Assembly: GCF_025399895.1 (NCBI RefSeq)
Contig: NZ_JAODUA010000009.1
Span: forward strand, 186,001 to 250,000
DNA: 64,000 nt
Origin: Streptomyces sp. ASQP_92
Lineage (GTDB): Bacteria > Actinomycetota > Actinomycetes > Streptomycetales > Streptomycetaceae
Reading direction: 5' to 3'
Shown: positions 1-64,000 of the stretch, in pieces
Layout of the letters: each line of letters opens with the position of its first letter
Numbering within the stretch: the first letter of the stretch is position 1
Notes under the pieces: model-generated
What the model was told of the DNA's origin: nothing
What the model saw: the letters and a program-made list of their open reading frames with translations, nothing else
Database searches by the model: none
Made by a program: the position numbers and the translations under genes

Positions 1-2
1 TC

Positions 3-902
3 CGCGACGAGCTCGCTTCGTACGAGCGGCTGCCCGCGCGGTGGCAGGGGCAGGTCGACGAGTTGCCGGGCGAGCCGTGGCGGGCCGACCGCTTCTCGTA
101 CGCCACCGCCGTGCTGGAGCTGTACCGGACGCTGCTCGCGCTGCCCGCGATCGAGCCGGCGGGGCCCGCGCCGGGGGCGTCGGGGGCGGCCGGGCTCGGC
201 CCGCCGGTGCACGGCGAGCCGAAGACGCTGGCCCGCATCAGGGCGCTGCTCGCCAAGGCCGAGGCGACCGGCTTCCCCGAGGAGGCGGAGGCGCTCACCA
301 CCAAGGCGCAGGAGCTGATGGCGCGGCACAGCGTGGACGACGCGCTGCTCGCCGGGCGTGGGCTCTCGCCGGGCGGCGAGGTGCCGGGGGCCTGCCGGAT
401 CGGGGTGGACGCGCCCTACGAGACGGCGAAGGCGATCCTGCTCGACGCGGTCGCGTCCGCCAACCACTGCCGGGCGGTGTGGAACTCCGCGCTCGGGTTC
501 TCGACGGTCGTCGGGTTCGAGGCGGATCTGGAGGCGGTGGAGCTCCTGTACACCTCCCTCCTCGTGCAGGGTACGACCGCGATGGCCAAGGCCGAGGCGG
601 CGCAGCGGGCGGGTGGGCGGCGCCGCACCAAGACGTTCCGGCAGTCGTTCCTGCTGGCGTACGCCGCCCGGCTCGGCGATCTGCTCGCGGCGGCGGCGCG
701 GGGGGTGGAGGAGTCCTTCGGGGGTGAGCTGCTTCCGGTGCTGGCGTCGCGGGCGGTGGCGGTCGGGGGGCGGGCGGAGGAGATGTTTCCGCGGACGGTG
801 GCTACGCGGGTGCGGGGGGTTTCCGACGAGTCGGGGTGGCGGGACGGCCGCGCGGCAGCCGACCGGGCCCACCGCACCCGCACCCCGGGCCTACCCCTCT
901 GA
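3..902 (+). CDS. DUF2786 domain protein, 5' end outside window
   Basis: The frame is open from base 3 with no start in view, so the N-terminus lies upstream; about 299 residues are visible. A segment encoded near 220-350 has the DUF2786 pattern: a helical start reading LARIRALLAKAEAT, then a Glu/Ala-rich helix, then QELMARHSVDDALL. The rest is Ala/Arg/Glu-rich without catalytic motifs I recognise. DUF2786 proteins have no established biochemical role. The stop is followed directly by a cluster of interspersed repeats. I am sure this is a gene and sure of the family, but not of any function. Confidence 0.85.
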   Translation, partial: RDELASYERLPARWQGQVDELPGEPWRADRFSYATAVLELYRTLLALPAIEPAGPAPGASGAAGLGPPVHGEPKTLARIRALLAKAEATGFPEEAEALTTKAQELMARHSVDDALLAGRGLSPGGEVPGACRIGVDAPYETAKAILLDAVASANHCRAVWNSALGFSTVVGFEADLEAVELLYTSLLVQGTTAMAKAEAAQRAGGRRRTKTFRQSFLLAYAARLGDLLAAAARGVEESFGGELLPVLASRAVAVGGRAEEMFPRTVATRVRGVSDESGWRDGRAAADRAHRTRTPGLPL

Positions 903-1333
903 CCCCGGTCCCCCCGGCGGGGGCTCCGCCCCCTGCACCCCCGTTCACGCCTTAAGGGCGCTCGTCCTCAAACGCCGGACGGGCTGTAGGTGCCCCAGCA
1001 CCCCCGGGCGGGGGCTCCGCCCCCTGCACCCCCGTTCGCGCCTGAACGGCGCTCGTCCTCAAACGCCGGACGGGCTGAAATGCCTCGATGCGGGCCAGCA
1101 CCAGTACTGCCAGGGGCGCGGGGAACTGCGCGACCAGCCACGCACGGTCCGCAGGCGGAAACGGGTTTTGGGGGCGCGGGGAACTGCGCGAGAAGCGACC
1201 ACGGCCCGCAGACCTAAGGGCCTTTAGGGGCGCGGGGAACTGCGCGACAAGCGGGCACGGCCCGCGGGCCGGAGAGGGGTTGGGGGCGCGGGGAACTGCG
1301 CAAGGCGTGGGGGTGGGCCCAGGGGCGAGGGGG
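903..1333. repeat. Interspersed repeat cluster A (types A and B)
   Basis: Non-coding. Two copies of a type B unit come first, with core CAAACGCCGGACGGGCTG and a hairpin GGGGCTCCGCCCC. Four copies of a type A unit follow, with core GCGCGGGGAACTGCGC; the units start near 1113, 1171, 1227 and 1283. The 56-58-bp period is regular, while the intervening sequence varies around a loosely conserved CACGGYCCGCAG. The same units recur near 9.1, 27.3 and 39.7 kb. The cluster lies 3' of the DUF2786 gene and 5' of the FUSC gene. Confidence 0.9.
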
Positions 1334-1334
1334 T

Positions 1335-1340
1335 TACCCT
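1335..1340 (+). promoter_or_regulatory. Probable -10 element, leaderless FUSC gene
   Basis: TACCCT fits TANNNT and ends 7 nt before the ATG at 1348. No Shine-Dalgarno sequence is present, which suggests that transcription starts at the start codon. I see no clear -35 box. Confidence 0.5.
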
Positions 1341-1347
1341 CGGGATC

Positions 1348-3408
1348 ATGAGCTGGCTCCGCGCGCTGAAAGAGACCGCCCGCTCGGGGCTGACGGTCGA
1401 GCGGCGAAGGCTCGAACCCCTCGTAGCCCTCCGCGGCGCCACCGGCCTCGCCATCGTCGTCGGCGTGAGCCTCACCCTCTTCGGCCCCTCCGTCGCCGCC
1501 AGCTCCGCGTTCGGCGCGTTCCAGGGCGCCATCGCCACGTACCAGCGCAGTTGGCGCCCCAGGCCCGTGCTCGCCCTCGCCTCCGGGCTCTCGCTCGCGA
1601 TCAGTACCTTTCTCGGCTATCTCGTCGGCACCCACTCCCCGTTCTTCCTGCTGCTGCTCGCGCTGTGGACGTTCCTGGCGGGCCTGGCCTGGGCCGTCGG
1701 CCCGACCGTCGGCGTGATCGCCTCGTCGAACGTGGCGATCATGCTGGTCACCGTCACCCTGCCCAGCTCGCTCGCCGAGGCCGCGGGTCACGCCGCGATG
1801 ATCGCGTTCGGCGGGGTCGTCCAGGCCGCCCTCGTCGTCCTGTTCCCCATCCGGCGCTGGGGCGCCCAGCGCGACGCGCTCGCCGACGCCCTCGCCGCCG
1901 AGGCCGACTACGCGCGACGGCTGCGCCACGACCCCGTCGCCCCCTTCGACCCCCAGCCCCTCATGACCGCCCGGCTCGCCGCAGCCGTCACCCCCCGCGA
2001 AGCCCGCCGCAGGCCGTCCGAGCTCCACGGCGCCCGGGGCGTCGCGGAGCGGATCCGGCCGGTGCTCGCCTCGCTCGCGGACCCGGCGCTCGGCGTGCCC
2101 GACGAGGGCGTCGAACGCGACCGGGCCCGGGAGTTGCTCGCCGCCGCGGCCACCGTCCTGGACGCCGCGGCGCGGGCCGTCCGGCACGGCGAGGCACCCG
2201 TCATCCCGCCCGCCGCCGAGGCCGCGCTCGCCACCCCCGACACCGGCGCCATCCTCACCGGCCCGGCCCGCCGCGCCGCCGCCCGGCTCGTCGCCCTGCT
2301 CGCGGACGTCGTCGAAACAGCCCAGGGGAGCGGCCCGGGCGGGGGAGCGAAGCCCCTGCTCAGGCCCACCCTGCCCCGACTGGTCCCGCTCGCCCTGCGC
2401 ACCATGCGCGACGAGCTGGGCCGGCGCCGATCACCGGTGTTCCGGCACGCCGTACGCGTCTGCGCGGTGGCCACGGCGGGCTATCTGCTCGGCCACGTCC
2501 TCCCGTTCGGGCACGGCTACTGGGCCCCGATGGCCTCCGTGATGGTCATGCGCCCGGACTTCACGCTCACGTACTCCCGCGCGGTCGCCCGCTTCGGCGG
2601 CACCCTCGTCGGCGTCGCCCTGGCCACCGGCATCGTCCAGCTCACCCACCCCGACACCGGCCTGTCCGCCGCCATCGCGGTGGTCTGCGCGTTCCTGGCG
2701 TACCTCTTGATGCGCACGGGCTACGCGGTGCTCAGCGGCTGCGTCTCCGCGTATGTCGTCTTCCTGCTCGGCATGGGCGGACTCCAGTGGACGCAGACCG
2801 TGCCCGACCGGGTGTTCCTGACGCTGATCGGCGGCGCGCTCGCCATGGCGTCGTACGCCCTCTACCCGGCCTGGGAGACGCCGCGGCTGCGCACCCGGCT
2901 CGCCGACTGGCTTGCCGCGAGCGGCCGTTACGCCTCCGCCGTCGTCGCCCACTACGCCGACCCCGACCGCGGTTCCGGCGCGGTCCGTCAGGCCCTGCTC
3001 GACACGCGCGCGGCTCGTATCGCCTGGCAGGAGGCGCTTGACAAGGCCACCCATGAGCCGGTGCGCCACCGCGGCCTGTCGCGTTCGGCGGCCGCGGAAG
3101 CCGACCACGCGCTCAGCCAACTGGGGCGTACGGCCATGCTGATGGAGGCGCATCTGCCGGAGCGGGACGCGGTGCCGGTACCCGCGGCCGCGAAGCTCGC
3201 CGAGGCGCTGAGCGAGGCCACCGAGCAGGGCGCGAAGGCGGTGCGCGAGCGGCGGGTCCCGCGGTGGGAGGGGGTGGAGCAGGCCCTGGACGCCTGGGAC
3301 GGCGAGGGCGTGCCCGACCGCGTGGTGCGCAGGGGAGCCGGCCTCGTCCTGCACTGCCTGGACGATCTGACCGACGCCCTCACGCTCCCCAACCCGCCCA
3401 AACCATAA
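1348..3408 (+). CDS. FUSC family inner-membrane protein
   Basis: A 686-residue integral membrane protein of the FUSC / aromatic-acid-exporter-like family. It has the family's duplicated build: a hydrophobic block at about residues 30-165, a long charged cytoplasmic stretch at about 170-340, a second hydrophobic block at about 365-510, and a helical C-terminal domain. Relatives are thought to export aromatic acids or other small molecules, but no substrate can be read here. No ribosome binding site precedes the ATG; a TANNNT hexamer 7 nt upstream suggests a leaderless transcript. It converges on the lipoprotein gene across a short hairpin. Confidence 0.85.
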   Translation: MSWLRALKETARSGLTVERRRLEPLVALRGATGLAIVVGVSLTLFGPSVAASSAFGAFQGAIATYQRSWRPRPVLALASGLSLAISTFLGYLVGTHSPFFLLLLALWTFLAGLAWAVGPTVGVIASSNVAIMLVTVTLPSSLAEAAGHAAMIAFGGVVQAALVVLFPIRRWGAQRDALADALAAEADYARRLRHDPVAPFDPQPLMTARLAAAVTPREARRRPSELHGARGVAERIRPVLASLADPALGVPDEGVERDRARELLAAAATVLDAAARAVRHGEAPVIPPAAEAALATPDTGAILTGPARRAAARLVALLADVVETAQGSGPGGGAKPLLRPTLPRLVPLALRTMRDELGRRRSPVFRHAVRVCAVATAGYLLGHVLPFGHGYWAPMASVMVMRPDFTLTYSRAVARFGGTLVGVALATGIVQLTHPDTGLSAAIAVVCAFLAYLLMRTGYAVLSGCVSAYVVFLLGMGGLQWTQTVPDRVFLTLIGGALAMASYALYPAWETPRLRTRLADWLAASGRYASAVVAHYADPDRGSGAVRQALLDTRAARIAWQEALDKATHEPVRHRGLSRSAAAEADHALSQLGRTAMLMEAHLPERDAVPVPAAAKLAEALSEATEQGAKAVRERRVPRWEGVEQALDAWDGEGVPDRVVRRGAGLVLHCLDDLTDALTLPNPPKP

Positions 3409-3420
3409 GGGGGTTGGACC

Positions 3421-3440
3421 CGCCGCGACGGGGGGCGGCG
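3421..3440. terminator. Hairpin between convergent genes
   Basis: Stem CGCCGC / GCGGCG with an 8-nt loop fills the 32-nt gap between the stop of the FUSC gene and the stop of the convergent lipoprotein gene. It is a plausible bidirectional terminator without a U-tract. Confidence 0.5.
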
Positions 3441-3926
3441 TTACGGGGTCGGCAGGCCGGCGGTGGGGAGTCCGGTCGGCAGCTTCCCCTTCGTGCCGCG
3501 GGTGAAGGTCTCCTTCTTGAAGCCCTCCCAGTCGACCTCAAGCGTGCCGTTGGTCAGCTTGAGCATGCCGCGCGAGCGCTTGTCCTTGTCGTCCCCGTTG
3601 CACTCGCTCATCGTGACCATCGTCATGCCGTCCGCGCTGTCGAACTTTCCGACGCACATGTGGCGCCCGGTGAGGGTCACGGTCTTCTGCGAGGTGAAGA
3701 GGAGGATGACGTCCTTGTCGGTGTCGGAGAACCAGGCCGGGCCCGTGAGATCCCCGGTCTTCACGGTGCCGACGCCATCGGTGCCGGTCGTGGCGGCCCC
3801 GGTGGCCGACGCCCTCGGGGCCGCCTTCTTGTCGCCACCGCCGTCACTGCTCCCGCAACCCGTCAGGACCAGAGCGACCGAGAGCCCGGCCGCGGCGATT
3901 GAGGCGGTACGTATGTGCTTGTGCAT
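3441..3926 (-). CDS. Putative lipoprotein of unknown function
   Basis: 161 residues. The N-terminus is a classical lipoprotein signal: charged MHKHIR, a hydrophobic core and an LTGC lipobox with the lipidated Cys at residue 24. A Ser/Gly/Ala/Thr-rich linker of about 35 residues follows, then a compact beta-rich domain with two further cysteines (near MCVG and SECNG) that could form a disulfide. It should be exported and anchored to the outer face of the membrane. I do not recognise the folded domain. A GGGGGAAG sequence lies somewhat far upstream of the ATG. It is divergent from the DUF397 gene. Confidence 0.8.
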   Translation of the reverse strand: MHKHIRTASIAAAGLSVALVLTGCGSSDGGGDKKAAPRASATGAATTGTDGVGTVKTGDLTGPAWFSDTDKDVILLFTSQKTVTLTGRHMCVGKFDSADGMTMVTMSECNGDDKDKRSRGMLKLTNGTLEVDWEGFKKETFTRGTKGKLPTGLPTAGLPTP

Positions 3927-4226
3927 GGCGTGCGTCTTCCCCCTGTGAACGGTGTTCGGGACCGCGACAAGTTACCAGCCGTTCCACGCCGCACCGGTCT
4001 GAACCGGAGCGCCCTCCCCTGCGTCTCTCATAGAGGGGCTGCTTCACCATGTCCTGGGGGTTACGCACCAGTAGGCCCGCACGCGCGCTCCGGCGCGGAA
4101 GCGGCTGTAACCGCCCGGGCACCCCGCGTGCACGTGCATCTTCCCATGCATGCGCACATGAACACAGCTATGATCCGGGGCAGTTGACCATTCACAGTTG
4201 CATGTCTGCACATCCCGGGAGCGACC
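3927..4226. other. 300-bp divergent intergenic region
   Basis: This lies between the minus-strand lipoprotein gene and the plus-strand DUF397 gene. It holds no convincing gene. It contains the motif described at 4125-4141 and a TATGAT hexamer at 4169-4174 that could be a -10 element for the DUF397 gene. It is less GC-rich than the flanking coding DNA, as expected for a promoter region. Confidence 0.5.
4125..4141 (-). promoter_or_regulatory. Candidate WhiJ-like regulator site, copy 1
   Basis: CGCGTGCACGTGCATCT on the plus strand is the exact reverse complement of 5137-5153. It contains the 10-bp palindrome TGCACGTGCA. One copy lies upstream of the DUF397 gene; the other lies between the divergent XRE-DUF5753 and HATPase genes. 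The sharing suggests a common operator. Confidence 0.5.
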
Positions 4227-4466
4227 TTGCACCACGCGTACAACGGCATGGCGGCAGCGGAGCTTCAGGGTGCCGCGTGGCAGAAGAGCAGGCACAGCAA
4301 CTCGCAGGGATCCTGCGTCGAATTCGCCAAGCTGCCGGGCGGGGGCGTGGCGGTACGCAACTCACGCCATCCCGAGGGGCCCGCGCTGGTCTACACCAGG
4401 GCGGAGATCGAGGCGATGCTGCTGGGGATCAAGGACGGCGAGTTCGACCATCTGATAGCCGACTGA
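4227..4466 (+). CDS. DUF397 domain protein
   Basis: 79 residues with the DUF397 signature: WQKSRHSNSQGSCVEFA, then VAVRNSRHPEGPALVYTRAEI. DUF397 proteins are small partners of XRE-DUF5753 (WhiJ-type) regulators in Streptomyces, where such pairs influence development and secondary metabolism. The chosen start is TTG, with GGGAG six bases upstream; an ATG at 4248 is the alternative. The gene converges on the HATPase gene, and the matching XRE-DUF5753 gene lies 0.8 kb downstream. Confidence 0.85.
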   Translation: MHHAYNGMAAAELQGAAWQKSRHSNSQGSCVEFAKLPGGGVAVRNSRHPEGPALVYTRAEIEAMLLGIKDGEFDHLIAD

Positions 4467-4519
4467 CGGCCCAGAGGTAAGGACGGCCGGTAGCCGACCG
4501 ACGACGGCGCCGCGGCCGC

Positions 4520-5020
4520 TCAGTCCGCCGGCTGGAGCCGGAACAGCGCCCAGACGACCTTGCCGCGGATCGCCCCGGACAGCGGGTGCCAGCCCCAGCT
4601 GTCGGCGAACGACTCGACCAGGAACAGACCGCGGCCCGACTCGGCACCGAAGTCGTCGCCCTCGCGGGCCACCGGGCTCTCGTCGCTGGGGTCGCGCACC
4701 GCGCACACCAGCCGGCTGGTCCAGCGCATCAGGTGCAGCCGGACCGGCACCTCGGTCTCGCGCGGAGTGTCGGCGGGCAGGGCGTGCCGCAGCGCGTTGG
4801 TGACGAGTTCCGAGACGACCAGGGCGACGTCGTCGAAGCGCTCGGCGAGCTCCCACTGAGTGAGGGTGGACCGGGTGAACTTCCGTGCCCCGCCCACCGC
4901 TTCATAGCGCGCGGGCAGCGCGCAGGAAGCAGAACCCGCCACGGTCGAGGGGTCGATGGGGGGAAGCGCATGCCTCAAGGGCTCGTAAGGCTCCAGCATG
5001 GTCGATCCATTCGTCCCCAT
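4520..5020 (-). CDS. HATPase-type anti-sigma-like regulatory kinase
   Basis: 166 residues with a GHKL/HATPase_c fold of the RsbW/SpoIIAB type. The N-box reads VVSELVTNALRHA, followed by VRDPSDESPV and the G-box stretch ESGRGLFLVESFAD. Such proteins bind ATP and act as anti-sigma factors or serine kinases. They often sit beside DUF397 and XRE-DUF5753 genes, as here. The ATG at 5020 is preferred over a GTG at 5029 because GGGAG then sits 8 nt upstream. It is divergent from the XRE gene across about 245 bp. Confidence 0.85.
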   Translation of the reverse strand: MGTNGSTMLEPYEPLRHALPPIDPSTVAGSASCALPARYEAVGGARKFTRSTLTQWELAERFDDVALVVSELVTNALRHALPADTPRETEVPVRLHLMRWTSRLVCAVRDPSDESPVAREGDDFGAESGRGLFLVESFADSWGWHPLSGAIRGKVVWALFRLQPAD

Positions 5021-5136
5021 GCGAGGCACTCCCGGGTTCGCGGCCGTGGCGGTACAGGACGCAAGCGACTAGACGCAGTTGAGCACGCAGGTGCGCGAGG
5101 GCCATGGTTCCGAATGCTTCGGCCCGATGCAAGGGC

Positions 5137-5153
5137 AGATGCACGTGCACGCG
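5137..5153 (+). promoter_or_regulatory. Candidate WhiJ-like regulator site, copy 2
   Basis: AGATGCACGTGCACGCG is identical over 17 nt to the reverse strand of 4125-4141. It sits between the divergent HATPase and XRE-DUF5753 genes and has the same palindromic core TGCACGTGCA. Confidence 0.5.
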
Positions 5154-5266
5154 ACCGACCTGTCCCCGACCGTGCCGTTTCTTGCTCATTTCTTCCTCAG
5201 AAGTTCCTCAGGCCGATTTCACTCCTTGACCATTTCCGTAATCACGCGGGTACGGGGTGAAGCGTT

Positions 5267-6211
5267 TTGATGGCAGACTGCCCACCACCATTGGATGGGG
5301 AGGACGGCGAAGTGACCGCAGGGGAGGCGTGGGGATCCCCCCGGCCGAGTGCAGTCGAGGCCGGCGGGGGTTCGGTGGTCCGGCGCATTCTGCTGGGCTC
5401 TCAACTCAGGCGCCTGCGCGAGTCGCGCGGCATCACGCGGGAAGCAGCCGGCTATTCGATCCGGGCGTCCGAGTCCAAGATCAGTCGTATGGAGTTGGGG
5501 CGCGTGAGCTTCAAGGCCAGGGATGTTGAGGACCTGCTCACGCTCTACGGCGTCGGCGACGAGTCGGAGCGCATGTCGCTGCTCGGCCTCGCCAAGGAGG
5601 CCAACATCGCCGGCTGGTGGCACAGCTTCGGCGATGTGCTGCCGGGATGGTTCCAGACATACATCGGTCTGGAGGGCGCCGCCTCGCTGATCCGTATCTA
5701 TGAAGTCCAGTTCGTGCACGGCCTGTTGCAGACCGAGGCGTATGCGCACGCCGTCGTCTCGCGCGGTATGCAGGGGGCGCCGTGCGCCGAGGTCGACAAG
5801 CGCGTCGCGCTGCGTCTTGAGCGCCAGAAGGCGCTGGTGTCCGAGCGGGCACCCCAGTTCCACGCGGTGCTCGACGAGGCGGCACTGCGTCGGCCCTACG
5901 GTGAACGCGAGGTCATGCGGGGCCAGTTGAAGCATCTCATCGAGATGTCGGAGCAGCCCAACATCACCCTTCAGGTCATGCCGTTCAGCTTCGGCGGGCA
6001 CGCGGGCGAGAGCGGCGCCTTCACCATGCTGCGGTTCCCCGAGTCGGACCTGTCGGACATCGTGTATCTCGAACAGCTCACCTCCGCACTGTATTTGGAC
6101 AAGGCCGAAGAGGTCGCCCAGTACGAGAAGGCGATGGTGCGCCTCCAGCGGGACAGTCCGGGCCCGGAGGAAAGCCGCGATCTTCTGCGCGGACTACTCC
6201 AACTCAGCTGA
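5267..6211 (+). CDS. XRE-family regulator with DUF5753 (WhiJ-like)
   Basis: 314 residues. An N-terminal helix-turn-helix (about residues 40-100) includes LRRLRESRGITREAAGYSIRASESKISRME written in part: LGSQLRRLRESRG, then SESKISRMELGR. A DUF5753 domain (about 110-300) follows with GLLQTEAYAHAV and a beta-rich end reading VYLEQLTSALYLD. This is the architecture of Streptomyces WhiJ paralogues, which pair with DUF397 proteins and HATPase proteins; all three occur here. The track start is TTG at 5267 with ATG directly after it at 5270; either may be used. Probable role: a DNA-binding repressor of local genes. Confidence 0.9.
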   Translation: MMADCPPPLDGEDGEVTAGEAWGSPRPSAVEAGGGSVVRRILLGSQLRRLRESRGITREAAGYSIRASESKISRMELGRVSFKARDVEDLLTLYGVGDESERMSLLGLAKEANIAGWWHSFGDVLPGWFQTYIGLEGAASLIRIYEVQFVHGLLQTEAYAHAVVSRGMQGAPCAEVDKRVALRLERQKALVSERAPQFHAVLDEAALRRPYGEREVMRGQLKHLIEMSEQPNITLQVMPFSFGGHAGESGAFTMLRFPESDLSDIVYLEQLTSALYLDKAEEVAQYEKAMVRLQRDSPGPEESRDLLRGLLQLS

Positions 6212-6292
6212 CCCGCCAGTAGGATGACGTCACATCAGGCCAGTGACGCGGTTGACCGCGCGAAGCCGGCGGACACAGCAGTAGGGGATGGC

Positions 6293-7750
6293 ATGTCCTT
6301 CTTCACCGACCTCGCCCACCAGTTCATAGACGGCCAGTGGCGCACCGGCAGCGGGTCGTGGGACATCATCGACTTCGATCCGTACAACGGGGAGAAGCTC
6401 GCCTCCATCACGGTCGCCACCGTCGAGGAGGTCGACGAGGCCTATCGCGCGGCCGGGCGTGCGCAGCGCGAGTGGGCCCAGACCAATCCGTACACCCGCA
6501 GACTCGTCTTCGAGCGCGCCCTGCGCATCACCGAGGAGCGCGAGGCCGAGATCATCGAGGCCATCGTGAGCGAGCTGGGCGGCACCCGCCTCAAGGCGGT
6601 GTACGAGGTCCACCTCGCCAAGGAGTTCCTGCGCGAGGCGATCCAGCTCGCCCTGCGTCCCGAGGGCCGCATCCTGCCGTCGCCGGTCGACGGCAAGGAG
6701 AACCGGGTCTACCGCCTGCCGGTCGGCGTGATCGGGGTGATCAGCCCGTTCAACTTCCCCTTCCTGGTCACCCTCAAGTCCGTGGCGCCCGCACTGGCGT
6801 TGGGCAACGCGGTCGTCATCAAGCCGAACCAGAACGCCCCGGTCGTCGGCGGTGGGCTCATCGCCAAGATCTTCAAGGATGCCGGGCTGCCCGCCGGTCT
6901 GCTGAACGTCCTGGTCACCGACATCGCCGAGATCGGCGACGCGCTGATAGAGCACCCCGTCCCCAAGGTGATCTCCTTCGCGGGCTCCGACCGCACCGGC
7001 CGCCATGTCGCCTCGGTGGCCGGCAGCCACTTCAAGCGCGTCATCCTGGAGCTGAGCGGCAACAGCGCCCTGGTCGTCCTCGACGACGCGGACATCGACT
7101 ACGCGGTGGACGCGGCGGTTTTCAGCCGCTTCGTCTACCAGGGCCAGGTCTGTATGGCCGCCAACCGGATCCTGGTCGACCGGTCGGTGGAGGAGGAGTT
7201 CACCGGCAAGTTCCTCGCGAAGGTCGCCTCGCTCAGGACCGGCGACCCGGCCGACCCCGCCACCGACATCGGCCCCGTCATCAACAACTTCCAGGCGGAG
7301 TCGCTGACTTCACTGGTCGAGCAGGCGCTCGCGGAGGGCGCCACCGCGCTGGTACGGGGCCGCACGCGCGGCAATCTGGTGGAGCCCACCGTCCTGACGG
7401 GGCTGCCCGCCGATTCCTCCGTACTGCGCCAGGAGATCTTCGGTCCCGTCGCCCTGCTCATCTCCTTCGACGGTGAGGAGGAGGCCGTACGCATGGCGAA
7501 CGACAGCCCGTACGGGCTCAGCGGGGCCGTGCACACCGCCAATGTGGAGCGCGGGGTGCGGTTCGCCAAGCGGATCGAGACGGGGATGATGCACGTCAAC
7601 GACTCGACGATCCAGGACGAGCCGCTGGTCGCCTTCGGCGGCGAGAAGTACTCGGGGCTCGGGCGGCTCAACGGCGACTCGACGGTCGAGGCGTTCACGA
7701 CCCAGAAGTGGATCTCGGTCCAGCACGAGCGCAGCCCGTTCCCGTTCTAG
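6293..7750 (+). CDS. NAD(P)-dependent aldehyde dehydrogenase
   Basis: 485 residues of the aldehyde dehydrogenase superfamily. It has the Rossmann-site motif SFAGSDRTGRHVA, the general-base motif LELSGNSALVVL and the catalytic cysteine in GQVCMAANRI. The C-terminal part has EIFGPVALL and the substrate/dimer region. The overall sequence resembles the benzaldehyde/vanillin-type branch, but the substrate cannot be fixed from sequence. The ATG at 6293 is chosen because GGGGA lies just upstream; an upstream in-frame start at 6224 would add 23 unconserved-looking residues. An 11-bp tandem repeat and a hairpin follow the stop. Confidence 0.88.
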   Translation: MSFFTDLAHQFIDGQWRTGSGSWDIIDFDPYNGEKLASITVATVEEVDEAYRAAGRAQREWAQTNPYTRRLVFERALRITEEREAEIIEAIVSELGGTRLKAVYEVHLAKEFLREAIQLALRPEGRILPSPVDGKENRVYRLPVGVIGVISPFNFPFLVTLKSVAPALALGNAVVIKPNQNAPVVGGGLIAKIFKDAGLPAGLLNVLVTDIAEIGDALIEHPVPKVISFAGSDRTGRHVASVAGSHFKRVILELSGNSALVVLDDADIDYAVDAAVFSRFVYQGQVCMAANRILVDRSVEEEFTGKFLAKVASLRTGDPADPATDIGPVINNFQAESLTSLVEQALAEGATALVRGRTRGNLVEPTVLTGLPADSSVLRQEIFGPVALLISFDGEEEAVRMANDSPYGLSGAVHTANVERGVRFAKRIETGMMHVNDSTIQDEPLVAFGGEKYSGLGRLNGDSTVEAFTTQKWISVQHERSPFPF

Positions 7751-7790
7751 CGGGCATCCAGCGGACATCCAGCGGGTATCCAGCGGGCAC
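7750..7790 (+). repeat. 11-bp tandem repeat after aldehyde dehydrogenase gene
   Basis: Three full copies and a partial fourth of GCGGGCATCCA, with single-base differences, start at the last base of the stop codon. They lie immediately before the hairpin at 7795-7819. Confidence 0.8.
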
Positions 7791-7794
7791 TTAC

Positions 7795-7819
7795 GCCCGG
7801 TCGGCTGTTCCGACCGGGC
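7795..7819 (+). terminator. Intrinsic terminator hairpin
   Basis: Perfect 10-bp stem GCCCGGTCGG / CCGACCGGGC with loop CTGTT, 44 nt after the aldehyde dehydrogenase stop. There is no U-tract. Confidence 0.65.
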
Positions 7820-7916
7820 CGTCCAAGCGGACAGGATCTGACCTCTATCCGCCCTACCGTGTTTCTTGTCAGCAGCCAGCACCCGGGGCACAGGACTTGA
7901 AAGAAGGCGGTTGAAC

Positions 7917-8453
7917 ATGGTCACGCACGTTCCCTCAGAGACCCGTGGCGACGAGCGCGGCGCGCTTCTCCAGTTCGTCGAGGCTCAGCGCGGCGGGCTG
8001 CGGCGCGCGCTCATCGGCCTGACCGAGGAGCAGGCCGCGAGCCGTCCGAGCGCCGGCGAGCTGTCCCTGTCCGGGCTGCTCAAGCATGTCGCCGAGTGCG
8101 AGCTGAACTGGCTGCGGATGGCGCAGCAGATCCCCAACGAGAAGCAGCGCGACGAGTCGAACTGGCACGAGAGCTTCCTGCTGGTCGGCGACGAGACCGT
8201 CGAGGGCATGCTGGCGTTCTGGGACGAAGTGGCCGCCCAGACCGAGGAGTTCATCCGGAAGGTGCCTTCCCTCGACGACACGTTCCCGCTTCCCGAGGCG
8301 CCCTGGTTCCCCAAGGACGGGCAGGTCTCGATGCGGTGGCTGATGCTCCACCTCCTGGAGGAGTTCGCGCGGCACGCCGGGCACGCGGACATCATCCGCG
8401 AATCCATCGACGGCAAGACGGCGTTCGAGTTGGTGGCGCTCGCAAACAGCTGA
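7917..8453 (+). CDS. DinB-like (DUF664) four-helix protein
   Basis: 178 residues of the DinB/DUF664 superfamily. Helices carry the usual metal-binding histidine pattern: LSGLLKHVAECELNW in the N-terminal half and HLLEEFARHAGHADIIRE near the C-terminus. Members with defined roles are metal-dependent thiol S-transferases (mycothiol- or bacillithiol-linked), but most are uncharacterised. The ATG at 7917 has AAGAAGGCGG upstream; an upstream in-frame start at 7866 would add a low-quality extension. It precedes the PadR gene by 18 bp, though that gene appears to have its own promoter. Confidence 0.85.
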   Translation: MVTHVPSETRGDERGALLQFVEAQRGGLRRALIGLTEEQAASRPSAGELSLSGLLKHVAECELNWLRMAQQIPNEKQRDESNWHESFLLVGDETVEGMLAFWDEVAAQTEEFIRKVPSLDDTFPLPEAPWFPKDGQVSMRWLMLHLLEEFARHAGHADIIRESIDGKTAFELVALANS

Positions 8454-8458
8454 GGCCA

Positions 8459-8464
8459 TAGGCT
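8459..8464 (+). promoter_or_regulatory. Probable -10 element, leaderless PadR gene
   Basis: TAGGCT (TANNNT) ends 7 nt before the ATG at 8472. No ribosome binding site is visible. Confidence 0.45.
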
Positions 8465-8471
8465 GGCGGCC

Positions 8472-9074
8472 ATGTCAACCATCCGCCTCCTCGTCCTCGG
8501 TTCGGTACGCGGGCACGGCCGGGCGCACGGCTATCAGGTGCGGAGCGACCTGGAGTACTGGGGAGCCCATGAGTGGTCCAACGCCAAGCCCGGGTCGATC
8601 TACCACGCACTCAAGCAGATGGCGAAGCAGGGCGTGCTGCTGGCCCACGAGGTGGCGCCCAGCACTGCGGGCGGGCCGCCGCGCACCGAGTACGAGCTGA
8701 CGGAGGCGGGCCGCGAGGAGTACTTCCGGCTGCTGCGCGAGGCGCTGTCCTCGTACGACCAGAAACTGGACGCGCTCTCCGCGGCGCTCGGCTTCATGGT
8801 GGACCTGCCGCGCGCGGAGGTCCTTGCGCTGCTGCGTGACCGGCTGGACCGGTTGGCGCGGTGGCGGGGGTCGGTGACGGAGTACTACCTCGCGGGGGCG
8901 GAGCCGGAGCGGTACGGGCACATTGGGGAGATCATGAAGATGTGGGTGCACTCCTCGGATGCGGGGGCGGAGTGGACGCGGGGGTTGATCGGGCGGATCG
9001 AGGGTGGGGCGTATGTCTTCGCGGGGGAGGGTGATTCCCCCACCCCGCCCCTTCCCGAAACCCTCCGGGGGTAA
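8472..9074 (+). CDS. PadR-family transcriptional regulator
   Basis: 200 residues. The N-terminal winged helix is of the PadR type: RGHGRAHGYQVRSDLEYW, then GSIYHALKQMAKQGVL, and the wing GGPPRTEYELTEAGREEYF. A C-terminal helical domain of about 100 residues probably binds effector and dimerises. PadR proteins are usually autoregulatory repressors of nearby exporter or stress genes; the target is not evident. A TANNNT hexamer 7 nt upstream and no ribosome binding site suggest leaderless expression. Confidence 0.88.
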   Translation: MSTIRLLVLGSVRGHGRAHGYQVRSDLEYWGAHEWSNAKPGSIYHALKQMAKQGVLLAHEVAPSTAGGPPRTEYELTEAGREEYFRLLREALSSYDQKLDALSAALGFMVDLPRAEVLALLRDRLDRLARWRGSVTEYYLAGAEPERYGHIGEIMKMWVHSSDAGAEWTRGLIGRIEGGAYVFAGEGDSPTPPLPETLRG

Positions 9075-9099
9075 CGGCCCCGGACGCGGTCCGTGCCCG

Positions 9100-9238
9100 C
9101 CTTCTGCGCAGTTCCCCGCGCCCCTTAGCGGTACTGGTGCTGGCCCGCATCGGGCATTTCAGCCCGTCCGGCGTTTGAGGACGAGCGCCCTTTAGGCGCG
9201 AACGGGGTCTGGGGCGGAGCCCCAGGGGGCCGGGGCCG
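9100..9238. repeat. Interspersed repeat cluster B
   Basis: One inverted type A unit (core near 9104-9123) is followed by one inverted type B unit whose hairpin GGGGCGGAGCCCC ends just before the glutamate decarboxylase stop codon. The cluster fills the convergent gap between the PadR and decarboxylase genes. Confidence 0.85.
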
Positions 9239-9239
9239 G

Positions 9240-10673
9240 TCAGTGGTGGAAGGCTGTGGACTCCGATTCGTCGCGGCCCAGGGGGGCGGACTGGCGGCGG
9301 AGTTCCGGCAGGAGGCGGCCCAGGTCCTCCAGGAGGAGGCCCGCCAGGTCGGAGGAGAAGCCGTTGCGGCAGACCACCCTCAGCACCGACAGGTCCTCCC
9401 GGTTCGCCGGGAAGGTGTAGGCGGGCACCAGCCAGCCCCGCTCGCGCAGCCGGCGCGACACGTCGAACACGTCGTACCGGCGCACCTCCGGCGTCGTGGT
9501 GAAGGCGAACACCGGCAACTCGTCGCCCCGGGTGAGGAGTTGGAAGTCCCCGAACGCCTCGATCCGCTCGGCGAGGCCCCGCGCGACGTCCCGGGCGGCC
9601 TGCTGCACCGCCCGGTAGCCCTCCCGTCCGAGCCGCAGGAAGGTGTAGTACTGCGCCACCACCTGCGCGCCCGGCCGCGAGAAGTTGAGCGCGAAGGTCG
9701 GCATGTCGCCGCCGAGGTAGTTCACCCGGAAGACCAGCTCCTCGGGGAGCTCGTCCGCCGTGCGCCACAGCGCCCACCCCACCCCGGGGTAGACGAGCCC
9801 GTACTTGTGCCCCGAGGTGTTGATGGAGGACACCCGCGGCAGCCGGAAGTCCCACACCAGGTCCTCGTCGAGGAAGGGTGCGACCATCGCCCCGGACGCC
9901 CCGTCGACATGGACGGGCACGTCCAGACCCGTACGCTCCTGCAAATCGTCGAGCGCCGAACACAGCGCGGCGATCGGCTCGTACGACCCGTCGAAGGTCG
10001 AGCCGAGCACCCCGACGACGCCGATCGTGTTCTCGTCGCACAGCGCGGCCGCGGCCTCGGGGTCGAGGTGGAAGCGGTCGCCCTCCATGGGCACTTGACG
10101 CGCCTCGACCTCCCAGAAGGTGCAGAACTTCTCCCAGCAGACCTGCACGTTGACGCCCATGACGAGGTTGGGGCGGGCCTCGCGGGAGGGGTAGCGGTCC
10201 GCGTTGCGCTTCATCCAGCGCCGCTTGAGAGCCATCCCGGCCAGCATGCAGGCCTCGCTGGACCCGGTCGTCGAGCAGCCGACGGCGGCGCCGGGGTCGG
10301 GCGCGTGCCACAGGTCGGCGAGCATGGCCACACAGCGCCGCTCCAGTTCGGCGGTGCGCGGGTACTCGTCCTTGTCGATCATGTTCTTGTCCCGGCACTC
10401 CGCCATGAGCACCCCGGCCTGCGGTTCCATCCAGGTGGTGACGAAGGTGGCCAGGTTGAGCCGGGCGTTGCCGTCGAGCATCAGCTCGTCGTGGACGAGC
10501 TGGTACGCGGTCGCCGGGGCGAGCGGCCGGTCGGGCAGCCGGTGCCGGGGCGGCGCGGAGGTCATGGAGCCGACCGGGTCGGCCTCCCCGAAGAAGGGGT
10601 TCAGGGCGAGCCGCGCGTACTCCTTCTCGTCGAGGTGCCGGTCCTTCTCGCTGCCGCCGCGGTGCAGTGCCAT
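9240..10673 (-). CDS. gadB: Glutamate decarboxylase
   Basis: 477 residues, the usual length for bacterial glutamate decarboxylase. This PLP enzyme converts L-glutamate to GABA and CO2, consuming a proton. Family motifs are clear: GCSTTGSSEACMLAG, VHVDGASGAMVAPF and the PLP-lysine motif INTSGHKYG (Lys290). The C-terminal part, LRVVCRNGFSSDLA, is also typical. It could serve acid resistance or a GABA shunt. No GABA antiporter gene is nearby. The stop abuts a type B repeat. The paralogue letter is not certain. Confidence 0.92.
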   Translation of the reverse strand: MALHRGGSEKDRHLDEKEYARLALNPFFGEADPVGSMTSAPPRHRLPDRPLAPATAYQLVHDELMLDGNARLNLATFVTTWMEPQAGVLMAECRDKNMIDKDEYPRTAELERRCVAMLADLWHAPDPGAAVGCSTTGSSEACMLAGMALKRRWMKRNADRYPSREARPNLVMGVNVQVCWEKFCTFWEVEARQVPMEGDRFHLDPEAAAALCDENTIGVVGVLGSTFDGSYEPIAALCSALDDLQERTGLDVPVHVDGASGAMVAPFLDEDLVWDFRLPRVSSINTSGHKYGLVYPGVGWALWRTADELPEELVFRVNYLGGDMPTFALNFSRPGAQVVAQYYTFLRLGREGYRAVQQAARDVARGLAERIEAFGDFQLLTRGDELPVFAFTTTPEVRRYDVFDVSRRLRERGWLVPAYTFPANREDLSVLRVVCRNGFSSDLAGLLLEDLGRLLPELRRQSAPLGRDESESTAFHH

Positions 10674-10717
10674 GGGACGTCAACAACCTTTCAGCAGGCG
10701 GGAGTTGGGGGGTGCGG

Positions 10718-11083
10718 TCAGGCGCGGGTGAGGACCACCGCGGTTCCGTACGCGCAGACCTCCGTCCCCACGTCCGCCGCCTCCGTCACGTCGAACCGCA
10801 TCATCAGGACCGCGTTCGCGCCCCGGGCCTTCGCCTGGGCCACCAGCCGTTCCATCGCCTGGTTGCGGGTCTCGACCAGCGTCTTGGTGAGGCCCTTCAG
10901 CTCGCCGCCGATCATCGACTTGAGGCCTGCGCCGATCTGGCTGCCCAGGTGGCGGGAGCGCACGGTCAGCCCGAAGACCTCGCCGATGACCTGTTGCACG
11001 GTGTAGCCGGGTACGTCGTTGGTGGTCACGACCAGCACGTCCGACTGCGGAGTCTGTCCGCCGCCGTACTCCTCGATGCCCAT
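10718..11083 (-). CDS. YbjQ/DUF74-like heavy-metal-binding domain protein
   Basis: 121 residues. The core matches the YbjQ (DUF74) family: VTTNDVPGYTVQQVIGEVFGLTVRSR, partly shown, then ARGANAVLMMRFDV and VCAYGTAVVL. Members form pentamers and are described as putative heavy-metal-binding proteins, with no clear function. The ATG at 11083 is chosen because the conserved domain begins shortly after it; the open frame extends upstream to 11203 with unrelated Arg-rich sequence. It is divergent from the DedA gene. Confidence 0.85.
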   Translation of the reverse strand: MGIEEYGGGQTPQSDVLVVTTNDVPGYTVQQVIGEVFGLTVRSRHLGSQIGAGLKSMIGGELKGLTKTLVETRNQAMERLVAQAKARGANAVLMMRFDVTEAADVGTEVCAYGTAVVLTRA

Positions 11084-11220
11084 GGGGTTCGCCTTCCGTC
11101 GGGCCTTGTCGGCTCTCCCCAGCCTGCCCCTGGAACCACGCTTCCGCGCGTTACGTTGATAACTTTGGCTGCCGATGGCGGACAGCCCGTCCGACACCCA
11201 CACCCAGGAGCCCGGTACCC

Positions 11221-11913
11221 GTGACTTCCCTCGCCCTCGGACCGAGCTGGCTGGACCCCGACTATCTGCTGGGCACCTTCGGCCTCGCCGGACTGCTGAT
11301 CATCGTCTTCGCCGAGTCGGGGCTGCTCATCGGCTTCTTCCTGCCCGGTGACTCGCTCCTGTTCACCACCGGCCTTCTGGTCACCACCGGCAAGCTGGAC
11401 ACCCCGCTGTGGCTGGTGTGCGTCCTCGTGGTGCTCGCCGCGGTCCTCGGCGACCAGGTGGGCTATCTGTTCGGCAAGAAGGTGGGCCCCTCCCTCTTCA
11501 CCCGGCCCGACTCCCGGCTCTTCAAGCAGGAGAACGTGGAGAAGGCCCACGAGTTCTTCGAGAAGTACGGGCCGAAGTCGCTGGTGCTGGCCCGCTTCGT
11601 GCCGATCGTGCGGACGTTCACGCCGATCATCGCGGGCGTCAGCGGAATGAACTACCGCTCGTTCGTGACCTTCAACGTCATCGGCGGCACCCTGTGGGGC
11701 GCGGGCGTCACGCTGCTCGGCGCGTCGCTCGGCAATGTGGAGTTCGTGCACAAGCACATCGAGCTGATGCTCGTGGCGATCGTGCTCATCTCGGTCGTGC
11801 CGATCGCCATCGAGTTCCTGCGGGCCCGCTCCAAGGCGAAGAAGAACCCGCCGGTGTCCGAGGGCCCCGGCGGCCAGGCCACCCAGCGCGGCGGGCGGCA
11901 CGCCAAGCGCTGA
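11221..11913 (+). CDS. DedA-family membrane protein
   Basis: 230 residues, GTG start. It has the DedA/SNARE-associated (VTT) fold: GLLIGFFLPGDSLLF near residue 45, then YFGK-like YLFGKKVG, and the signature FVPIVRTFTPIIAGVSGM with conserved Arg and Pro residues. DedA proteins are membrane proteins needed for envelope homeostasis; some flip undecaprenyl phosphate or phosphatidylethanolamine. The C-terminal tail is basic and cytoplasmic. It ends 7 bp from the convergent ThrE-like gene. Confidence 0.88.
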   Translation: MTSLALGPSWLDPDYLLGTFGLAGLLIIVFAESGLLIGFFLPGDSLLFTTGLLVTTGKLDTPLWLVCVLVVLAAVLGDQVGYLFGKKVGPSLFTRPDSRLFKQENVEKAHEFFEKYGPKSLVLARFVPIVRTFTPIIAGVSGMNYRSFVTFNVIGGTLWGAGVTLLGASLGNVEFVHKHIELMLVAIVLISVVPIAIEFLRARSKAKKNPPVSEGPGGQATQRGGRHAKR

Positions 11914-11919
11914 GCCCGG

Positions 11920-13566
11920 TCAGAAGCCGCGGGTCCGCTTCGCGGCGGCGCGGCCCGCGCCGGGTGCCCGCAGGAACAGGCGGGCGATCTCGTTTCCGAG
12001 GTTCACGCCGATCGCGATGGCCAGGGCGAGCGCCGCCGCCTTGGCCAGGGAGGTGACGCCCTGGTTGAGGTGGTTCTGGGCGATCGCCAGGACGCCGAAG
12101 TACGTGGCGCTACCCGGCAGCAGCGGGCCGATCGCGGCGGTCACGTACAGCAGCGCCGAGGTGTTCCAGTACCGCGAGAGCAACTGGCCGAACAGGCCGA
12201 CCAGGCCGGCCGCGACGGCCGTCGCCATGATCGGGGAGCCCCCCGCGGTGACCGCGATCGCGGCGTACACCACCCAGGCGACACCGCCGTTCGCGGCCAC
12301 GATCAGCACGGTGGAACGGTCCTGCTGGAGCAGGACCGCGAAGGTCAGACAGAGCACGATCGAGGCGAGGGTCTGCACGATCGGCTGGTCCTTGGGCTGG
12401 AAGATGCCCTCCGGATTGAGCTGTGCGTCGATCTGGAGCCCGCCGTACAGGACGGTCAGGACACCGACGACGATCGCGACGAAGAAGTACCCCACTTCGA
12501 GCAGCCGGGCCGCCGCGGTGACGTAGAAGCCGGTCAGGCCGTCCTGGACGGCGGCCACCAGGGCCCGCCCGGGGATCAGGGCGAACAGGCCACCGGTGAT
12601 GACCGCGGACGCGCTGAGGTCCCACTGGAGCAGGCTGAGGGCCACGCCCATCGCCGCGGGCGGCATCGCGGCCACGGCGAACTGGTAGAACTCCGGCAGG
12701 CCGCGGGAGGCGCACAGCCAGGCGAGACGGTCGCCGAGGACCGCGCCGACCGCCGCCACCAGGAACACGGTGATGCCGCCGCCGAGCAGCACGGAGGCCG
12801 CCCCGGCGAGCAGCCCGCAGGCGGTGGTGAGGACCCACCCCGGGTAGGGGTGGCGGTTGCGGCGGATCTCCGCGAGGCGCCGGTAGGCCTCTTCGAGCGA
12901 GACCTCGTGCTCCTCGCTGGTCATGTCCGTCACGAGCCGGTGCACGGCGGCGAGGCGGGTGTAGTCGGTGCCGCGGCGGCGCACGGTGCGGTTGGCGGTC
13001 ACCGGGTCGTCCACGAGGGAGGGCTGGTGGGTGATGGCCAGCATGGTGAAGGTGACCGTCGGCTCGCAGCGGTCCAGGCCGTAACTGCGGCAGATCGCGA
13101 ACATCGCGGCCTCGACGTCCTCGGCGCCCTCGCCGCCCGCGAGCAGCAGCTCGCCGATACGCAGCGTCAGGTCGAGGACGCGGGGCACCGCCGGGCCCGC
13201 GTCGTCGTGCTTCTGGATCGGCTCGGCCACCGGCCGGTCGCCGACCGGCATGCGCAGCATGGTGCGCATCCGGTCCTGCCAGGGCGCGTCCTTGGACAGT
13301 CGCACGAGCGGCATGGACCCGGTGGTGGCCATCGGGTTCGGCTCGCGCGCGGTGTAGGCGCTGGGCGGGGTGAACGCGGAGGCCGGCTGTTCGGCGGGGG
13401 CCTCGATCACCGGGGTGGCAAGCCCCGCGGGGAGGGCGAACTCGGAGGTCGGGGACTCCTCCTCGGGCACCTGCGGCTGCTCCACGCCCTCGGGGGGCGT
13501 GAAGGCGCTGCGCGCTTCGTCGGACTGCGGCTTGCGGTCCTCGATCACATCGTGCTGCTCGGCCAT
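11920..13566 (-). CDS. Threonine/serine exporter family protein (ThrE-like)
   Basis: 548 residues. An acidic, Pro-rich N-terminal region of about 120 residues precedes a DUF1212 domain (LDLTLRIGELLLAGGEGAEDVEAAM, partly shown, then YGLDRCEPTVTFT) and about ten hydrophobic segments from residue 255 onward. The family includes Corynebacterium ThrE, an exporter of L-threonine and L-serine. The ATG at 13566 is preferred over GTG at 13569 because GAGGGG then has 6-nt spacing. It follows the pyrophosphatase gene, from which a very strong terminator separates it. Confidence 0.85.
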   Translation of the reverse strand: MAEQHDVIEDRKPQSDEARSAFTPPEGVEQPQVPEEESPTSEFALPAGLATPVIEAPAEQPASAFTPPSAYTAREPNPMATTGSMPLVRLSKDAPWQDRMRTMLRMPVGDRPVAEPIQKHDDAGPAVPRVLDLTLRIGELLLAGGEGAEDVEAAMFAICRSYGLDRCEPTVTFTMLAITHQPSLVDDPVTANRTVRRRGTDYTRLAAVHRLVTDMTSEEHEVSLEEAYRRLAEIRRNRHPYPGWVLTTACGLLAGAASVLLGGGITVFLVAAVGAVLGDRLAWLCASRGLPEFYQFAVAAMPPAAMGVALSLLQWDLSASAVITGGLFALIPGRALVAAVQDGLTGFYVTAAARLLEVGYFFVAIVVGVLTVLYGGLQIDAQLNPEGIFQPKDQPIVQTLASIVLCLTFAVLLQQDRSTVLIVAANGGVAWVVYAAIAVTAGGSPIMATAVAAGLVGLFGQLLSRYWNTSALLYVTAAIGPLLPGSATYFGVLAIAQNHLNQGVTSLAKAAALALAIAIGVNLGNEIARLFLRAPGAGRAAAKRTRGF

Positions 13567-13632
13567 CACTGGCCCCTCGCCTCCCTCCGGCCGCTTGCGT
13601 GCGTCTGCCCAGTATGTGGGTGGTCATGAGCT

Positions 13633-13683
13633 GGTACGACTGCGGGCGGCGCACCCCGTAGGTGCACCGCCCGCAGTCGTACC
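13633..13683 (-). terminator. Strong terminator of ppa
   Basis: Perfect 17-bp inverted repeat, GGTACGACTGCGGGCGG and its complement, with GCACC/GGTGC pairing inside the loop. It lies 14 nt after the pyrophosphatase stop and insulates the downstream exporter gene. Confidence 0.8.
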
Positions 13684-13696
13684 GGAAGATCGCGCG

Positions 13697-14191
13697 TCAG
13701 TGCGCGCCGCCCTGCGCCTCGAGGCGCTTGTAGGAGGCCTCGACCTCGGCCTCGGCCTCGACGCGGCCCACCCAGTCGGCGCCCTCGACGGACTTGCCGG
13801 GCTCCAGGTCCTTGTAGACCTCGAAGAAGTGCTGGATCTCCAGGCGGTCGAACTCGGAGACGTGGTGGATGTCGCGCAGGTGCTCCACGCGCGGGTCGGA
13901 CGCCGGGACGCACAGCAGCTTGTCGTCGCCGCCGGCCTCGTCGGTCATCCGGAACATGCCGATCGCGCGGCACTTGATGACGCAGCCCGGGAAGGTCGGC
14001 TCGTCGAGCAGGACCAGGGCGTCCAGCGGGTCGCCGTCCTCGCCGAGGGTGTTCTCGACGAAGCCGTAGTCGGCCGGGTAGCTGGTCGAGGTGAAGAGTC
14101 GACGGTCCAGGCGGATCCGGCCGGTCTCGTGGTCGACCTCGTACTTGTTCCGCGATCCCTTCGGGATCTCGATGGTGACGTCGAACTCCAC
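13697..14191 (-). CDS. ppa: Inorganic pyrophosphatase
   Basis: 164 residues, family I soluble pyrophosphatase, which hydrolyses PPi to phosphate with Mg2+. It shows the active-site motif [14 protein letters not shown] and conserved segments [25 protein letters not shown] and [13 protein letters not shown]. The GTG at 14191 is chosen: it begins the conserved [12 protein letters not shown] and has GGAGGAGAG upstream. It is divergent from the PBP4 gene across about 90-130 bp and ends in a 17-bp-stem terminator. Confidence 0.95.
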
Positions 14192-14324
14192 GGGTGGCTC
14201 TCCTCCATGATCAGCACATGCATCGGACGGGGCTGCGTCGGCTGCCGTGTACACGGCGGGACGCAGTTCTGGTGATTAAGTGTCCCTCACGCAGGTGTGT
14301 GATCGCGAAAGGGGCTGGTCCTCG

Positions 14325-15725
14325 GTGCCGAGGCCCAAGACATGGCAGCTCACAGCGGGTGCGGCGGCGGTCGGCCTGGCACTGTCGGCCGGGAGCGTGG
14401 CCCTGGCCGGACCGTGGGACTCAGGCCAGCGTACGGCCGAGCGGGAGCGGGCCGCATCGTGGGGCGCCAGGGGTGGCGCACATCACCAGAGCCCCATGGA
14501 TCCGGAGGCTCCGGCTCCGGCCCCGAGCGCGCCCGGCGTCCTCGCGGCCCTCGGTGTTCCCGGCGGCGCCCCGGTCCCCGCGTCCCTTCCCGCGGCCCTC
14601 GCCCCCCTGCTCGCCGACCCCGCGCTCGGTCCGCACCCGGCCGCCTCGGTCCTGGACACCGCCACCGGGCAGGAGGTGTACGGCGCCCGCGCGGACGCGC
14701 CCATGACGCCGGCCTCCACGGTCAAGATCGCCACCGCGGCCGCGGCCCTCACCGCGCTCCCGCCCGACCACCGCTTCACCACCACCGTGCTGGCCCCGGC
14801 CGGGGGTGGGGCGCTCACCCTCGTCGGTGGCGGCGACCCGACCCTGGACACGGCGCGGCTGGCCGCTCTCGCCGACGACACCGCCCGCGCCCTGCGCGCG
14901 CGCTCGGTCGGCTCCGTACAACTGGCGTACGACACCTCGCTGTTCAGCGGGTCCGCCGTCCATCCGATCGGGCCGAACGAGAACCTCGCGCCGGTCGTCG
15001 CCCTGATGACGGACGAGGGCCGCCAGGACGGCTCCGACAGCGGGCCCGCGGCCCGCACCGGCGACCCCGCGGGCGACACCGCGCGGGCCTTCGCCCGGCT
15101 CCTGCGCGCCCGCGGGCTGACGGTCGCCGACCCGGCGCCGGGGACCGGGCCCGCGGACGCCAAGGCCCTGGCGAGCACCCGGTCCGCGCCGCTGCCCGCG
15201 ATCGTCGAGCGGATGCTGACCAACAGCGACAACGACATCGCCGAGGCCCTGGGCCGCCAGACCGCGCTCGCCACCCACAAGCCCGGCAGCTTCGAGGGCG
15301 TGGCCGAGGCGGTGCCCGCCCAGCTCGCCAAGCTCCAACTCCCTTTGCACGGGAGCGTGTTCGCGGACGGCAGCGGGCTGGACCGGACCGACAAGGTCAC
15401 CGCGGGCCTGCTCACCCGGCTGCTGGCCAAGGCCGGCGAGCCCGGGCACCCCGAGCTGCGCCCGATCCTCACCGGCCTGCCGGTCGCCGGATTCACCGGC
15501 ACCCTCGGCACCCGCTACGGCACCGCCTCCGCCGCGACCGGCCTGGTCCGGGCGAAGACCGGCACGCTGGCGGGGGCCGGGGTCAACACGTTGGCCGGCA
15601 CCGTCGTGGGCGCGGACGGCCGGCTGCTGGCGTTCGCGTTCCTGTCCACCTCGGCGCCCGGCGCCGACCCGGCCCCCGCCCAACGGGCCCTGGACCGGCT
15701 CGCGACCCGCCTCCTGGAGCACTGA
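14325..15725 (+). CDS. dacB: D-alanyl-D-alanine carboxypeptidase/endopeptidase (PBP4 type)
   Basis: 466 residues of peptidase family S13 (class C PBP). The SxxK motif is in ASTVKIATA, the SxN motif in TNSDNDIAEALGR and the KTG motif in RAKTGTLAGAG. A hydrophobic N-terminal segment (WQLTAGAAAVGLALSAGS) is an export signal or anchor, followed by a Pro/Ala-rich linker. The enzyme trims or cleaves peptidoglycan stem peptides outside the membrane. The GTG at 14325 is chosen; a GTG at 14280 in the same frame would put 15 polar residues before the signal. It is divergent from ppa. Confidence 0.9.
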   Translation: MPRPKTWQLTAGAAAVGLALSAGSVALAGPWDSGQRTAERERAASWGARGGAHHQSPMDPEAPAPAPSAPGVLAALGVPGGAPVPASLPAALAPLLADPALGPHPAASVLDTATGQEVYGARADAPMTPASTVKIATAAAALTALPPDHRFTTTVLAPAGGGALTLVGGGDPTLDTARLAALADDTARALRARSVGSVQLAYDTSLFSGSAVHPIGPNENLAPVVALMTDEGRQDGSDSGPAARTGDPAGDTARAFARLLRARGLTVADPAPGTGPADAKALASTRSAPLPAIVERMLTNSDNDIAEALGRQTALATHKPGSFEGVAEAVPAQLAKLQLPLHGSVFADGSGLDRTDKVTAGLLTRLLAKAGEPGHPELRPILTGLPVAGFTGTLGTRYGTASAATGLVRAKTGTLAGAGVNTLAGTVVGADGRLLAFAFLSTSAPGADPAPAQRALDRLATRLLEH

Positions 15726-15762
15726 GCGCCGCCGACCGGGTTCCCTTGCGGGGCCGACAACG

Positions 15763-15768
15763 TACGGT
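15763..15768 (+). promoter_or_regulatory. Probable -10 element, DUF2342 gene
   Basis: TACGGT (TANNNT) ends 6 nt before the ATG at 15775. No ribosome binding site is visible. Confidence 0.45.
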
Positions 15769-15774
15769 TGACGC

Positions 15775-16914
15775 ATGACTGGCATCGGCGGTGCAGGTAC
15801 CTCTGGGATGGTCGACTGGAACCTCGCGGTCGCGACCGCGACCCGACTGGTGCGGCCGGGCCCCGACGTGAGCCGTGACGAGGCGCGCGAAATCGTCGCC
15901 GAGCTCCGCCGGCACGCCAAGGCCGCCGAGGAACACGTACGGGCGTTCACCCGGATGATCCCGGAGGGCGTCGAACCCGAGGACACCCCGGTCCTGGTCG
16001 TGGACCGGGCCGGCTGGGTGAAGGCCAATGTGGCGGGCTTCCGCGAGGTGCTGCGGCCGCTGCTCGACAAGATGCAGGAGCGGCGCGGCGGCGGCCCCGG
16101 CGGTGCGGTGTTCGGCGCGGTCGGCGGCAAGGTGACCGGCGTCGAGCTGGGCATGCTGCTGAGCTTCCTGTCCTCGCGGGTGCTCGGCCAGTACGAGACC
16201 TTCGCGCCCGCGACCCGGGACCTTCCGGCGGCGCCCGGCGGCGGCGGACGGCTGCTCCTGGTGGCGCCCAACATCGTGCACGTGGAGCGCGAACTCGACG
16301 TCGACCCGCACGACTTCAGGCTCTGGGTGTGCCTGCACGAGGAGACCCACCGCACCCAGTTCACGGCCGTGCCCTGGCTGCGCGACCACCTGGAGGGCGA
16401 GATCCAGTCGTTCCTGGACGCGACCGAGGTCGACCCGATGAGCGTCCTTGAGCGGCTGCGCGAGGCGGCGCAGTCCCTGGCGGGAGGCCGGCCCGAGGGC
16501 GAGGAGGACGACGGCGGACGCTCCCTGGTGGAGCTGGTCCAGACCCCGGAGCAGCGCGAGATCCTCGGCCGGCTCACCGCCGTGATGTCCCTCCTGGAGG
16601 GGCACGCGGACTTCGTGATGGACGGGGTCGGCCCGCAGGTCGTGCCGTCGGTGCGCGAGATCCGCGAGAAGTTCAAGGAGCGCCGGGCCAAGGGCGCCTC
16701 CCGGCTCGACCAGGCGCTGCGCAAGCTGCTCGGCCTCGACGCGAAGATGCGCCAGTACCGCGACGGCGAGCGCTTCGTGCGGGCCGTGGTCGACGAGGTC
16801 GGCATGGACGGCTTCAACCGGGTGTGGACCTCTCCGAACACGCTTCCGACCAAGGCCGAGATCGCGAAGCCCGCGGACTGGGTCGCGCGGGTGCACCACC
16901 CCGCGGAGTCCTGA
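15775..16914 (+). CDS. DUF2342 zinc-dependent metalloprotease-like protein
   Basis: 379 residues of the DUF2342 family, sometimes labelled 'coenzyme F420 biosynthesis associated'. It carries a zincin-type HExxH motif in CLHEETHRTQF (His188 and His192), with a second conserved helix LLEGHADFVMDGVG. The family is widespread in Actinobacteria and lacks a proven substrate. The gene sits between dacB and tilS. A TANNNT hexamer 6 nt before the ATG suggests a leaderless transcript. Confidence 0.85.
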   Translation: MTGIGGAGTSGMVDWNLAVATATRLVRPGPDVSRDEAREIVAELRRHAKAAEEHVRAFTRMIPEGVEPEDTPVLVVDRAGWVKANVAGFREVLRPLLDKMQERRGGGPGGAVFGAVGGKVTGVELGMLLSFLSSRVLGQYETFAPATRDLPAAPGGGGRLLLVAPNIVHVERELDVDPHDFRLWVCLHEETHRTQFTAVPWLRDHLEGEIQSFLDATEVDPMSVLERLREAAQSLAGGRPEGEEDDGGRSLVELVQTPEQREILGRLTAVMSLLEGHADFVMDGVGPQVVPSVREIREKFKERRAKGASRLDQALRKLLGLDAKMRQYRDGERFVRAVVDEVGMDGFNRVWTSPNTLPTKAEIAKPADWVARVHHPAES

Positions 16915-17113
16915 CCCGAAGCCGCCGGTGGGCGGGTGTCAACGCGGGAATCACCCATCCGAGGGACCGTGGCGCATGGGTAGGCGTGCAATGCTCGGGT
17001 AACGGCTCTGTTCTGTCACCATCTACGCACTCTGTGTGACTGAACGGCCCTCCTGCTCCCCCCGCTTCCTCTCCGCGCCAGAGGCACCCCAACTTCACCG
17101 AAGGGCACCGGAC

Positions 17114-18175
17114 ATGGGTCCCCATCCTGCGGTCGCAGCGATACGCCTGGCGGTTCGCCGCGTACTCCACGACGTACTGAACGAACACTCCCGCGACCAC
17201 GAGGCCGCCGCCGTGACCGCGGGGGCCCCCGCCGGCCCCGGGACCGGCGCGCGCACCGCGCCCGAGCCCCTCGTCCTGGTGGCCTGCTCCGGCGGCGCCG
17301 ACTCCATGGCGCTCGCCTCCGCCCTCGCCTTCGAATCCCGCAAGCTCTCGCTGCGCGCCGGCGGCATCACCGTCGACCACGGCCTCCAGCACGGGTCCGA
17401 CCTGCGGGCCGCCGAGGTCGTCTCGCGGATGACCGGCCTTGGCCTGGAGCCCGCCGAGTCCATCGCCGTCCAGGTGGGCCGCGAGGGAGGCCCCGAGGCC
17501 GCCGCCCGGGACGCCCGCTACGCGGCGCTGGACGCCGCGGCCGAGCGCCACGGCGCCGCCGCGATCCTGCTCGGCCACACCCGTGACGACCAGGCCGAGA
17601 CCGTGCTGCTCGGCCTCGCCCGGGGCTCCGGTACGCGCTCCCTGTCCGGCATGGCCGCCGTCTCGGGGGCGGCGGGCCGCTACCGGCGCCCCTTCCTGGA
17701 GCTCGACCGCCAGACCGCGCGCAAGGCCTGCATGGTCCAGTCGCTGCCCGTCTGGGACGACCCGCACAACGCCGACCCCGCCTACACCCGCTCCCGGCTG
17801 CGCCAGGAGGGGCTGCCCGCCCTGGAGAAGGCGCTCGGCAAGGGCGTCGTCGAGGCCCTGGCCCGCACCGCCCAGCTCTCCCGCGACGACGCCGACGCCC
17901 TGGACGCCTGGGCCCTCCAGGCGGACGCGACGGTGCGGGACGACGCCGGGCTCCTGGAGTGCGCGAAGCTCTTCGCGCTGCCGCCCGCCGTGCGCCGCCG
18001 CATCGTGCGCCGGGAGGTCATCGGGGCGGGCGCGCCCGCCGGTTCGCTCTTCGCCCGCCATGTCGAGGAGGTCGACAAGCTGATCACGAGCTGGCGCGGG
18101 CAGCGGGCGATCAATCTCCCGGGCCGCGTCGTCGCGCGTCGGCAGGGTGGCAGACTGGTGATTCGGCAGAGCTGA
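17114..18175 (+). CDS. tilS: tRNA(Ile)-lysidine synthetase
   Basis: 353 residues. The N-terminal PP-loop ATPase motif [10 protein letters not shown] (residues 59-68) is followed by [24 protein letters not shown] and [10 protein letters not shown], all typical of TilS. The enzyme attaches lysine to C34 of tRNA-Ile(CAU) so that it reads AUA. The ATG at 17114 has GAAGGG upstream; an in-frame start at 17036 would add a poor extension. It lies directly upstream of hpt, the common tilS-hpt-ftsH order. Confidence 0.95.
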
Positions 18176-18235
18176 GCTCACGCACGTACTCGGCTCCCGC
18201 ACGGACAACAGAAACCCCCCAAGAAAGCGGCCCGG

Positions 18236-18790
18236 GTGAACGAGAAGGACATGGGCACCGACCTCCAGTCGGTGCTCATCACCAAGGAAGAGATCGACGC
18301 GAAGCTGGCGGAGCTGGCCGGGAAGATCGACGCGGAGTACGCGGGCAAGGACCTGCTCCTCGTCGGGGTCCTCAAGGGCGCCGTCATGGTCATGGCGGAT
18401 CTGGCCCGCGCGCTGTCCACCCCGGTCACCATGGACTGGATGGCCGTCTCCTCGTACGGTGCGGGCACCCAGTCCTCCGGCGTCGTGCGGATCCTCAAGG
18501 ACCTCGACACCGACATCAAGGGCAAGCACGTCCTGATCGTCGAGGACATCATCGACTCGGGTCTGACCCTGTCGTGGCTCCTTTCCAACCTCGGATCGCG
18601 CGAGCCCGCCTCCCTGGAGGTCTGCACGCTGCTCCGTAAGCCGGATGCCGCAAAGGTCGCGATCGACGTCAAGTGGATCGGTTTCGACATCCCCAATGAA
18701 TTCGTCGTGGGCTACGGCCTCGACTATGCCGAGAAGTACCGGAACCTCCCCTTTGTCGGCACGCTCGCGCCGCACGTCTACGGCGGCTGA
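18236..18790 (+). CDS. hpt: Hypoxanthine phosphoribosyltransferase
   Basis: 184 residues. The PRPP-binding motif [14 protein letters not shown] and the flexible-loop region [10 protein letters not shown] identify a purine salvage phosphoribosyltransferase making IMP (and GMP) from hypoxanthine (guanine). The C-terminal base-binding segment [19 protein letters not shown] is typical. The start is GTG at 18236 with AAGAAAGCGG upstream; ATG at 18251 is the alternative. It lies between tilS and ftsH. Confidence 0.95.
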
Positions 18791-18993
18791 CGCAAGCACG
18801 GGCCGTTTGGGGAACCACAGCACGGCTCCCGCCGTTGGAGCAGGAGAAGGTGCCTTTGTCAGCCGTACCGTGCGACCGCGGGTGACAATGCTGGGGTACC
18901 GTCCGAAGAACAGCCTTTACATACAGCCTTAGTCACACTCACAGCAGCATTTACCTACGGGCAGGAGGGACGGGGCGTTCTCGCTCCGTATGG

Positions 18994-21021
18994 ATGGACG
19001 TGAAGCGATACTTCCGTGGGCCGGTCATGTGGATCGTGCTGGCCGTCCTCGCCGTGGTCGTGCTGATGCAGGTCGTCGGCTCGGGTGGCGGCTACAAGAC
19101 GGTCGACACATCCGAGGTCGTTCAGGCGATCAGCAACAAGCAGGTCGAACAGGCCAAGATCACCACTGGCGACAGTCAGGTCATCAAGATCGACCTGAAG
19201 AAGGGCCAGAAGGTCAAGGGCAGCAGCAAGGTTCAGGCCAACTACATCGGCGACGCCCAGGCGACCGCCGTGGCCGACCAGCTCCAGTCCGGAGTGAAGG
19301 CCGGTGACATCCCCAGTGGGTACACCGTCTCGCCCGACAAGCAGAACCCGTTCCTCGGGATCCTGCTCTCCCTGCTCCCCTTCGTCCTCATCGTCGTGGT
19401 CTTCCTGTTCCTGATGAACCAGATGCAGGGCGGCGGCTCCCGAGTCATGAACTTCGGGAAGTCCAAGGCCAAGCTCATCACCAAGGACACCCCGAAGACG
19501 ACCTTCGCCGATGTGGCGGGGTCCGACGAGGCGGTCGAGGAGCTCCACGAGATCAAGGAGTTCCTCCAGGAGCCGGCGAAGTTCCAGGCCGTCGGCGCCA
19601 AGATCCCCAAGGGCGTGCTGCTGTACGGCCCGCCCGGTACGGGCAAGACGCTGCTCGCCCGCGCCGTCGCGGGTGAGGCCGGTGTCCCCTTCTACTCGAT
19701 CTCCGGCTCCGACTTCGTCGAGATGTTCGTGGGTGTCGGCGCCTCGCGCGTCCGCGACCTCTTCGAGCAGGCCAAGGCGAACGCCCCGGCGATCGTCTTC
19801 GTCGACGAGATCGACGCCGTCGGCCGGCACCGTGGTGCGGGTCTCGGCGGCGGTCACGACGAGCGCGAGCAGACCCTCAACCAGCTGCTCGTCGAGATGG
19901 ACGGCTTCGACGTGAAGGGCGGCGTCATCCTGATCGCCGCCACCAACCGGCCCGACATCCTCGACCCGGCGCTGCTGCGCCCGGGCCGCTTCGACCGCCA
20001 GATCGCGGTCGACCGGCCGGACATGCAGGGCCGTCTGGAGATCCTCAAGGTCCACCAGAAGGGCAAGCCGGTCGCCCCGGACGTCGACCTGTCGGCCGTC
20101 GCCCGTCGCACCCCCGGCTTCACCGGCGCCGACCTGGCGAACGTGCTGAACGAAGCGGCGCTCCTGACGGCGCGCAGCGACAAGAAGCTGATCGACAACC
20201 ACGCGCTGGACGAGGCGATCGACCGCGTCGTGGCGGGTCCGCAGAAGCGGACGCGGATCATGTCCGAGAAGGAAAAGAAGATCACCGCGTACCACGAGGG
20301 CGGACACGCCCTGGTCGCCGCGGCCTCCCCCAACTCGGACCCGGTCCACAAGATCACCATCCTGTCGCGCGGCCGGGCCCTGGGCTACACCATGGTCCTG
20401 CCGGACGAGGACAAGTACTCGACCACCCGCAACGAGATGCTCGACCAGCTCGCGTACATGCTGGGCGGGCGCGCGGCCGAGGAGCTCGTCTTCCACGACC
20501 CGACGACGGGCGCGGCCAACGACATCGAGAAGGCCACGGCCACCGCTCGCGCGATGGTCACGCAGTACGGCATGACCGAGCGGCTCGGCGCGATCAAGTT
20601 CGGTGGCGACAACACCGAGCCGTTCCTCGGCCGCGAGATGGGCCACCAGCGCGACTACTCGGAAGAGGTCGCGGCGCTCGTCGACGAAGAGGTCAAGAAG
20701 CTCATCGAGACGGCGCACAACGAGGCCTGGGAGATCCTGGTCGAGAACCGCGACATCCTCGACAAGCTGGTCCTGGAGCTCCTGGAGAAGGAGACCCTCA
20801 GCAAGGAGCAGATCGCCGAGGTGTTCTCGGGCATCGTCAAGCGCCCGGCCCGCCCGGCCTGGACCGGTTCCTCGCGGCGTACGCCGTCCACGAGGCCCCC
20901 GGTGCTCTCGCCGAAGGAGCTGGCGCTCACCAACGGCGCCACCACCAGCACCAACGGCTCCATCCCGCTGGACACCCCCACGGAGGCCGCTCCGGCCCCC
21001 GAGGACCGTCCCGAGAGCTGA
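18994..21021 (+). CDS. ftsH: ATP-dependent zinc metalloprotease FtsH
   Basis: 675 residues. A short N-terminus leads to a membrane helix (about 10-28), an extracytoplasmic domain, and a second membrane helix (about 120-142). The AAA+ domain has Walker A GPPGTGKT (212-219), Walker B FVDEID and the second region of homology [20 protein letters not shown]. The protease has HEGGH (434-438), with Asp510 as likely third zinc ligand. It forms membrane hexamers that degrade membrane and some cytosolic proteins. The C-terminal 60 residues are Ser/Thr/Pro-rich. The ATG at 18994 lacks a strong ribosome binding site. Confidence 0.96.
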
Positions 21022-21137
21022 GTCCCGGGGCCCGCGACGGCCCCGGAATGCATGCCGCGCCCCCCGGGTTCTAGCCTGTGGGGGCGCGGGTGTTTTTCGG
21101 CCACGCGCATGGATGACGTTCGAGGAACGAGGCACAG

Positions 21138-21743
21138 ATGACCGACCCGGTGACGCTGGACGGCGAAACCAAGATCGGCGAGTTCGACGAGAAGCGGGCC
21201 GAGAACGCCGTACGCGAGCTCCTCATAGCCGTCGGCGAGGACCCGGACCGCGAAGGCCTCCAGGAGACGCCGGCGCGGGTGGCCCGTGCCTACCGGGAGA
21301 TCCTGGCGGGTCTGCGTCAGACGCCCGAGGAGGTGCTGACGACCACCTTCGACCTGGGTCATGACGAGATGGTCCTGGTCAAGGACATCGAGATCGTCTC
21401 GCTCTGCGAACACCATCTGCTGCCCTTCCACGGCGTGGCCCATGTCGGCTACATCCCGGCCGAGTCGGGCAAGATAACCGGTCTTTCGAAGCTGGCCCGC
21501 CTGGTGGACGTGTTCGCCCGCAGGCCCCAGGTGCAGGAGCGCCTCACCACGCAGGTGGCGGACTCGCTGATGCGCATCCTGGACGCCCGGGGAGCCATCG
21601 TGGTGATCGAGGCGGAGCACATGTGCATGTCGGTACGCGGCATCCGCAAGCCCGGCGCCAAGACGACCACGTCGGCGGTGCGCGGCCAGCTGCGCGACCC
21701 TGCCACGCGCAGCGAGGCGATGAGCCTGATCGTGGCCCGCTGA
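21138..21743 (+). CDS. folE: GTP cyclohydrolase I
   Basis: 201 residues. Family motifs include [18 protein letters not shown], the zinc-site stretch [10 protein letters not shown] and the second Cys region [12 protein letters not shown], then [15 protein letters not shown]. The enzyme converts GTP to dihydroneopterin triphosphate, the first step of folate synthesis. Other folate genes (folP, folB, folK) lie just downstream on the opposite strand, separated by a perfect terminator. A GAGG ribosome binding site precedes the ATG. Confidence 0.96.
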
Positions 21744-21860
21744 GCGGGTTCTCGCGAAGTTACGGCCCCTGCCGACGGCGGCCGAGGCCCCGCCCGTACC
21801 GGCCGATGACAGGACTCAACTCCCGTACGCCGACCGGTGGTTGGGGCGGACGATCGCATG

Positions 21861-21904
21861 GAACGGCCCCGGCCCCCGCGCAGAGCGGGGAGCCGGGGCC
21901 GTTC
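21861..21904. terminator. Bidirectional terminator between folE and the fol cluster
   Basis: Perfect 13-bp stem GAACGGCCCCGGC / GCCGGGGCCGTTC enclosing a second stem CCCCGC / GCGGGG. It lies between the convergent folE and DUF3180 genes. Confidence 0.8.
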
Positions 21905-21926
21905 GGTGTCCCGGGCCGGCGGCGGG

Positions 21927-22406
21927 TCAGGTGACCGGGGCCGTGGTGTCGTCCTCGTCGTCGGGGAGCTTGCAGACGCGTTCCAGGAACAGGGCGGCGG
22001 CCACGACGGCGATACCGGCCAGGACCGAGAAGCCGGCGTAGATCGCCTGGTCGCGGCGGGGCGGTACGTCGAGATAGCTCAGCAGATAGACGCCGGTGCC
22101 GCCGTACATCCCGCACACCAGGGCCGCGACGAGGGCGCTGGCCTGGCCGAAGACCACCGCGCGCGCGGCCATCAGGGGCTCCACGCCCTTGGCTCCCGGC
22201 CGGCGCTCGCGCTGGGCGCGCAGCCGGGCGCGGATGGACAGGCCGGTGGCGAGCAGGACGACGGCGATCACCCCGAGCACGATGGGCGCCGCGAGCGGCA
22301 CGCTCGGGAGGGTGGACACCGAGTCCCACAGCCGGGCGATCGCCCAGGAGAGCACTCCGGCGACGACGAACAGCCCGGCCAGCACACCCAGGCGCAGTTG
22401 CTTCAC
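21927..22406 (-). CDS. DUF3180 membrane protein
   Basis: 159 residues with four hydrophobic segments: LGVLAGLFVVAGVLSWAIA, APIVLGVIAVVLLATGLSI, AVVFGQASALVAALVCGMY and IYAGFSVLAGIAVVAAALF. The tail is acidic. DUF3180 proteins are actinobacterial and typically follow folK, as here; function unknown. The GTG at 22406 is chosen because the hydrophobic core starts right after it; upstream in-frame sequence is Arg/Gly-rich and overlaps a terminator hairpin. Confidence 0.85.
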   Translation of the reverse strand: MKQLRLGVLAGLFVVAGVLSWAIARLWDSVSTLPSVPLAAPIVLGVIAVVLLATGLSIRARLRAQRERRPGAKGVEPLMAARAVVFGQASALVAALVCGMYGGTGVYLLSYLDVPPRRDQAIYAGFSVLAGIAVVAAALFLERVCKLPDDEDDTTAPVT

Positions 22407-22454
22407 GGAGTAGTGCCCTTCGCGTCTTTGCGGTCGTGTGGAGTCCGGTGCGCT

Positions 22455-22478
22455 TCCGGCGTCCCGAAGGACGCCGGA
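22455..22478 (-). terminator. Terminator-like hairpin after folK
   Basis: Perfect 10-bp stem TCCGGCGTCC / GGACGCCGGA with a CGAA loop in the 157-nt gap between folK and the DUF3180 gene. It may terminate or attenuate read-through into the DUF3180 gene. Confidence 0.6.
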
Positions 22479-22563
22479 GCCGCGTGACCGGCCACGGACG
22501 GCGCACGCTCCACGCGCTCCACGTCCGCGGAGCACCCGGTGGCCGACCTCAGAAGCGTAACGA

Positions 22564-23178
22564 CTACTCGGGCAGGCGGAGTTCCAGGTCGGCGCGGGGT
22601 TCCACGCCGGCGCGGCCCACGGCGCTCAGCAGGTCGGCGATCGCGCCGTGTCCGGTGAGCTGCGCCTCGGGGTCCACGTCGAACCAGGGGGCGAGCACGA
22701 AGGCCCGCTGGTGGGCGCGGGGGTGGGGGAGGGTGAGGACCGGGTCGTCGGAGACGACGTCCGCGTAGGCAACGATGTCCACGTCGATGGTGCGCGGACC
22801 CCAGCGCTCGTCGCGGACCCGGGCGAAGGCCTCTTCGATGGCGTGGCCGCGCTCCAGGAGCGAGGCCGGCGGCAGGGTGGTCTTCACGACGACGACCGCG
22901 TTGAAGTACGAGGGCTGGGAGCCGGGGTCGACGCCCCAGGGCTCGGTCTCGTACACCGGGGAGACGGCTTTCACGCGCAGCCCGGGCGTGTCCTCCAGGG
23001 CGTCGATGGCGCCCTGGAGCGTCTCCAGGCGGTTGCCCAGGTTCGAACCGAGCGCGATGACGGCGCGGCGCGGGTTGGAGAGCGTCACATCGGCCGCGTC
23101 GACCTGCTCGACCACGGAGGCGGGCACCGGCTGTACGGTCGGGTCGCTCTGGGCGGCCCCCTGCGAATACACGCTCAT
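22564..23178 (-). CDS. folK: HPPK, hydroxymethyldihydropterin pyrophosphokinase
   Basis: 204 residues. HPPK motifs: IALGSNLGNR, SPVYETEPWG, YFNAVVVV and the signature WGPRTIDVDIVAY, then LPHPRAHQRAFVLAPW. It transfers pyrophosphate from ATP to 6-hydroxymethyl-dihydropterin. The first 38 residues are a variable extension. Its ATG overlaps the folB stop by 4 nt (ATGA), so the two are translationally coupled and supply successive steps of the folate pathway. Confidence 0.95.
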   Translation of the reverse strand: MSVYSQGAAQSDPTVQPVPASVVEQVDAADVTLSNPRRAVIALGSNLGNRLETLQGAIDALEDTPGLRVKAVSPVYETEPWGVDPGSQPSYFNAVVVVKTTLPPASLLERGHAIEEAFARVRDERWGPRTIDVDIVAYADVVSDDPVLTLPHPRAHQRAFVLAPWFDVDPEAQLTGHGAIADLLSAVGRAGVEPRADLELRLPE

Positions 23179-23534
23179 ACTCGGCTCCGGGTGATGGTGA
23201 TGGTCACGTCGTCGAACGGGACGGTGATCGGCGCGTCCGGCTTGTGGACGACCACTTCCACCTCCTGGACGCCTTCGTGCTTGAGGCACTGCTGGGCGAT
23301 GCGCTCGGCGAGCGTCTCGATCAGGTCGACGGGCTCGCCCTGGACGACGTCCACGACCTCCTCGGCCACCACGCCGTAGTGCACGGTCTTCGCCAGGTCG
23401 TCGTCGACCGCCGCGGGGCGGGTGTCGAGGCCGAGCACCAGGTCCACGATGAAGGTCTGGCCCTCCTCGCGCTCCCGGGGGAAGACGCCATGGTGCCCAC
23501 GGGCCTTGAGGCCGCGCAGCGCGACACGATCCAC
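23175..23534 (-). CDS. folB: Dihydroneopterin aldolase
   Basis: 119 residues, the standard length. Motifs: LKARGHHGVFPREREEGQ, VHYGVVAEEV, DLIETLAERIA and VVVHKPDAPI. It cleaves 7,8-dihydroneopterin to hydroxymethyl-dihydropterin and glycolaldehyde. The GTG at 23534 is preferred over GTG at 23543 because AGGAG then lies 8 nt upstream. It is coupled to folK by a 4-nt overlap. Nearly 200 nt with strong secondary structure separate it from the NTF2-like gene upstream. Confidence 0.93.
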   Translation of the reverse strand: MDRVALRGLKARGHHGVFPREREEGQTFIVDLVLGLDTRPAAVDDDLAKTVHYGVVAEEVVDVVQGEPVDLIETLAERIAQQCLKHEGVQEVEVVVHKPDAPITVPFDDVTITITRSRV

Positions 23535-23616
23535 GCGAATCACTCCTGCTGTCGTTGGTCAGACGGGCATGCGGCCGCGTGCGGGCGGCACGGTGCCCAC
23601 GATCGAATCTACCTGC

Positions 23617-23637
23617 GGGCACTGACAGTGCTTGCCC
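23617..23637 (-). other. Inverted repeat in folB leader
   Basis: GGGCACTG and CAGTGC-tt-GCCC form a near-perfect stem-loop in the region upstream of folB. Whether it regulates folB or is a remnant is unknown. Confidence 0.4.
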
Positions 23638-23639
23638 AC

Positions 23640-23718
23640 GGGGGCTATGGACAGATCGGGACAGGCCTGGTAGCCGCCCCTACCCGATGGTCCCCGGTTC
23701 AATCCTCGGGGAGCCCCA
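23640..23718. other. tRNA-like structured element (not a confident tRNA)
   Basis: On the plus strand GGGGCT (23641-23646) can pair with AGCCCC (23712-23717). Directly 5' of the closing strand is a hairpin CCCCG / CGGGG with loop GTTCAATCCT, like a T-arm abutting an acceptor stem and followed by an A as discriminator. Internally, ATCGGG/CCCGAT or GGTAG/CTACC can pair. The T-loop is too long and the D and anticodon arms do not fit, so it is not annotated as tRNA. Confidence 0.3.
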
Positions 23719-23731
23719 ATCCTGCCCGGAT

Positions 23732-24193
23732 TCAGTCCTCTTCCGGCTCTTCGTCGCCCGATTCGGCCAGCACCGGCGAGCCGTGGTGGGACCAGAGCCG
23801 CCAGCCCCCGGATGTGCGGCGGAACACATTGGTGGCGACCACGAGCTGGCCGACGAGCGGGCCCAGCTCGCCGCTCTCCTCGGCGGGGCCGCCGCTGAGG
23901 ATGTTCTCGGTGCAGGTGACCAGCGCGGTGTCGCCCAGGATGACGACCTTCACATCGGTCAGGAAGAACTGGATGTACTCCGTGTTCGCCATGATCAGGG
24001 CGTACGAGCGGAGCACCTCGCCGCGCCCGGAGAGCACCGGCCAGCCCGGGTGGACGCAGGAGATCCCGGTGTCGCCGGCCTCGGTGGCGTCCAGCCGGAG
24101 GGCGGACAGCTCGTCGAAGTCGCCCCGCTCCAGGGTCTCGTAGAACGCGGTGTTGGCGCGCTCGACCGCCTCGCTTTCGGTACGCGGGCTCAC
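23732..24193 (-). CDS. NTF2-like / SnoaL-fold protein
   Basis: 153 residues of the NTF2-like fold: helix VERANTAFYETLERGDFDEL, then VHPGWPVLSGRGEVLRSYALI and a beta-rich half ending in GWRLWSHHGSPVL. This protein is a regular member of actinobacterial folP-folB-folK clusters; no activity is known. The GTG start overlaps the folP stop by 4 nt (GTGA), so it is coupled to folP. The acidic C-terminus EEPEED is typical. Confidence 0.88.
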   Translation of the reverse strand: MSPRTESEAVERANTAFYETLERGDFDELSALRLDATEAGDTGISCVHPGWPVLSGRGEVLRSYALIMANTEYIQFFLTDVKVVILGDTALVTCTENILSGGPAEESGELGPLVGQLVVATNVFRRTSGGWRLWSHHGSPVLAESGDEEPEED

Positions 24194-25053
24194 CGGGCTC
24201 CCTCGACGGCGCGCGCCACGCGGACGGCGTCGGCGGTGGCCCGCACCTCGTGGACGCGCACCGCCCAGGCGCCCTCGTGGGCGGCTATGGCGGAGACGGC
24301 GGCGGTGGCCGCGTCGCGTTCGCGGGCGGGGGGCGGGGGCGCGCCCTCGGGGCCGGCCAGGACGTGGCCGAGGAAGCGTTTGCGGGAGGCGGCGACCAGG
24401 ACGGGCCGGCCCAGCCCGCGCAGTTCGGCGAGGTGGGCGACGAGGGCGAGGTCGTGCTCGGCCTGCTTGGCGAAGCCGAGGCCGGGGTCGATGACGAGGC
24501 GCTCGGGGGCGATGCCGCCCTCGATGACGGCCTCGATGCGGGCGCGGAGTTCGGCGACGACCTCGGCCACCACGTCGGTGTAGACCGCGCGGCTGTTCAT
24601 GTCCTGGCTGAAGCCGCGCCAGTGCATGACGACGAAGGGGGCGCCGGTGGCGGCGACGGCGGGGATCATCGCGGGGTCGGCGAGGCCGCCGCTGACGTCG
24701 TTGACCAGGACCGCGCCCGCCGCGACGGCCTGTTCGGCGACGCGGGCGCGCATGGTGTCGACGGAGACGGTGACGCCCTCGGCGGCCAGGCCCCGTACGA
24801 CGGGGACGACGCGGCGCAGCTCCTCGGCCTCGTCCACGCGGGAGGCGCCGGGGCGGGTGGACTCGCCGCCGACGTCGACGAGGTCGGCGCCCTCGGCGAC
24901 GAGGTCGAGGCCGTGCTTGACGGCGGTGGAGGTGTCGAACCACCGGCCGCCGTCGGAGAAGGAGTCGGGCGTCACATTGACCACGCCCATGACCGCGCAG
25001 CGGTCCCATTCGGGCAGGCCTTCGACGGACCCCCGTCCGTGCAACGTACTCAT
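24190..25053 (-). CDS. folP: Dihydropteroate synthase
   Basis: 287 residues. DHPS signatures: VMGVVNVTPDSFSDGG, VDVGGESTRPGA, VNDVSGGLADPAM and VIDPGLGFAKQ. It condenses hydroxymethyl-dihydropterin pyrophosphate with p-aminobenzoate and is the sulfonamide target. ATG at 25053 is chosen (MSTLHGRG); TACGCT lies 6 nt upstream with no ribosome binding site, so the transcript may be leaderless. It is first in the folP-NTF2-folB-folK cluster. Confidence 0.95.
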   Translation of the reverse strand: MSTLHGRGSVEGLPEWDRCAVMGVVNVTPDSFSDGGRWFDTSTAVKHGLDLVAEGADLVDVGGESTRPGASRVDEAEELRRVVPVVRGLAAEGVTVSVDTMRARVAEQAVAAGAVLVNDVSGGLADPAMIPAVAATGAPFVVMHWRGFSQDMNSRAVYTDVVAEVVAELRARIEAVIEGGIAPERLVIDPGLGFAKQAEHDLALVAHLAELRGLGRPVLVAASRKRFLGHVLAGPEGAPPPPARERDAATAAVSAIAAHEGAWAVRVHEVRATADAVRVARAVEGAR

Positions 25054-25059
25054 ACGTCC

Positions 25060-25065
25060 AGCGTA
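25060..25065 (-). promoter_or_regulatory. Probable -10 element of the folP cluster
   Basis: TACGCT on the minus strand ends 6 nt before the folP ATG at 25053. This fits a leaderless transcript. Confidence 0.45.
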
Positions 25066-25069
25066 GGCG

Positions 25070-25528
25070 TCAGCCGCTGGTTCCCGGACCACGCTCGGGG
25101 GTGGCGAAAAGGCGCTGGAGGAGATCGTGCAGGGCGACCCGGTCGGCGTCCGGGAGGCCGTCGAGGGCGGTGTGGGTGGCGAGCATGCCGGTGCGGACCG
25201 TCTCCACCGTGCGCATGCCGTCCTCGGTGAGGACGACGTTCTTGACGCGGCGGTCGGTGGGGCTCGGCTCGCGGCGCACCAGGGAGCGGGCTTCGAGGCG
25301 GTCGATGATGCCGGTCACGTTCGAGGCGTCGCAGTGCAGCGTGGTGGCGAGCGAGCGCATGGAGGCGGGGCCCCGGCGCAGCACGGTCAGGGTCTTGGCC
25401 TGGCTGGAGGTGAGCCCCTCGTCGGCCGCGGCCGACGAGAAGTCGCCGTAGAAGCCGGCCAGGGAGTCCCAGATGGCATCCATGAGCGCGGCGTTGCTGA
25501 CGGCGGGGGGCGGGCTGGTTCCAGGCAT
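25070..25528 (-). CDS. MarR-family regulator
   Basis: 152 residues. The winged helix is clear: LTSSQAKTLTVLRRGPASMRSL in part, then HCDASNVTGIIDRLEARSLVRREPS with wing DRRVKNVVLTEDGM. It is divergent from an MFS exporter gene with two palindromes between them, the classic arrangement for a MarR repressor of a drug exporter. ATG at 25528 is chosen; TACAGT on the minus strand lies 7 nt upstream, suggesting leaderless expression, and GTG at 25537 is the alternative. Confidence 0.9.
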   Translation of the reverse strand: MPGTSPPPAVSNAALMDAIWDSLAGFYGDFSSAAADEGLTSSQAKTLTVLRRGPASMRSLATTLHCDASNVTGIIDRLEARSLVRREPSPTDRRVKNVVLTEDGMRTVETVRTGMLATHTALDGLPDADRVALHDLLQRLFATPERGPGTSG

Positions 25529-25535
25529 GACGCCC

Positions 25536-25541
25536 ACTGTA
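25536..25541 (-). promoter_or_regulatory. Probable -10 element of the MarR gene
   Basis: TACAGT on the minus strand ends 7 nt before the MarR ATG at 25528. The two palindromes lie 19-74 nt further upstream, positioned to block it. Confidence 0.45.
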
Positions 25542-25559
25542 CCCGCGATTCGAGCGAAA

Positions 25560-25574
25560 CTTGACTACCTCAAC
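25560..25574. promoter_or_regulatory. MarR operator candidate 1
   Basis: CTTGACTACCTCAAC is a CTTGA-N5-TCAAG palindrome with one mismatch. It and the second copy form a larger inverted repeat: 13 of 14 bases of CTTGACTACCTCAA are complementary to 25602-25615. Confidence 0.65.
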
Positions 25575-25600
25575 CTTTGATGTTTACCTTCATTAAGTTG

Positions 25601-25615
25601 CTTGAGGTAATCAAG
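25601..25615. promoter_or_regulatory. MarR operator candidate 2
   Basis: CTTGAGGTAATCAAG is a perfect CTTGA-N5-TCAAG palindrome, 41 bp centre to centre from candidate 1 (about four helical turns). It lies 43 bp before the MFS start codon. Confidence 0.65.
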
Positions 25616-25658
25616 CTTCGCTTTGCACCCGTTCCTCCTCAGCCGTACGGAAGAAACA

Positions 25659-27131
25659 GTGACCACTAACCAACGCCCCCGCGGCGGTACCGGGCTCGTC
25701 CTGGTCCTCGGCCTCGCGGCCATGGTCGTCTCGATGATGCAGACCCTGGTCGTGCCGATCCTCGGGATCATCCAGAACGACCTCGGCACCACCACCTCGG
25801 GCGTGAGCTGGGTCACCACCGCGACCCTGCTGTCCGCGGCCGTCTTCACCCCGCTGCTCGGCCGCTTCGGCGACATGCACGGCAAGAAGCCCACGCTGAT
25901 CGGTGTGCTCGTGGTCATGGTCGCGGGCTCCGTGCTCGCCGCCACCACCAGCTCGCTCGTCCTGCTCATCGTCGGCCGGGTGCTCCAGGGCGCGGCCACC
26001 GCGATCTTCCCGCTGGCGCTGTCCGTGCTGCGCGAGGAGATCCCGCCGCAGAAGCTGCACGGCGCCATGGCGCTGGTCAGCGGCACCCTGGCGTTCGGCA
26101 GCGGCCTCGCGCTCGTCGGCGCGGGCCTGCTCACGCAGGGCTCGCACCCCGACTACCACCGGGTCTTCTGGCTCGCCGTGATCCTCGCGGTCCTGGCGCT
26201 GGTCGCCGTCATCGTGGTCGTGCCCGCCTCCCGTACGAAGACGGGCGGACGCACCGACTGGTTCGGCGCCGCCACCCTGGCCGCCTTCCTCGTCCTGCTC
26301 CTGCTGCCCATCTCCCAGGGGCACGAGTGGGGCTGGTCCTCCGGCCGTACGATCGGGCTCTTCGTCGCCGCCGTCCTGATGGCCGGGGTCTGGGTGTTCG
26401 TCGAGCGCAAGGTCGCCGCGCCCATGGTCGACATGCGGATGTTCGCGCACCGGCCGGTCCTCTTCACCAACCTCGCCGGGCTGCTCCTCGGCTTCGCGAT
26501 GTTCTCGCAGTTCATCGGCGTCTCGTACCTGGTGCAGATGCCGGACGAGCTGACCGGATACGGCTTCTCGGCGTCCGTGCTGCGCGCCTCCGTCGAGTAC
26601 CTGCTGCCGACCACGCTCGTCTCGCTCGTCGCCGCCCCCCTCGGCGGGCTCCTCGTGGGCCGCATCGGGGCGCGCTTCACCCTCGCGGCGGGCGCGGCCT
26701 TCGGTGTCCTCGGCTTCGCCTGGCTGACCGGGGCGCACGACTCGACGTCGTCCGTCATCCTCGCGGGCATGCTGATCGGTGCCGCGATCAGCTTCGGGTA
26801 CGCCGCGATGCCCGCGCTCATCGTGGCGAGCGTCCCGCACCACCAGACGGGTATCGCGAACGGGATCAACTCCATCTCGCGTTCGGTGGGTTCGGCGATC
26901 GCCAGTGCGGTGATCACCTCGCTGCTGGCCTCGAAGGTGCTGTCCGGGCTGCCCAAGGGTGTGCCTCCGCTGCCGGCGGAGAGCCAGTTCACGCTGTCGT
27001 TCGCGCTGGCCGGGGTCGCGTTCGTGCTGGTGGTCGGGGTGGCTCTGGTGGGCCTCTCCTCCGACCGGTCCCGCTCGAAGGTCACGTCCTCCGCCCCGGC
27101 GCCGGCGGAGCCGGCCCTGGAACGCGCCTAG
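25659..27131 (+). CDS. MFS transporter, DHA2-type drug exporter
   Basis: 490 residues with about 14 hydrophobic segments. Early motifs match drug/H+ antiporters: LGRFGDMHGKKPTLIG (motif A-like) and GRVLQGAATAIFPLALSVLRE in part. Segment GLLVGRIGARFTLAAGA repeats the motif in the second half. The GTG at 25659 has GGAAG upstream; an in-frame start at 25623 would overlap the operator region. Divergent MarR control suggests induction by an effector, probably an antibiotic or metabolite. Confidence 0.9.
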   Translation: MTTNQRPRGGTGLVLVLGLAAMVVSMMQTLVVPILGIIQNDLGTTTSGVSWVTTATLLSAAVFTPLLGRFGDMHGKKPTLIGVLVVMVAGSVLAATTSSLVLLIVGRVLQGAATAIFPLALSVLREEIPPQKLHGAMALVSGTLAFGSGLALVGAGLLTQGSHPDYHRVFWLAVILAVLALVAVIVVVPASRTKTGGRTDWFGAATLAAFLVLLLLPISQGHEWGWSSGRTIGLFVAAVLMAGVWVFVERKVAAPMVDMRMFAHRPVLFTNLAGLLLGFAMFSQFIGVSYLVQMPDELTGYGFSASVLRASVEYLLPTTLVSLVAAPLGGLLVGRIGARFTLAAGAAFGVLGFAWLTGAHDSTSSVILAGMLIGAAISFGYAAMPALIVASVPHHQTGIANGINSISRSVGSAIASAVITSLLASKVLSGLPKGVPPLPAESQFTLSFALAGVAFVLVVGVALVGLSSDRSRSKVTSSAPAPAEPALERA

Positions 27132-27168
27132 CCCTCCGGGGGGCTCGGGGTGGGGGGTGCCTTTGCCC

Positions 27169-27616
27169 AGGGCGGGCTGGTTCGGCCCACCTGGGGCTCC
27201 GCCCCAGACCCCGGTGTGTTTTCCCACCCACCCGCCCGTGCGGCGGGGTTGGCTGGTTCCGGGACCTCTGGGGCTCCGCCCCAGACCCCGTTCGCGCCTG
27301 AACGGTGCTCGTCCTCAATCGCCGGACGGGCTGAAATGCCCGATGCGGGCCAGCACCAGTACCGCCAAGGGGCGCGGGGAACTGCGCGAGACGCGAGCAC
27401 GGTCCGCAGGATCGAGCGGGTTTCAGGGGCGCGGGGAACTGCGCGAGAAGCGACCACGGTCCGCAGGGTCGAGAGGGGTTAGGGGCGCGGGGAACTGCGC
27501 GACCAGCCACCTGGGGCCCGCAGACGAAAGCGGGTTGGGGGGCGCGGGGAACTGCGCGAGAAGCGAGCACGGTCCGCAGGCCGAAGGGCATTCAGGGGCG
27601 CGGGGAACTGCGCAAA
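27169..27616. repeat. Interspersed repeat cluster C
   Basis: A type B unit (hairpins GGGGCTCCGCCCC, then the CAATCGCCGGACGGGCTG core near 27315-27333) is followed by five type A units starting at 27369, 27426, 27482, 27539 and 27595. Spacing is 56 or 57 bp throughout. It fills the convergent gap between the MFS gene and the MprF-like gene; I see no gene in it. Confidence 0.9.
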
Positions 27617-27657
27617 CCAGCCCACCCACCCCGGGCCCCGGCCCACGAAAAGCAGAA

Positions 27658-27697
27658 CCCCGGCACCGCACCCCCCGCAGGGGGCCCGGCACCGGGG
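27658..27697. terminator. Terminator before the MprF-like gene end
   Basis: Outer stem CCCCGG / CCGGGG with inner stem CCCCC / GGGGG and loop GCA, 22 nt beyond the stop of the minus-strand MprF-like gene. Confidence 0.6.
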
Positions 27698-27719
27698 TGT
27701 GGGCGGGAGGGGGGGACCC

Positions 27720-29561
27720 CTACGCCGCTCTCATCTCGCGCTCCTTGGACGGCGCATGCGCACACGCCCGATCCCGCCGAGCCGCCCGCGTCAGGCGGGC
27801 CAGCGGGCCCGGCAGGCCCAGGTTCACGAAGCCCTCCGCCTGCATCACGGCGAAGCCGATGCGGGGGAGGTCGGCGTGGGCCCGGTAGACCATGAAGCGC
27901 GGCTCCCAGCGCGGCTGGAACTTCGCGTTGAACTTGTACAGCGACTCGATCTGGAACCAGCGGGAGAGGAAGACGAGCAGGCCCCGCCACAGGCGCAGGA
28001 CCGGGCCCGCGCCGATCTTCTCGCCGCGCGCCAGCGCCGAGCGGAACATCGCGAAGTTCAGCGAGACCTGGCGTACGCCGATCTTCTCGCAGGCCTGGAG
28101 CGAGGCCACGATGAGCAGCTCGTTCATGCCGGGGTCGGCCGAGCGGTCGCGGCGCATCATCTCCAGGGACATTCCGTCCTTGCCCCAGGGGACGAAGTGC
28201 AGGATGGCCTTCAGGTCGCCGAAGGGGGAGGGGGCCGCGCCCTCGTCGTCGGCCTTGTGGGCGGTGGCGATCACGCAGTCGCCGTCGTTGGGGTCGCCGA
28301 TGCGGCCGAGCGCCATCGAGAAGCCGCGCTCGGTGTCGGTGCCGCGCCAGTCCTCGGCGGCCCGCCGGATGCGCTCGAGCTCTCCGTCGGAGAGGTCACG
28401 AACGCGCCGTACGCGGGTTTCGTAGCCATTGCGCTCGATGCGCTTGACCATCTGACGTACGTTCCGCATGGCGCGTCCGGCCAGGGAGAAATCCGCGACG
28501 TCCACCACCGCCTCGTCACCCAGCTCCAGGGCGTCGAGCCCGGTCTCGCGGGTCCAGACCTCGCCGCCGGTCTCGGAGCAGCCGACGACCGCCGGGGTCC
28601 AGGAGTGCGCCTTGGCCTCGTCCATGAAGCGTTCGATGGCGCCGGGCCAGGCCTCGACGTCGCCGATGGGGTCGCCGGAGGCGAGCATCACGCCGGAGAC
28701 CACGCGGTAGGTGACGGCCGCCTTGCCGCTGGGCGAGAAGACGACGGCCTTGTCGCGGCGCAGCGCGAAGTGGCCGAGCGAGTCGCGGGCGCCGTGCTTG
28801 GCGAGGAGGTCGCGGAGCTTGTGCTCGTCGTCCTGGGTGAGCCGGGCGGCCGGGTGCTCGGGGCGGAAAGCCAGGTAGATGGTGGTGACGGCGGTGAGCA
28901 GGCCGAGCGCGCCGAGCGAGTAGCCGACGGTCCAGCTGGTCTTGCCCTGGTACTCGACCGGGCCCTCGAAGCCGAAGAGGCCGTACATCACGTGCTGGAT
29001 GCGGTCCACGATGCTCGGGTTGCCGACGGTGCGGTGCGGGTGGACGCTCACGATGACCAGGCCCAGGCCCAGCGAGCTCGCCCCCATCAGGAAGAAGTTC
29101 GCCACCGCCTTCCAGCGGCTGCGCGGGTCGGGCAGCGCGTTGAACTCGCTCCGGTGGCGGACGAGCAGCGTGAGAAGTACCAATGAGATCAGTACGCCGA
29201 CGACGGAGTGCCGGTACCAGAACTGGGCCACCGCCCCGATGGGCAGCAGCACCACGGCGGCCCGCCAGGCACGCCGCTTGCGGCGCTTCAGACCGTGGGC
29301 GAGGAGCAGCAGGAGGATGCCGGCGCTGAGCGCCACGGCTGCCGCGAAGGGGCCGAAGGTGCCCGGCAGCACCTCGCTGACCGTGTGGAACCGACTGTGC
29401 CGGACGCGATCGAAGACTCCGGCCGCGATGTCCAGGAGGCCCACGATCGTGCAGGCCGTACCGACCAGCTTGGGAACCGACTCCGCGCGCGGTCCGCCGA
29501 GGACCTTTCGTACACGAGTCGGAACCGATCCGTTTTTGTCCCCATCTATCCTGACAGACAT
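27720..29561 (-). CDS. MprF-like phosphatidylglycerol lysyltransferase domain protein
   Basis: 613 residues. The N-terminal third has about six membrane segments. The C-terminal part (about 250-600) is a DUF2156/GNAT-like aminoacyl-tRNA-dependent transferase domain as in MprF and LysX. Family features include SLGHFALRRDKAVVFSPSG in part, GDPIGDVEAW, EERGF-like TERGFSMALGRIGD and NELLIVASLQACEKIG. It probably transfers an amino acid from tRNA to a membrane lipid, lowering surface charge. It is shorter than Firmicute MprF (about 840 residues), so flippase function is doubtful. GGGAAG precedes the ATG. It is divergent from the esterase gene. Confidence 0.85.
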   Translation of the reverse strand: MSVRIDGDKNGSVPTRVRKVLGGPRAESVPKLVGTACTIVGLLDIAAGVFDRVRHSRFHTVSEVLPGTFGPFAAAVALSAGILLLLLAHGLKRRKRRAWRAAVVLLPIGAVAQFWYRHSVVGVLISLVLLTLLVRHRSEFNALPDPRSRWKAVANFFLMGASSLGLGLVIVSVHPHRTVGNPSIVDRIQHVMYGLFGFEGPVEYQGKTSWTVGYSLGALGLLTAVTTIYLAFRPEHPAARLTQDDEHKLRDLLAKHGARDSLGHFALRRDKAVVFSPSGKAAVTYRVVSGVMLASGDPIGDVEAWPGAIERFMDEAKAHSWTPAVVGCSETGGEVWTRETGLDALELGDEAVVDVADFSLAGRAMRNVRQMVKRIERNGYETRVRRVRDLSDGELERIRRAAEDWRGTDTERGFSMALGRIGDPNDGDCVIATAHKADDEGAAPSPFGDLKAILHFVPWGKDGMSLEMMRRDRSADPGMNELLIVASLQACEKIGVRQVSLNFAMFRSALARGEKIGAGPVLRLWRGLLVFLSRWFQIESLYKFNAKFQPRWEPRFMVYRAHADLPRIGFAVMQAEGFVNLGLPGPLARLTRAARRDRACAHAPSKEREMRAA

Positions 29562-29711
29562 CGCTTCCCGTGACTCCGCGAGAGATTCAGTTGGCCGGGG
29601 GACGGCGTCCGCGCCGTCCAGCCGGACAATTTGCGCCCTCTAGGACGGGACTTGAGGGGGGCGGGTTCCCTCGGTCCCAGGAAAATCTCAGCCAGAAAGT
29701 TTCATCGACTC

Positions 29712-30824
29712 ATGGGTCTCACGAGCAACAAGGTGCTGGCACTCGCCGCGTTCCTGGCGGTGGTGCTGTTCGCGGTCACCATCTGGTTGTGGCCGCGCCT
29801 GGCGCGTCGCAGCTGGAAGGCAGTGACGGGCCGGATCGGGCTGCTGCTCGCGACCCAGCTGGCGATCTTCGCCTCGGTCGGTCTCGCCGCCAACAACTCG
29901 TTCCTCTTCTACGGATCCTGGGCGGATCTGTTCGGACAGGAGCAGGACCTGGGCACGGTCGTCGACCATTCGGCGGGCGGCAAGAACATCAAGGTCGTCG
30001 GCACGCAGAAGCCGGACACCCCGGGCGCGGGAAAGCCGCAGCTCGGGGGCGAGATCCAGAAGATCGTGCTGGGCGGTGAGAAGTCGAAGATAACCAGCCC
30101 CGCCTATGTGTATCTGCCGCCCGAGTACTTCCAGAAGGCGTACGAGCACAAGACGTTTCCCGCCTCGATCGTGCTGACCGGGTACCCGGGCACGGCCGAG
30201 AACCTGCTCAAGGGACTGCGGTATCCCAAGACGGCCTGGGCGCAGGCCAAGCAGAAGAAGATGCAGCCGATGATCCTGGTGATGATGCGGCCCACCGTGG
30301 CGGGCCAGCGCGACACCGAGTGCGTCGACATACCCGGCGGCCCGCAGACCGAGACGTTCTTCGCCAAGGACGTGCCGGACGCGATATCGGCGAACTACCG
30401 CGTCGGCACCAAGCCCGCGAACTGGGGCTTCATCGGCAACTCCACGGGCGGCTACTGCGCCCTGAAGATCGGCATGCACCACCCCGAGAGGTTCGCGGCG
30501 AGCGCGGGCCTCTCGGCGTACTACGACGCGGCGGACGACCCGACGACCGGTGACCTCTTCCACGGCGACAAGCGCGAGCGCAACCGCGCCAACCTGCTGT
30601 GGAGCCTGGACCACATCAAGCCCGGCCCCTCGTCCTTCCTGGTCACCAGCTCGCTGTCGGGCGAGGAGAACTACAAGCCGACCCAGTCCTTCATCAAGAA
30701 GGTCAAGGCGCCCGGCCGGGTCTCCTCGATCACCCTGGACAGCGGCGGCCACAACTTCAACACCTGGCGCCGCGAGATACCGCCGACGCTGGAGTGGATC
30801 AGCGGGCGGCTCAGCGCGAACTGA
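29712..30824 (+). CDS. Ag85-like alpha/beta-hydrolase (esterase family)
   Basis: 370 residues. The N-terminus has two membrane helices (KVLALAAFLAVVLFAVTIWLW and IGLLLATQLAIFASVGLA), so the enzyme is membrane-anchored. The hydrolase domain has the nucleophile elbow GNSTGGYCAL, LSAYYDAADD after it, and a C-terminal His in SGGHNFNTWR. The family includes mycolyltransferase Ag85 and esterase D relatives. Because Streptomyces lacks mycolic acids, a different acyl ester is implied. It is divergent from the MprF-like gene, suggesting an envelope role. Confidence 0.85.
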   Translation: MGLTSNKVLALAAFLAVVLFAVTIWLWPRLARRSWKAVTGRIGLLLATQLAIFASVGLAANNSFLFYGSWADLFGQEQDLGTVVDHSAGGKNIKVVGTQKPDTPGAGKPQLGGEIQKIVLGGEKSKITSPAYVYLPPEYFQKAYEHKTFPASIVLTGYPGTAENLLKGLRYPKTAWAQAKQKKMQPMILVMMRPTVAGQRDTECVDIPGGPQTETFFAKDVPDAISANYRVGTKPANWGFIGNSTGGYCALKIGMHHPERFAASAGLSAYYDAADDPTTGDLFHGDKRERNRANLLWSLDHIKPGPSSFLVTSSLSGEENYKPTQSFIKKVKAPGRVSSITLDSGGHNFNTWRREIPPTLEWISGRLSAN

Positions 30825-30848
30825 CCGGCCGGGCCCCTCCCCGCGCGC

Positions 30849-31994
30849 TCAGCGCGAGCTGACCGATTCGACCTTCACCTCGGTACGGGGCACGGCGTGG
30901 GCGTCCGCGTCGATGGAGCGGCGCAGCGCCTCGTGGAGGCGGGCCGGGGTGAGGACGCCGAGGAAGCGGCCCCGCTCCTCGCGGTCGATCACCGCGATCC
31001 AGCCCGCGTCGTGCTGGAGCATCGTGGCGAAGGCCTGCTTGAGGGAGGCGCCGACCGGCAGCCAGGCCTCCATGCGCCGGGCGTGCTCGCGGACCGTGCC
31101 CGTGCCGAGGCGGGCCTGCTCGCCGGAGATCCAGCCGTGCAGATTGTCGTCGCCGTCCAGGACGACCGCCCAGCGCGCGATGTCGGCGGGCAGCGGGTCG
31201 TCGAGATGGACCACGGGCGGCTGGTCGAGGTCGCCCTCCTCGATGGGCGTCACCGAGAGCCGCTTCAGGCCCCGGTCGGCGCCGACGAAGTCCGCGACAT
31301 AGGGGGTGGCGGGGGCGCCGAGCACGGTGGCAGGGGCGTCGAACTGCTCGATGGCGCCCTGCCCGTAGACCGCGATGCGGTCGCCGAGCCGGACCGCCTC
31401 CTCGATGTCGTGGGTGACGAACAGCACCGTCTTGCGCACCTGCGACTGGAGGCGGAGGAACTCGTTCTGGAGCCGCTCGCGCACCACCGGGTCGACCGCG
31501 CCGAACGGCTCGTCCATCAAAAGCACCGGCGGGTCGGCCGCCAACGCCCTTGCCACGCCCACCCGTTGGCGCTGGCCGCCCGAGAGCTGCTCGGGGTAGC
31601 GCGAGCCGTAGGTCTTGGGGTCGAGCCCGACCAGGTCGAGCAGTTCGGCCGCGCGCTCGTGGGCCGTGGCCTTCTTGACGCCGAGCAGATGCGGGACGGT
31701 CGCGGTGTTCTCCAGGACCGTCCTGTGCGGGAAGAGCCCGACCTGCTGGATCACATAGCCGATGCGGCGCCGCAGTTGGACGGGATCGACGGTCGCTATG
31801 TCCTCGCCGTCCAGGAATATCCGGCCCTCGGTCGGCTCGATGAGCCGGTTGACCATCTTCATGGTGGTGGTCTTGCCGCACCCCGACGGGCCGACCAGGG
31901 TGACCAGTTCACCCTCGGCCACCTCGAAGGACAGATCGTCCACGGCGGTGGTGCCGTCGGCGTACCGCTTGGTGACGTGCTCGAACCGGATCAT
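30849..31994 (-). CDS. Osmoprotectant-type ABC transporter ATPase with CBS-like domain
   Basis: 381 residues. Walker A GPSGCGKTT, Q-loop IQQVGLFPHRTV, signature LSGGQRQRVGVARAL and Walker B LLMDEPFGAVD are intact. The C-terminal 100 residues contain a CBS-type region (LPVGASLKQAFATMLQHDAGWIAVID, partly shown), as in OpuAA/OpuCA. It should power uptake of glycine betaine, carnitine or choline-like solutes with the divergent permeases and binding protein. ATG at 31994 has GGGGAA upstream. The same frame stays open far upstream, antisense to the permease and binding-protein genes. Confidence 0.92.
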   Translation of the reverse strand: MIRFEHVTKRYADGTTAVDDLSFEVAEGELVTLVGPSGCGKTTTMKMVNRLIEPTEGRIFLDGEDIATVDPVQLRRRIGYVIQQVGLFPHRTVLENTATVPHLLGVKKATAHERAAELLDLVGLDPKTYGSRYPEQLSGGQRQRVGVARALAADPPVLLMDEPFGAVDPVVRERLQNEFLRLQSQVRKTVLFVTHDIEEAVRLGDRIAVYGQGAIEQFDAPATVLGAPATPYVADFVGADRGLKRLSVTPIEEGDLDQPPVVHLDDPLPADIARWAVVLDGDDNLHGWISGEQARLGTGTVREHARRMEAWLPVGASLKQAFATMLQHDAGWIAVIDREERGRFLGVLTPARLHEALRRSIDADAHAVPRTEVKVESVSSR

Positions 31995-32123
31995 GGTTCC
32001 CCATTGTGAAGGCTGGTGGGCGCGCTTGTGTGAAGCCCATGTTGCTGTACGGCAAAGGCCCACGGCGATTGTCAGTGGGCGGGGATAGGGTTTGGTACGT
32101 ACGTTCGGGGCAGAGGTATCGGC

Positions 32124-32825
32124 ATGCCCGGGGGAGGTGGGGGAGTGGCGCGGAACTGCCTGGCGGCCAACGACTGGATCTGTTGGGAGTACGTCAGCTC
32201 CCGCAGCCAGGAGCTCACCGACGCGACGGTCCAGCACATCTGGATCACCGCGGTCTCGGTCCTGATCGGCCTGCTCGTCGCCTTCCCCCTCGCGCTGCTC
32301 GCGCGCGGCCGCAAGGGCGTCGCGGCCACCGTCCTCGGCGTGACGACCGTGCTGTACACGGTGCCGTCCCTTGCCATGTTCGCGCTGCTGCTCCCCTTGT
32401 TCGGCCTCTCGGCCGGTCTGGTGATCACGGGGCTCGTCCTCTACTCCCTGACGATCCTGGTGCGGAACATCCTGGCCGGGCTCGAATCCGTGCCGCCCGA
32501 CGCCCTGGAGGCGGCCCGCGGCATGGGGTACGGGCGCATACGGCTGCTGTTCGAGGTCGAGCTGCCGCTCGCGCTGCCCGCGCTGATGGCCGGGCTCCGG
32601 ATCGCCACGGTGGCCACCGTCGCGCTGACCACGATCGGCTCGCTGGTCGACCACGGGGGCCTGGGCAACCTCATCGAGCAGGGTCTGCCCACCTTCTTCA
32701 AGGCGCAGATCCTCACCGCCTCCGTGCTCTGCGTGGTGCTGGCGATCGCCGCCGACCTGCTGCTCCTCGGCCTCCAGCGGCTGCTGACACCGTGGACGCG
32801 GATCCGTACGGCGAAGGCGGGCTGA
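32124..32825 (+). CDS. ABC transporter permease (OpuCB/ProW-like), first
   Basis: 233 residues with about five or six membrane segments. The EAA loop reads EAARGMGYGRIRLLFEVELPLALP, partly shown, which contacts the ATPase. Later IGSLVDHGGLGNLIEQGL is typical of betaine/osmoprotectant permeases. AGAGG lies 7 nt upstream of the ATG. It overlaps nothing but is 3 bp from the second permease, so they form one unit. Confidence 0.9.
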   Translation: MPGGGGGVARNCLAANDWICWEYVSSRSQELTDATVQHIWITAVSVLIGLLVAFPLALLARGRKGVAATVLGVTTVLYTVPSLAMFALLLPLFGLSAGLVITGLVLYSLTILVRNILAGLESVPPDALEAARGMGYGRIRLLFEVELPLALPALMAGLRIATVATVALTTIGSLVDHGGLGNLIEQGLPTFFKAQILTASVLCVVLAIAADLLLLGLQRLLTPWTRIRTAKAG

Positions 32826-32828
32826 GCG

Positions 32829-33497
32829 ATGGGAGTCTTCACACAGGCCTGGTCGTGGCTGGCCACCGGCTCCAACTGGTCGGGGGAGGACGGCGCCTGG
32901 CACCGGCTCGGCGAGCATGTGTACGTCAGCGCGCTGGCCCTGCTGGTGTCCTGCCTGGTCGCCCTGCCGCTGGCGCTGTGGCTCGGCCACATCGGCAAGG
33001 GCGGCGCGCTCGCCGTGAACCTGTCCAACGTGGGCCGGGCCATCCCCGTGTTCGCGGTGCTGGCCCTGTTCATGGTGACGCCGCTGCGCAACGCCGGCTA
33101 TCTGCCCACCGTGATCGCCCTGGTGCTCTTCGCGGTGCCGCCGCTGCTGACCAACGCCTATGTCGGCATGCGCGAGGTGGACCCGGCGGCGGTGGAGGCG
33201 GCCCGCGGCATGGGGATGTCGGGGCGCCAGCTCTTCCTCCGGGTCGAACTGCCGCTCGCCTACCCGCTGATCATGACCGGGCTCCGCTCGGCCGCGGTGC
33301 AGATCATCGCCACCGCGACGATCGCGGCGATGGCGGGCCTCGGCGGGCTCGGCCGCATCGTCACCGAGGGATTCGCGGTGTACGACACCCCGCAGGTGGT
33401 GGCCGGCGCGATGCTGGTGGCGGCGCTGGCCCTGCTGGTGGAGGGCGTCCTGGTGATGGTGGACCGCGTCTTCAGCCCGGTGCGGGGGCGTTCGTGA
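32829..33497 (+). CDS. ABC transporter permease (OpuCD-like), second
   Basis: 222 residues with about five membrane segments. It has EAARGMGMSGRQLFLRVELPLAYP in part as EAA loop, and AAMAGLGGLGRIVTEGF. Paired permeases of this kind form heterodimers with one ATPase. The gene begins 3 bp after the first permease and ends 118 bp before the binding-protein gene. Confidence 0.9.
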   Translation: MGVFTQAWSWLATGSNWSGEDGAWHRLGEHVYVSALALLVSCLVALPLALWLGHIGKGGALAVNLSNVGRAIPVFAVLALFMVTPLRNAGYLPTVIALVLFAVPPLLTNAYVGMREVDPAAVEAARGMGMSGRQLFLRVELPLAYPLIMTGLRSAAVQIIATATIAAMAGLGGLGRIVTEGFAVYDTPQVVAGAMLVAALALLVEGVLVMVDRVFSPVRGRS

Positions 33498-33519
33498 CCC
33501 GGTGACCCCACCCCACCGT

Positions 33520-33562
33520 GCACACCCCGCACACCCCGGCACGCCCGGCACGCCCGGCTCCC
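33520..33562 (+). repeat. Short C-rich tandem repeat before binding-protein gene
   Basis: Two copies of CACACCCCG followed by two of CACGCCCGG, in the 118-bp gap between the second permease and the binding-protein gene. Probably replication slippage; effect unknown. Confidence 0.6.
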
Positions 33563-33615
33563 CCGATCCCGCAACTCCCGTGATTTCGCGATGTCTCCTG
33601 GATGGTGAACCCCTC

Positions 33616-34629
33616 ATGAGCAAGATCCTGCGCACGACCGGTGCGGTGCTCGGCACGCTGGCCCTGGCCGGCACGCTCGCCGCGTGCGGCGGCGACAGCC
33701 TGGAAAAGAGCAAAGCCAAAGACGGTACGAGCGGTACGAGCGGTTCGAGCAGTTCGGGCGGCTCCAGCAGTACGGGCGGCGGGAAGAAGGGCTCGCTGGT
33801 GGTCGGCGCGGCCGGCTTCACCGAGTCCGCGGTCCTGGCGGAGCTGTACTCGCAGGTCCTGGCCGACGCCGGGTACGCGACCTCCATCACCACCGTGAAG
33901 AACCGCGAACTGTACGAACCCGCCCTGGAGAAGGGCGAGATCGACGTCGTGCCGGAATACGCGGCAACGCTCACCGAATTCCTCAATGCCAAGGTGAACG
34001 GCGACAAGGCGAAGGACAAGCCGCTCGCCTCCAGCGATGTCTCCGCCACGGTGGCCGAACTGACCAAGCTCGCCGGGCCGCGCGGTCTGAAGGTTCTCCC
34101 CGCCGGTGAGGCCGTCGACCAGAACGCGTTCGCGGTGACCAAGGAATTCGCCACCAAGAACAACCTCAAGTCCCTTTCGGACCTCGGCGCCGCCAAGGTG
34201 AAGGTGAAGGTCGCCGCCGGTGACGAGTGCAAGATCCGGCCGTTCTGCGCGCCGGGTCTGACCTCCAAGTACGGCATCGACGTCACGGGCATCGACCCCA
34301 AGGGCGTCGGCACCCCGGGCGCCAAGCAGGCCGTCAAGGACGGGGTGGACCAGTTGGTGCTGACCACCACGACGGACGCGAGCCTGGACACCTACGGCCT
34401 GGTGCTGCTCCAGGACGACAAGAAGCTCCAGAACGCGGACAACGTACTGCCGGTCGTCCATGCGAAGGACGCGGGCGGCCAGGAGATAACCGACGCGCTC
34501 GGCAAGCTCACCAAGGCGCTGACCACGGCCGATCTGGTCGATCTCAACCGGAAGGTCGACGCCGAGCGGGCCAAGCCGGCGGATGTCGCGAAGGCGTATC
34601 TCCAGTCGAAGGGCCTGATCAAGAAGTAG
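33616..34629 (+). CDS. Osmoprotectant ABC transporter substrate-binding lipoprotein
   Basis: 337 residues. The lipoprotein signal ends in LAAC (Cys24), followed by a Ser/Gly linker of about 25 residues made of imperfect GTSGSS repeats. The domain matches the OpuCC/glycine-betaine binding family: VVGAAGFTESAVLAELYSQVL in part, NRELYEPALEKGEIDVVPEYAATLTEFLN in part, and NVLPVVHAKDAG. It should capture the solute outside the cell and hand it to the two permeases. The lipobox supports the ATG at 33616. Confidence 0.92.
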   Translation: MSKILRTTGAVLGTLALAGTLAACGGDSLEKSKAKDGTSGTSGSSSSGGSSSTGGGKKGSLVVGAAGFTESAVLAELYSQVLADAGYATSITTVKNRELYEPALEKGEIDVVPEYAATLTEFLNAKVNGDKAKDKPLASSDVSATVAELTKLAGPRGLKVLPAGEAVDQNAFAVTKEFATKNNLKSLSDLGAAKVKVKVAAGDECKIRPFCAPGLTSKYGIDVTGIDPKGVGTPGAKQAVKDGVDQLVLTTTTDASLDTYGLVLLQDDKKLQNADNVLPVVHAKDAGGQEITDALGKLTKALTTADLVDLNRKVDAERAKPADVAKAYLQSKGLIKK

Positions 34630-34702
34630 CCGAATTCGGCGATCGGAGTAACTACCGGGGAACAGATTGACGGGCGGGGGTCCATGGGGGCGCTACGCAC
34701 GG

Positions 34703-34708
34703 TAAATT
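34703..34708 (+). promoter_or_regulatory. Probable -10 element, coiled-coil protein gene
   Basis: TAAATT (TANNNT) ends 7 nt before the ATG at 34716, which has no good ribosome binding site. Confidence 0.45.
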
Positions 34709-34715
34709 TCAGGCC

Positions 34716-35777
34716 ATGCCACGTGGACGCCACCGTCATTCCCCTCCGCTGCACCGGCTCCTCCAGCCGTCGGCCGTCGCCGGCGTCTCCGTCATCTGCG
34801 CCGGGGGCGCCTGGCTCGTCGATCAGCCAACGGCGCTGCGGGCGTTGGCCGCCGCGGCCGCCGCGGCCTGCGTCACCGGCTCGGTGCTCATGCGCGCCTG
34901 GGACCGGGCGGCGGGCCGCCGGGTCGCCGAGCTGACCCGCTCGCGCGCCGCCGACCAGTGGCGCACCGAGGAGCGGATCGCCGAGCTGGAGACGGAGTTG
35001 GAGGAGTCGCGCGAGCTGCGCGGCCGCCTCGACGCCAAGCTCCGCACCAAACGCATGGAGCTGGCCGCGCTGCGCGGCGAGCACGCGGCCCTGCTGCGCC
35101 GCTACGCCAACGCCGAGACCGAGCGGGCCAGCGCCCTGGAAGGCCGGCGGCAGCTCGCCCTGGAGTCCACCGGACCCAAGGCGCTCATGCCGTCCGGCAG
35201 CACGCCCACCCCTGCCTCCTACCTCGCGGCGGCCCGCGCCCTGGAGAGCCTCGCGCTCAGTGCCGAACGCCAGGCGAAGGCGCGGGCCGAGGCCGAGGCG
35301 TCCCGGGCGCGCGAGTCCGGCGACGCAGGGCCCGGCGAGTTCCAGCAGGCCCGCGCGTCCAGGCCGTCCCGGGAGGATGAGGAGCCGCAGGGGAAGCGCG
35401 CGGCGGCCCTCGGCAACGGGGAGCACTCCCGTCCGTCGGCCGCCCTCACCACCGGCCCCCGCCGGGCCGAACTGCCCGCGCCCCCGGCGCCGGTGGCCGC
35501 CGCGGTCGTCCCCCATCTCGCCCGCCGCGCGGTGCGCCCCGAGGGCAGCTTCGACTTCTTCGGCACGGGCGGCGCCCAGGCGGAGGCCGCCGAACAGAAG
35601 GCCGCCGCGATCGAGGCCGTCCAGGACGAGGACCTCGCCGACGTGGTGGGCGCCGAAGTACTGGCGAACCGGGCCCAGCAGGGCCCCGGCAAAGTGGTCG
35701 GCGAGGTCATCGACCTGACTGTCCACGACGAGACGGAACAACTGGACGTGGCGGAACTGAGGACCGCGATCTCGTAG
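34716..35777 (+). CDS. Membrane-anchored coiled-coil protein, unknown function
   Basis: 353 residues. Two hydrophobic segments near the N-terminus (about 20-60) are followed by a predicted coiled coil (about 65-150) rich in Glu, Leu and Arg: EERIAELETELEESRELRGR. The remaining 200 residues are Ala/Pro/Glu-rich and look disordered, with a final acidic patch VIDLTVHDETEQLD. I do not recognise a domain. The build suggests a membrane-tethered scaffold. Two tandem hairpins follow the stop. Confidence 0.7.
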   Translation: MPRGRHRHSPPLHRLLQPSAVAGVSVICAGGAWLVDQPTALRALAAAAAAACVTGSVLMRAWDRAAGRRVAELTRSRAADQWRTEERIAELETELEESRELRGRLDAKLRTKRMELAALRGEHAALLRRYANAETERASALEGRRQLALESTGPKALMPSGSTPTPASYLAAARALESLALSAERQAKARAEAEASRARESGDAGPGEFQQARASRPSREDEEPQGKRAAALGNGEHSRPSAALTTGPRRAELPAPPAPVAAAVVPHLARRAVRPEGSFDFFGTGGAQAEAAEQKAAAIEAVQDEDLADVVGAEVLANRAQQGPGKVVGEVIDLTVHDETEQLDVAELRTAIS

Positions 35778-35830
35778 CGTCCGCCCGCTTGTGCGGTGCG
35801 GACGGTGACCTCGCGCGGCGGTGCCGCGCG
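35778..35830 (+). terminator. Tandem hairpins after coiled-coil protein gene
   Basis: Two stems follow the stop: CGTCCGC / GCGGACG (enclosing CCGC / GCGG) at 35778-35804, and CGCGCGGC / GCCGCGCG with loop GGT at 35812-35830. Confidence 0.65.
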
Positions 35831-36293
35831 GGGGTGAGCGGCCGCGCACGCCGGGCGGTCGACCGGACGGCATCGGGGAGGGCACGTGGCGCGGGCTCAC
35901 GAGCACAGGCGCCCCTGCGCAGGGCGCCCGGGCCGGACGGGTGCGTACGCGATGGGGCACCCGGTCCGCACGACGGCCGATGACGATGGGCGCTCGCCCC
36001 GGACGACCGCCGACGGAACGACGCGCGGGAACGGGGCCGAGGCGCGCGGCAAAGGTCTGCGGCCGGTACCGAGGCCGCTGCGTCGTGGCGAGTGTCGGTA
36101 CCTGCCGCAGAGTCCGGACGCACGGGACAGACGGCGTCCGGTCGGCCGCTCCCCCCGGGCGGCCATGGCACCCATTGTGATCGGGAACCCCGCCGTCTTT
36201 CCAGGGGGCACGGATGCAGATAATTGCCCGGCGGTCCGCTTCGCGCGCCACGACCGCCCCCACCGACCGCCCCCGCCACGGAAGGCGCTCCCC
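35831..36293. other. 463-bp region without a clear gene
   Basis: Between the coiled-coil protein gene and the probable start of the MmyB-like regulator. The regulator's frame is open through much of it (in-frame ATG at 36165), but the translation is Arg/Pro/Gly-rich and unlike a folded domain. Minus-strand frames are also Arg-rich. I see no supported gene; it probably holds the regulator's promoter. Confidence 0.5.
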
Positions 36294-37151
36294 TTGCACC
36301 TCGCCGCCGCCGACCGCGCCGCTCTGCGGGCGCTGCTGCGTGAGCGGCGCGCCGCCGTCAGCCCCGCCTCCGTCGGTTTCCCGCCGCGCCGGCCCGGCCC
36401 CGGGCGTCGCGCCGCCGGGCTCAGCCAGGAGCAGCTCGACCTGCTTCTGGAGCGCACCCCGGGCACGTACAACCGGTTCGAGAACGGTCAACTGGCGTCT
36501 CCTTCGGCCGAGTTGCTGACCGCCGTGGCCACCGTGCTGCGCCTCGACGAGCAGGAGTGGGTGTTCCTGTGGCGGCTCACCCGGCGCGAGCACCCGCCCG
36601 GTCCGCTGCACCGCGCATCGGGTCTGACCGTGCCCGGCGAGTGGCAGCGGGTGGTCGACGGCATCAGCGGGGCGCTCGCGTACATCAATGACGCGGAGTG
36701 GAACCTGCTGGCCCACAACAAGGAGTTCGCCGCGCTCTTCCCCGGCGGCGAGCCCCCGGCCAACCCCATGCGCTGGATGCTGCTCGACCCGCAGGCGCGC
36801 GAGGTGGTCCTCGCCGACTGGGCGAGGTCCTGGGCGCCGGTGGTGATGCCCCAGCTGCGGCACGCCGTGGAGCTGCGCCCGGGGAACGCGGCGCTGGCCC
36901 GCCTGGAGGACGACGTACGCCGGGATCCGGTGGCCGGGCCCCTGTACGAGGGGGCGGCGGCTGCGCCCATCGCCTACCCCGACGGGTCGGAGCGGCCGCT
37001 CAACCACGCGCTGTACGGCCCCGGTTGGGTCACGACCTGTGTCGCCCAGCCGGTCACGTCACCGGGGGCGCGGGTGATGCTGCTGCTCTACACACCGGGC
37101 GATTCGCTCGCGAGCCGTAGCTCCTCGCCTCGTGCGCCACAGATGAGTTGA
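36294..37151 (+). CDS. XRE/MmyB-like transcriptional regulator
   Basis: 285 residues from the TTG at 36294, which has GGAAGG 8 nt upstream. An in-frame ATG at 36165 is the alternative and would add 43 residues. The HTH region is GLSQEQLDLLLERTPGTYNRFENGQ, partly shown, followed by a MmyB-like ligand-binding (PAS-like) domain with LAYINDAEWNLLAHNKEFAALFPG in part and NPMRWMLLDPQAREVVLADW. MmyB-type regulators often control antibiotic genes; this one lies 88 bp upstream of a type III PKS gene, its likely target. Confidence 0.85.
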   Translation: MHLAAADRAALRALLRERRAAVSPASVGFPPRRPGPGRRAAGLSQEQLDLLLERTPGTYNRFENGQLASPSAELLTAVATVLRLDEQEWVFLWRLTRREHPPGPLHRASGLTVPGEWQRVVDGISGALAYINDAEWNLLAHNKEFAALFPGGEPPANPMRWMLLDPQAREVVLADWARSWAPVVMPQLRHAVELRPGNAALARLEDDVRRDPVAGPLYEGAAAAPIAYPDGSERPLNHALYGPGWVTTCVAQPVTSPGARVMLLLYTPGDSLASRSSSPRAPQMS

Positions 37152-37239
37152 CCAAGTTTTTGGATTCCCGGGATTGTTTCTGGCCACCTGCCGTACGGTG
37201 ATGTTCCACCCTTTTTCGATTCGTTGAGGGAGATCGTCC

Positions 37240-38289
37240 GTGCCCGCTCACATAGCACCTCCCTGTGTGGTTCTGCCAGGGAATGTGGTGACGACCGACG
37301 AGATCTGCGCAGACATTCGCCGGGCCCACCCCGATCTGCCGCGCCTGGAGGCGATGCTGCGGGTCGCCCGGGCGACCACCGTGCGGACCCGTAACTTCAC
37401 CCGGCCCCTGAACGCGCCAACAGTGGCCGGAAACGCACTGGTCGAGGAGCGCAACAGGACGGCTTATGAAGACACGTTGGAGCTCGCGACCGAGGCCGGG
37501 CGCCGGGCGCTGGCCGCGACGGGGCTGCGGCCCTCGGACATCGACGCGATCGTAACCAGCCACACCACGTCCTGGACCGTGCCCTCCCTCGACGTCCACC
37601 TGGTCGGCGCGCTGGGCCTGCCGCCCACCGTGCGGCGCCATCCGCTGGCCACGCTCGGCTGCGCGGGCGGCGCCCAGGGACTGGTCCGCGCCCACCAGGA
37701 CATCGCCGCCCACCCCGGCGCCAACATCCTGGTCGTCACCGCGGAGTGCCTGTCGGCGGCGACGTACAACCACGAGGACACCAGCCTCGAATCGATGGTC
37801 TACAAGGTGCTGTTCGGGGACGGCGCCGCCGCCACCGTGGTCTCCGGGCGCCCGGTCCGGGACGGGCCGGGCTTCGTCGTCGACGACGCCCTGGAGTACG
37901 TGCTGCCGGACAGCTCCGACCGCTACCGGGGCAGACTGAGCGGCGCGGGCCTGCACTTCGACTCCACCCGCGCGGCCACCGCCGCCTTCAACGACTGCCT
38001 GCCCGAACTCGCCAAGTGGCTCGACGGCCGACCGCTCGACTTCGCGGTGGTGCACCCCGGCGGCCCGCGCATCCTGGACGACACCGCGGCCGGCCTCGCC
38101 ATGGACGCCACCGCCCTGCGGCACGCCTGGGAGAGCCTCGCCGTCAACGGCAACCTGGGCGGCTCGGCGGTCCTGGACGTCCTGTCCCGTACGGCCACCA
38201 CGCCGCCGGCCGACGGAGACGCGGGCCTGGTCATCGCGTTCGGCCCGGGCTTCGTCCTCGCGGCGCTCCACGGCCACTGGTCGAACTGA
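37240..38289 (+). CDS. Type III polyketide synthase, germicidin-synthase-like
   Basis: 349 residues with the thiolase fold of chalcone-synthase-type PKSs. The catalytic triad is visible: Cys141 in TLGCAGGAQ, His272 in VVHPGGPR and Asn305 in NGNLGGS. The sequence resembles Streptomyces germicidin synthase more than RppA in my recollection (VRTRNFTRPL, HTTSWTVPSLD, SMVYKVLFGDGAA). It would condense an acyl starter with malonyl- or alkylmalonyl-CoA to an alkylpyrone or resorcinol. GAGGGAGA precedes the GTG. The MmyB-like regulator lies just upstream. Confidence 0.88.
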   Translation: MPAHIAPPCVVLPGNVVTTDEICADIRRAHPDLPRLEAMLRVARATTVRTRNFTRPLNAPTVAGNALVEERNRTAYEDTLELATEAGRRALAATGLRPSDIDAIVTSHTTSWTVPSLDVHLVGALGLPPTVRRHPLATLGCAGGAQGLVRAHQDIAAHPGANILVVTAECLSAATYNHEDTSLESMVYKVLFGDGAAATVVSGRPVRDGPGFVVDDALEYVLPDSSDRYRGRLSGAGLHFDSTRAATAAFNDCLPELAKWLDGRPLDFAVVHPGGPRILDDTAAGLAMDATALRHAWESLAVNGNLGGSAVLDVLSRTATTPPADGDAGLVIAFGPGFVLAALHGHWSN

Positions 38290-38344
38290 CCGGCGGCGAG
38301 GGTCACTTGGCGATGTGGCCCGCACCGGCCGGGGATGGCACCGC

Positions 38345-39487
38345 CTACTTGTCGATGTCACCCACGACGAAGAACAGGGACCCCAGGATCGCCACCATGT
38401 CGGCGACCAGGGTCCCCGGCAGCAGTACCGCGAGCGCCTGGATGTTGTTGTACGAGGCCGAGCGCAGCTTCAGCCGGTACGGGGTCTTCTCGCCCTTGCT
38501 GACCAGGTAGTAGCCGTTGACGCCGAGGGGGTTCTCGGTCCAGGCGTAGGTGTGGCCCTCGGGTGCCTTGAGGACCTTGGGGAGGCGCTGGTTGATGGGG
38601 CCCGGCGCCAGCTCGGCCATCGCGTCCAGACAGGCGTCGGCGAGGTCGAGCGCGTTGTGGGTCTGCTCCAGGAGGCATTCGAACCGGGCCAGGCAGTCGC
38701 CCTCGGTGCGGGTGACGACCTTCAGGGTGTCTTGCAGCTCGCCGTACGCGAGGTACGGCTCGTCGCGCCGCAGGTCGAAGTCGACGCCGGAGGCGCGGGC
38801 GATGGGGCCGCTCACGCCGTACGCGTGCACGGCCTCGGCGGGCAGCACGCCGACGTTCCTGGTCCTGGCCCGGAAGATCTCGTTGCCGAGCACAAGCCCG
38901 TCGTACACGTCCATCCGCGAACGCACCGAGGCGACGGCGTGCCGCACCCGGCCGAGCCAGCCGAGCGGCAGGTCCTCCTTGAGGCCGCCGACCCGGTTGA
39001 ACATGTAGTGCATCCGGCCGCCGGAGATCTCCTCCATCACGGCCTGGAGCTCCTCGCGCTCGCGGAACGCGTGGAAGACGGGGGTGATGCCGCCGAGCTC
39101 CAGCGGGTACGAGCCGAGGAACATCAGGTGGTTGAGGACGCGGTTCAGCTCGGCGAGCAGGGTGCGGGTCCACACGGCGCGCTCGGGGACCTCCATGCCG
39201 AGCATCCGCTCCACGGCCATGACGACGCCGAGCTCGTTGGAGAACGCGGAGAGCCAGTCGTGGCGGTTGGCCAGCATCACGATCTGGCGGTAGTCGCGGG
39301 CCTCGAAGAGTTTCTCCGCGCCGCGGTGCATGTAGCCGATGACCGGCTCGGCGTGCTGGATGCGTTCGCCGTCCAGTACGAGCTTGAGGCGTAGCACTCC
39401 GTGGGTGGAGGGGTGCTGGGGGCCGATGTTGAGCACCATGTCGGTGCTCTCCGCCCCGCCCCCGATGCCGACCGTCGTCTCCGTCAT
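38345..39487 (-). CDS. nuoD: NADH-quinone oxidoreductase subunit D-like protein
   Basis: 380 residues, near full length for NuoD (the 49-kDa/NDUFS2 family). It has [49 protein letters not shown] in part, [16 protein letters not shown] and the end FVVGDIDK. Arg75 in NRHDWLSAF aligns with the NDUFS2 arginine methylated by NDUFAF7. In complex I this subunit helps form the quinone site near cluster N2. No other nuo gene is present, so it is an orphan copy. A MidA/NDUFAF7-like gene lies upstream on the same strand. Confidence 0.88.
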
Positions 39488-39549
39488 GGGGTCAGTATCC
39501 CCTGCGGGGGGCCGGCGCCTGCGCCGGGTTGGGGTGGGGGGCGCTCCCT

Positions 39550-39948
39550 TCTCTGCGCAGTTCCTCGCGCCCCTAGAAACCGTCTTCGCCCGCGGACCGT
39601 GCGTGGCTGGTCGCGCAGTTCCCCGCGCCCCTTAAGTGCTCGGTGCTGGCCAGCATGGGCCACCTCAGCCCGTCCGGCGTTTGAGGACGAGCGCCGTTCA
39701 GGCGCGAACGGGGTCTGGGGCGGAGCCCCAGGGCGTCCGCGGACCGTGTGTGGCTGGTCGCGCAGTTCCCCGCGCCCCTAACCCCGCTCGATCCTGCGGA
39801 CCGTGGTCGCTTCTCGCGCAGTTCCCCGCGCCCCTGGCAGTACTGGTGCTGGCCCGCATCGGGCATTTCAGCCCGTCCGGCGATTGAGGACGAGCGCCCT
39901 TAAGGCGCGAACGGGGTCTGGGGCGGAGCCCCAGGGGCGGGTTGGAGT
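39550..39948. repeat. Interspersed repeat cluster D
   Basis: Four inverted type A units (near 39552-39574, with one base change, then 39611-39631, 39758-39778 and 39814-39834) and two inverted type B units. The cluster fills the gap between nuoD and the methyltransferase gene. Its last type B copy runs past the methyltransferase stop at 39900 and encodes that protein's C-terminus. Confidence 0.9.
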
Positions 39949-40982
39949 AGCCAGGTGAAGGTGCCCAGGCCGGACCGGGAGGTCAGCTCCGCTGCTTCGC
40001 CCGCCCGGGCGAGAGCCCGTACGTACGCCGCGGGATCCGAGGACGCCAGCGATAGTGGGGGCCGGCCGCCCGAGACCCCCAGGCGAGCCAGCGCCTCGCG
40101 CTGGGACAGCAGCTCCGCCCCCGGCAGCGCGCACGCGTCGAGCGCCACATGCGCCGTGATGTCGCAGGACCCGTCCGGCACGGGCGCGACCTCCCGCCCG
40201 TCGCGGAACCCGCTCAGCGTCCCGAACGGCGGCCGCGCATCCCGCGTGTGCGCGTAGTCGACCGCCACCGCGAGTCCCGCCTCCAGAGAGCCGACCGCCG
40301 CCGCCCACGCCTCGTCGCGCGGCCGCCCGATCTCCGCCCGGGTGCCCGGCTCGGTCAGCGGCCACCAGCGCGCGAGCCACGCGGCGTCCGCGCCCGACAC
40401 GGGTTCGCCCAGCGTCTCCGTACCATCGGGCCCTACGCGTACGAGCCGGACCACCCCGTCGGGGTCGACCTCGGCCACCTCCACCGGCACGTTGTCGAGC
40501 CACTCGTTCGCGAAGAGCAGCCCGCGCACGCCCCGGGGCATCGAGGCGCGCCAGTCGATCCGCTCGTCGAGCCCGGCGGGCCGGGCCGCGCGCTCGACGG
40601 CGTACGCGCGGACGGGGAAGTCGGCGGGCAGCGCGGCGAGCACCCCGGTGAGCAGCTCCCCGCGCCCGGCGCCCACGTCGACGAGGTCGACCGGCCCGGG
40701 TCCGAGCCCGGCCGCGACCTCCGTAAGGAGGCGGGCGACGGCCCCCGCGAAGAGGGGCGAGGCGTGCACCGACGTACGGAAGTGTCCCGCGGGTCCCTCG
40801 GGCCGCAGATAGAACCCGCCGTCCCCGTAGAGCGCCCGCTCGGCCGCCGCGAGCCACCCCCGGGGCCCGTCACCCCCGTCGAGCGCCCCGCCCGCCGCAC
40901 GGAACACCTCCGGTTCCGCTCCTCCCACGCCCGTCCCCGAACCGCTCCCGCCCGCGGGCTGCTGACACGTCTCATCCGTCAC
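39900..40982 (-). CDS. MidA/NDUFAF7-like SAM-dependent methyltransferase
   Basis: 360 residues from GTG at 40982; the frame is open to 41051. The SAM site reads [13 protein letters not shown] and is followed by the family motif [11 protein letters not shown] and later VDYAHT, as in MidA/NDUFAF7 (Methyltransf_28). NDUFAF7 dimethylates an arginine of the complex I subunit NDUFS2. A NuoD/NDUFS2-like protein is encoded just downstream on the same strand, so that is a candidate substrate. The last residues ([11 protein letters not shown]) and the stop come from a type B repeat. Confidence 0.85.
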
Positions 40983-41065
40983 GTGTTCAAGTCTCCACCT
41001 TGCGGAGTACGCCGTCGGTGTCAGGATCGCCCCGGCGGTTGACTCCTGCACCTATCCGGCTTCCC

Positions 41066-41071
41066 TACGCT
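41066..41071 (+). promoter_or_regulatory. Probable -10 element, sensor kinase gene
   Basis: TACGCT (TANNNT) ends 7 nt before the GTG at 41079. No ribosome binding site is present. Confidence 0.45.
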
Positions 41072-41078
41072 GGGTTAC

Positions 41079-42290
41079 GTGCAGCGCCTCTATGACTTCA
41101 TCCGCAGACACCCGACCGGGGTCGACACCTTCTGGGCCGTCATCCTGGTCGGGTTCTCCTGCCTGCAAATCGTGGAGGCGCCGGAGCATCCGAGGCAGGC
41201 GGCCTGGAGCATCCAGGCCCTGGTGGCGCTCGGCATGGGCGCGGTCGTGGCGCTGCGGCGCAGGGTGCCCGAGAAGATGCTGCTCCTCGTGATCGGGCTC
41301 GGTCTCGCCCAGGTGGCCCTGAACGTCCACCCGCAGATCGCGGACTTCGCGATGCTGGTCATCGTCTACACCGTGGCCTCGGCGGGTGAGCGCTGGGCCT
41401 CACGGCTCGCGCTGGTGGGCGGCCTGTTCGCGGCGCCCGTGGCCCAGGTGCGCTGGATGGAGATGGCCGGCGGCACCGACGGCACACCGGAGAAGATCTT
41501 CTTTGTCGTCATCATGACCGTCCCCTTCGTGCTGGCCTGGGTGCTCGGCGACTCGATGCGCACCCGCAAGGCGTACTTCGCGCAGCTGGAGGAGCGTGCC
41601 TCACGCCTGGAGCGGGAGCGCGAGGCGCAGGCCAAGGTGGCGGTCGCCGCCGAGCGGGCCCGCATCGCGCGCGAGCTCCACGACGTGGTCGCGCACAACG
41701 TGTCGGTGATGGTCGTGCAGGCCGACGGCGCCGCGTACGTGATGGACACCTCGCCCGAGCAGGCGAGGACCGCCCTGGAGACGATCTCGACGACCGGCCG
41801 CCAGGCCCTCGCCGAGATGCGCCGGCTGCTCGGCGTGCTGCGTACCGGCGAGCACCAGGAGGCGGGCGAGTATGTGCCGCAGCCCGACGTCCAGCAGATC
41901 GAGGACCTGGTCGAGACGGTCCGCGGGGCCGGCCTCACCGTCGACTTCAAGATCGAGGGCACCCCGCGCCCGCTGCCCAGCGGCGTCGAGCTCACGGCGT
42001 ACCGCATCGTGCAGGAGGCCCTCACCAACACCCGCAAGCACGGCGGTCCGGACGCGGGGGCCAGCGTGCGCCTGGTGTACTTCGACGACGGGCTCGGCCT
42101 CCTCGTCGAGGACGACGGCCGCGGCGCCGCCCACGAGGTGTACGAGGACGGGGGCGCGGACGGCCAGGGCCACGGTCTGATCGGCATGCGCGAGCGCATC
42201 GGCATGGTCGGCGGCACCCTCGACGCGGGTCCGCGCCCCGGTGGCGGCTTCCGCATCAGCGCCCTGCTGCCCCTCAAACCGGCCCACTGA
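41079..42290 (+). CDS. NarL-type sensor histidine kinase
   Basis: 403 residues. Four or five membrane segments lie in residues 1-160. A coiled-coil linker (LEERASRLEREREAQAKVAV) leads to a HisKA_3 dimerisation domain with phospho-acceptor His in RIARELHDVVAHNVSV, and a HATPase domain with YRIVQEALTNTRKHGG and DDGRGA, GHGLIGMRERIGMVGG. It autophosphorylates and passes phosphate to the response regulator encoded 110 bp downstream. The signal is unknown. The GTG start lacks a ribosome binding site but has TACGCT 7 nt upstream, so it is probably leaderless. Confidence 0.9.
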   Translation: MQRLYDFIRRHPTGVDTFWAVILVGFSCLQIVEAPEHPRQAAWSIQALVALGMGAVVALRRRVPEKMLLLVIGLGLAQVALNVHPQIADFAMLVIVYTVASAGERWASRLALVGGLFAAPVAQVRWMEMAGGTDGTPEKIFFVVIMTVPFVLAWVLGDSMRTRKAYFAQLEERASRLEREREAQAKVAVAAERARIARELHDVVAHNVSVMVVQADGAAYVMDTSPEQARTALETISTTGRQALAEMRRLLGVLRTGEHQEAGEYVPQPDVQQIEDLVETVRGAGLTVDFKIEGTPRPLPSGVELTAYRIVQEALTNTRKHGGPDAGASVRLVYFDDGLGLLVEDDGRGAAHEVYEDGGADGQGHGLIGMRERIGMVGGTLDAGPRPGGGFRISALLPLKPAH

Positions 42291-42400
42291 CGACGGGCGC
42301 CTGATTTCCTGTACGTGCCGCTTACGAGCTCGTACGCGGACCGGTGCTCCGGTACGCGCTCGTGTGCCCGACCTTTGTACGGCTTGATGGAGAGGGAACG

Positions 42401-43075
42401 ATGACGATCCGCGTGATGCTCGTCGACGATCAGGTGCTGCTGCGCACCGGGTTCCGGATGGTGCTCGCCGCCCAGCCGGACATGGAGGTCGTCGCGGAGG
42501 CGGGCGACGGCGCGGAGGCGATCGAGACCCTGCGCGCGACCGCCGTCGACGTGGTCCTGATGGATGTGCGCATGCCGCGCCTGGACGGCGTGGAGGCCAC
42601 CCGGCGTATCTGCGAGGCGACCGATCCGCCGAAGGTGCTGATCCTGACCACCTTCGACCTCGACGAGTACGCCTTCTCCGGCCTGAAGGCGGGTGCCAGC
42701 GGCTTCATGCTGAAGGACGTGCCGCCCGCCGAACTGCTGGCCGCGATCCGCTCGGTGCACAGCGGCGACGCGGTGGTCGCGCCCTCGACGACCCGGCGCC
42801 TGCTCGACCGGTTCGCGCCGATGCTGCCGAGCGGCGCCAAGGAGCCGGAGCACCGGCAGTTGGAGCGGCTGACCGAGCGCGAACGCGAGGTCATGCTGCT
42901 GGTCGCGCAGGGCCTGTCCAACGGTGAGATCGCCGCCCGGCTGGTCCTGTCGGAGGCCACGGTCAAGACCCATGTGGGCCGCATCCTGACCAAGCTGGAA
43001 CTGCGCGACCGCGTCCAGGTCGTGGTCCTGGCCTACGAGACCGGCCTGGTGCGCGCGGGCGGCGGCGCCAACTGA
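42401..43075 (+). CDS. NarL/FixJ-family response regulator
   Basis: 224 residues. The receiver domain has acidic pair VDDQ, phospho-acceptor Asp55 in LMDVRMP and Lys in FMLKDVPP. The LuxR-type HTH is LTEREREVMLLVAQGLSNGEIA in part, then LSEATVKTHVGRIL. It is the partner of the sensor kinase just upstream. ATG at 42401 has GAGAGGGAA; an in-frame ATG-like start at 42344 would add 19 residues not typical of a receiver. Confidence 0.93.
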   Translation: MTIRVMLVDDQVLLRTGFRMVLAAQPDMEVVAEAGDGAEAIETLRATAVDVVLMDVRMPRLDGVEATRRICEATDPPKVLILTTFDLDEYAFSGLKAGASGFMLKDVPPAELLAAIRSVHSGDAVVAPSTTRRLLDRFAPMLPSGAKEPEHRQLERLTEREREVMLLVAQGLSNGEIAARLVLSEATVKTHVGRILTKLELRDRVQVVVLAYETGLVRAGGGAN

Positions 43076-43225
43076 CGTGCGCATGAGGCCACTTGGGGAC
43101 GGGTCTTTCCGTGACCCCATTGCCCTTAGTTCGATGAGCGTCGTACTATCGGGGGCGTCCAGTGCTCCGGCACTCGGCGCTCGGTGTGATTCGACTGATG
43201 ATTCGGCTACGGGGGAAGTGGCGTC

Positions 43226-44200
43226 ATGCGTGCGATCAGGTTCGACGAGTTCGGCGGTCCCGAGGTGCTCCGGCTGGTGGAGTCGGAGGTCCCGGCGCCG
43301 GGGCCGGGCGAGGTGAGCATCGATGTCGCGTACGTCGGCGTCAACTTCGCCGACCTCAAGGCGCGTTCGGTGGGGTACCGGGTCGAGGCGCTGCCCTTTG
43401 TGCCCGGTCTCGAACTGTCCGGCCGGGTCCGTGCGCTCGGCGCCGGGGTCGAGGGGCTCGCGGTCGGCCAGGAGGTCGCCGCGCTGACCGAGGGCGGCGC
43501 CTACGCGGACGTGGCCCTCGCCCCGGCCGCCACCGTCTTTCCGCTGCCCGATGGCGTGAGCCTGCGCACGGCCGCCACCCTGCCCACCGTGCTGCCGACC
43601 GCGCACGCCCTGATCCACGAGGTGGGCCGGCTCCAGGCCGGTGAGAGCGTCCTGGTGCAGGGCGCGGCGGGCGGTGTCGGCACCGTCGCCGGGCAGCTCG
43701 CCAGGCTGGCCGGGGCGGGCGCGGTGTACGGGGTGGTCTCCAGCGGGGCCAAGGCCGACTACGCCCGCAAGCACGGCTACGACGACGCCTTCCTCACCGA
43801 CACCTTCGACGCGGATGTGCTGCGCGCCACCGGGGGCCGTGGCGTGGACCTGGTCCTCGACCCGGTCGGCGGCGAGACCCTGCGCCGGGGCCTCGACTCG
43901 CTCGCGCTGTTCGGCCGGCTCGTCTCGTACGGCAACGCGAGCGGCGAGGCAGCCTGGCAGGTGGGGCAGGACGAGCTGTACGGGCGGGGCCGCAGCGTCT
44001 CGGGGTTCTCCATCCTGGGGCTCGCGGCGGGCGACCCCGAGGCGCTGCGCGTGATCGCGGACCGCGCGCTGCGGCTCGCCACCAGCGGGGCGGTGGAGCT
44101 GCCGGTCACCGCCGAGTACGCCCTCGAAGAGGCCGCGGGCGCCCATGAGTTGATGGAGAGCCGGACCTCGACGGGCAAGCTCCTGCTGCGGGTTTCCTAG
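43226..44200 (+). CDS. Zinc-type alcohol dehydrogenase / quinone oxidoreductase
   Basis: 324 residues of the medium-chain dehydrogenase/reductase superfamily, quinone-oxidoreductase branch. It has an N-terminal GroES-like part (MRAIRFDEFGGPEVLRLVE in part, GVNFADLKAR), the nucleotide motif VQGAAGGVGTVAGQLA and LVLDPVGGETLRRGL. It lacks the zinc-ligand cysteines, as expected for this NADPH-dependent branch. Substrate unknown. GGGGGAAG precedes the ATG. A very large terminator follows the stop. Confidence 0.88.
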   Translation: MRAIRFDEFGGPEVLRLVESEVPAPGPGEVSIDVAYVGVNFADLKARSVGYRVEALPFVPGLELSGRVRALGAGVEGLAVGQEVAALTEGGAYADVALAPAATVFPLPDGVSLRTAATLPTVLPTAHALIHEVGRLQAGESVLVQGAAGGVGTVAGQLARLAGAGAVYGVVSSGAKADYARKHGYDDAFLTDTFDADVLRATGGRGVDLVLDPVGGETLRRGLDSLALFGRLVSYGNASGEAAWQVGQDELYGRGRSVSGFSILGLAAGDPEALRVIADRALRLATSGAVELPVTAEYALEEAAGAHELMESRTSTGKLLLRVS

Positions 44201-44233
44201 CCGCGGATCCGGCGGGCCGGGGTGCTCCCTGGG

Positions 44234-44283
44234 AGCGGGGGCCCGGGGTGGGGCGGGGCCCCGCCCCTCCCCGGGCCCCCGCT
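44234..44283. terminator. 15-bp-stem bidirectional terminator
   Basis: AGCGGGGGCCCGGGG pairs perfectly with CCCCGGGCCCCCGCT; the inner sequence GGGGCGGGG/CCCCGCCCC can form a second stem. It lies between the convergent oxidoreductase and ArsR-type genes and overlaps the stop codon of the latter. Confidence 0.75.
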
Positions 44284-45397
44284 ACCTCAGCACCCCCTCC
44301 AGGAAGTCGCTGCCCAGGCGGGCCACCACCGTCAGGTCCAGCTGGTGCAGCACATAGCGGCCGCGCCGCCGGGTGGTGAGGAGGCCCGCCCGCTTCAGGA
44401 CGGCCAGATGGCGGGAGACCTCGGGCGCGCTGATGCCGTGCTGCTCGGCGAGCTCGCCCGTCGTGTTGGGGGAGCGCGCCAGGTTGCGGCACAGGCGCAT
44501 CCGCATCGGGTGGGCGAGGGCCTCCATGCGCCGCTTGAGCAGCTCCACCGAGGCGGGGGAGGGCAGTTCGGGACCGTGCACCGGGTAGTGGATCACCGGC
44601 CGCCAGCCCGGCGCGTGCAGCACCATCAGATGCGGCCAGCCGAACGAGGTGGGCACGAAGGTGAGCCCGGCACCGGGCTCGGGGTCCAGGGCGGTCGTGT
44701 GGCCCTCGCTCAGCTTGTCGATGGCGATCCGGTTGCCGCCGTCGTCCAGGCTGAGCGCGGCCGACACCGCCTGGACTGCCTCGGCGAGCCCCTTGCGGCG
44801 CAGCAGCTCCGCCTTGTGCCGTGCGTCCGCGGCCAGTTGGACCCGGGTCCGCCGCCAGGTGTCGGCGAAGAACGCCTGGTCGCAGTCCTCCAGGAGGCGC
44901 CGCAGCCAGGCCCGTACTGACGCCGGGTCGTCCAGGAGGCGCCGGGTGAAGTCGACTTGGCGGGGACCCCGGTTCGCGGCCAGCTCCAGGGCGCGCGCCC
45001 GCATCGCCGGATCGTGCAGCGGGGAGGGCGTCTTGACCGTGTACAGGTTGCAGGTGAACTCGAGCGCGGCGGAGGTGAACCGCTCGTCCGAGAGCTGGTC
45101 GAGCAGGTCGAGGTCCTCGGCGAGCGTCGCGCCCGTGCCGCCGTCCCGGCCGGGTATGCCCGCGAAGGGCATGAACACGTCGGAGAAGGTGTGCCGCCAC
45201 AGGAATTCGGCCTCGTGCATCCGGTCCGCGAGGTCGGGCTTGAGGGCGGCCGCGGTCGCCGTGGCCCAGCCGTGCAGCCCCGGGTGGTGCCCCGGCTCGG
45301 AGAGCGCGTGCAGGGCCAGGCCCAGCTCGGCCAGCGGCGAGATCGCGAAGCCGATGCGCTCGGGCGGCAGGCCCGTGATGTCGATGGTCACGCTCAT
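44282..45397 (-). CDS. ArsR-type winged-helix regulator with large N-terminal domain
   Basis: 371 residues. The C-terminal 90 residues are an ArsR-type winged helix: MEALAHPMRMRLCRNLARS, ELAEQHGISAPEVSRHLAVLKRAG in part, and wing TTRRRGRYVLHQLD. The N-terminal 270 residues resemble DUF5937-type domains, of unknown role. It is divergent from a small His-rich protein gene with two palindromes between them, one a perfect 10-bp inverted repeat. It probably represses one or both genes. Start ATG at 45397 has no ribosome binding site. Confidence 0.85.
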   Translation of the reverse strand: MSVTIDITGLPPERIGFAISPLAELGLALHALSEPGHHPGLHGWATATAAALKPDLADRMHEAEFLWRHTFSDVFMPFAGIPGRDGGTGATLAEDLDLLDQLSDERFTSAALEFTCNLYTVKTPSPLHDPAMRARALELAANRGPRQVDFTRRLLDDPASVRAWLRRLLEDCDQAFFADTWRRTRVQLAADARHKAELLRRKGLAEAVQAVSAALSLDDGGNRIAIDKLSEGHTTALDPEPGAGLTFVPTSFGWPHLMVLHAPGWRPVIHYPVHGPELPSPASVELLKRRMEALAHPMRMRLCRNLARSPNTTGELAEQHGISAPEVSRHLAVLKRAGLLTTRRRGRYVLHQLDLTVVARLGSDFLEGVLR

Positions 45398-45433
45398 GCG
45401 CCCATGGTGCACCGGGCCACCGACAACCCGGCC

Positions 45434-45460
45434 GCCGATTGACGGTCCCGGTCAATCGGC
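45434..45460. promoter_or_regulatory. ArsR-type operator candidate 1, perfect palindrome
   Basis: GCCGATTGAC and GTCAATCGGC are perfect inverted repeats with a 7-bp spacer. They lie 37 bp upstream of the ArsR-type start on one side and about 90 bp upstream of the small His-rich gene on the other. Confidence 0.7.
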
Positions 45461-45492
45461 GGGCCGGCCGCGCGCCCACCCGGGAACGGGCC

Positions 45493-45515
45493 CGTTTGAC
45501 GCGGCCCGTCAATCG
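45493..45515. promoter_or_regulatory. ArsR-type operator candidate 2
   Basis: CGTTTGAC and GTCAATCG, again with a 7-bp spacer, match candidate 1 except for one base. Centres of the two sites are 57 bp apart. It lies 37 bp before the small His-rich gene. Confidence 0.65.
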
Positions 45516-45552
45516 GCGCGACGCGCGGCCCGAACGGGACCACTGTGGACGC

Positions 45553-45783
45553 ATGGACGCGATGCAGCAGCACATGATCGACAGCTACCGCGCGGCACGC
45601 CTCGGCACGCCCGCGCCACCGGTGCCGGGCACCCACGACGTGGCGACCCTGCGCGGGATACGGGACCGGCGCCGCTTCGAAGCGGTCCTGGCGGGCCGTC
45701 TCGCCACCGGCCGGGTACGGGCCGCCCTGGCCCATCTGTTCGCCCCGCAGCACCACCACCGCCACCCGCCCGCCTGCCACTGA
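45553..45783 (+). CDS. Small His-rich protein, unknown function
   Basis: 76 residues. A helical middle (RGIRDRRRFEAVLAGRLA) precedes a C-terminal QHHHRHPPACH cluster of five histidines and one cysteine that could bind metal. No membrane segment or known domain. It lies divergent from the ArsR-type gene with two palindromes between; together this suggests, without proof, a metal-linked pair. The ATG lacks a good ribosome binding site. Confidence 0.6.
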   Translation: MDAMQQHMIDSYRAARLGTPAPPVPGTHDVATLRGIRDRRRFEAVLAGRLATGRVRAALAHLFAPQHHHRHPPACH

Positions 45784-45789
45784 GCGCGG

Positions 45790-45828
45790 CCCCCGCGGGA
45801 ACCCGGCCCCCGCGGGAACCCGGCCCCC
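45790..45828. repeat. Direct repeats after small His-rich gene
   Basis: Two copies of CCCCCGCGGGAACCCGG separated by one base, and a partial third. Each contains a self-complementary CCCGCGGG core. They lie in the convergent gap before the threonine-aldolase-like gene. Confidence 0.7.
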
Positions 45829-45860
45829 GGGTGAGCGCGGTCCTCGGGAGCCCCCGGGGG

Positions 45861-47063
45861 CTACGGCAGCCGGCGTACGAAGTCGGCGACCGCGGCCCGT
45901 ACGTCCTCGGCGCTCCACCGCAGGCCCGGGGCGTTCACGGTGACCTCGGTGAGGGCCAGGCCCGCCGGCCCCGAGGGGCTCGGGAACCAGCGCCGGAACA
46001 GACAGACGCCGCTCTCCTCTGCCTGCTGGAGCGCGGCCGCGCCGAGCACCTCGGCGTCGTAGGGCAGCCACACCTGGAACTGGTGGGTGTGCGGCGGCTC
46101 GGGGTGCACCCGGAACCATGGCACGCCCGCCTGCGCGAGACCCTCCCCGATCGCCTGCGCCACGACCTTGGCGTGGGCCACGTACGCGGGCAGCCGGGGC
46201 AGCTCCTTGCGCAGGCCGAGCAGCCCGGACAGGGCGGCGGGAAACTGCTGGAAGAGCTGGCCGCCGTAGCGGTGTCGCCAGGTGCGGGCCTCCGCGATCA
46301 GCGACTCGGGGCCCACCAGGACGGCGCCCGAGAGGCCGCCCAGCGTCTTGTAGAAGGACACGTACACGCTGTCCGCGAGGCCCGCGATCTCCCGCAGGGG
46401 CCTGCCGAAGTGGGCGGTGGTCTCCCAGAGCCGGGCGCCGTCGAAGTGCACCACCGCGTCCCGCTCGCGGGCCGCCTCGACCACGGCCACCAGCTCGTCC
46501 CAGCCCGGCAGGACGAAGCCCGCGTCGCGCAGCGGAAGCTCCAGCATCAGCGTGCCGAAGGGCTCCTCGAAGGTGAGCACCTCCTCCGCGTTCGGCAGCC
46601 GCGGCTCGTCGGTCGGATGGACCGTGCGCAAGCCGCTGAGCTGGGCGAAGGCCTGGCGCTCGTGCACCTCGGGGTGGGCCAGCGGGTGCAGGGCGACCGT
46701 CGGGTTCCCGGTGCGCGCCGCCCAGCAGCGCAGCGCGGCCTGCTGGGCCATGGTGCCGGTGGGGAAGAACAGACCGGCCGGAAAACCCAGCTCCTCGGCG
46801 GTGGCCCGCTCCAGCTCCGCCACCGCGCCGCTGCCGTAGAGGTCGGCGAACTCGTCCAGGTCGTACACCTCGGCGCCGTCCGCCAGGAGGGCCCTCAGAC
46901 GCTCACCGAGGGTGTGGTCGCCCGAGTGCTCGGCCAGGGTCCGTTCCGCGCCCCTGAAGACGGCCAGGCGGCGCTGGTGGGCCTGGTCCGGGGTCTCCCC
47001 GGGGCCGTCCTCGGGGGTGGGGGAGGCGGTCTGGGGGTCGGAATCCCGCTCGGTTTCTGCCAT
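45861..47063 (-). CDS. Threonine-aldolase-like PLP enzyme
   Basis: 400 residues of the beta-eliminating lyase/threonine aldolase family (fold type I). PLP-site features: FPTGTMAQQAALRCW, VVHFDGARLWE and the lysine motif VSFYKTLGGLSGAVL. An N-terminal charged extension of about 40 residues precedes the domain. It may cleave L-threonine (or allo-threonine) to glycine and acetaldehyde. No close partner gene is seen. Start ATG at 47063 lacks a clear ribosome binding site. It is divergent from the DUF2520 gene. Confidence 0.82.
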   Translation of the reverse strand: MAETERDSDPQTASPTPEDGPGETPDQAHQRRLAVFRGAERTLAEHSGDHTLGERLRALLADGAEVYDLDEFADLYGSGAVAELERATAEELGFPAGLFFPTGTMAQQAALRCWAARTGNPTVALHPLAHPEVHERQAFAQLSGLRTVHPTDEPRLPNAEEVLTFEEPFGTLMLELPLRDAGFVLPGWDELVAVVEAARERDAVVHFDGARLWETTAHFGRPLREIAGLADSVYVSFYKTLGGLSGAVLVGPESLIAEARTWRHRYGGQLFQQFPAALSGLLGLRKELPRLPAYVAHAKVVAQAIGEGLAQAGVPWFRVHPEPPHTHQFQVWLPYDAEVLGAAALQQAEESGVCLFRRWFPSPSGPAGLALTEVTVNAPGLRWSAEDVRAAVADFVRRLP

Positions 47064-47192
47064 GGCGCGATGATCGCCCACACCCTGTGGACAACCAAAG
47101 GGGTTTCCGTGCCCGGGGCGTAGCATGAGGGGCCGTTTGATTTTGGTTTGGCGTCCGGTACCCCTCGCGGACTGGAACGGAAGGCCCACCGC

Positions 47193-48116
47193 GTGAACGC
47201 ACCATCAGAGCACCGCCACGAACACTCCCCGGCGGACCGCCCCGCCCGCCTCACCGTGGGCGTCGTCGGCGCGGGCCGGGTCGGCCCCGCGCTCGCCGCC
47301 GCGCTCCAGCTGGCCGGACACCGCCCGGTCGCGGTGTCCGGGGTCTCCGACGCCTCGGTGCGCCGGGCCGCCGCCCTGCTGCCCGACGTGCCGCTGCTGC
47401 CGCCCGCCCAGGTCCTCGAGCGCGCCGAGCTGGTCCTGCTGACCGTCCCCGACGACGCCCTGCCGGGCCTGGTCGAGGGCCTCGCCGAGACCGGCGCGAT
47501 CCGGCCCGGCCAGCTCCTGGTGCACACCTCGGGGCGGTACGGCACCGCCGTCCTCGACCCCGCGCGGCGGGCCGGCGCGCTGCCCCTCGCCCTGCACCCG
47601 GCGATGACGTTCACCGGGACCGCCGTCGACGTCCAGCGCCTGGCGGGCTGCTCGTTCGGCGTGACCGCCCCCGAAGAGCTGCGCCTGGCCGCCGAGGCCC
47701 TGGTCATCGAGATGGGTGGCGAGCCCGAGTGGATCGAGGAGGCGGCCCGCCCGCTCTACCACGCGGCCCTCGCGCTCGGCGCCAACCACCTGGTCACGCT
47801 GGTCGCCCAGTCCCTGGAGGTGCTCTCCCAGGCCGGGGTCGCCCACCCCGACCGGATGCTCGGCCCGCTGCTCGGCGCGGCCCTGGACAACGCCCTGCGC
47901 TCCGGGGACGCGGCCCTGACCGGGCCGGTCGCGCGCGGCGACGCCGGCACGGTCGCCGCGCACGTGGCCGAGTTGCGCGAGCACGCCCCGGGCACGGTCG
48001 CCGGATACCTCGCGATGGCCCGTACGACCGCGGACCGCGCGCTGGCCCACGGCCTGCTCAAGCCCGAGCTCGCCCAGGACCTGCTCGGTGTGCTCGCCGA
48101 AGGAGAATCCCGATGA
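47193..48116 (+). CDS. Rossmann-fold/DUF2520 protein
   Basis: 307 residues. An N-terminal Rossmann fold ([21 protein letters not shown] in part) is followed by a DUF2520 domain, the F420-reductase-like/6-phosphogluconate-dehydrogenase-like helical half ([33 protein letters not shown]). The protein is almost always adjacent to panC in Actinobacteria, and it overlaps panC by 4 nt here (ATGA). It may act in pantothenate synthesis (ketopantoate reductase-like), but this is inference. GTG at 47193 has GGAAGG upstream. Confidence 0.88.
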
Positions 48117-49243
48117 CTACGCCGACGACACCGACTTCACCGACGGCATCGGCGACACCGACTTCACCGACGGCATCGGCGACACCGACTTCACCGACGG
48201 CATCGACGACCCCGACGGCATCGGGGGCATCGGCGGCATCGACGACGCCGACGGGCCGCACCGCCCTGGTGCGTACGGCCGCACAGCTCGCGGCCCTGGA
48301 GCGGACCGGGCGCCGCGCCGTGGTGATGACCATGGGCGCGCTCCACGAGGGCCACGCCACCTTGATCCGCACCGCCCGCACCCTGGCCGGGACCGCCGGG
48401 CAGGTGGTGGTCACGGTCTTCGTCAACCCGCTGCAATTCGGTGCGGGCGAGGACCTGGACCGCTATCCGCGCACCCTGGACGCGGACCGCGCGATCGCCG
48501 AACGGGAGGGCGCCGACGCGGTGTTCGCACCCTCCGTGGACGAGGTCTACCCCGGCGGCGAGCCCCAGGTGCGGGTCACCGCGGGCCCCATGGGCGAGCT
48601 CCTCGAAGGCGCCTCGCGGCCCGGCCACTTCGACGGCATGCTGACCGTCGTCGCCAAGCTGCTCCACCTCACCGCGCCCGACGTCGCCCTGTACGGACAG
48701 AAGGACGCCCAGCAGCTCGCCCTGATCCGGCGCATGGTGCGCGACCTGAACTTCCCCGTGGAGATCGTCGGCGTGCCCACCGTGCGCGAGGACGACGGGC
48801 TCGCCCTGTCCAGCCGCAACCGCTACCTCTCCCCGGCCGAGCGGTCCGCGGCCCGCGCCCTGTCGCGCGCGCTGTTCGCCGCGCGCGACCGGCTCGCCGC
48901 CGAACACGCCCTGCACGCGCGGGCCACCGCCGGCGGCGCCGTCTCGGGCCGGGCCGACGCGCTCACCGCGATCGGCGAGGCCCGCGCCGCCGCCGACGCC
49001 CACGCGGTGGCCGCGGCCGCGCCGTCGCCCGCGGCCATCAAGGCCGTCGCCCAGGGCGTCCTGGACGACGCGGCGAAGGCCGAACCCCCGGTCGTGGCCG
49101 ACTACTTGGCGCTGGTCGACCCCGCGACCTTCCGCGAGGCCCCCGAGGGATTCGCCGGGGAGGCGATCCTCGCGGTCGCCGCCCGCGTCGGCACCACGCG
49201 CCTCATCGACAACATCCCGCTCACGTTCGGAGCACCGGAATGA
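48113..49243 (+). CDS. panC: Pantothenate synthetase with Thr/Ser/Pro-rich N-terminal extension
   Basis: 376 residues; the family is usually about 280-310. The conserved enzyme begins near residue 50 with [11 protein letters not shown], then the nucleotide motif [33 protein letters not shown] and [10 protein letters not shown]. It joins pantoate and beta-alanine using ATP. The extra first ~48 residues are low complexity (TPTSPTASA repeats) made by the 27-bp minisatellite at 48128-48208. It overlaps the DUF2520 gene and nadB by 4 nt each. Confidence 0.93.
48128..48208 (+). repeat. 27-bp minisatellite inside panC, three copies
   Basis: Three tandem copies at 48128-48154, 48155-48181 and 48182-48208; copies 1 and 2 are identical and copy 3 differs at one base. 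The unit is a multiple of three and begins ACACCGACTTCACCGACGG. It keeps the panC frame open and encodes nine-residue TPTSPTASA repeats. Confidence 0.95.
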
Positions 49244-50952
49244 CAAGCACCGGAATACGCCTTGACGCCCCCGCCCCCGGCTGGGCCATCGACGCGGACG
49301 TCGTGGTGGTGGGCTCCGGCGTCGCGGGCCTGACCGCCGCGCTGCGCTGCACCGCGGCCGGCCTGGCCACGGTCGTCGTGACCAAGGCCCGCCTGGACGA
49401 CGGCTCCACGCGCTGGGCGCAGGGCGGCATAGCGGCGGCCCTCGGCGAGGGCGACACCCCCGAGCAGCACCTGGACGACACCCTGGTCGCGGGCGCCGGC
49501 CTCTGCGACGAGAACGCGGTACGCCTCCTGGTCACCGAAGGCCCGGGCGCCGTACGGCGGTTGATCGACACCGGCGCCCACTTCGACACCGACGACTCGG
49601 GCGCGATCTCGCTCACCCGCGAAGGCGGCCACCACCGCCGGCGCATCGCGCACGCGGGCGGCGACGCGACGGGCGCCGAGATCTCGCGCGCGCTCGTCGA
49701 GGCCGTCCGCACCCAGGCGGTGCGCACCATCGAGAACGCCCTGGTCCTCGACCTCCTCAAGGACGCCGAAGGACGCACCGCGGGCATCACCCTGCACGTC
49801 ATGGGCGAGGGCCAGCACGACGGCGTCGGCGCGGTCCGCGCGCCCAACGTGGTCCTCGCGACCGGCGGTATGGGCCAGGTGTTCTCGGCGACCACCAACC
49901 CGTCGGTGTCCACCGGCGACGGGGTGGCGCTCGCGCTGCGTGCCGGAGCCGAGATCTCCGACCTCGAATTCGTCCAGTTCCACCCCACGGTCCTCTTCCT
50001 CGGCGCGGACTCGGAGGGCCAGCAGCCGCTGGTCTCGGAGGCCGTACGGGGCGAGGGCGCCCACCTCGTCGACGCGTACGGCACCCGCTTCATGCTGGGG
50101 CAGCACGAGCTGGCGGAGCTCGCCCCGCGCGACATCGTCGCCAAGGCCATCACCCGCCAGATGCAGGCGCAGGACGCCGTGAACATGTACCTGGACGGCC
50201 GGCACTTCGGCGCCGAGATGTGGGAGCAGCGCTTCCCCACCATCCTGGCCGCCTGCCGCTCGCACGGCATCGACCCGGTGACCGAGCCGATCCCGGTCGC
50301 CCCGGCCGCCCACTACGCCTCTGGTGGCATCCGCACCGACCTGCGCGGCCGCACCACGGTGCCCGGCCTGTACGCGTGCGGCGAGGTCGCCTGCACCGGC
50401 GTCCACGGCGCCAACCGGCTCGCCTCCAACTCCCTGCTCGAAGGCCTGGTCTTCGCGGAGAACATCGCGGCGGACATCGCCGCGAACGGGGGCGGCGAAT
50501 CCGCGCCGGTGGCCACAACTCCCGTACCGGACACGGCAGTTGACACCAAGCCCGACGAAGGGCCGGTGCCGCTGCTCGACCCGGCCGCCCGTATCCAGAT
50601 CCAGCGCATCATGACCAACGGCGCCGGGGTGCTGCGCTCCGCCGAGAGCCTCGCCGAGGCGGCCGAGCGCCTGGAGGCGATCCGCGCCGACGAGCGCAAG
50701 GCCGCCGTGCCGGGCGTGGAGGCGTGGGAGACCACCAACCTCCTGCTCGTCGCCCGCGTCCTGGTCGCGGCGGCCGCCGCCCGCGAGGAGACCCGCGGCT
50801 GCCACTGGCGCGAGGACCGCCCCGACCGCGACGACGCGGCCTGGCGGCGCCACCTCGTGGTCCGCGTCACCCCCGGGCGGAGCCTGGACATCCGCCCCAC
50901 CCCCAGCGCCACCTTCCCCCCGACCGTCGCAGCCACCCCCCTGGAGCCGTAA
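49240..50952 (+). CDS. nadB: L-aspartate oxidase
   Basis: 570 residues, FAD-dependent. The dinucleotide motif [14 protein letters not shown] lies near residue 20. Other motifs: [22 protein letters not shown] in part, [14 protein letters not shown]-like, [11 protein letters not shown], and [26 protein letters not shown] in part. It oxidises L-aspartate to iminoaspartate, the first step of NAD synthesis, usually with quinolinate synthase. The start overlaps panC by 4 nt. nadC follows two bases after the stop. No nadA gene is in the window. Confidence 0.95.
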
Positions 50953-50954
50953 CC

Positions 50955-51983
50955 GTGAGCACGCCCGAGGAACTCCGTCCCCAGCCCGTGGACGTCCCCC
51001 TGATCCAGATCGGTGCGCCCGCGCAGGGCGGCGGCTGTGGCGACGACTGCGGCTGCGGCGGCGGCGAGGAGGTGTACGAGTGCGGGCTCGATCCCGCCCT
51101 CGCCGCGCTGCTCGCCGAGTCGGGCCTGGACCCCGTACAGGTCGAGGACATCGCCCACCTCGCCATCGAGGAGGACCTGGACGGCGGCTTCGACGTCACG
51201 TCGGCGGCCACCGTGCCCCAGGACGCCGTCGCCACCGGCGACTTCACCGCCCGCGAGGCGGGCACGGTGGCCGGTCTGCGCGTCGCCGAGGCCATCCTGT
51301 CCATCGTGTGCACCGAGGAGTTCGAGGTCGAGCGGCACGTCGCCGACGGCGACCGCGTCGAGGCCGGGCAGAAGCTGCTCAGCGTCACCACCCGCACCCG
51401 CGACCTGCTGACCGGCGAGCGCAGCGCGCTCAACCTGCTGTGCCGCCTGTCCGGCATCGCGACCGCCACCCGCGCCTGGGCGGACGCTCTGGAGGGCACG
51501 GGCGCCAAGGTCCGCGACACCCGCAAGACCACCCCGGGCCTGCGCGCCCTGGAGAAGTACGCGGTGCGCTGCGGCGGCGGCGTCAACCACCGCATGTCCC
51601 TGTCGGACGCGGCGCTGGTCAAGGACAACCACGTGGTCGCGGCCGGCGGCGTCGCCGAGGCGTTCAAGGCCGTACGTGACCGCTTCCCGGACCTCGCCAT
51701 CGAGGTCGAGGTGGACACGCTTGCCCAGGTCACCGAAGTCCTGGACGCGGGCGCCGACCTGATCCTGCTCGACAACTTCACCCCGGCCCAGACCGCCGAG
51801 GCGGTCGCCCTGGTCGCGGGCCGCGCCATGCTGGAGTCCTCGGGCCGCCTCACCCTGGCGAACGCCGCCGAGTACGCCGCGACGGGCGTCGACTACTTGG
51901 CGGTGGGCGCCCTCACGCACTCCTCGCCGATCCTGGACATCGGCCTCGACCTGCGCGAGGCCGGCCGGGAGGGCTCGGCCTGA
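50955..51983 (+). CDS. nadC: Quinolinate phosphoribosyltransferase with Cys-rich N-terminus
   Basis: 342 residues; the family is usually about 280. The enzyme part begins near residue 55 (AIEEDLDGGFDVTSAATV), with RDTRKTTPGLRALEKYAVRCGGGVNHR in part and LIEVEVD-like VEVEVDTLAQV, LLDNFTP. It converts quinolinate and PRPP to nicotinate mononucleotide. The first 50 residues hold four cysteines (28, 32, 34, 43) in CGDDCGCGGGEEVYEC. It overlaps coaX at TGATG and lies 2 bp after nadB. Confidence 0.93.
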   Translation: MSTPEELRPQPVDVPLIQIGAPAQGGGCGDDCGCGGGEEVYECGLDPALAALLAESGLDPVQVEDIAHLAIEEDLDGGFDVTSAATVPQDAVATGDFTAREAGTVAGLRVAEAILSIVCTEEFEVERHVADGDRVEAGQKLLSVTTRTRDLLTGERSALNLLCRLSGIATATRAWADALEGTGAKVRDTRKTTPGLRALEKYAVRCGGGVNHRMSLSDAALVKDNHVVAAGGVAEAFKAVRDRFPDLAIEVEVDTLAQVTEVLDAGADLILLDNFTPAQTAEAVALVAGRAMLESSGRLTLANAAEYAATGVDYLAVGALTHSSPILDIGLDLREAGREGSA

Positions 51984-52789
51984 TGCTGCTCACCATCGAC
52001 GTCGGCAACACCCATACCGTCCTCGGCCTGTTCGACGGCGAGGAGGTCATCGAGCACTGGCGGATCTCCACCGACGCCCGCCGCACCGCAGACGAGCTGG
52101 CCGTGCTGCTCAACGGCCTGATGGGCACCCACCCCATGCTGGGCGCGGAGCTCGGCGACGGCATCGAGGGCATCGCGATCTGCGCGACCGTCCCCTCGGT
52201 CCTGCACGAGCTGCGCGAGGTGACCCGCCGCTACTACGGCGACGTCCCCGCGATCCTGGTGGAGCCGGGCATCAAGACGGGGGTGCCGGTCCTGACCGAC
52301 AACCCCAAGGAGGTCGGCGCCGACCGCATCGTCAACTCCATCGCCGCCGTCGAGCTCTACGGCGGCCCGGCGATCGTCGTGGACTTCGGCACGGGCACGA
52401 CGTTCGACGCGGTGAGCGCGCGCGGTGAGTACGTGGGCGGCGTGATCGCCCCCGGCATCGAGATCTCCGTCGACGCGCTGGGCATCAAGGGCGCCCAGCT
52501 CCGCAAGATCGAGGTGGCCCGCCCCCGCTCGGTGATCGGCAAGAACACCGTCGAGGCGATGCAGTCCGGCATCGTGTACGGCTTCGCGGGCCAGGTCGAC
52601 GGCGTCGTGCGGCGCATGAAGCGCGAACTGGTCGGCCCCGACGGCGACCCGGACGACGTGACGGTCATCGCCACCGGCGGGCTCGCCCCCATGGTGCTCG
52701 GCGAGGCCGAGGAGATCGACGAGCACGAGCCCTGGCTGACCCTGATCGGCCTGCGCCTTGTGTACGAGCGGAACGTGGCGCGCTCCTGA
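51983..52789 (+). CDS. coaX: Type III pantothenate kinase
   Basis: 268 residues. Type III kinase motifs: DVGNTHTVLGLFDG near the N-terminus, DFGTGTTFDAVSARGEYVGG in part, and VGADRIVN, VIAPGIEISVDAL. It phosphorylates pantothenate in the first step of CoA synthesis. Its ATG overlaps the nadC stop. The operon DUF2520-panC-nadB-nadC-coaX so links pantothenate/CoA and NAD supply. A 9-bp-stem terminator follows. Confidence 0.94.
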   Translation: MLLTIDVGNTHTVLGLFDGEEVIEHWRISTDARRTADELAVLLNGLMGTHPMLGAELGDGIEGIAICATVPSVLHELREVTRRYYGDVPAILVEPGIKTGVPVLTDNPKEVGADRIVNSIAAVELYGGPAIVVDFGTGTTFDAVSARGEYVGGVIAPGIEISVDALGIKGAQLRKIEVARPRSVIGKNTVEAMQSGIVYGFAGQVDGVVRRMKRELVGPDGDPDDVTVIATGGLAPMVLGEAEEIDEHEPWLTLIGLRLVYERNVARS

Positions 52790-52797
52790 GACGGCGG

Positions 52798-52835
52798 CCG
52801 GGCGCGCGGGGAAAACCACCCGGCAACGCGCCCGG
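52798..52835 (+). terminator. Terminator of the panC-nadB-nadC-coaX operon
   Basis: Perfect 9-bp stem CCGGGCGCG / CGCGCCCGG with a 20-nt loop, 9 nt after the coaX stop. Confidence 0.65.
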
Positions 52836-52872
52836 CATCGGCCCATTAACCCGATTTTGTCCAATTAAGACG

Positions 52873-52878
52873 TATCGT
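52873..52878 (+). promoter_or_regulatory. Probable -10 element
   Basis: TATCGT (TANNNT) ends 6 nt before the ATG at 52885; no ribosome binding site is present. Confidence 0.45.
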
Positions 52879-52884
52879 CGCCGC

Positions 52885-53493
52885 ATGCCCACGCCATACG
52901 GATCCCGCGGTGGCATGGCGTTCGGTGCGGACGAGCTGCGTGTGCTCCGACGCGCCCTCGCCATCGCCCTCCACCCCAGCGCCGTCCAGGATGAGGACAT
53001 CAAGGACTGTCTGCGCCTGGCCGACTCGGTGGACGAGGCGGTCCGCGAGGGGGAGCGGCTGCGCGCCTTCCTCCTCGCCGACCTCGCCCGCTACCGCGAC
53101 GCGCTCCCCGGCTCCCTGCCCGGCTACACCGAGCTGCTCCAGGACGCCCTGGCGGCCGGCTACGACCCCGGACCCGACGACCTGTCCGCCCTGCGTGCCC
53201 TGCGCTCGAACCCGGTCTGCGCGGCCCTCCTGGAGCGCTGCCGCCGGATCGCCGAACGCTCCGTGCGCGACCGCCTCGCCGGGCGTGCCGTGGCCGCCGC
53301 AGCGCCACGCATCCGGCTGCTCACCCTGGTGGGCGGTGGCGCCGACCGGGACGAGAAGCCCGAGCCCAAGCCGGCCCCGGCCCGCCCGGCCCCCGCGCAC
53401 CCCGCGCCCGAGCGCCCCGTACCGAAGCCCTCCGAGGCCTTCCCGCCACGCCGACGCCCGGTGCCCCCGCCCGAGGAACGGCGCGCGGGCTAG
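52885..53493 (+). CDS. Conserved hypothetical protein with Pro-rich tail
   Basis: 202 residues. A helical domain covers residues 1-145 (DELRVLRRALAIALHP, DSVDEAVREGERLRAFLL), followed by a Pro/Ala/Glu-rich disordered tail. No motif that I recognise. Together with the next small membrane protein and the BlaI-type gene it lies in the coaX-lsr2 interval that appears conserved in Streptomyces. Probably leaderless (TATCGT 6 nt before the ATG). Confidence 0.7.
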   Translation: MPTPYGSRGGMAFGADELRVLRRALAIALHPSAVQDEDIKDCLRLADSVDEAVREGERLRAFLLADLARYRDALPGSLPGYTELLQDALAAGYDPGPDDLSALRALRSNPVCAALLERCRRIAERSVRDRLAGRAVAAAAPRIRLLTLVGGGADRDEKPEPKPAPARPAPAHPAPERPVPKPSEAFPPRRRPVPPPEERRAG

Positions 53494-53494
53494 C

Positions 53495-53500
53495 TACCCT
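53495..53500 (+). promoter_or_regulatory. Probable -10 element of small membrane protein gene
   Basis: TACCCT (TANNNT) ends 6 nt before the ATG at 53507. Confidence 0.4.
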
Positions 53501-53506
53501 GTCGGT

Positions 53507-53680
53507 ATGGACTACGTTTCCGCGCTTCTGCCCCCCGTGGTGATGGCCATCTTCTTCATCGCGCTCGTCGTGACGATCGTGAAGAGCCAGGGCGGTTCCA
53601 ACAAGGGCAAGGAGGACGCGGCCGTCGACGGCGCCCTCGCCCGCGCCGAGGCCGCACGGCAGAAGCCCGCCTCGTCCTGA
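53507..53680 (+). CDS. Small single-pass membrane protein
   Basis: 57 residues. One hydrophobic segment (LLPPVVMAIFFIALVVTIVK) is followed by a charged cytoplasmic tail with Ala/Glu/Lys residues. No known domain. The gene starts 14 bp after the upstream hypothetical gene and ends before a U-tract terminator. I infer a membrane-associated role only from topology. Confidence 0.65.
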   Translation: MDYVSALLPPVVMAIFFIALVVTIVKSQGGSNKGKEDAAVDGALARAEAARQKPASS

Positions 53681-53710
53681 CCTCCGGGCCGGGACGAGCA
53701 CCTACAACGG

Positions 53711-53748
53711 GGGCGCACGGGAACCATTTCCCGCCGTGCGCCCTTTTT
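53711..53748 (+). terminator. Classical intrinsic terminator with U-tract
   Basis: Perfect 10-bp stem GGGCGCACGG / CCGTGCGCCC, loop containing a GAA/TTC pair, followed by five T (53744-53748). It is one of the few U-tract terminators in the window. Confidence 0.85.
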
Positions 53749-53794
53749 GCTGCGCGCTAACCGCAAATGACCGGCCATTCGCGACATCTCCCAC

Positions 53795-53800
53795 TATGGT
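53795..53800 (+). promoter_or_regulatory. Probable -10 element of BlaI-type gene
   Basis: TATGGT (TANNNT) ends 6 nt before the GTG at 53807. Confidence 0.45.
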
Positions 53801-53806
53801 GCAGAT

Positions 53807-54241
53807 GTGCCCCGTCAATTGGGAGAGCTGGAAGACGCCGTCATGACCCGGGTCTGGCAGTGGAACCGTCCGGTGACCGTCCGGGAAGTCCTCGAAGACC
53901 TTCAGCAGGAACGGTCCATCGCGTACACCACCGTCATGACCGTAATGGACAATCTCCATCAGAAGGGCTGGGTCCGCAGGGAAGTCGACGGCCGGGCCTA
54001 TCGATATACGGCGGTCTCCACGCGGGCCGCGTACGCCGCCGCCCTGATGAACGAAGCGTGGTCCCAGAGCGACAACCGGGCGGCCGCACTCGTCGCGTTC
54101 TTCGGGATGATGTCGCCCGAGGAGCGCGAAGCGCTGCGCGATGCCGTGCGCATGGTGCAGGAGCCGGAACCCGAACGGGATCGCGAAGCCGAACAGGGAT
54201 CCGAAGAGGGCGATGCGCCCGGCGACAGCACGGGGCGATAG
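53807..54241 (+). CDS. BlaI/MecI/CopY-family transcriptional regulator
   Basis: 144 residues. The winged helix reads LGELEDAVMTRVWQWNRPVTVREVLEDL in part, then YTTVMTVMDNLHQKGWVRRE and the wing DGRAYRYTAVSTR. The C-terminal helix is the dimerisation part. Such repressors act on beta-lactamase, penicillin-binding or metal genes and are often cleaved by a partner sensor, but no BlaR1-like sensor is in the window. The gene is followed within 10 bp by the N-acetyltransferase gene. Confidence 0.9.
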   Translation: MPRQLGELEDAVMTRVWQWNRPVTVREVLEDLQQERSIAYTTVMTVMDNLHQKGWVRREVDGRAYRYTAVSTRAAYAAALMNEAWSQSDNRAAALVAFFGMMSPEEREALRDAVRMVQEPEPERDREAEQGSEEGDAPGDSTGR

Positions 54242-54244
54242 CGT
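54239..54244 (+). promoter_or_regulatory. Possible -10 element of N-acetyltransferase gene
   Basis: TAGCGT (TANNNT) ends 6 nt before the ATG at 54251 and overlaps the BlaI-type stop. It could be chance. Confidence 0.35.
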
Positions 54245-54250
54245 CCAGGC

Positions 54251-54781
54251 ATGTCTTATCCCGCCGCGAATGCGGTCACCGTCCGCCGGGCCAGGACCGG
54301 CGATGTACGAGCCGTACGAAGCCTTCTCGACGCGTACGTGGGTGACGGGATCCTGCTCGACAAAGCGACGGTCACCCTTTACGAGTCCATCCAGGAGTTC
54401 TGGGTGGCGGAACGCGAGTCGGACGCCCGTGTGGTGGGCTGCGGGGCTCTGCACGTGATGTGGGAAGACCTCGCCGAAGTGCGTACTCTCGCCGTGGACC
54501 CCGAGTTCCACGGCAAGGGCATCGGACATATGGTGCTCGGCAAGCTGCTCGACACCGCCCGCCGGCTCGGAGTGAGCCGGGTTTTCTGCCTCACGTTCGA
54601 AGTCGCCTTCTTCGCGAAGCACGGGTTCACCGAGATCGGCGAGACTCCCGGCGATACCGTCGACACAGATGTCTACAGCGAGCTGCTGCGCTCCTATGAC
54701 GAGGGCGTCGCCGAGTTCCTCGGTCTCGAACGGGTGAAGCCGAACACCTTGGGCAACAGCCGGATGCTTCTGCACCTGTGA
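54251..54781 (+). CDS. N-acetylglutamate-synthase-like GNAT acetyltransferase
   Basis: 176 residues with a GNAT fold: VRRARTGDVRAVRSLLDAYV, LAEVRTLAVDPEFHGKGIGHMVL in part (acetyl-CoA loop HGKGIG) and CLTFEVAFFAKHGFTEI. The sequence resembles stand-alone amino-acid N-acetyltransferases (argA type) used for arginine synthesis in Actinobacteria. It lies 9 bp after the BlaI-type gene and upstream of lsr2. The exact substrate is inferred. Confidence 0.83.
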   Translation: MSYPAANAVTVRRARTGDVRAVRSLLDAYVGDGILLDKATVTLYESIQEFWVAERESDARVVGCGALHVMWEDLAEVRTLAVDPEFHGKGIGHMVLGKLLDTARRLGVSRVFCLTFEVAFFAKHGFTEIGETPGDTVDTDVYSELLRSYDEGVAEFLGLERVKPNTLGNSRMLLHL

Positions 54782-54854
54782 TCGGGGAAGCGGCACGAAG
54801 CTGTCGGAACCCTATGTCCGAATCGCGTACGTTTCCCGCGGAGCAAGGATCCTG

Positions 54855-54877
54855 AACCTCTCCAGGGGGTTTGTGTT
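54855..54877 (+). terminator. Weak terminator between GNAT gene and lsr2
   Basis: AACCTC / GGGGTT (one G-U pair) with a short loop, followed by TGTGTTTT. Confidence 0.45.
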
Positions 54878-54934
54878 TTCCAGTCAAAAGCGGTTTCCTT
54901 TCCGCGTACTGCATTTTCGATGAAAGGAAATCCG

Positions 54935-55276
54935 GTGGCACAGAAGGTTCAGGTCCTTCTTGTCGATGACCTCGACGGTGGCGAGGCTGACGAGACCGTG
55001 ACGTTCGCTCTTGACGGGAAGAGCTTCGAGATCGACCTCACCACCGCCAACGCGGACAAGCTTCGCGGTCTTCTTGAGCCCTACGTCAAGAGCGGCCGGC
55101 GTACCGGTGGTCGCGCGGCGGGCGGTCGCGGGAAGGCCCGTGGCGCGCTGCTCGGCACGGGCAACCAGAACACGGCCGAGATCCGCAAGTGGGCCAAGGA
55201 GCAGGGTTACAACGTGAACGACCGCGGACGCGTCCCGGCCGAAATCCGTGAAGCCTACGAGAAGCAGAACGGCTGA
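54935..55276 (+). CDS. lsr2: Nucleoid-associated protein Lsr2
   Basis: 113 residues. The N-terminal dimerisation domain begins with the conserved QKVQVLLVDDLDGGEADETV. The C-terminal DNA-binding domain carries the RGR minor-groove motif in NDRGRVPAEI, which prefers AT-rich DNA. Lsr2 silences AT-rich and foreign genes, including many secondary-metabolite clusters. The GTG at 54935 has GAAAGGAAA upstream. The gene overlaps the convergent Prim-Pol-like gene by 22 bp at the 3' ends. Confidence 0.94.
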   Translation: MAQKVQVLLVDDLDGGEADETVTFALDGKSFEIDLTTANADKLRGLLEPYVKSGRRTGGRAAGGRGKARGALLGTGNQNTAEIRKWAKEQGYNVNDRGRVPAEIREAYEKQNG

Positions 55277-55887
55277 GTTTCCGCGTTCCCCGCACCACCT
55301 GGGGATTGAGCGTGAAACAACCGGGCCCGGTGGCATTCCGTCGCCGCCGCGGCCACCAGCCTCACGAGGCTGAGGCCCGCGGCGCGGCCGTCCCGCGCGG
55401 TCCGCGAGGCGCCGGAAGCGCCCTTCTCGCCGTCCCCACCGCACTGGGTGAGCCCGGTGAACGAGGGCAGCCGCGCCTCGACCTCGCAGCCGGGCTCGGG
55501 GGGCCGCAGCCATACGGCGGCCCCCGGCGAGCCGGTCCAGCCGGGCGGCACCGGGGCGGTCATCCGCCCCCCGGCGCCGATGGCCCGCAGGTCCAGGGCG
55601 ACCCCGCCCCACTCCAGCCAGTCGAGCAGCCCCGGCAGCTCGTCCGCGCTTCCGGCCGCCACCAGCCAGCGCATCCGGCGCCCCACCAGGGCGACCGGCC
55701 CGCTCCGCCCGTACCGCCGAAGGAGCGCGAAGCCGGCGGCCGCCGGAAGTTCCAGGACGTCGAAGCGCAGTCCGGTGAGCAGCTGCACCGGGGGACCCGC
55801 CGAGACGGCCCAGCCGAGCCCGCTTTCGTACCACTGCGCGAGCGAGCCGTTCAGGGGGGTGCGGGGCTGCGGGACGGTGAAGGCCAT
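55255..55887 (-). CDS. Prim-Pol-like N-terminal-domain protein (weak)
   Basis: 210 residues from ATG at 55887; the frame extends to TTG at 55905. The middle contains GWAVSAGPPVQLLTG, FDVLELPAAAGFALLRR and LLVAAGSADELPGLLDWLEWGG in part, which resembles the small actinobacterial proteins labelled bifunctional DNA primase/polymerase N-terminal domain. I see no complete catalytic motif, so function is unclear. The location between lsr2 and clpC is as I recall in Streptomyces. Its stop lies 22 bp inside lsr2. Confidence 0.6.
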   Translation of the reverse strand: MAFTVPQPRTPLNGSLAQWYESGLGWAVSAGPPVQLLTGLRFDVLELPAAAGFALLRRYGRSGPVALVGRRMRWLVAAGSADELPGLLDWLEWGGVALDLRAIGAGGRMTAPVPPGWTGSPGAAVWLRPPEPGCEVEARLPSFTGLTQCGGDGEKGASGASRTARDGRAAGLSLVRLVAAAATECHRARLFHAQSPGGAGNAETQPFCFS

Positions 55888-56317
55888 ACCCGGAGCAACT
55901 TCCAAAACGGCCCGGAGTTACGCTGGGTTTCCATGCGACCGCACTCCGCTGTGGATTTTGCGGCGCTCGGGGGTGTGGGCGGGCGCAAGGTTGTTCGCCC
56001 GTAGCTTACGGAACCGGGGAACGTCGCATGGAGTGTCAGTCCGGGCGGGTAAGACATTCCTAGTGGGGAGGGGCGACACGCTCGTCAGACGGTCTCACGT
56101 TCGCCATCGGCGTACTGGAGACAGGGGTATCTGTCTGGCCTGCGGGAACATCGTCTCGCACCATCGGGTTGGAGCAGTTGTCGGCTGTTCGGGCCGGGAG
56201 GCAATGAACGGGTGTCGGCAGTTGGAATGAGCTGTCCCGCCCTGCGGGACTAGCATGCGGAAGGACAGGGAGGGGAACGCCCCCTAACTGCCCGACCGCT
56301 CTGAGGAGCGATTAACG
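55888..56317. other. clpC upstream region
   Basis: 430 bp between the divergent Prim-Pol-like gene and clpC. It holds no convincing gene. Features: a small palindrome CCGTA-gct-TACGG at 55999-56011, the ClgR-box match at 56099-56116, and a hairpin GTCCCGC/GCGGGAC at 56234-56250 followed by TAGCAT. The long leader suggests that clpC expression is controlled here. Confidence 0.5.
56099..56116 (-). promoter_or_regulatory. Candidate ClgR box upstream of clpC
   Basis: On the minus strand the 18 bases AGTACGCCGATGGCGAAC fit WNNWCGCYNANRGCGWWS, the ClgR consensus I recall from Corynebacterium, at every position. ClgR activates clpC and clpP genes in actinobacteria. It lies about 200 bp before the clpC start. 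Confidence 0.6.
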
Positions 56318-58843
<2,526 letters not shown>

Positions 58844-58865
58844 ACCTCCCCGGAGGTCCCGCCCG

Positions 58866-58914
58866 AAGGGACTGCCCCGGCCCGTACGCACCGTACGGGC
58901 CGGGGCAGTCCCTT
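58866..58914. terminator. 23-bp-stem bidirectional terminator
   Basis: A perfect 23-bp inverted repeat (58866-58888 and 58892-58914) with a 3-nt CAC loop, ending in CCCTT followed by TTCG. It separates clpC from the convergent NACHT gene. Confidence 0.85.
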
Positions 58915-58922
58915 TTCGTCGT

Positions 58923-61900
58923 TCAGGGGGCGAGCGGGCCTCCGTTGACGGTGACCGTCAGGCCGGGGCGGCGCAGCAGGGCGCCCGGGTTCCAGGAGCC
59001 CGCCTGGACGGTGCCGACCGCGAGGTCCACCGTCGTCAGCGCCGGGAAGGCAGCGAGGACGGCGCCGAGATCGCCGTCGGAGTTGGCGAGCCACAGGTCG
59101 AGGTGGCGGACGCTCGGCAGCGGGGCCACCCCGGCGAGGGCCGCCACCGAGCTCAGCGCGACGCCGAGCCGGGTGATGCCGGGCCGCCCCCGCACATACG
59201 CCAGGAGCCGCCGGGTGGTCGCCGTGGAGGACGGGGCGAGCTCCAGATAGCTGAGGGCGGGCCAGCGGCTCAGGGCGTCGAAGCCGGAGACCTGGTCGGC
59301 CTCCAGATGCAGGGTGGTGACGCCGTTCAGCACCGGAAGCTGCGCCAGATGGAGATCGGTGCTGCTGCCGAACAGCAGGGTGCGCAGCGCCGGGACCTCG
59401 CCGAGCGGGGACAGGTCGACCTCCTGCGAGGCGACGTCGAGCAGTCCGAGCGAGGTCAGGCGGGGCAGCCGGGCGAGCTGGGTGAGGTCGCGCAGACCCG
59501 AGCCGCGCAGCACCTCCAGATCGGTGAGGCGCTCCGCGCTGTCCCGTAAGAAGGCCAGCCCGGTCAGGCGCTCGGTGCCGTTCAGACGCAGCGCCGCCAC
59601 CTCGCGCCCGCGCAGCGCGGCGTGCAGCTCCTCGGCGGTCAGGTCGGGCGGCACGGTGATCCACAGCCGGCGGGCGCCGGGCACGTGCGGGAGCTGGGCG
59701 AGTTGCCAGCGGGTCTCCACATGCAGCCGGGCCTCCCTCAGATCGAGGTGGGCGAGGACTTCGCGGGCGTAGCGCTCGGCGGGGTAGCGCGACCACTCGG
59801 TGGCGAACAGGTCCACGGCGTCCGGGTGGGCCGCGGACCACGCGCGGGCGTGCTCGATGGCCTCCGCGTTGCCGACCCGGTTGATGAGCCCCACCACGTG
59901 CGCGAGCGCCTCGGGGGAGGCCGTCGCCGGGTCCGGGAGATGGTCGAGGACGGGCGGGCCCAGGCGCGCCAGCAGGGTGACGGTCTCCAGGTCGCGGGGT
60001 GGAAGCAGCGCCGTGATGTGCTCGCGGACCCGGCGGGCGGTGGTCTCGTCGAGGTAGGCGGCGTGCTGGGCGCAGCGCGCCGCCAGCACATGGATCTTGG
60101 CCCTGTCCTGGGGGTTCGGCTGCCGGGAGCCCGCGTCGAGCAGGCCGTTGATGAGGACGGGACGGTCGCGGCGGCCGCAGTGTCCGGCGGCGAGCAGGAT
60201 CACGTCCTGCCACTGCTGTTCCTCCGAGGCGTGCCGAAGGAGTTCGCCCAGGTGCCCGTCCTCGATGAACTCCTTGGCGGCGAGGAAGTCCTGGAAGGTG
60301 CGGTGGGTGAACTGGAAGACGTCGTCGGCGTGTTCCTGGAGGAGTCCGCTGCGGTTGAGGAGGTGGCGCAGCACGTCCTTGGGGGTGCCCTGGCCGCGTA
60401 CGTTCTCCATCCCTGAGAGGGCGCGCTTGAGCTGGCGCAGCGCCTGGTCGCGGGAGAACTCCGACTGTCCCTCGCGCACCAGCCACACCGCGATCCGCTG
60501 GAGCAGCTCGGTGCACTCCTCGGCGCTGATCTGGATGCCTTCGGGCGACTCGACCTTGCGCTGCTGGTCCCGGTTGCCGAGCAGCATCCGCAGGGCGGCC
60601 TCGTACAGCTTCCAGCGGGTGTCGGGCAGGAAGCCCTGGCGCAGCCGGTGCAGGGCGCAGATCACGGCGCAGAGCAGCGGGGTGCGGGCCAGGCCCCGCA
60701 GGGTGCTGTTCTGCTTGAACTGCTCGGACAGGTCGCGTTCCAGCTCGTCGAGGTCCTCGTGCGGGCCGCTGTCGAGCCGGGCCGCGCGGTGCCAGGCGGC
60801 GATGAACGCGGTGATGTCCTCGTCGTTCATCGGGAGCAGTCTGAGCTCCTCGAAGCCCGCGTACTTCAGCCAGTCCGGCTCGACCGCCATCGGCCGTACC
60901 GTCACCACGCAGCGGGTGCGCGGATAGCGGTCCAGGAGGGCGGCGAGCCAGCGGTGCGCCTCCTCACGGTCCTCCTGGGGCACTTCGTCGAGGCCGTCCA
61001 CCAGGAGCAGCGCCCGCCCCGTCTTCAGGACCCGGCCCGCCCAGCCCTCGGGCGCCTCGTCGACCACCAGGCGTGCCGCGGTGGGGAGTTGGGCGGGCAG
61101 CGGGAAGGTGGCGCCCTGGGCGCGCAGGGTGCGCAGCGGTACCACGAAGGGGACCAGCGCGTTGAGGTCCGCCAGCCCCGGTCCGAGCCGTCCGGCCGCC
61201 GCGTGCGCCGCCAGCCACCACACCAGGGTGGTCTTGCCGGCGCCCGCCTCGCCCCGGATGAGGGCCCGGGGGCGGGAGGCGAGCAGGGCGTCGATGCGCT
61301 GCGGGGCGCTGTCCATCAGGGGGCGGCCCGGCTGCGGGGGCTCGGTCGCCTTGGGTCTCGCCTCCAGGCTGAGGTAGGCGGTGTCCAGGTCCCACTCGGA
61401 GTCCCGCTTGTTCAGCTCGTCCAGGCCGAAGATCTTCGTCTTGCGGTACGAGGCGCCGATGGCCTCGGCGTACTCGTGCTCGTAGCGCTGGTCCTGCGGG
61501 GGTACGCCGGTGACGAGTTCGAGGGCGGTCACCGCGGCGAGCGTGGCGAACGCGGCCAGGAAGCCCTCCGAGGCGAAGATGCCCCGCAGCGGCACGCACA
61601 CCACCCGGCGGTGGCCGCGCCCGCGCGGGATCTCCTTGACCAGGCCGAGCAGGGTGGCCGCCGCGAACAGGGGGGCGCCCGACAGGCCCATGAGCGGCGA
61701 GCTGCCGTCGGCGCGCTCGGCGGCCGGGGGCCGGTGCAGTTCGCAGACCAGATCCTGGCGCAGGCTCCCGGCGACCGGCAGGACCGTGCCCACGAACTGG
61801 TCGTAGTCCAGGTGGTGGTCGGCGCCGTAGCGCTGGATGTCGGGGAAGCCGATGATCTCGCAGCCGGGCAGCGACTGGGCGGTGTCGACGGTGCCCAGCC

Positions 61901-62147
61901 GCAGCAGACCCGGCAGTAGCTCCTCGTCGCTGTAGATCAGTGCCGCGTCCAACTCGTCGTCCCGCCACAGGACTTGACCGGTCACCTCGCCGATCGCCGG
62001 ATGGGCGAGGCGGACCGGCGGGGCGCCCACCAGGTTGTGCGCACAGGTCAGCACCAGCCACGGGGAGACGATGACCCCGCTGCCCTGGCAGCCCTCCGAC
62101 AGGATGGCCACGACCCGGTCGGCGGTCGTGGGCGGGGCGGCGCTCAC
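58923..62147 (-). CDS. Trypsin-NACHT-leucine-rich-like NLR-type protein
   Basis: 1074 residues, GTG start, coupled to the upstream gene by a 4-nt overlap. Domains in order: trypsin-like protease (about 1-215) with probable triad His37 in LTCAHNLV, Asp67 in ELDAALIY and Ser156 in GLSGAPLF; linker; NACHT ATPase (about 280-640) with Walker A GEAGAGKTTL (299-308) and Walker B LLLVDGLDE (380-388); FTHRTFQDFLAAKEF winged-helix motif; a helical region; and a C-terminal stretch of about 250 residues with LRR-like repeats. This is the plan of bacterial NLR-like defence proteins, where the repeat region senses and the protease acts. The activity is inferred, not shown. Confidence 0.85.
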   Translation of the reverse strand: MSAAPPTTADRVVAILSEGCQGSGVIVSPWLVLTCAHNLVGAPPVRLAHPAIGEVTGQVLWRDDELDAALIYSDEELLPGLLRLGTVDTAQSLPGCEIIGFPDIQRYGADHHLDYDQFVGTVLPVAGSLRQDLVCELHRPPAAERADGSSPLMGLSGAPLFAAATLLGLVKEIPRGRGHRRVVCVPLRGIFASEGFLAAFATLAAVTALELVTGVPPQDQRYEHEYAEAIGASYRKTKIFGLDELNKRDSEWDLDTAYLSLEARPKATEPPQPGRPLMDSAPQRIDALLASRPRALIRGEAGAGKTTLVWWLAAHAAAGRLGPGLADLNALVPFVVPLRTLRAQGATFPLPAQLPTAARLVVDEAPEGWAGRVLKTGRALLLVDGLDEVPQEDREEAHRWLAALLDRYPRTRCVVTVRPMAVEPDWLKYAGFEELRLLPMNDEDITAFIAAWHRAARLDSGPHEDLDELERDLSEQFKQNSTLRGLARTPLLCAVICALHRLRQGFLPDTRWKLYEAALRMLLGNRDQQRKVESPEGIQISAEECTELLQRIAVWLVREGQSEFSRDQALRQLKRALSGMENVRGQGTPKDVLRHLLNRSGLLQEHADDVFQFTHRTFQDFLAAKEFIEDGHLGELLRHASEEQQWQDVILLAAGHCGRRDRPVLINGLLDAGSRQPNPQDRAKIHVLAARCAQHAAYLDETTARRVREHITALLPPRDLETVTLLARLGPPVLDHLPDPATASPEALAHVVGLINRVGNAEAIEHARAWSAAHPDAVDLFATEWSRYPAERYAREVLAHLDLREARLHVETRWQLAQLPHVPGARRLWITVPPDLTAEELHAALRGREVAALRLNGTERLTGLAFLRDSAERLTDLEVLRGSGLRDLTQLARLPRLTSLGLLDVASQEVDLSPLGEVPALRTLLFGSSTDLHLAQLPVLNGVTTLHLEADQVSGFDALSRWPALSYLELAPSSTATTRRLLAYVRGRPGITRLGVALSSVAALAGVAPLPSVRHLDLWLANSDGDLGAVLAAFPALTTVDLAVGTVQAGSWNPGALLRRPGLTVTVNGGPLAP

Positions 62148-62485
62148 CGCGGGCCGGCCGCGAAGCCTCCGCCCGGCCGGGGGTTGTGGACCTTCCAGGC
62201 GGAGCCGTCGGCGGCGGTGTGCGGCTTCAGGGTGAAGGACACCCTGTGCGTACGCCCCGTGACGCGCCCCGCGTCGGCGCCCGCCTCCACCACCCAGGCC
62301 CGGGCCTTGAGGCCGCCCCTGCGTTCCTTGCGGAGCTCGAACGTGAACTCCATCTGGATGTCGCCGAGCTCGAAGACCAGCGGCTCCCCGGCGCCTCGGG
62401 CGGCGGCCTCGATGAGCTGCTCGCGTACGGACTCGATGGCGTCGGCGAGTTCGATCCCGTCCGCGTCATGGCTGTCGTCGGTCAT
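62144..62485 (-). CDS. Trypco2-like trypsin-co-occurring protein
   Basis: 113 residues from ATG at 62485 with GAGGGGGAA upstream. It has the pattern of the Trypco2 domain: IELADAIESVREQLIEAAARG in part, VFELGDIQMEFTFELRKE and VEAGADAGRVTGRTHRVSFTLKP in part. Trypco domains are defined by gene pairing with trypsin-containing conflict-system proteins. The stop overlaps the protease-NACHT start by 4 nt, so the two are translated together. It may regulate, recruit or be a substrate of the protease. Confidence 0.75.
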   Translation of the reverse strand: MTDDSHDADGIELADAIESVREQLIEAAARGAGEPLVFELGDIQMEFTFELRKERRGGLKARAWVVEAGADAGRVTGRTHRVSFTLKPHTAADGSAWKVHNPRPGGGFAAGPR

Positions 62486-62986
62486 GTCTGTTCCCCCTCG
62501 CTCACCCCAAGTCTCTCTCTGAGTACGGGAGTTGGGACAGGGGTGGGAGGGGTCGGGAGGTGCCGACCCGGACGGCCCGGGGGTGCCGGCCCGGACGGTC
62601 TGGGCGGGCGGCCCGTGCGCGCGGGGCCCGCGGGCCTGGGCGGGCGGCCCGCGGCGGGGCCCACGGCGCGGCCACGCCATGGGTTGCGTGCCGTTGGTCC
62701 TGAAAAGGAAGGGCTTAGGTCCCGGTTGCGGTGACAAGGCGCACAGGAGATCAGGGGCCTACTAGGTGCCTTAGGGGCCGTTGGGGCGTATTTACCCTTA
62801 TATCGCCTATTCCCCTTCTGATCGTTACGGCTTTCCTTCGTAGATGGGCGTTTTGGGCGGAGATGGAGTCACGCGCTACCAAGGTGAGGTCGACCCGGTG
62901 TGCCGCTGTGCGTGCCGGGTCCGCGCATGCCGCCGGATCCCACTCGGCGGCGATCCCCTGTCGCCGTACGAAAGAGTTCTCCCCGC
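62486..62986. other. 500-bp region between Trypco2-like and M23 genes
   Basis: No convincing gene. 62558-62660 is low complexity with direct repeats of GGTGCCGRCCCGGACGG and GGGCGGGCGGCCCG. 62780-62840 is relatively AT-rich (GTATTTACCCTTATATCGCC) and is the likely promoter region of the M23 gene. I looked for a c-di-AMP (ydaO) riboswitch, which often precedes cell-wall hydrolase genes in Streptomyces, and found no matching core. Confidence 0.5.
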
Positions 62987-63652
62987 ATGTCCCAGCGCAC
63001 CTCGTCCCAGACCGTCCGCCCCTCCGCCGCCCGGCTGCGCGCCCTGGCGGTCTCCGTCGTCGCGACGGGAGCGGGGGCCGCCACGCTCCTCGGCGCGGGC
63101 GTCGCGGCGGCCGACGAGGCCAGCGCCCTGCCGCTCGCCGCGACCACCGTCACCACCAGCGCCGTCGCCGACCAGGCCAAGGCGCAGGGCAAGGCCGCGG
63201 CCACCGCGCGACAGGCCGCCGCGGCCAAGGCCGCCTCCTGGGTGCAGCCGGTCGCGCGCTACACGCTGAGCGCGAGCTTCGGTCTGGGCGGCTCGATGTG
63301 GTCGCACAAGCACTCCGGCCAGGACTTCGCCGTGCCCAGCGGCACCCCGGTCTCCGCCGCGCACTCCGGCACCGTCGTGAAGGCCGGCCCGGTCGGCGCC
63401 GGTGACGGCCCCGCGTACGGCAACGCGATCGTGATCCGGCACGCCGACCACACGTACTCGCAGTACGCCCACCTGTCCCACATCGGCGTACGCGTCGGCC
63501 AGCGCGTGGCCACCGGCGAGCGGATCGCGCTGTCGGGCAACACCGGCAACTCCAGCGGCCCGCACCTGCACTTCGAGATCCGTACGACGCCGAACTACGG
63601 CTCGGCCGTCAACCCGGTGGCCTTCCTGCGGACGGTGGGCGTCACGGTCTGA
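62987..63652 (+). CDS. M23-family (LytM) peptidase
   Basis: 221 residues. A secretion signal (RLRALAVSVVATGAGAATLLGAGVAAADE in part) and an Ala/Lys-rich helical linker precede a LytM domain with zinc ligands in HKHSGQDFAVP and GPHLHFEI, and HADHTYSQYAHLS between. It should cut peptidoglycan cross-links outside the cell. ATG at 62987 is chosen because the signal peptide starts there; GAAAGAG lies upstream. An in-frame start at 62900 would add 29 polar residues. Confidence 0.9.
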   Translation: MSQRTSSQTVRPSAARLRALAVSVVATGAGAATLLGAGVAAADEASALPLAATTVTTSAVADQAKAQGKAAATARQAAAAKAASWVQPVARYTLSASFGLGGSMWSHKHSGQDFAVPSGTPVSAAHSGTVVKAGPVGAGDGPAYGNAIVIRHADHTYSQYAHLSHIGVRVGQRVATGERIALSGNTGNSSGPHLHFEIRTTPNYGSAVNPVAFLRTVGVTV

Positions 63653-63678
63653 TCCGTTGGGCGCCGGATCCGATTGGT

Positions 63679-63695
63679 GCGCGCCCTAGGCGCGC
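63679..63695. terminator. Bidirectional hairpin after M23 gene
   Basis: Perfect 7-bp stem GCGCGCC / GGCGCGC with loop CTA; the loop is the stop codon of the TetR-like gene. Confidence 0.55.
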
Positions 63696-64000
63696 GAGTT
63701 GTGATGGGCCTGGGTCACCAGGTCACTGGCGACTTCGAGGACGCTCAGGCGCTTCTCCTCGGGGCCGCCCTCCATGTCCTTGAGGACGAACATCCCGGCG
63801 TGCATCGAGAACAGCGCCGTGAAGCAGCGGATCTGGTCGGCCATGGTGGCCTCCGGGTCCTTCAGCAGGTCGACCATCGCGTGCATCCGCTCCTTGAACA
63901 TCTCGCCGATGCTCAGCTCGCGCATGGTCGCCTGGTTCTCCTGCATGAACCGGAACAGCGGCTCGGCCCCGAAGAGGGCCTCGCTGTAGCGGCGCATGAT
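63686..64000 (-). CDS. TetR-like regulator, C-terminal part only
   Basis: The minus-strand frame runs off the right edge, so only the last 104 residues are visible; the DNA-binding part is outside. The segment is helical (MRELSIGEMFKERMHAMVDLLKD, ATMADQIRCFTALFSMHAGMF in part) and resembles the ligand-binding domain of TetR/AcrR regulators. No HTH can be checked. Confidence is moderate on family and high on being a real gene. Confidence 0.6.
   Translation of the reverse strand: MMRRYSEALFGAEPLFRFMQENQATMRELSIGEMFKERMHAMVDLLKDPEATMADQIRCFTALFSMHAGMFVLKDMEGGPEEKRLSVLEVASDLVTQAHHNSRA

What the first reader, a model, noticed from the sequence alone, without database searches (positions are those of the whole stretch)
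58923..62485. Two-gene Trypco2 + trypsin-NACHT-repeat operon: probable NLR-like defence system
Seen: a 113-residue Trypco2-like protein overlaps by 4 nt a 1074-residue protein with an intact-looking His37-Asp67-Ser156 protease triad, Walker A GEAGAGKTTL, Walker B LLLVDGLDE, a NACHT winged-helix motif and LRR-like repeats. Known: trypsin and Trypco domains recur with STAND/NACHT ATPases in predicted bacterial conflict systems, and bacterial NACHT proteins have been shown to block phage. Inference: the repeats sense a phage or stress product, NACHT oligomerises, and the protease is released to cut a target. I am not aware of this pair in Streptomyces being characterised. What the protease cuts, and whether Trypco2 is an inhibitor, adaptor or substrate, is open.
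Basis: partly seen in the sequence, partly recalled or inferred. Interest (0 to 1): 0.88.

Follow-up and report, generated by a model that had tools for sequence, protein, structure and literature searches.

The report
Protease-armed NLR beside Streptomyces clpC
A Streptomyces genome carries a bacterial relative of animal immune receptors that is fused to its own protein-cutting enzyme and made together with a small partner protein, in a chromosomal spot where related species carry a different receptor or none, which suggests an exchangeable bacterial immune locus.

Summary
Window 58923-62147(-) encodes a 1074-aa protein: HtrA/trypsin-fold protease (H37-D67-S156), NACHT ATPase, helical repeats, LRR. 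Window 62144-62485(-) encodes a Trypco2 protein, overlapping it by 4 nt. The model matches NLRC4/NOD2/NLRP3 over residues 214-1070 and HtrA proteases over 6-203. The triad is kept in all aligned relatives that cover it, except one with a deletion.

Of 118 Streptomyces slots examined, 18 hold protease-NACHT with Trypco2, 42 a NACHT gene with another N-terminus (41 scored as NNH1), 52 no intact NACHT hit (3 of them relics), and 6 end at contig borders. In the slot the NACHT genes all point toward clpC. Some slots hold both kinds as pairs in one order. The LRR region diverges far faster than NACHT, under purifying selection. Trypco2 follows the protease onto other STAND backbones, twice more in this genome.

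Best reading: an NLR-like receptor whose C-terminus senses, NACHT oligomerises and the protease executes, with Trypco2 as partner. Defence itself is inferred. A new variant of a known kind (bacterial NLR/STAND); not a CARD-NLR, Avs1, Lamassu or VMAP system.

The parts
62144..62485 (-). Trypco2 gene, 113 aa: N-terminal helix (13-32) and four strands; first gene of the pair
   Evidence: Pfam PF19631 90.2 bits; AF2 model mean pLDDT 64.5, low confidence
62144..62147 (-). 4-nt overlap (GTGA) of Trypco2 stop and NACHT start: probable translational coupling
   Evidence: a start giving exactly 4 nt is available in 36 of 53 loci listed, the window's included
58923..62147 (-). protease-NACHT-helical repeat-LRR protein, 1074 aa, GTG start
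61539..62132 (-). HtrA/trypsin-fold protease domain, residues 6-203, triad H37-D67-S156
   Evidence: fold match Z about 20 to HtrA/Deg/MarP; triad conservation
60708..61295 (-). NACHT ATPase core, residues 285-480, Walker A 299-308, Walker B 380-388
   Evidence: Pfam PF05729; NLRP3 7alv Z 24.9, rmsd 3.8, 422 aligned, model 220-739
60228..60707 (-). winged-helix/HD region, residues about 481-640
   Evidence: model secondary structure; as conserved as NACHT
59748..60227 (-). helical repeat region, residues about 641-800
   Evidence: model
58938..59729 (-). LRR region, residues about 807-1070, most variable part
   Evidence: PDB internalin/Roco LRR matches; model; 37% mean identity against 83% for NACHT in 12 slot proteins
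58868..58912 (.). 20-bp-stem hairpin between the convergent clpC and NACHT genes; terminator-like on the + strand
   Evidence: folding z -8.3
56318..58843 (+). clpC, left border of the slot (convergent)
   Evidence: Clp_N and AAA domains; 93-98% identical in the 119 other genomes with a clpC-level match
62900..63652 (+). M23 peptidase gene, right border of the slot; present with and without a NACHT gene
   Evidence: Pfam PF01551 109 bits

Best explanation
An NLR-like intracellular immune receptor with a protease output. The C-terminal LRR (and helical) region senses an invader-derived or infection-altered molecule; the NACHT ATPase switches and oligomerises; the N-terminal HtrA-type protease is switched on by being clustered and cuts a target, halting growth or killing the infected hypha. 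Trypco2, probably made by coupled translation, is most likely a protease-side adaptor or regulator (about 0.45 if the rest holds). The locus is an NLR slot next to clpC in which receptor genes with different N-termini are gained, lost and paired. Shown here: architecture, intact motifs, slot, patchiness, decay, sensor divergence, association of Trypco2 with the protease. Inferred: trigger, oligomerisation, substrate, cell outcome, and the role of Trypco2. The confidence is for the receptor-with-protease-output core; the first two rivals share that core and differ only in what Trypco2 does.
For: Fold match to NLRC4 (Z 26.5), NOD2 (26.3) and NLRP3 over 214-1070 and to HtrA proteases over 6-203. 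Motifs kept (in the 61 proteins of A3 H 61, D 61, S 60). Slot survey of 118: class A (protease) 18, class B 42, no NACHT hit over threshold 52 (3 with relics), unresolved 6; no slot NACHT in the opposite orientation. Mean identities in 12 slot proteins that I chose: protease 71, NACHT 83, winged helix 81, helical 54, LRR 37%. dN/dS 0.01-0.37 in all domains and all 15 pairs of 6 near relatives, so the gene is maintained. On a quick NACHT tree the protease label needs 5 changes, 3 forced by well-supported branches, suggesting exchange of the N-terminus. Trypco2 is followed on the same strand by a trypsin-type domain in 25 of 32 loci, 8 of them with this kind of NACHT within the 1.5 kb flank. Precedent: trypsin-like proteases fused to Avs1, Hachiman and Lamassu proteins (PMC12799240, passages); a catalytic-serine mutant of LypA did not restore lysis (PMC13236601, passages).
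Against: No experiment. No dN/dS above 1. Neighbours are housekeeping genes, not a defence island: of ten window ORFs given to PADLOC, three had hits, all to shared HTH or AAA domains. No PADLOC model covers the whole protein. No relative in viral contigs. Broken copies exist (L047, L050, L074, L078, L079, L086); some may be assembly errors. The M23 neighbour also evolves fast (56% against 97.5% for ClpC), so LRR divergence may be relaxed constraint rather than an arms race.
Confidence: 0.62

Rival explanations
1. Same receptor, but Trypco2 is the pro-effector: the activated protease cuts Trypco2, and the cut form does the damage, as the upstream nuclease is activated in Avs1/Hachiman pairs.
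For: Gene order resembles the published nuclease-protease pairs (separate, typically upstream gene; [quoted passage not shown]). Trypco2 precedes the protease on several backbones (25 of 32 loci). The model has a low-confidence stretch (65-77) within a conserved part of the family.
Against: No other family or fold match for Trypco2 (the model is poor). Protease-NACHT genes without a Trypco2 gene in front keep their triad (L035), so another substrate must exist there.
Confidence: 0.25
2. Same receptor, but Trypco2 is an inhibitor or antidote that keeps the protease off until infection.
For: Translated first, coupled, small and co-inherited; its distances track the protease's after correction for the other domains (partial r 0.25, 0 of 500 permutations as high; 48 loci).
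Against: Slot operons of S. sp. ERV7, S. melanogenes and S. sp. CBMA152 have protease-NACHT with no Trypco2 hit, an NNH1-NACHT gene standing directly upstream in its place. The largest partial correlation is with the helical region (0.41, no permutation test run), not the protease.
Confidence: 0.2
3. Not immune: a signalling or developmental NACHT regulator (proteolytic checkpoint), beside clpC because both belong to protein quality control.
For: Fixed core-genome position beside clpC among housekeeping genes; HtrA-type proteases are usually quality-control enzymes (recalled); purifying selection.
Against: Absent or replaced in most slots of the same genus; relics (L126, L156, L183); fast sensor divergence; further copies without clpC in the flank.
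Confidence: 0.15
4. Decaying or inert selfish locus with no present function.
For: Several broken copies.
Against: dN/dS well below 1 in every domain among six near relatives; triad and Walker motifs intact across the aligned family.
Confidence: 0.04

Closest known systems
Bacterial NACHT / NLR-related antiphage proteins (bNACHT; Kibby 2023 recalled, not held; bNACHT25, PMC12169576, passages read)
   Same: N-terminal effector, central NACHT, C-terminal sensor
   Different: In the passages read the effectors are a PD-(D/E)XK nuclease (clade 6) or none discernible (clade 14); here an HtrA-type protease, an LRR sensor and a Trypco2 partner
Trypco2-trypsin pairs of VMAP ternary conflict systems (PMC7159879, passages read)
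   Same: Trypco2 gene beside a trypsin-like peptidase
   Different: There the peptidase sits on VMAP with MoxR and vWA components; here it is fused to a NACHT-LRR receptor
Nuclease-protease pairs of Avs1, Hachiman, Lamassu (PMC12799240, passages read)
   Same: [quoted passage not shown] protease part hits LmuA
   Different: Upstream partner is Trypco2, not an MBL-fold nuclease
CARD-NLR systems (LypABC, PMC13236601, passages read)
   Same: Trypsin-like peptidase working with an NLR-like ATPase
   Different: There a CARD-bearing peptidase and a separate NLR-like protein; here one polypeptide without a CARD
NNH1-NACHT proteins of Streptomyces (Pfam PF22733)
   Same: Same slot; about 35-44% identical over NACHT and beyond in the rows
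   Different: NNH1 helical N-terminus instead of protease

Membership tests
NACHT/NLR-type STAND receptor | NACHT ATPase with Walker A and B | tested here: met
   Pfam 80.6 bits; motifs invariant; NLRP3/NLRC4 fold match
NACHT/NLR-type STAND receptor | C-terminal LRR sensor | tested here: met
   Pfam LRR below cut-off
NACHT/NLR-type STAND receptor | ATP-dependent oligomerisation | not testable with these tools
   needs purified protein
bNACHT antiphage protein | protects against phage | not testable with these tools
   none
Trypco2 | PF19631 above cut-off | tested here: met
   90.2 against 24.2 bits
Trypco2 | gene beside a trypsin-like peptidase | tested here: met
   25 of 32 Trypco2 loci
VMAP ternary system | peptidase on a VMAP protein with MoxR and vWA genes | tested here: not met
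   no VMAP or vWA match in the protein; slot borders are clpC and an M23 gene; clpC has AAA domains but is ClpC
CARD-NLR system | CARD on the protease, separate NLR-like protein | tested here: not met
   protease fold begins near residue 6 and is fused to NACHT
Avs1 / MBL nuclease-protease pair | MBL-fold nuclease gene upstream | tested here: not met
   upstream gene is Trypco2 with no MBL match at E<=1
Lamassu (LmuA) | full-length LmuA | tested here: not met
   LmuA profile matched over the protease part only, profile 14-190 of 425

The most novel reading that the evidence does not exclude
The clpC-M23 slot is a bacterial NLR cluster in the plant sense: one chromosomal slot in Streptomyces where receptors with exchangeable N-termini (protease with Trypco2, or NNH1) are swapped, decay and are kept as adjacent, partly translationally coupled sensor-helper pairs in one fixed order (NNH1-NACHT first, protease-NACHT next to clpC, in 11 of 11 slot loci holding both), with Trypco2 plus HtrA-type protease acting as a portable effector cassette shared with other STAND backbones.
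Probability: 0.35. Interest if true: 0.78.

Novelty: new variant of a known kind. Interest (0 to 1): 0.62.

Why it matters
If right, it gives a bacterial counterpart of two features associated with eukaryotic NLRs (recalled): fixed genomic clusters with presence/absence variation, and paired receptors. It also names a protease-plus-Trypco2 cassette whose role (adaptor, substrate or inhibitor) is open, and points to natural Trypco2-less operons that make that question directly testable. S. griseus, a much-used laboratory species (recalled), carries the locus (L224).

Tried and rejected
Rejected: chance ORF (Pfam, fold and conservation agree). Rejected: membership of VMAP, CARD-NLR, Avs1 or Lamassu systems (see membership rows). 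Rejected: positive selection among near relatives (no dN/dS above 1). Rejected as strict rules: 'Trypco2 always goes with this protease-NACHT' (6 of the 78 loci show no hit by my HMM; one of them, L262, is cut by a contig end; the upstream copy of the class A tandems L046 and L078 also shows none in front) and 'always beside clpC' (16 of 78 without clpC in the flank, some at contig ends). Led nowhere: fold search with the Trypco2 model (no PDB match at E<=0.001, poor model); viral contigs; the literature search for NNH1 (unrelated papers); promoter scan (0 found); papers holding both 'clpC' and 'NACHT' (0). Ambiguous: partial correlations of Trypco2 distances are larger for the helical region than for the protease. 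Of two long NACHT-free slots looked into, L186 gave no Pfam match in two ORFs and L113 holds a D-Ala-D-Ala carboxypeptidase.

Limits: the 121 slot genomes were drawn by the tool; 3 were not examined (G001, whose best match is paralogue-level, and G078 and G119, with clpC at a contig end). Slot calls use my own HMMs built from classes A and B with a 100-bit threshold, so diverged NACHT genes may be counted as absent; some counted class A and B genes are frameshifted. The 59 aligned class A proteins and the 78 loci were picked by similarity to this protein and partly repeat genomes (L035/L217 and L049/L239 are 100% identical). Phylum searches use a loose first look and can miss relatives. The tree is a quick one with long branches flagged by the tool, and three label changes may be one gain and two losses. 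The 32 Trypco2 loci come from 53 rows, mostly the best-scoring one per genome, not a random draw; 'other backbone' there means no such NACHT hit within 1.5 kb. In one search seven of ten ORFs had no Pfam match, several being wrong frames; redid the neighbours with codon-based ORF choice.
Full report
Observation. The larger protein has NACHT (80.6 bits) and the smaller is Trypco2 (90.2 bits). The stop of Trypco2 and the GTG start of the NACHT gene share GTGA. A start with exactly this 4-nt overlap is available in 36 of the 53 loci listed, the window's included; the others have small gaps or overlaps, frameshifts, no start in the list, or Trypco2 downstream.

Architecture. AlphaFold2 on an alignment of 61 proteins (the window's and 60 relatives) gave mean pLDDT 83.5, pTM 0.61. 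Residues 214-1070 match NLRC4 (4kxf, Z 26.5, 675 aligned, rmsd 13.0, so the domains are arranged differently), NOD2 (Z 26.3) and the NLRP3 NACHT region (7alv, Z 24.9, rmsd 3.8, 422 aligned). Residues 6-203 match HtrA/Deg proteases and mycobacterial MarP (Rv3671c, 3k6y, Z 20.1, rmsd 2.1). The N-terminus is thus an HtrA-type member of the trypsin fold. Pfam does not see it in this protein but does in relatives. The triad is H37-D67-S156: H 58, D 58, S 59 of 59 aligned class A proteins, the rest gaps; in the 61-protein alignment H and D 61, S 60, the exception (L285) having a deletion. Between winged helix and LRRs lies a helical repeat region.

Where it sits. In many relatives the operon lies between clpC and an M23-peptidase gene (62 of the 78 loci have clpC in the flank, a set chosen by similarity). 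I searched clpC in 121 Streptomyces genomes and examined 118 slots. 18 hold protease-NACHT (class A) with Trypco2: 15 singly, 1 as a tandem of two class A genes (L078), 2 together with class B; at least four of them are broken by a frameshift or stop (L047, L050, L074, L078). 42 hold class B only: 41 with an NNH1 hit over threshold (one, L198, also with an orphan Trypco2) and L209, cut by a contig end, just under it. 45 have no NACHT and a median clpC-M23 distance of 1.4 kb (742-3443); 3 have only relics, one of them a decayed Trypco2/protease/NACHT (L126); 4 show no NACHT within 13 kb and no M23 hit; 6 end at a contig border. No NACHT gene in the slot had the other orientation. NNH1 was confirmed by Pfam in four of five class B proteins scanned (L095 and L104 from slots, L093 and L098 elsewhere); the fifth (L110, not from a slot) showed none. 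The wider neighbourhood is housekeeping: NAD and pantothenate-type enzymes, a two-component system, clpC; PADLOC hits there are to shared HTH or AAA domains only.

Pairs. In 11 slot loci that hold both classes the NNH1-NACHT gene comes first and the protease-NACHT is next to clpC (L035, L049, L054, L060, L213, L215, L246, L249, L256, L285, L287; the repeats L217 and L239 left out; in L035 and L285 no M23 hit was seen). In S. sp. ERV7 (L035/L217) and S. melanogenes (L215) the NNH1-NACHT stop overlaps the protease-NACHT start by the same 4 nt and no Trypco2 is found; in S. sp. CBMA152 (L256) the gap is about 18 nt, again without Trypco2; in S. lincolnensis L4 (L249) other sequence lies between and Trypco2 is missing too. 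In the others a Trypco2 gene stands between the two. Outside the slot, L286 has the two classes in the reverse order about 2.2 kb apart.

Evolution. In 12 slot proteins that I chose as a close set, mean identity is 71% protease, 83% NACHT, 81% winged helix, 54% helical region, 37% LRR; over all 59 aligned it is 45, 59, 59, 35 and 28%. Against the 11 other loci of that set the window's ClpC is 97.5% identical, its M23 neighbour 56.1%, Trypco2 61.6% and the NACHT protein 52.5%, so the M23 gene also evolves fast and divergence alone does not prove an arms race. Among six near relatives (the window's and five at 89-94%; S. xanthochromogenes, S. violascens and others) dN/dS is 0.01-0.37 everywhere, 0.01-0.06 in NACHT and 0.08-0.23 in the LRRs: the gene is kept, and the sensor is less constrained. 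On the NACHT tree the main class A clade (56 A and one unlabelled, frameshifted copy) is well supported, while further protease-NACHTs lie among class B; the label needs 5 changes, at least 3 forced, but the tool warns of long branches.

Trypco2 goes with the protease. This genome has three Trypco2 genes. The other two precede a 1402-aa protease-STAND_TPR protein (PADLOC STAND_TPR 390 bits) and a 983-aa protease-AAA/NACHT-TPR protein. In 32 Streptomyces Trypco2 loci, 25 have a trypsin-type domain directly downstream on the same strand, 8 with this kind of NACHT and 17 without such a NACHT hit in the flank; 6 have no trypsin hit within 1.5 kb and 1 has one upstream on the other strand. Relatives of the NACHT protein at E<=1e-20 appear in 5 of 296 actinobacterial genomes drawn, all Streptomyces, three of them class-B-like matches only. 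Trypco2 appears in 3 of 149 (all Streptomyces), but also in 2 of 14 control genomes, Bacteroides ihuae and Methanosarcina acetivorans, so the family is not confined to Streptomyces. NNH1 occurs in 16 of 61 genomes of the family, 7 of 17 genera.

How it likely works, and literature. The closest mechanistic precedents are protease-fused defence proteins whose protease activates a separately encoded nuclease (PMC12799240) and a CARD-NLR-like system in which a peptidase-serine mutant does not restore lysis (PMC13236601); both were read as passages only. bNACHT25 (PMC12169576, passages) shows the effector-NACHT-sensor logic. Trypco2 was named in PMC7159879 as a neighbour of trypsin-like peptidases in VMAP systems (passages), and Trypco1/2 recur near DGR-diversified loci (PMC10907252, passages). 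In the held library I found no paper on Trypco2 with NACHT-LRR and none with both clpC and NACHT (search 105); most subscription journals and preprints are not held, so this is weak evidence of novelty.

Verdict. Real, well preserved, and more interesting in its context than in its domains: an exchangeable NLR slot. Defence is the best explanation (0.62) but is inferred.

Noticed in passing
G000:C17 (L108 5676-10179) and G000:C3 (L296 8441-11693): Two further Trypco2 plus protease-STAND pairs in the window's genome, on TPR-type backbones.
   Followed up: partly
L198, next to clpC: Orphan Trypco2 (163 bits) without protease-NACHT, with two NNH1-NACHT genes upstream.
   Followed up: no
L113 10741-12828; L237 3935-5581: The clpC slot can also hold a D-Ala-D-Ala carboxypeptidase gene: S13 by Pfam in L113; in L237 an ORF that looks similar by eye lies between two protease-NACHT genes.
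   Followed up: no
G633:C1:2263798-2270363: Three NNH1 matches within 7 kb on one strand: possible triple NLR cluster.
   Followed up: no
L279: The one record of 78 not labelled Streptomyces (Streptosporangium nondiastaticum); perhaps mislabelled.
   Followed up: no
window 58868-58912: Very stable hairpin between clpC and the NACHT gene (z -8.3), probably a terminator.
   Followed up: partly
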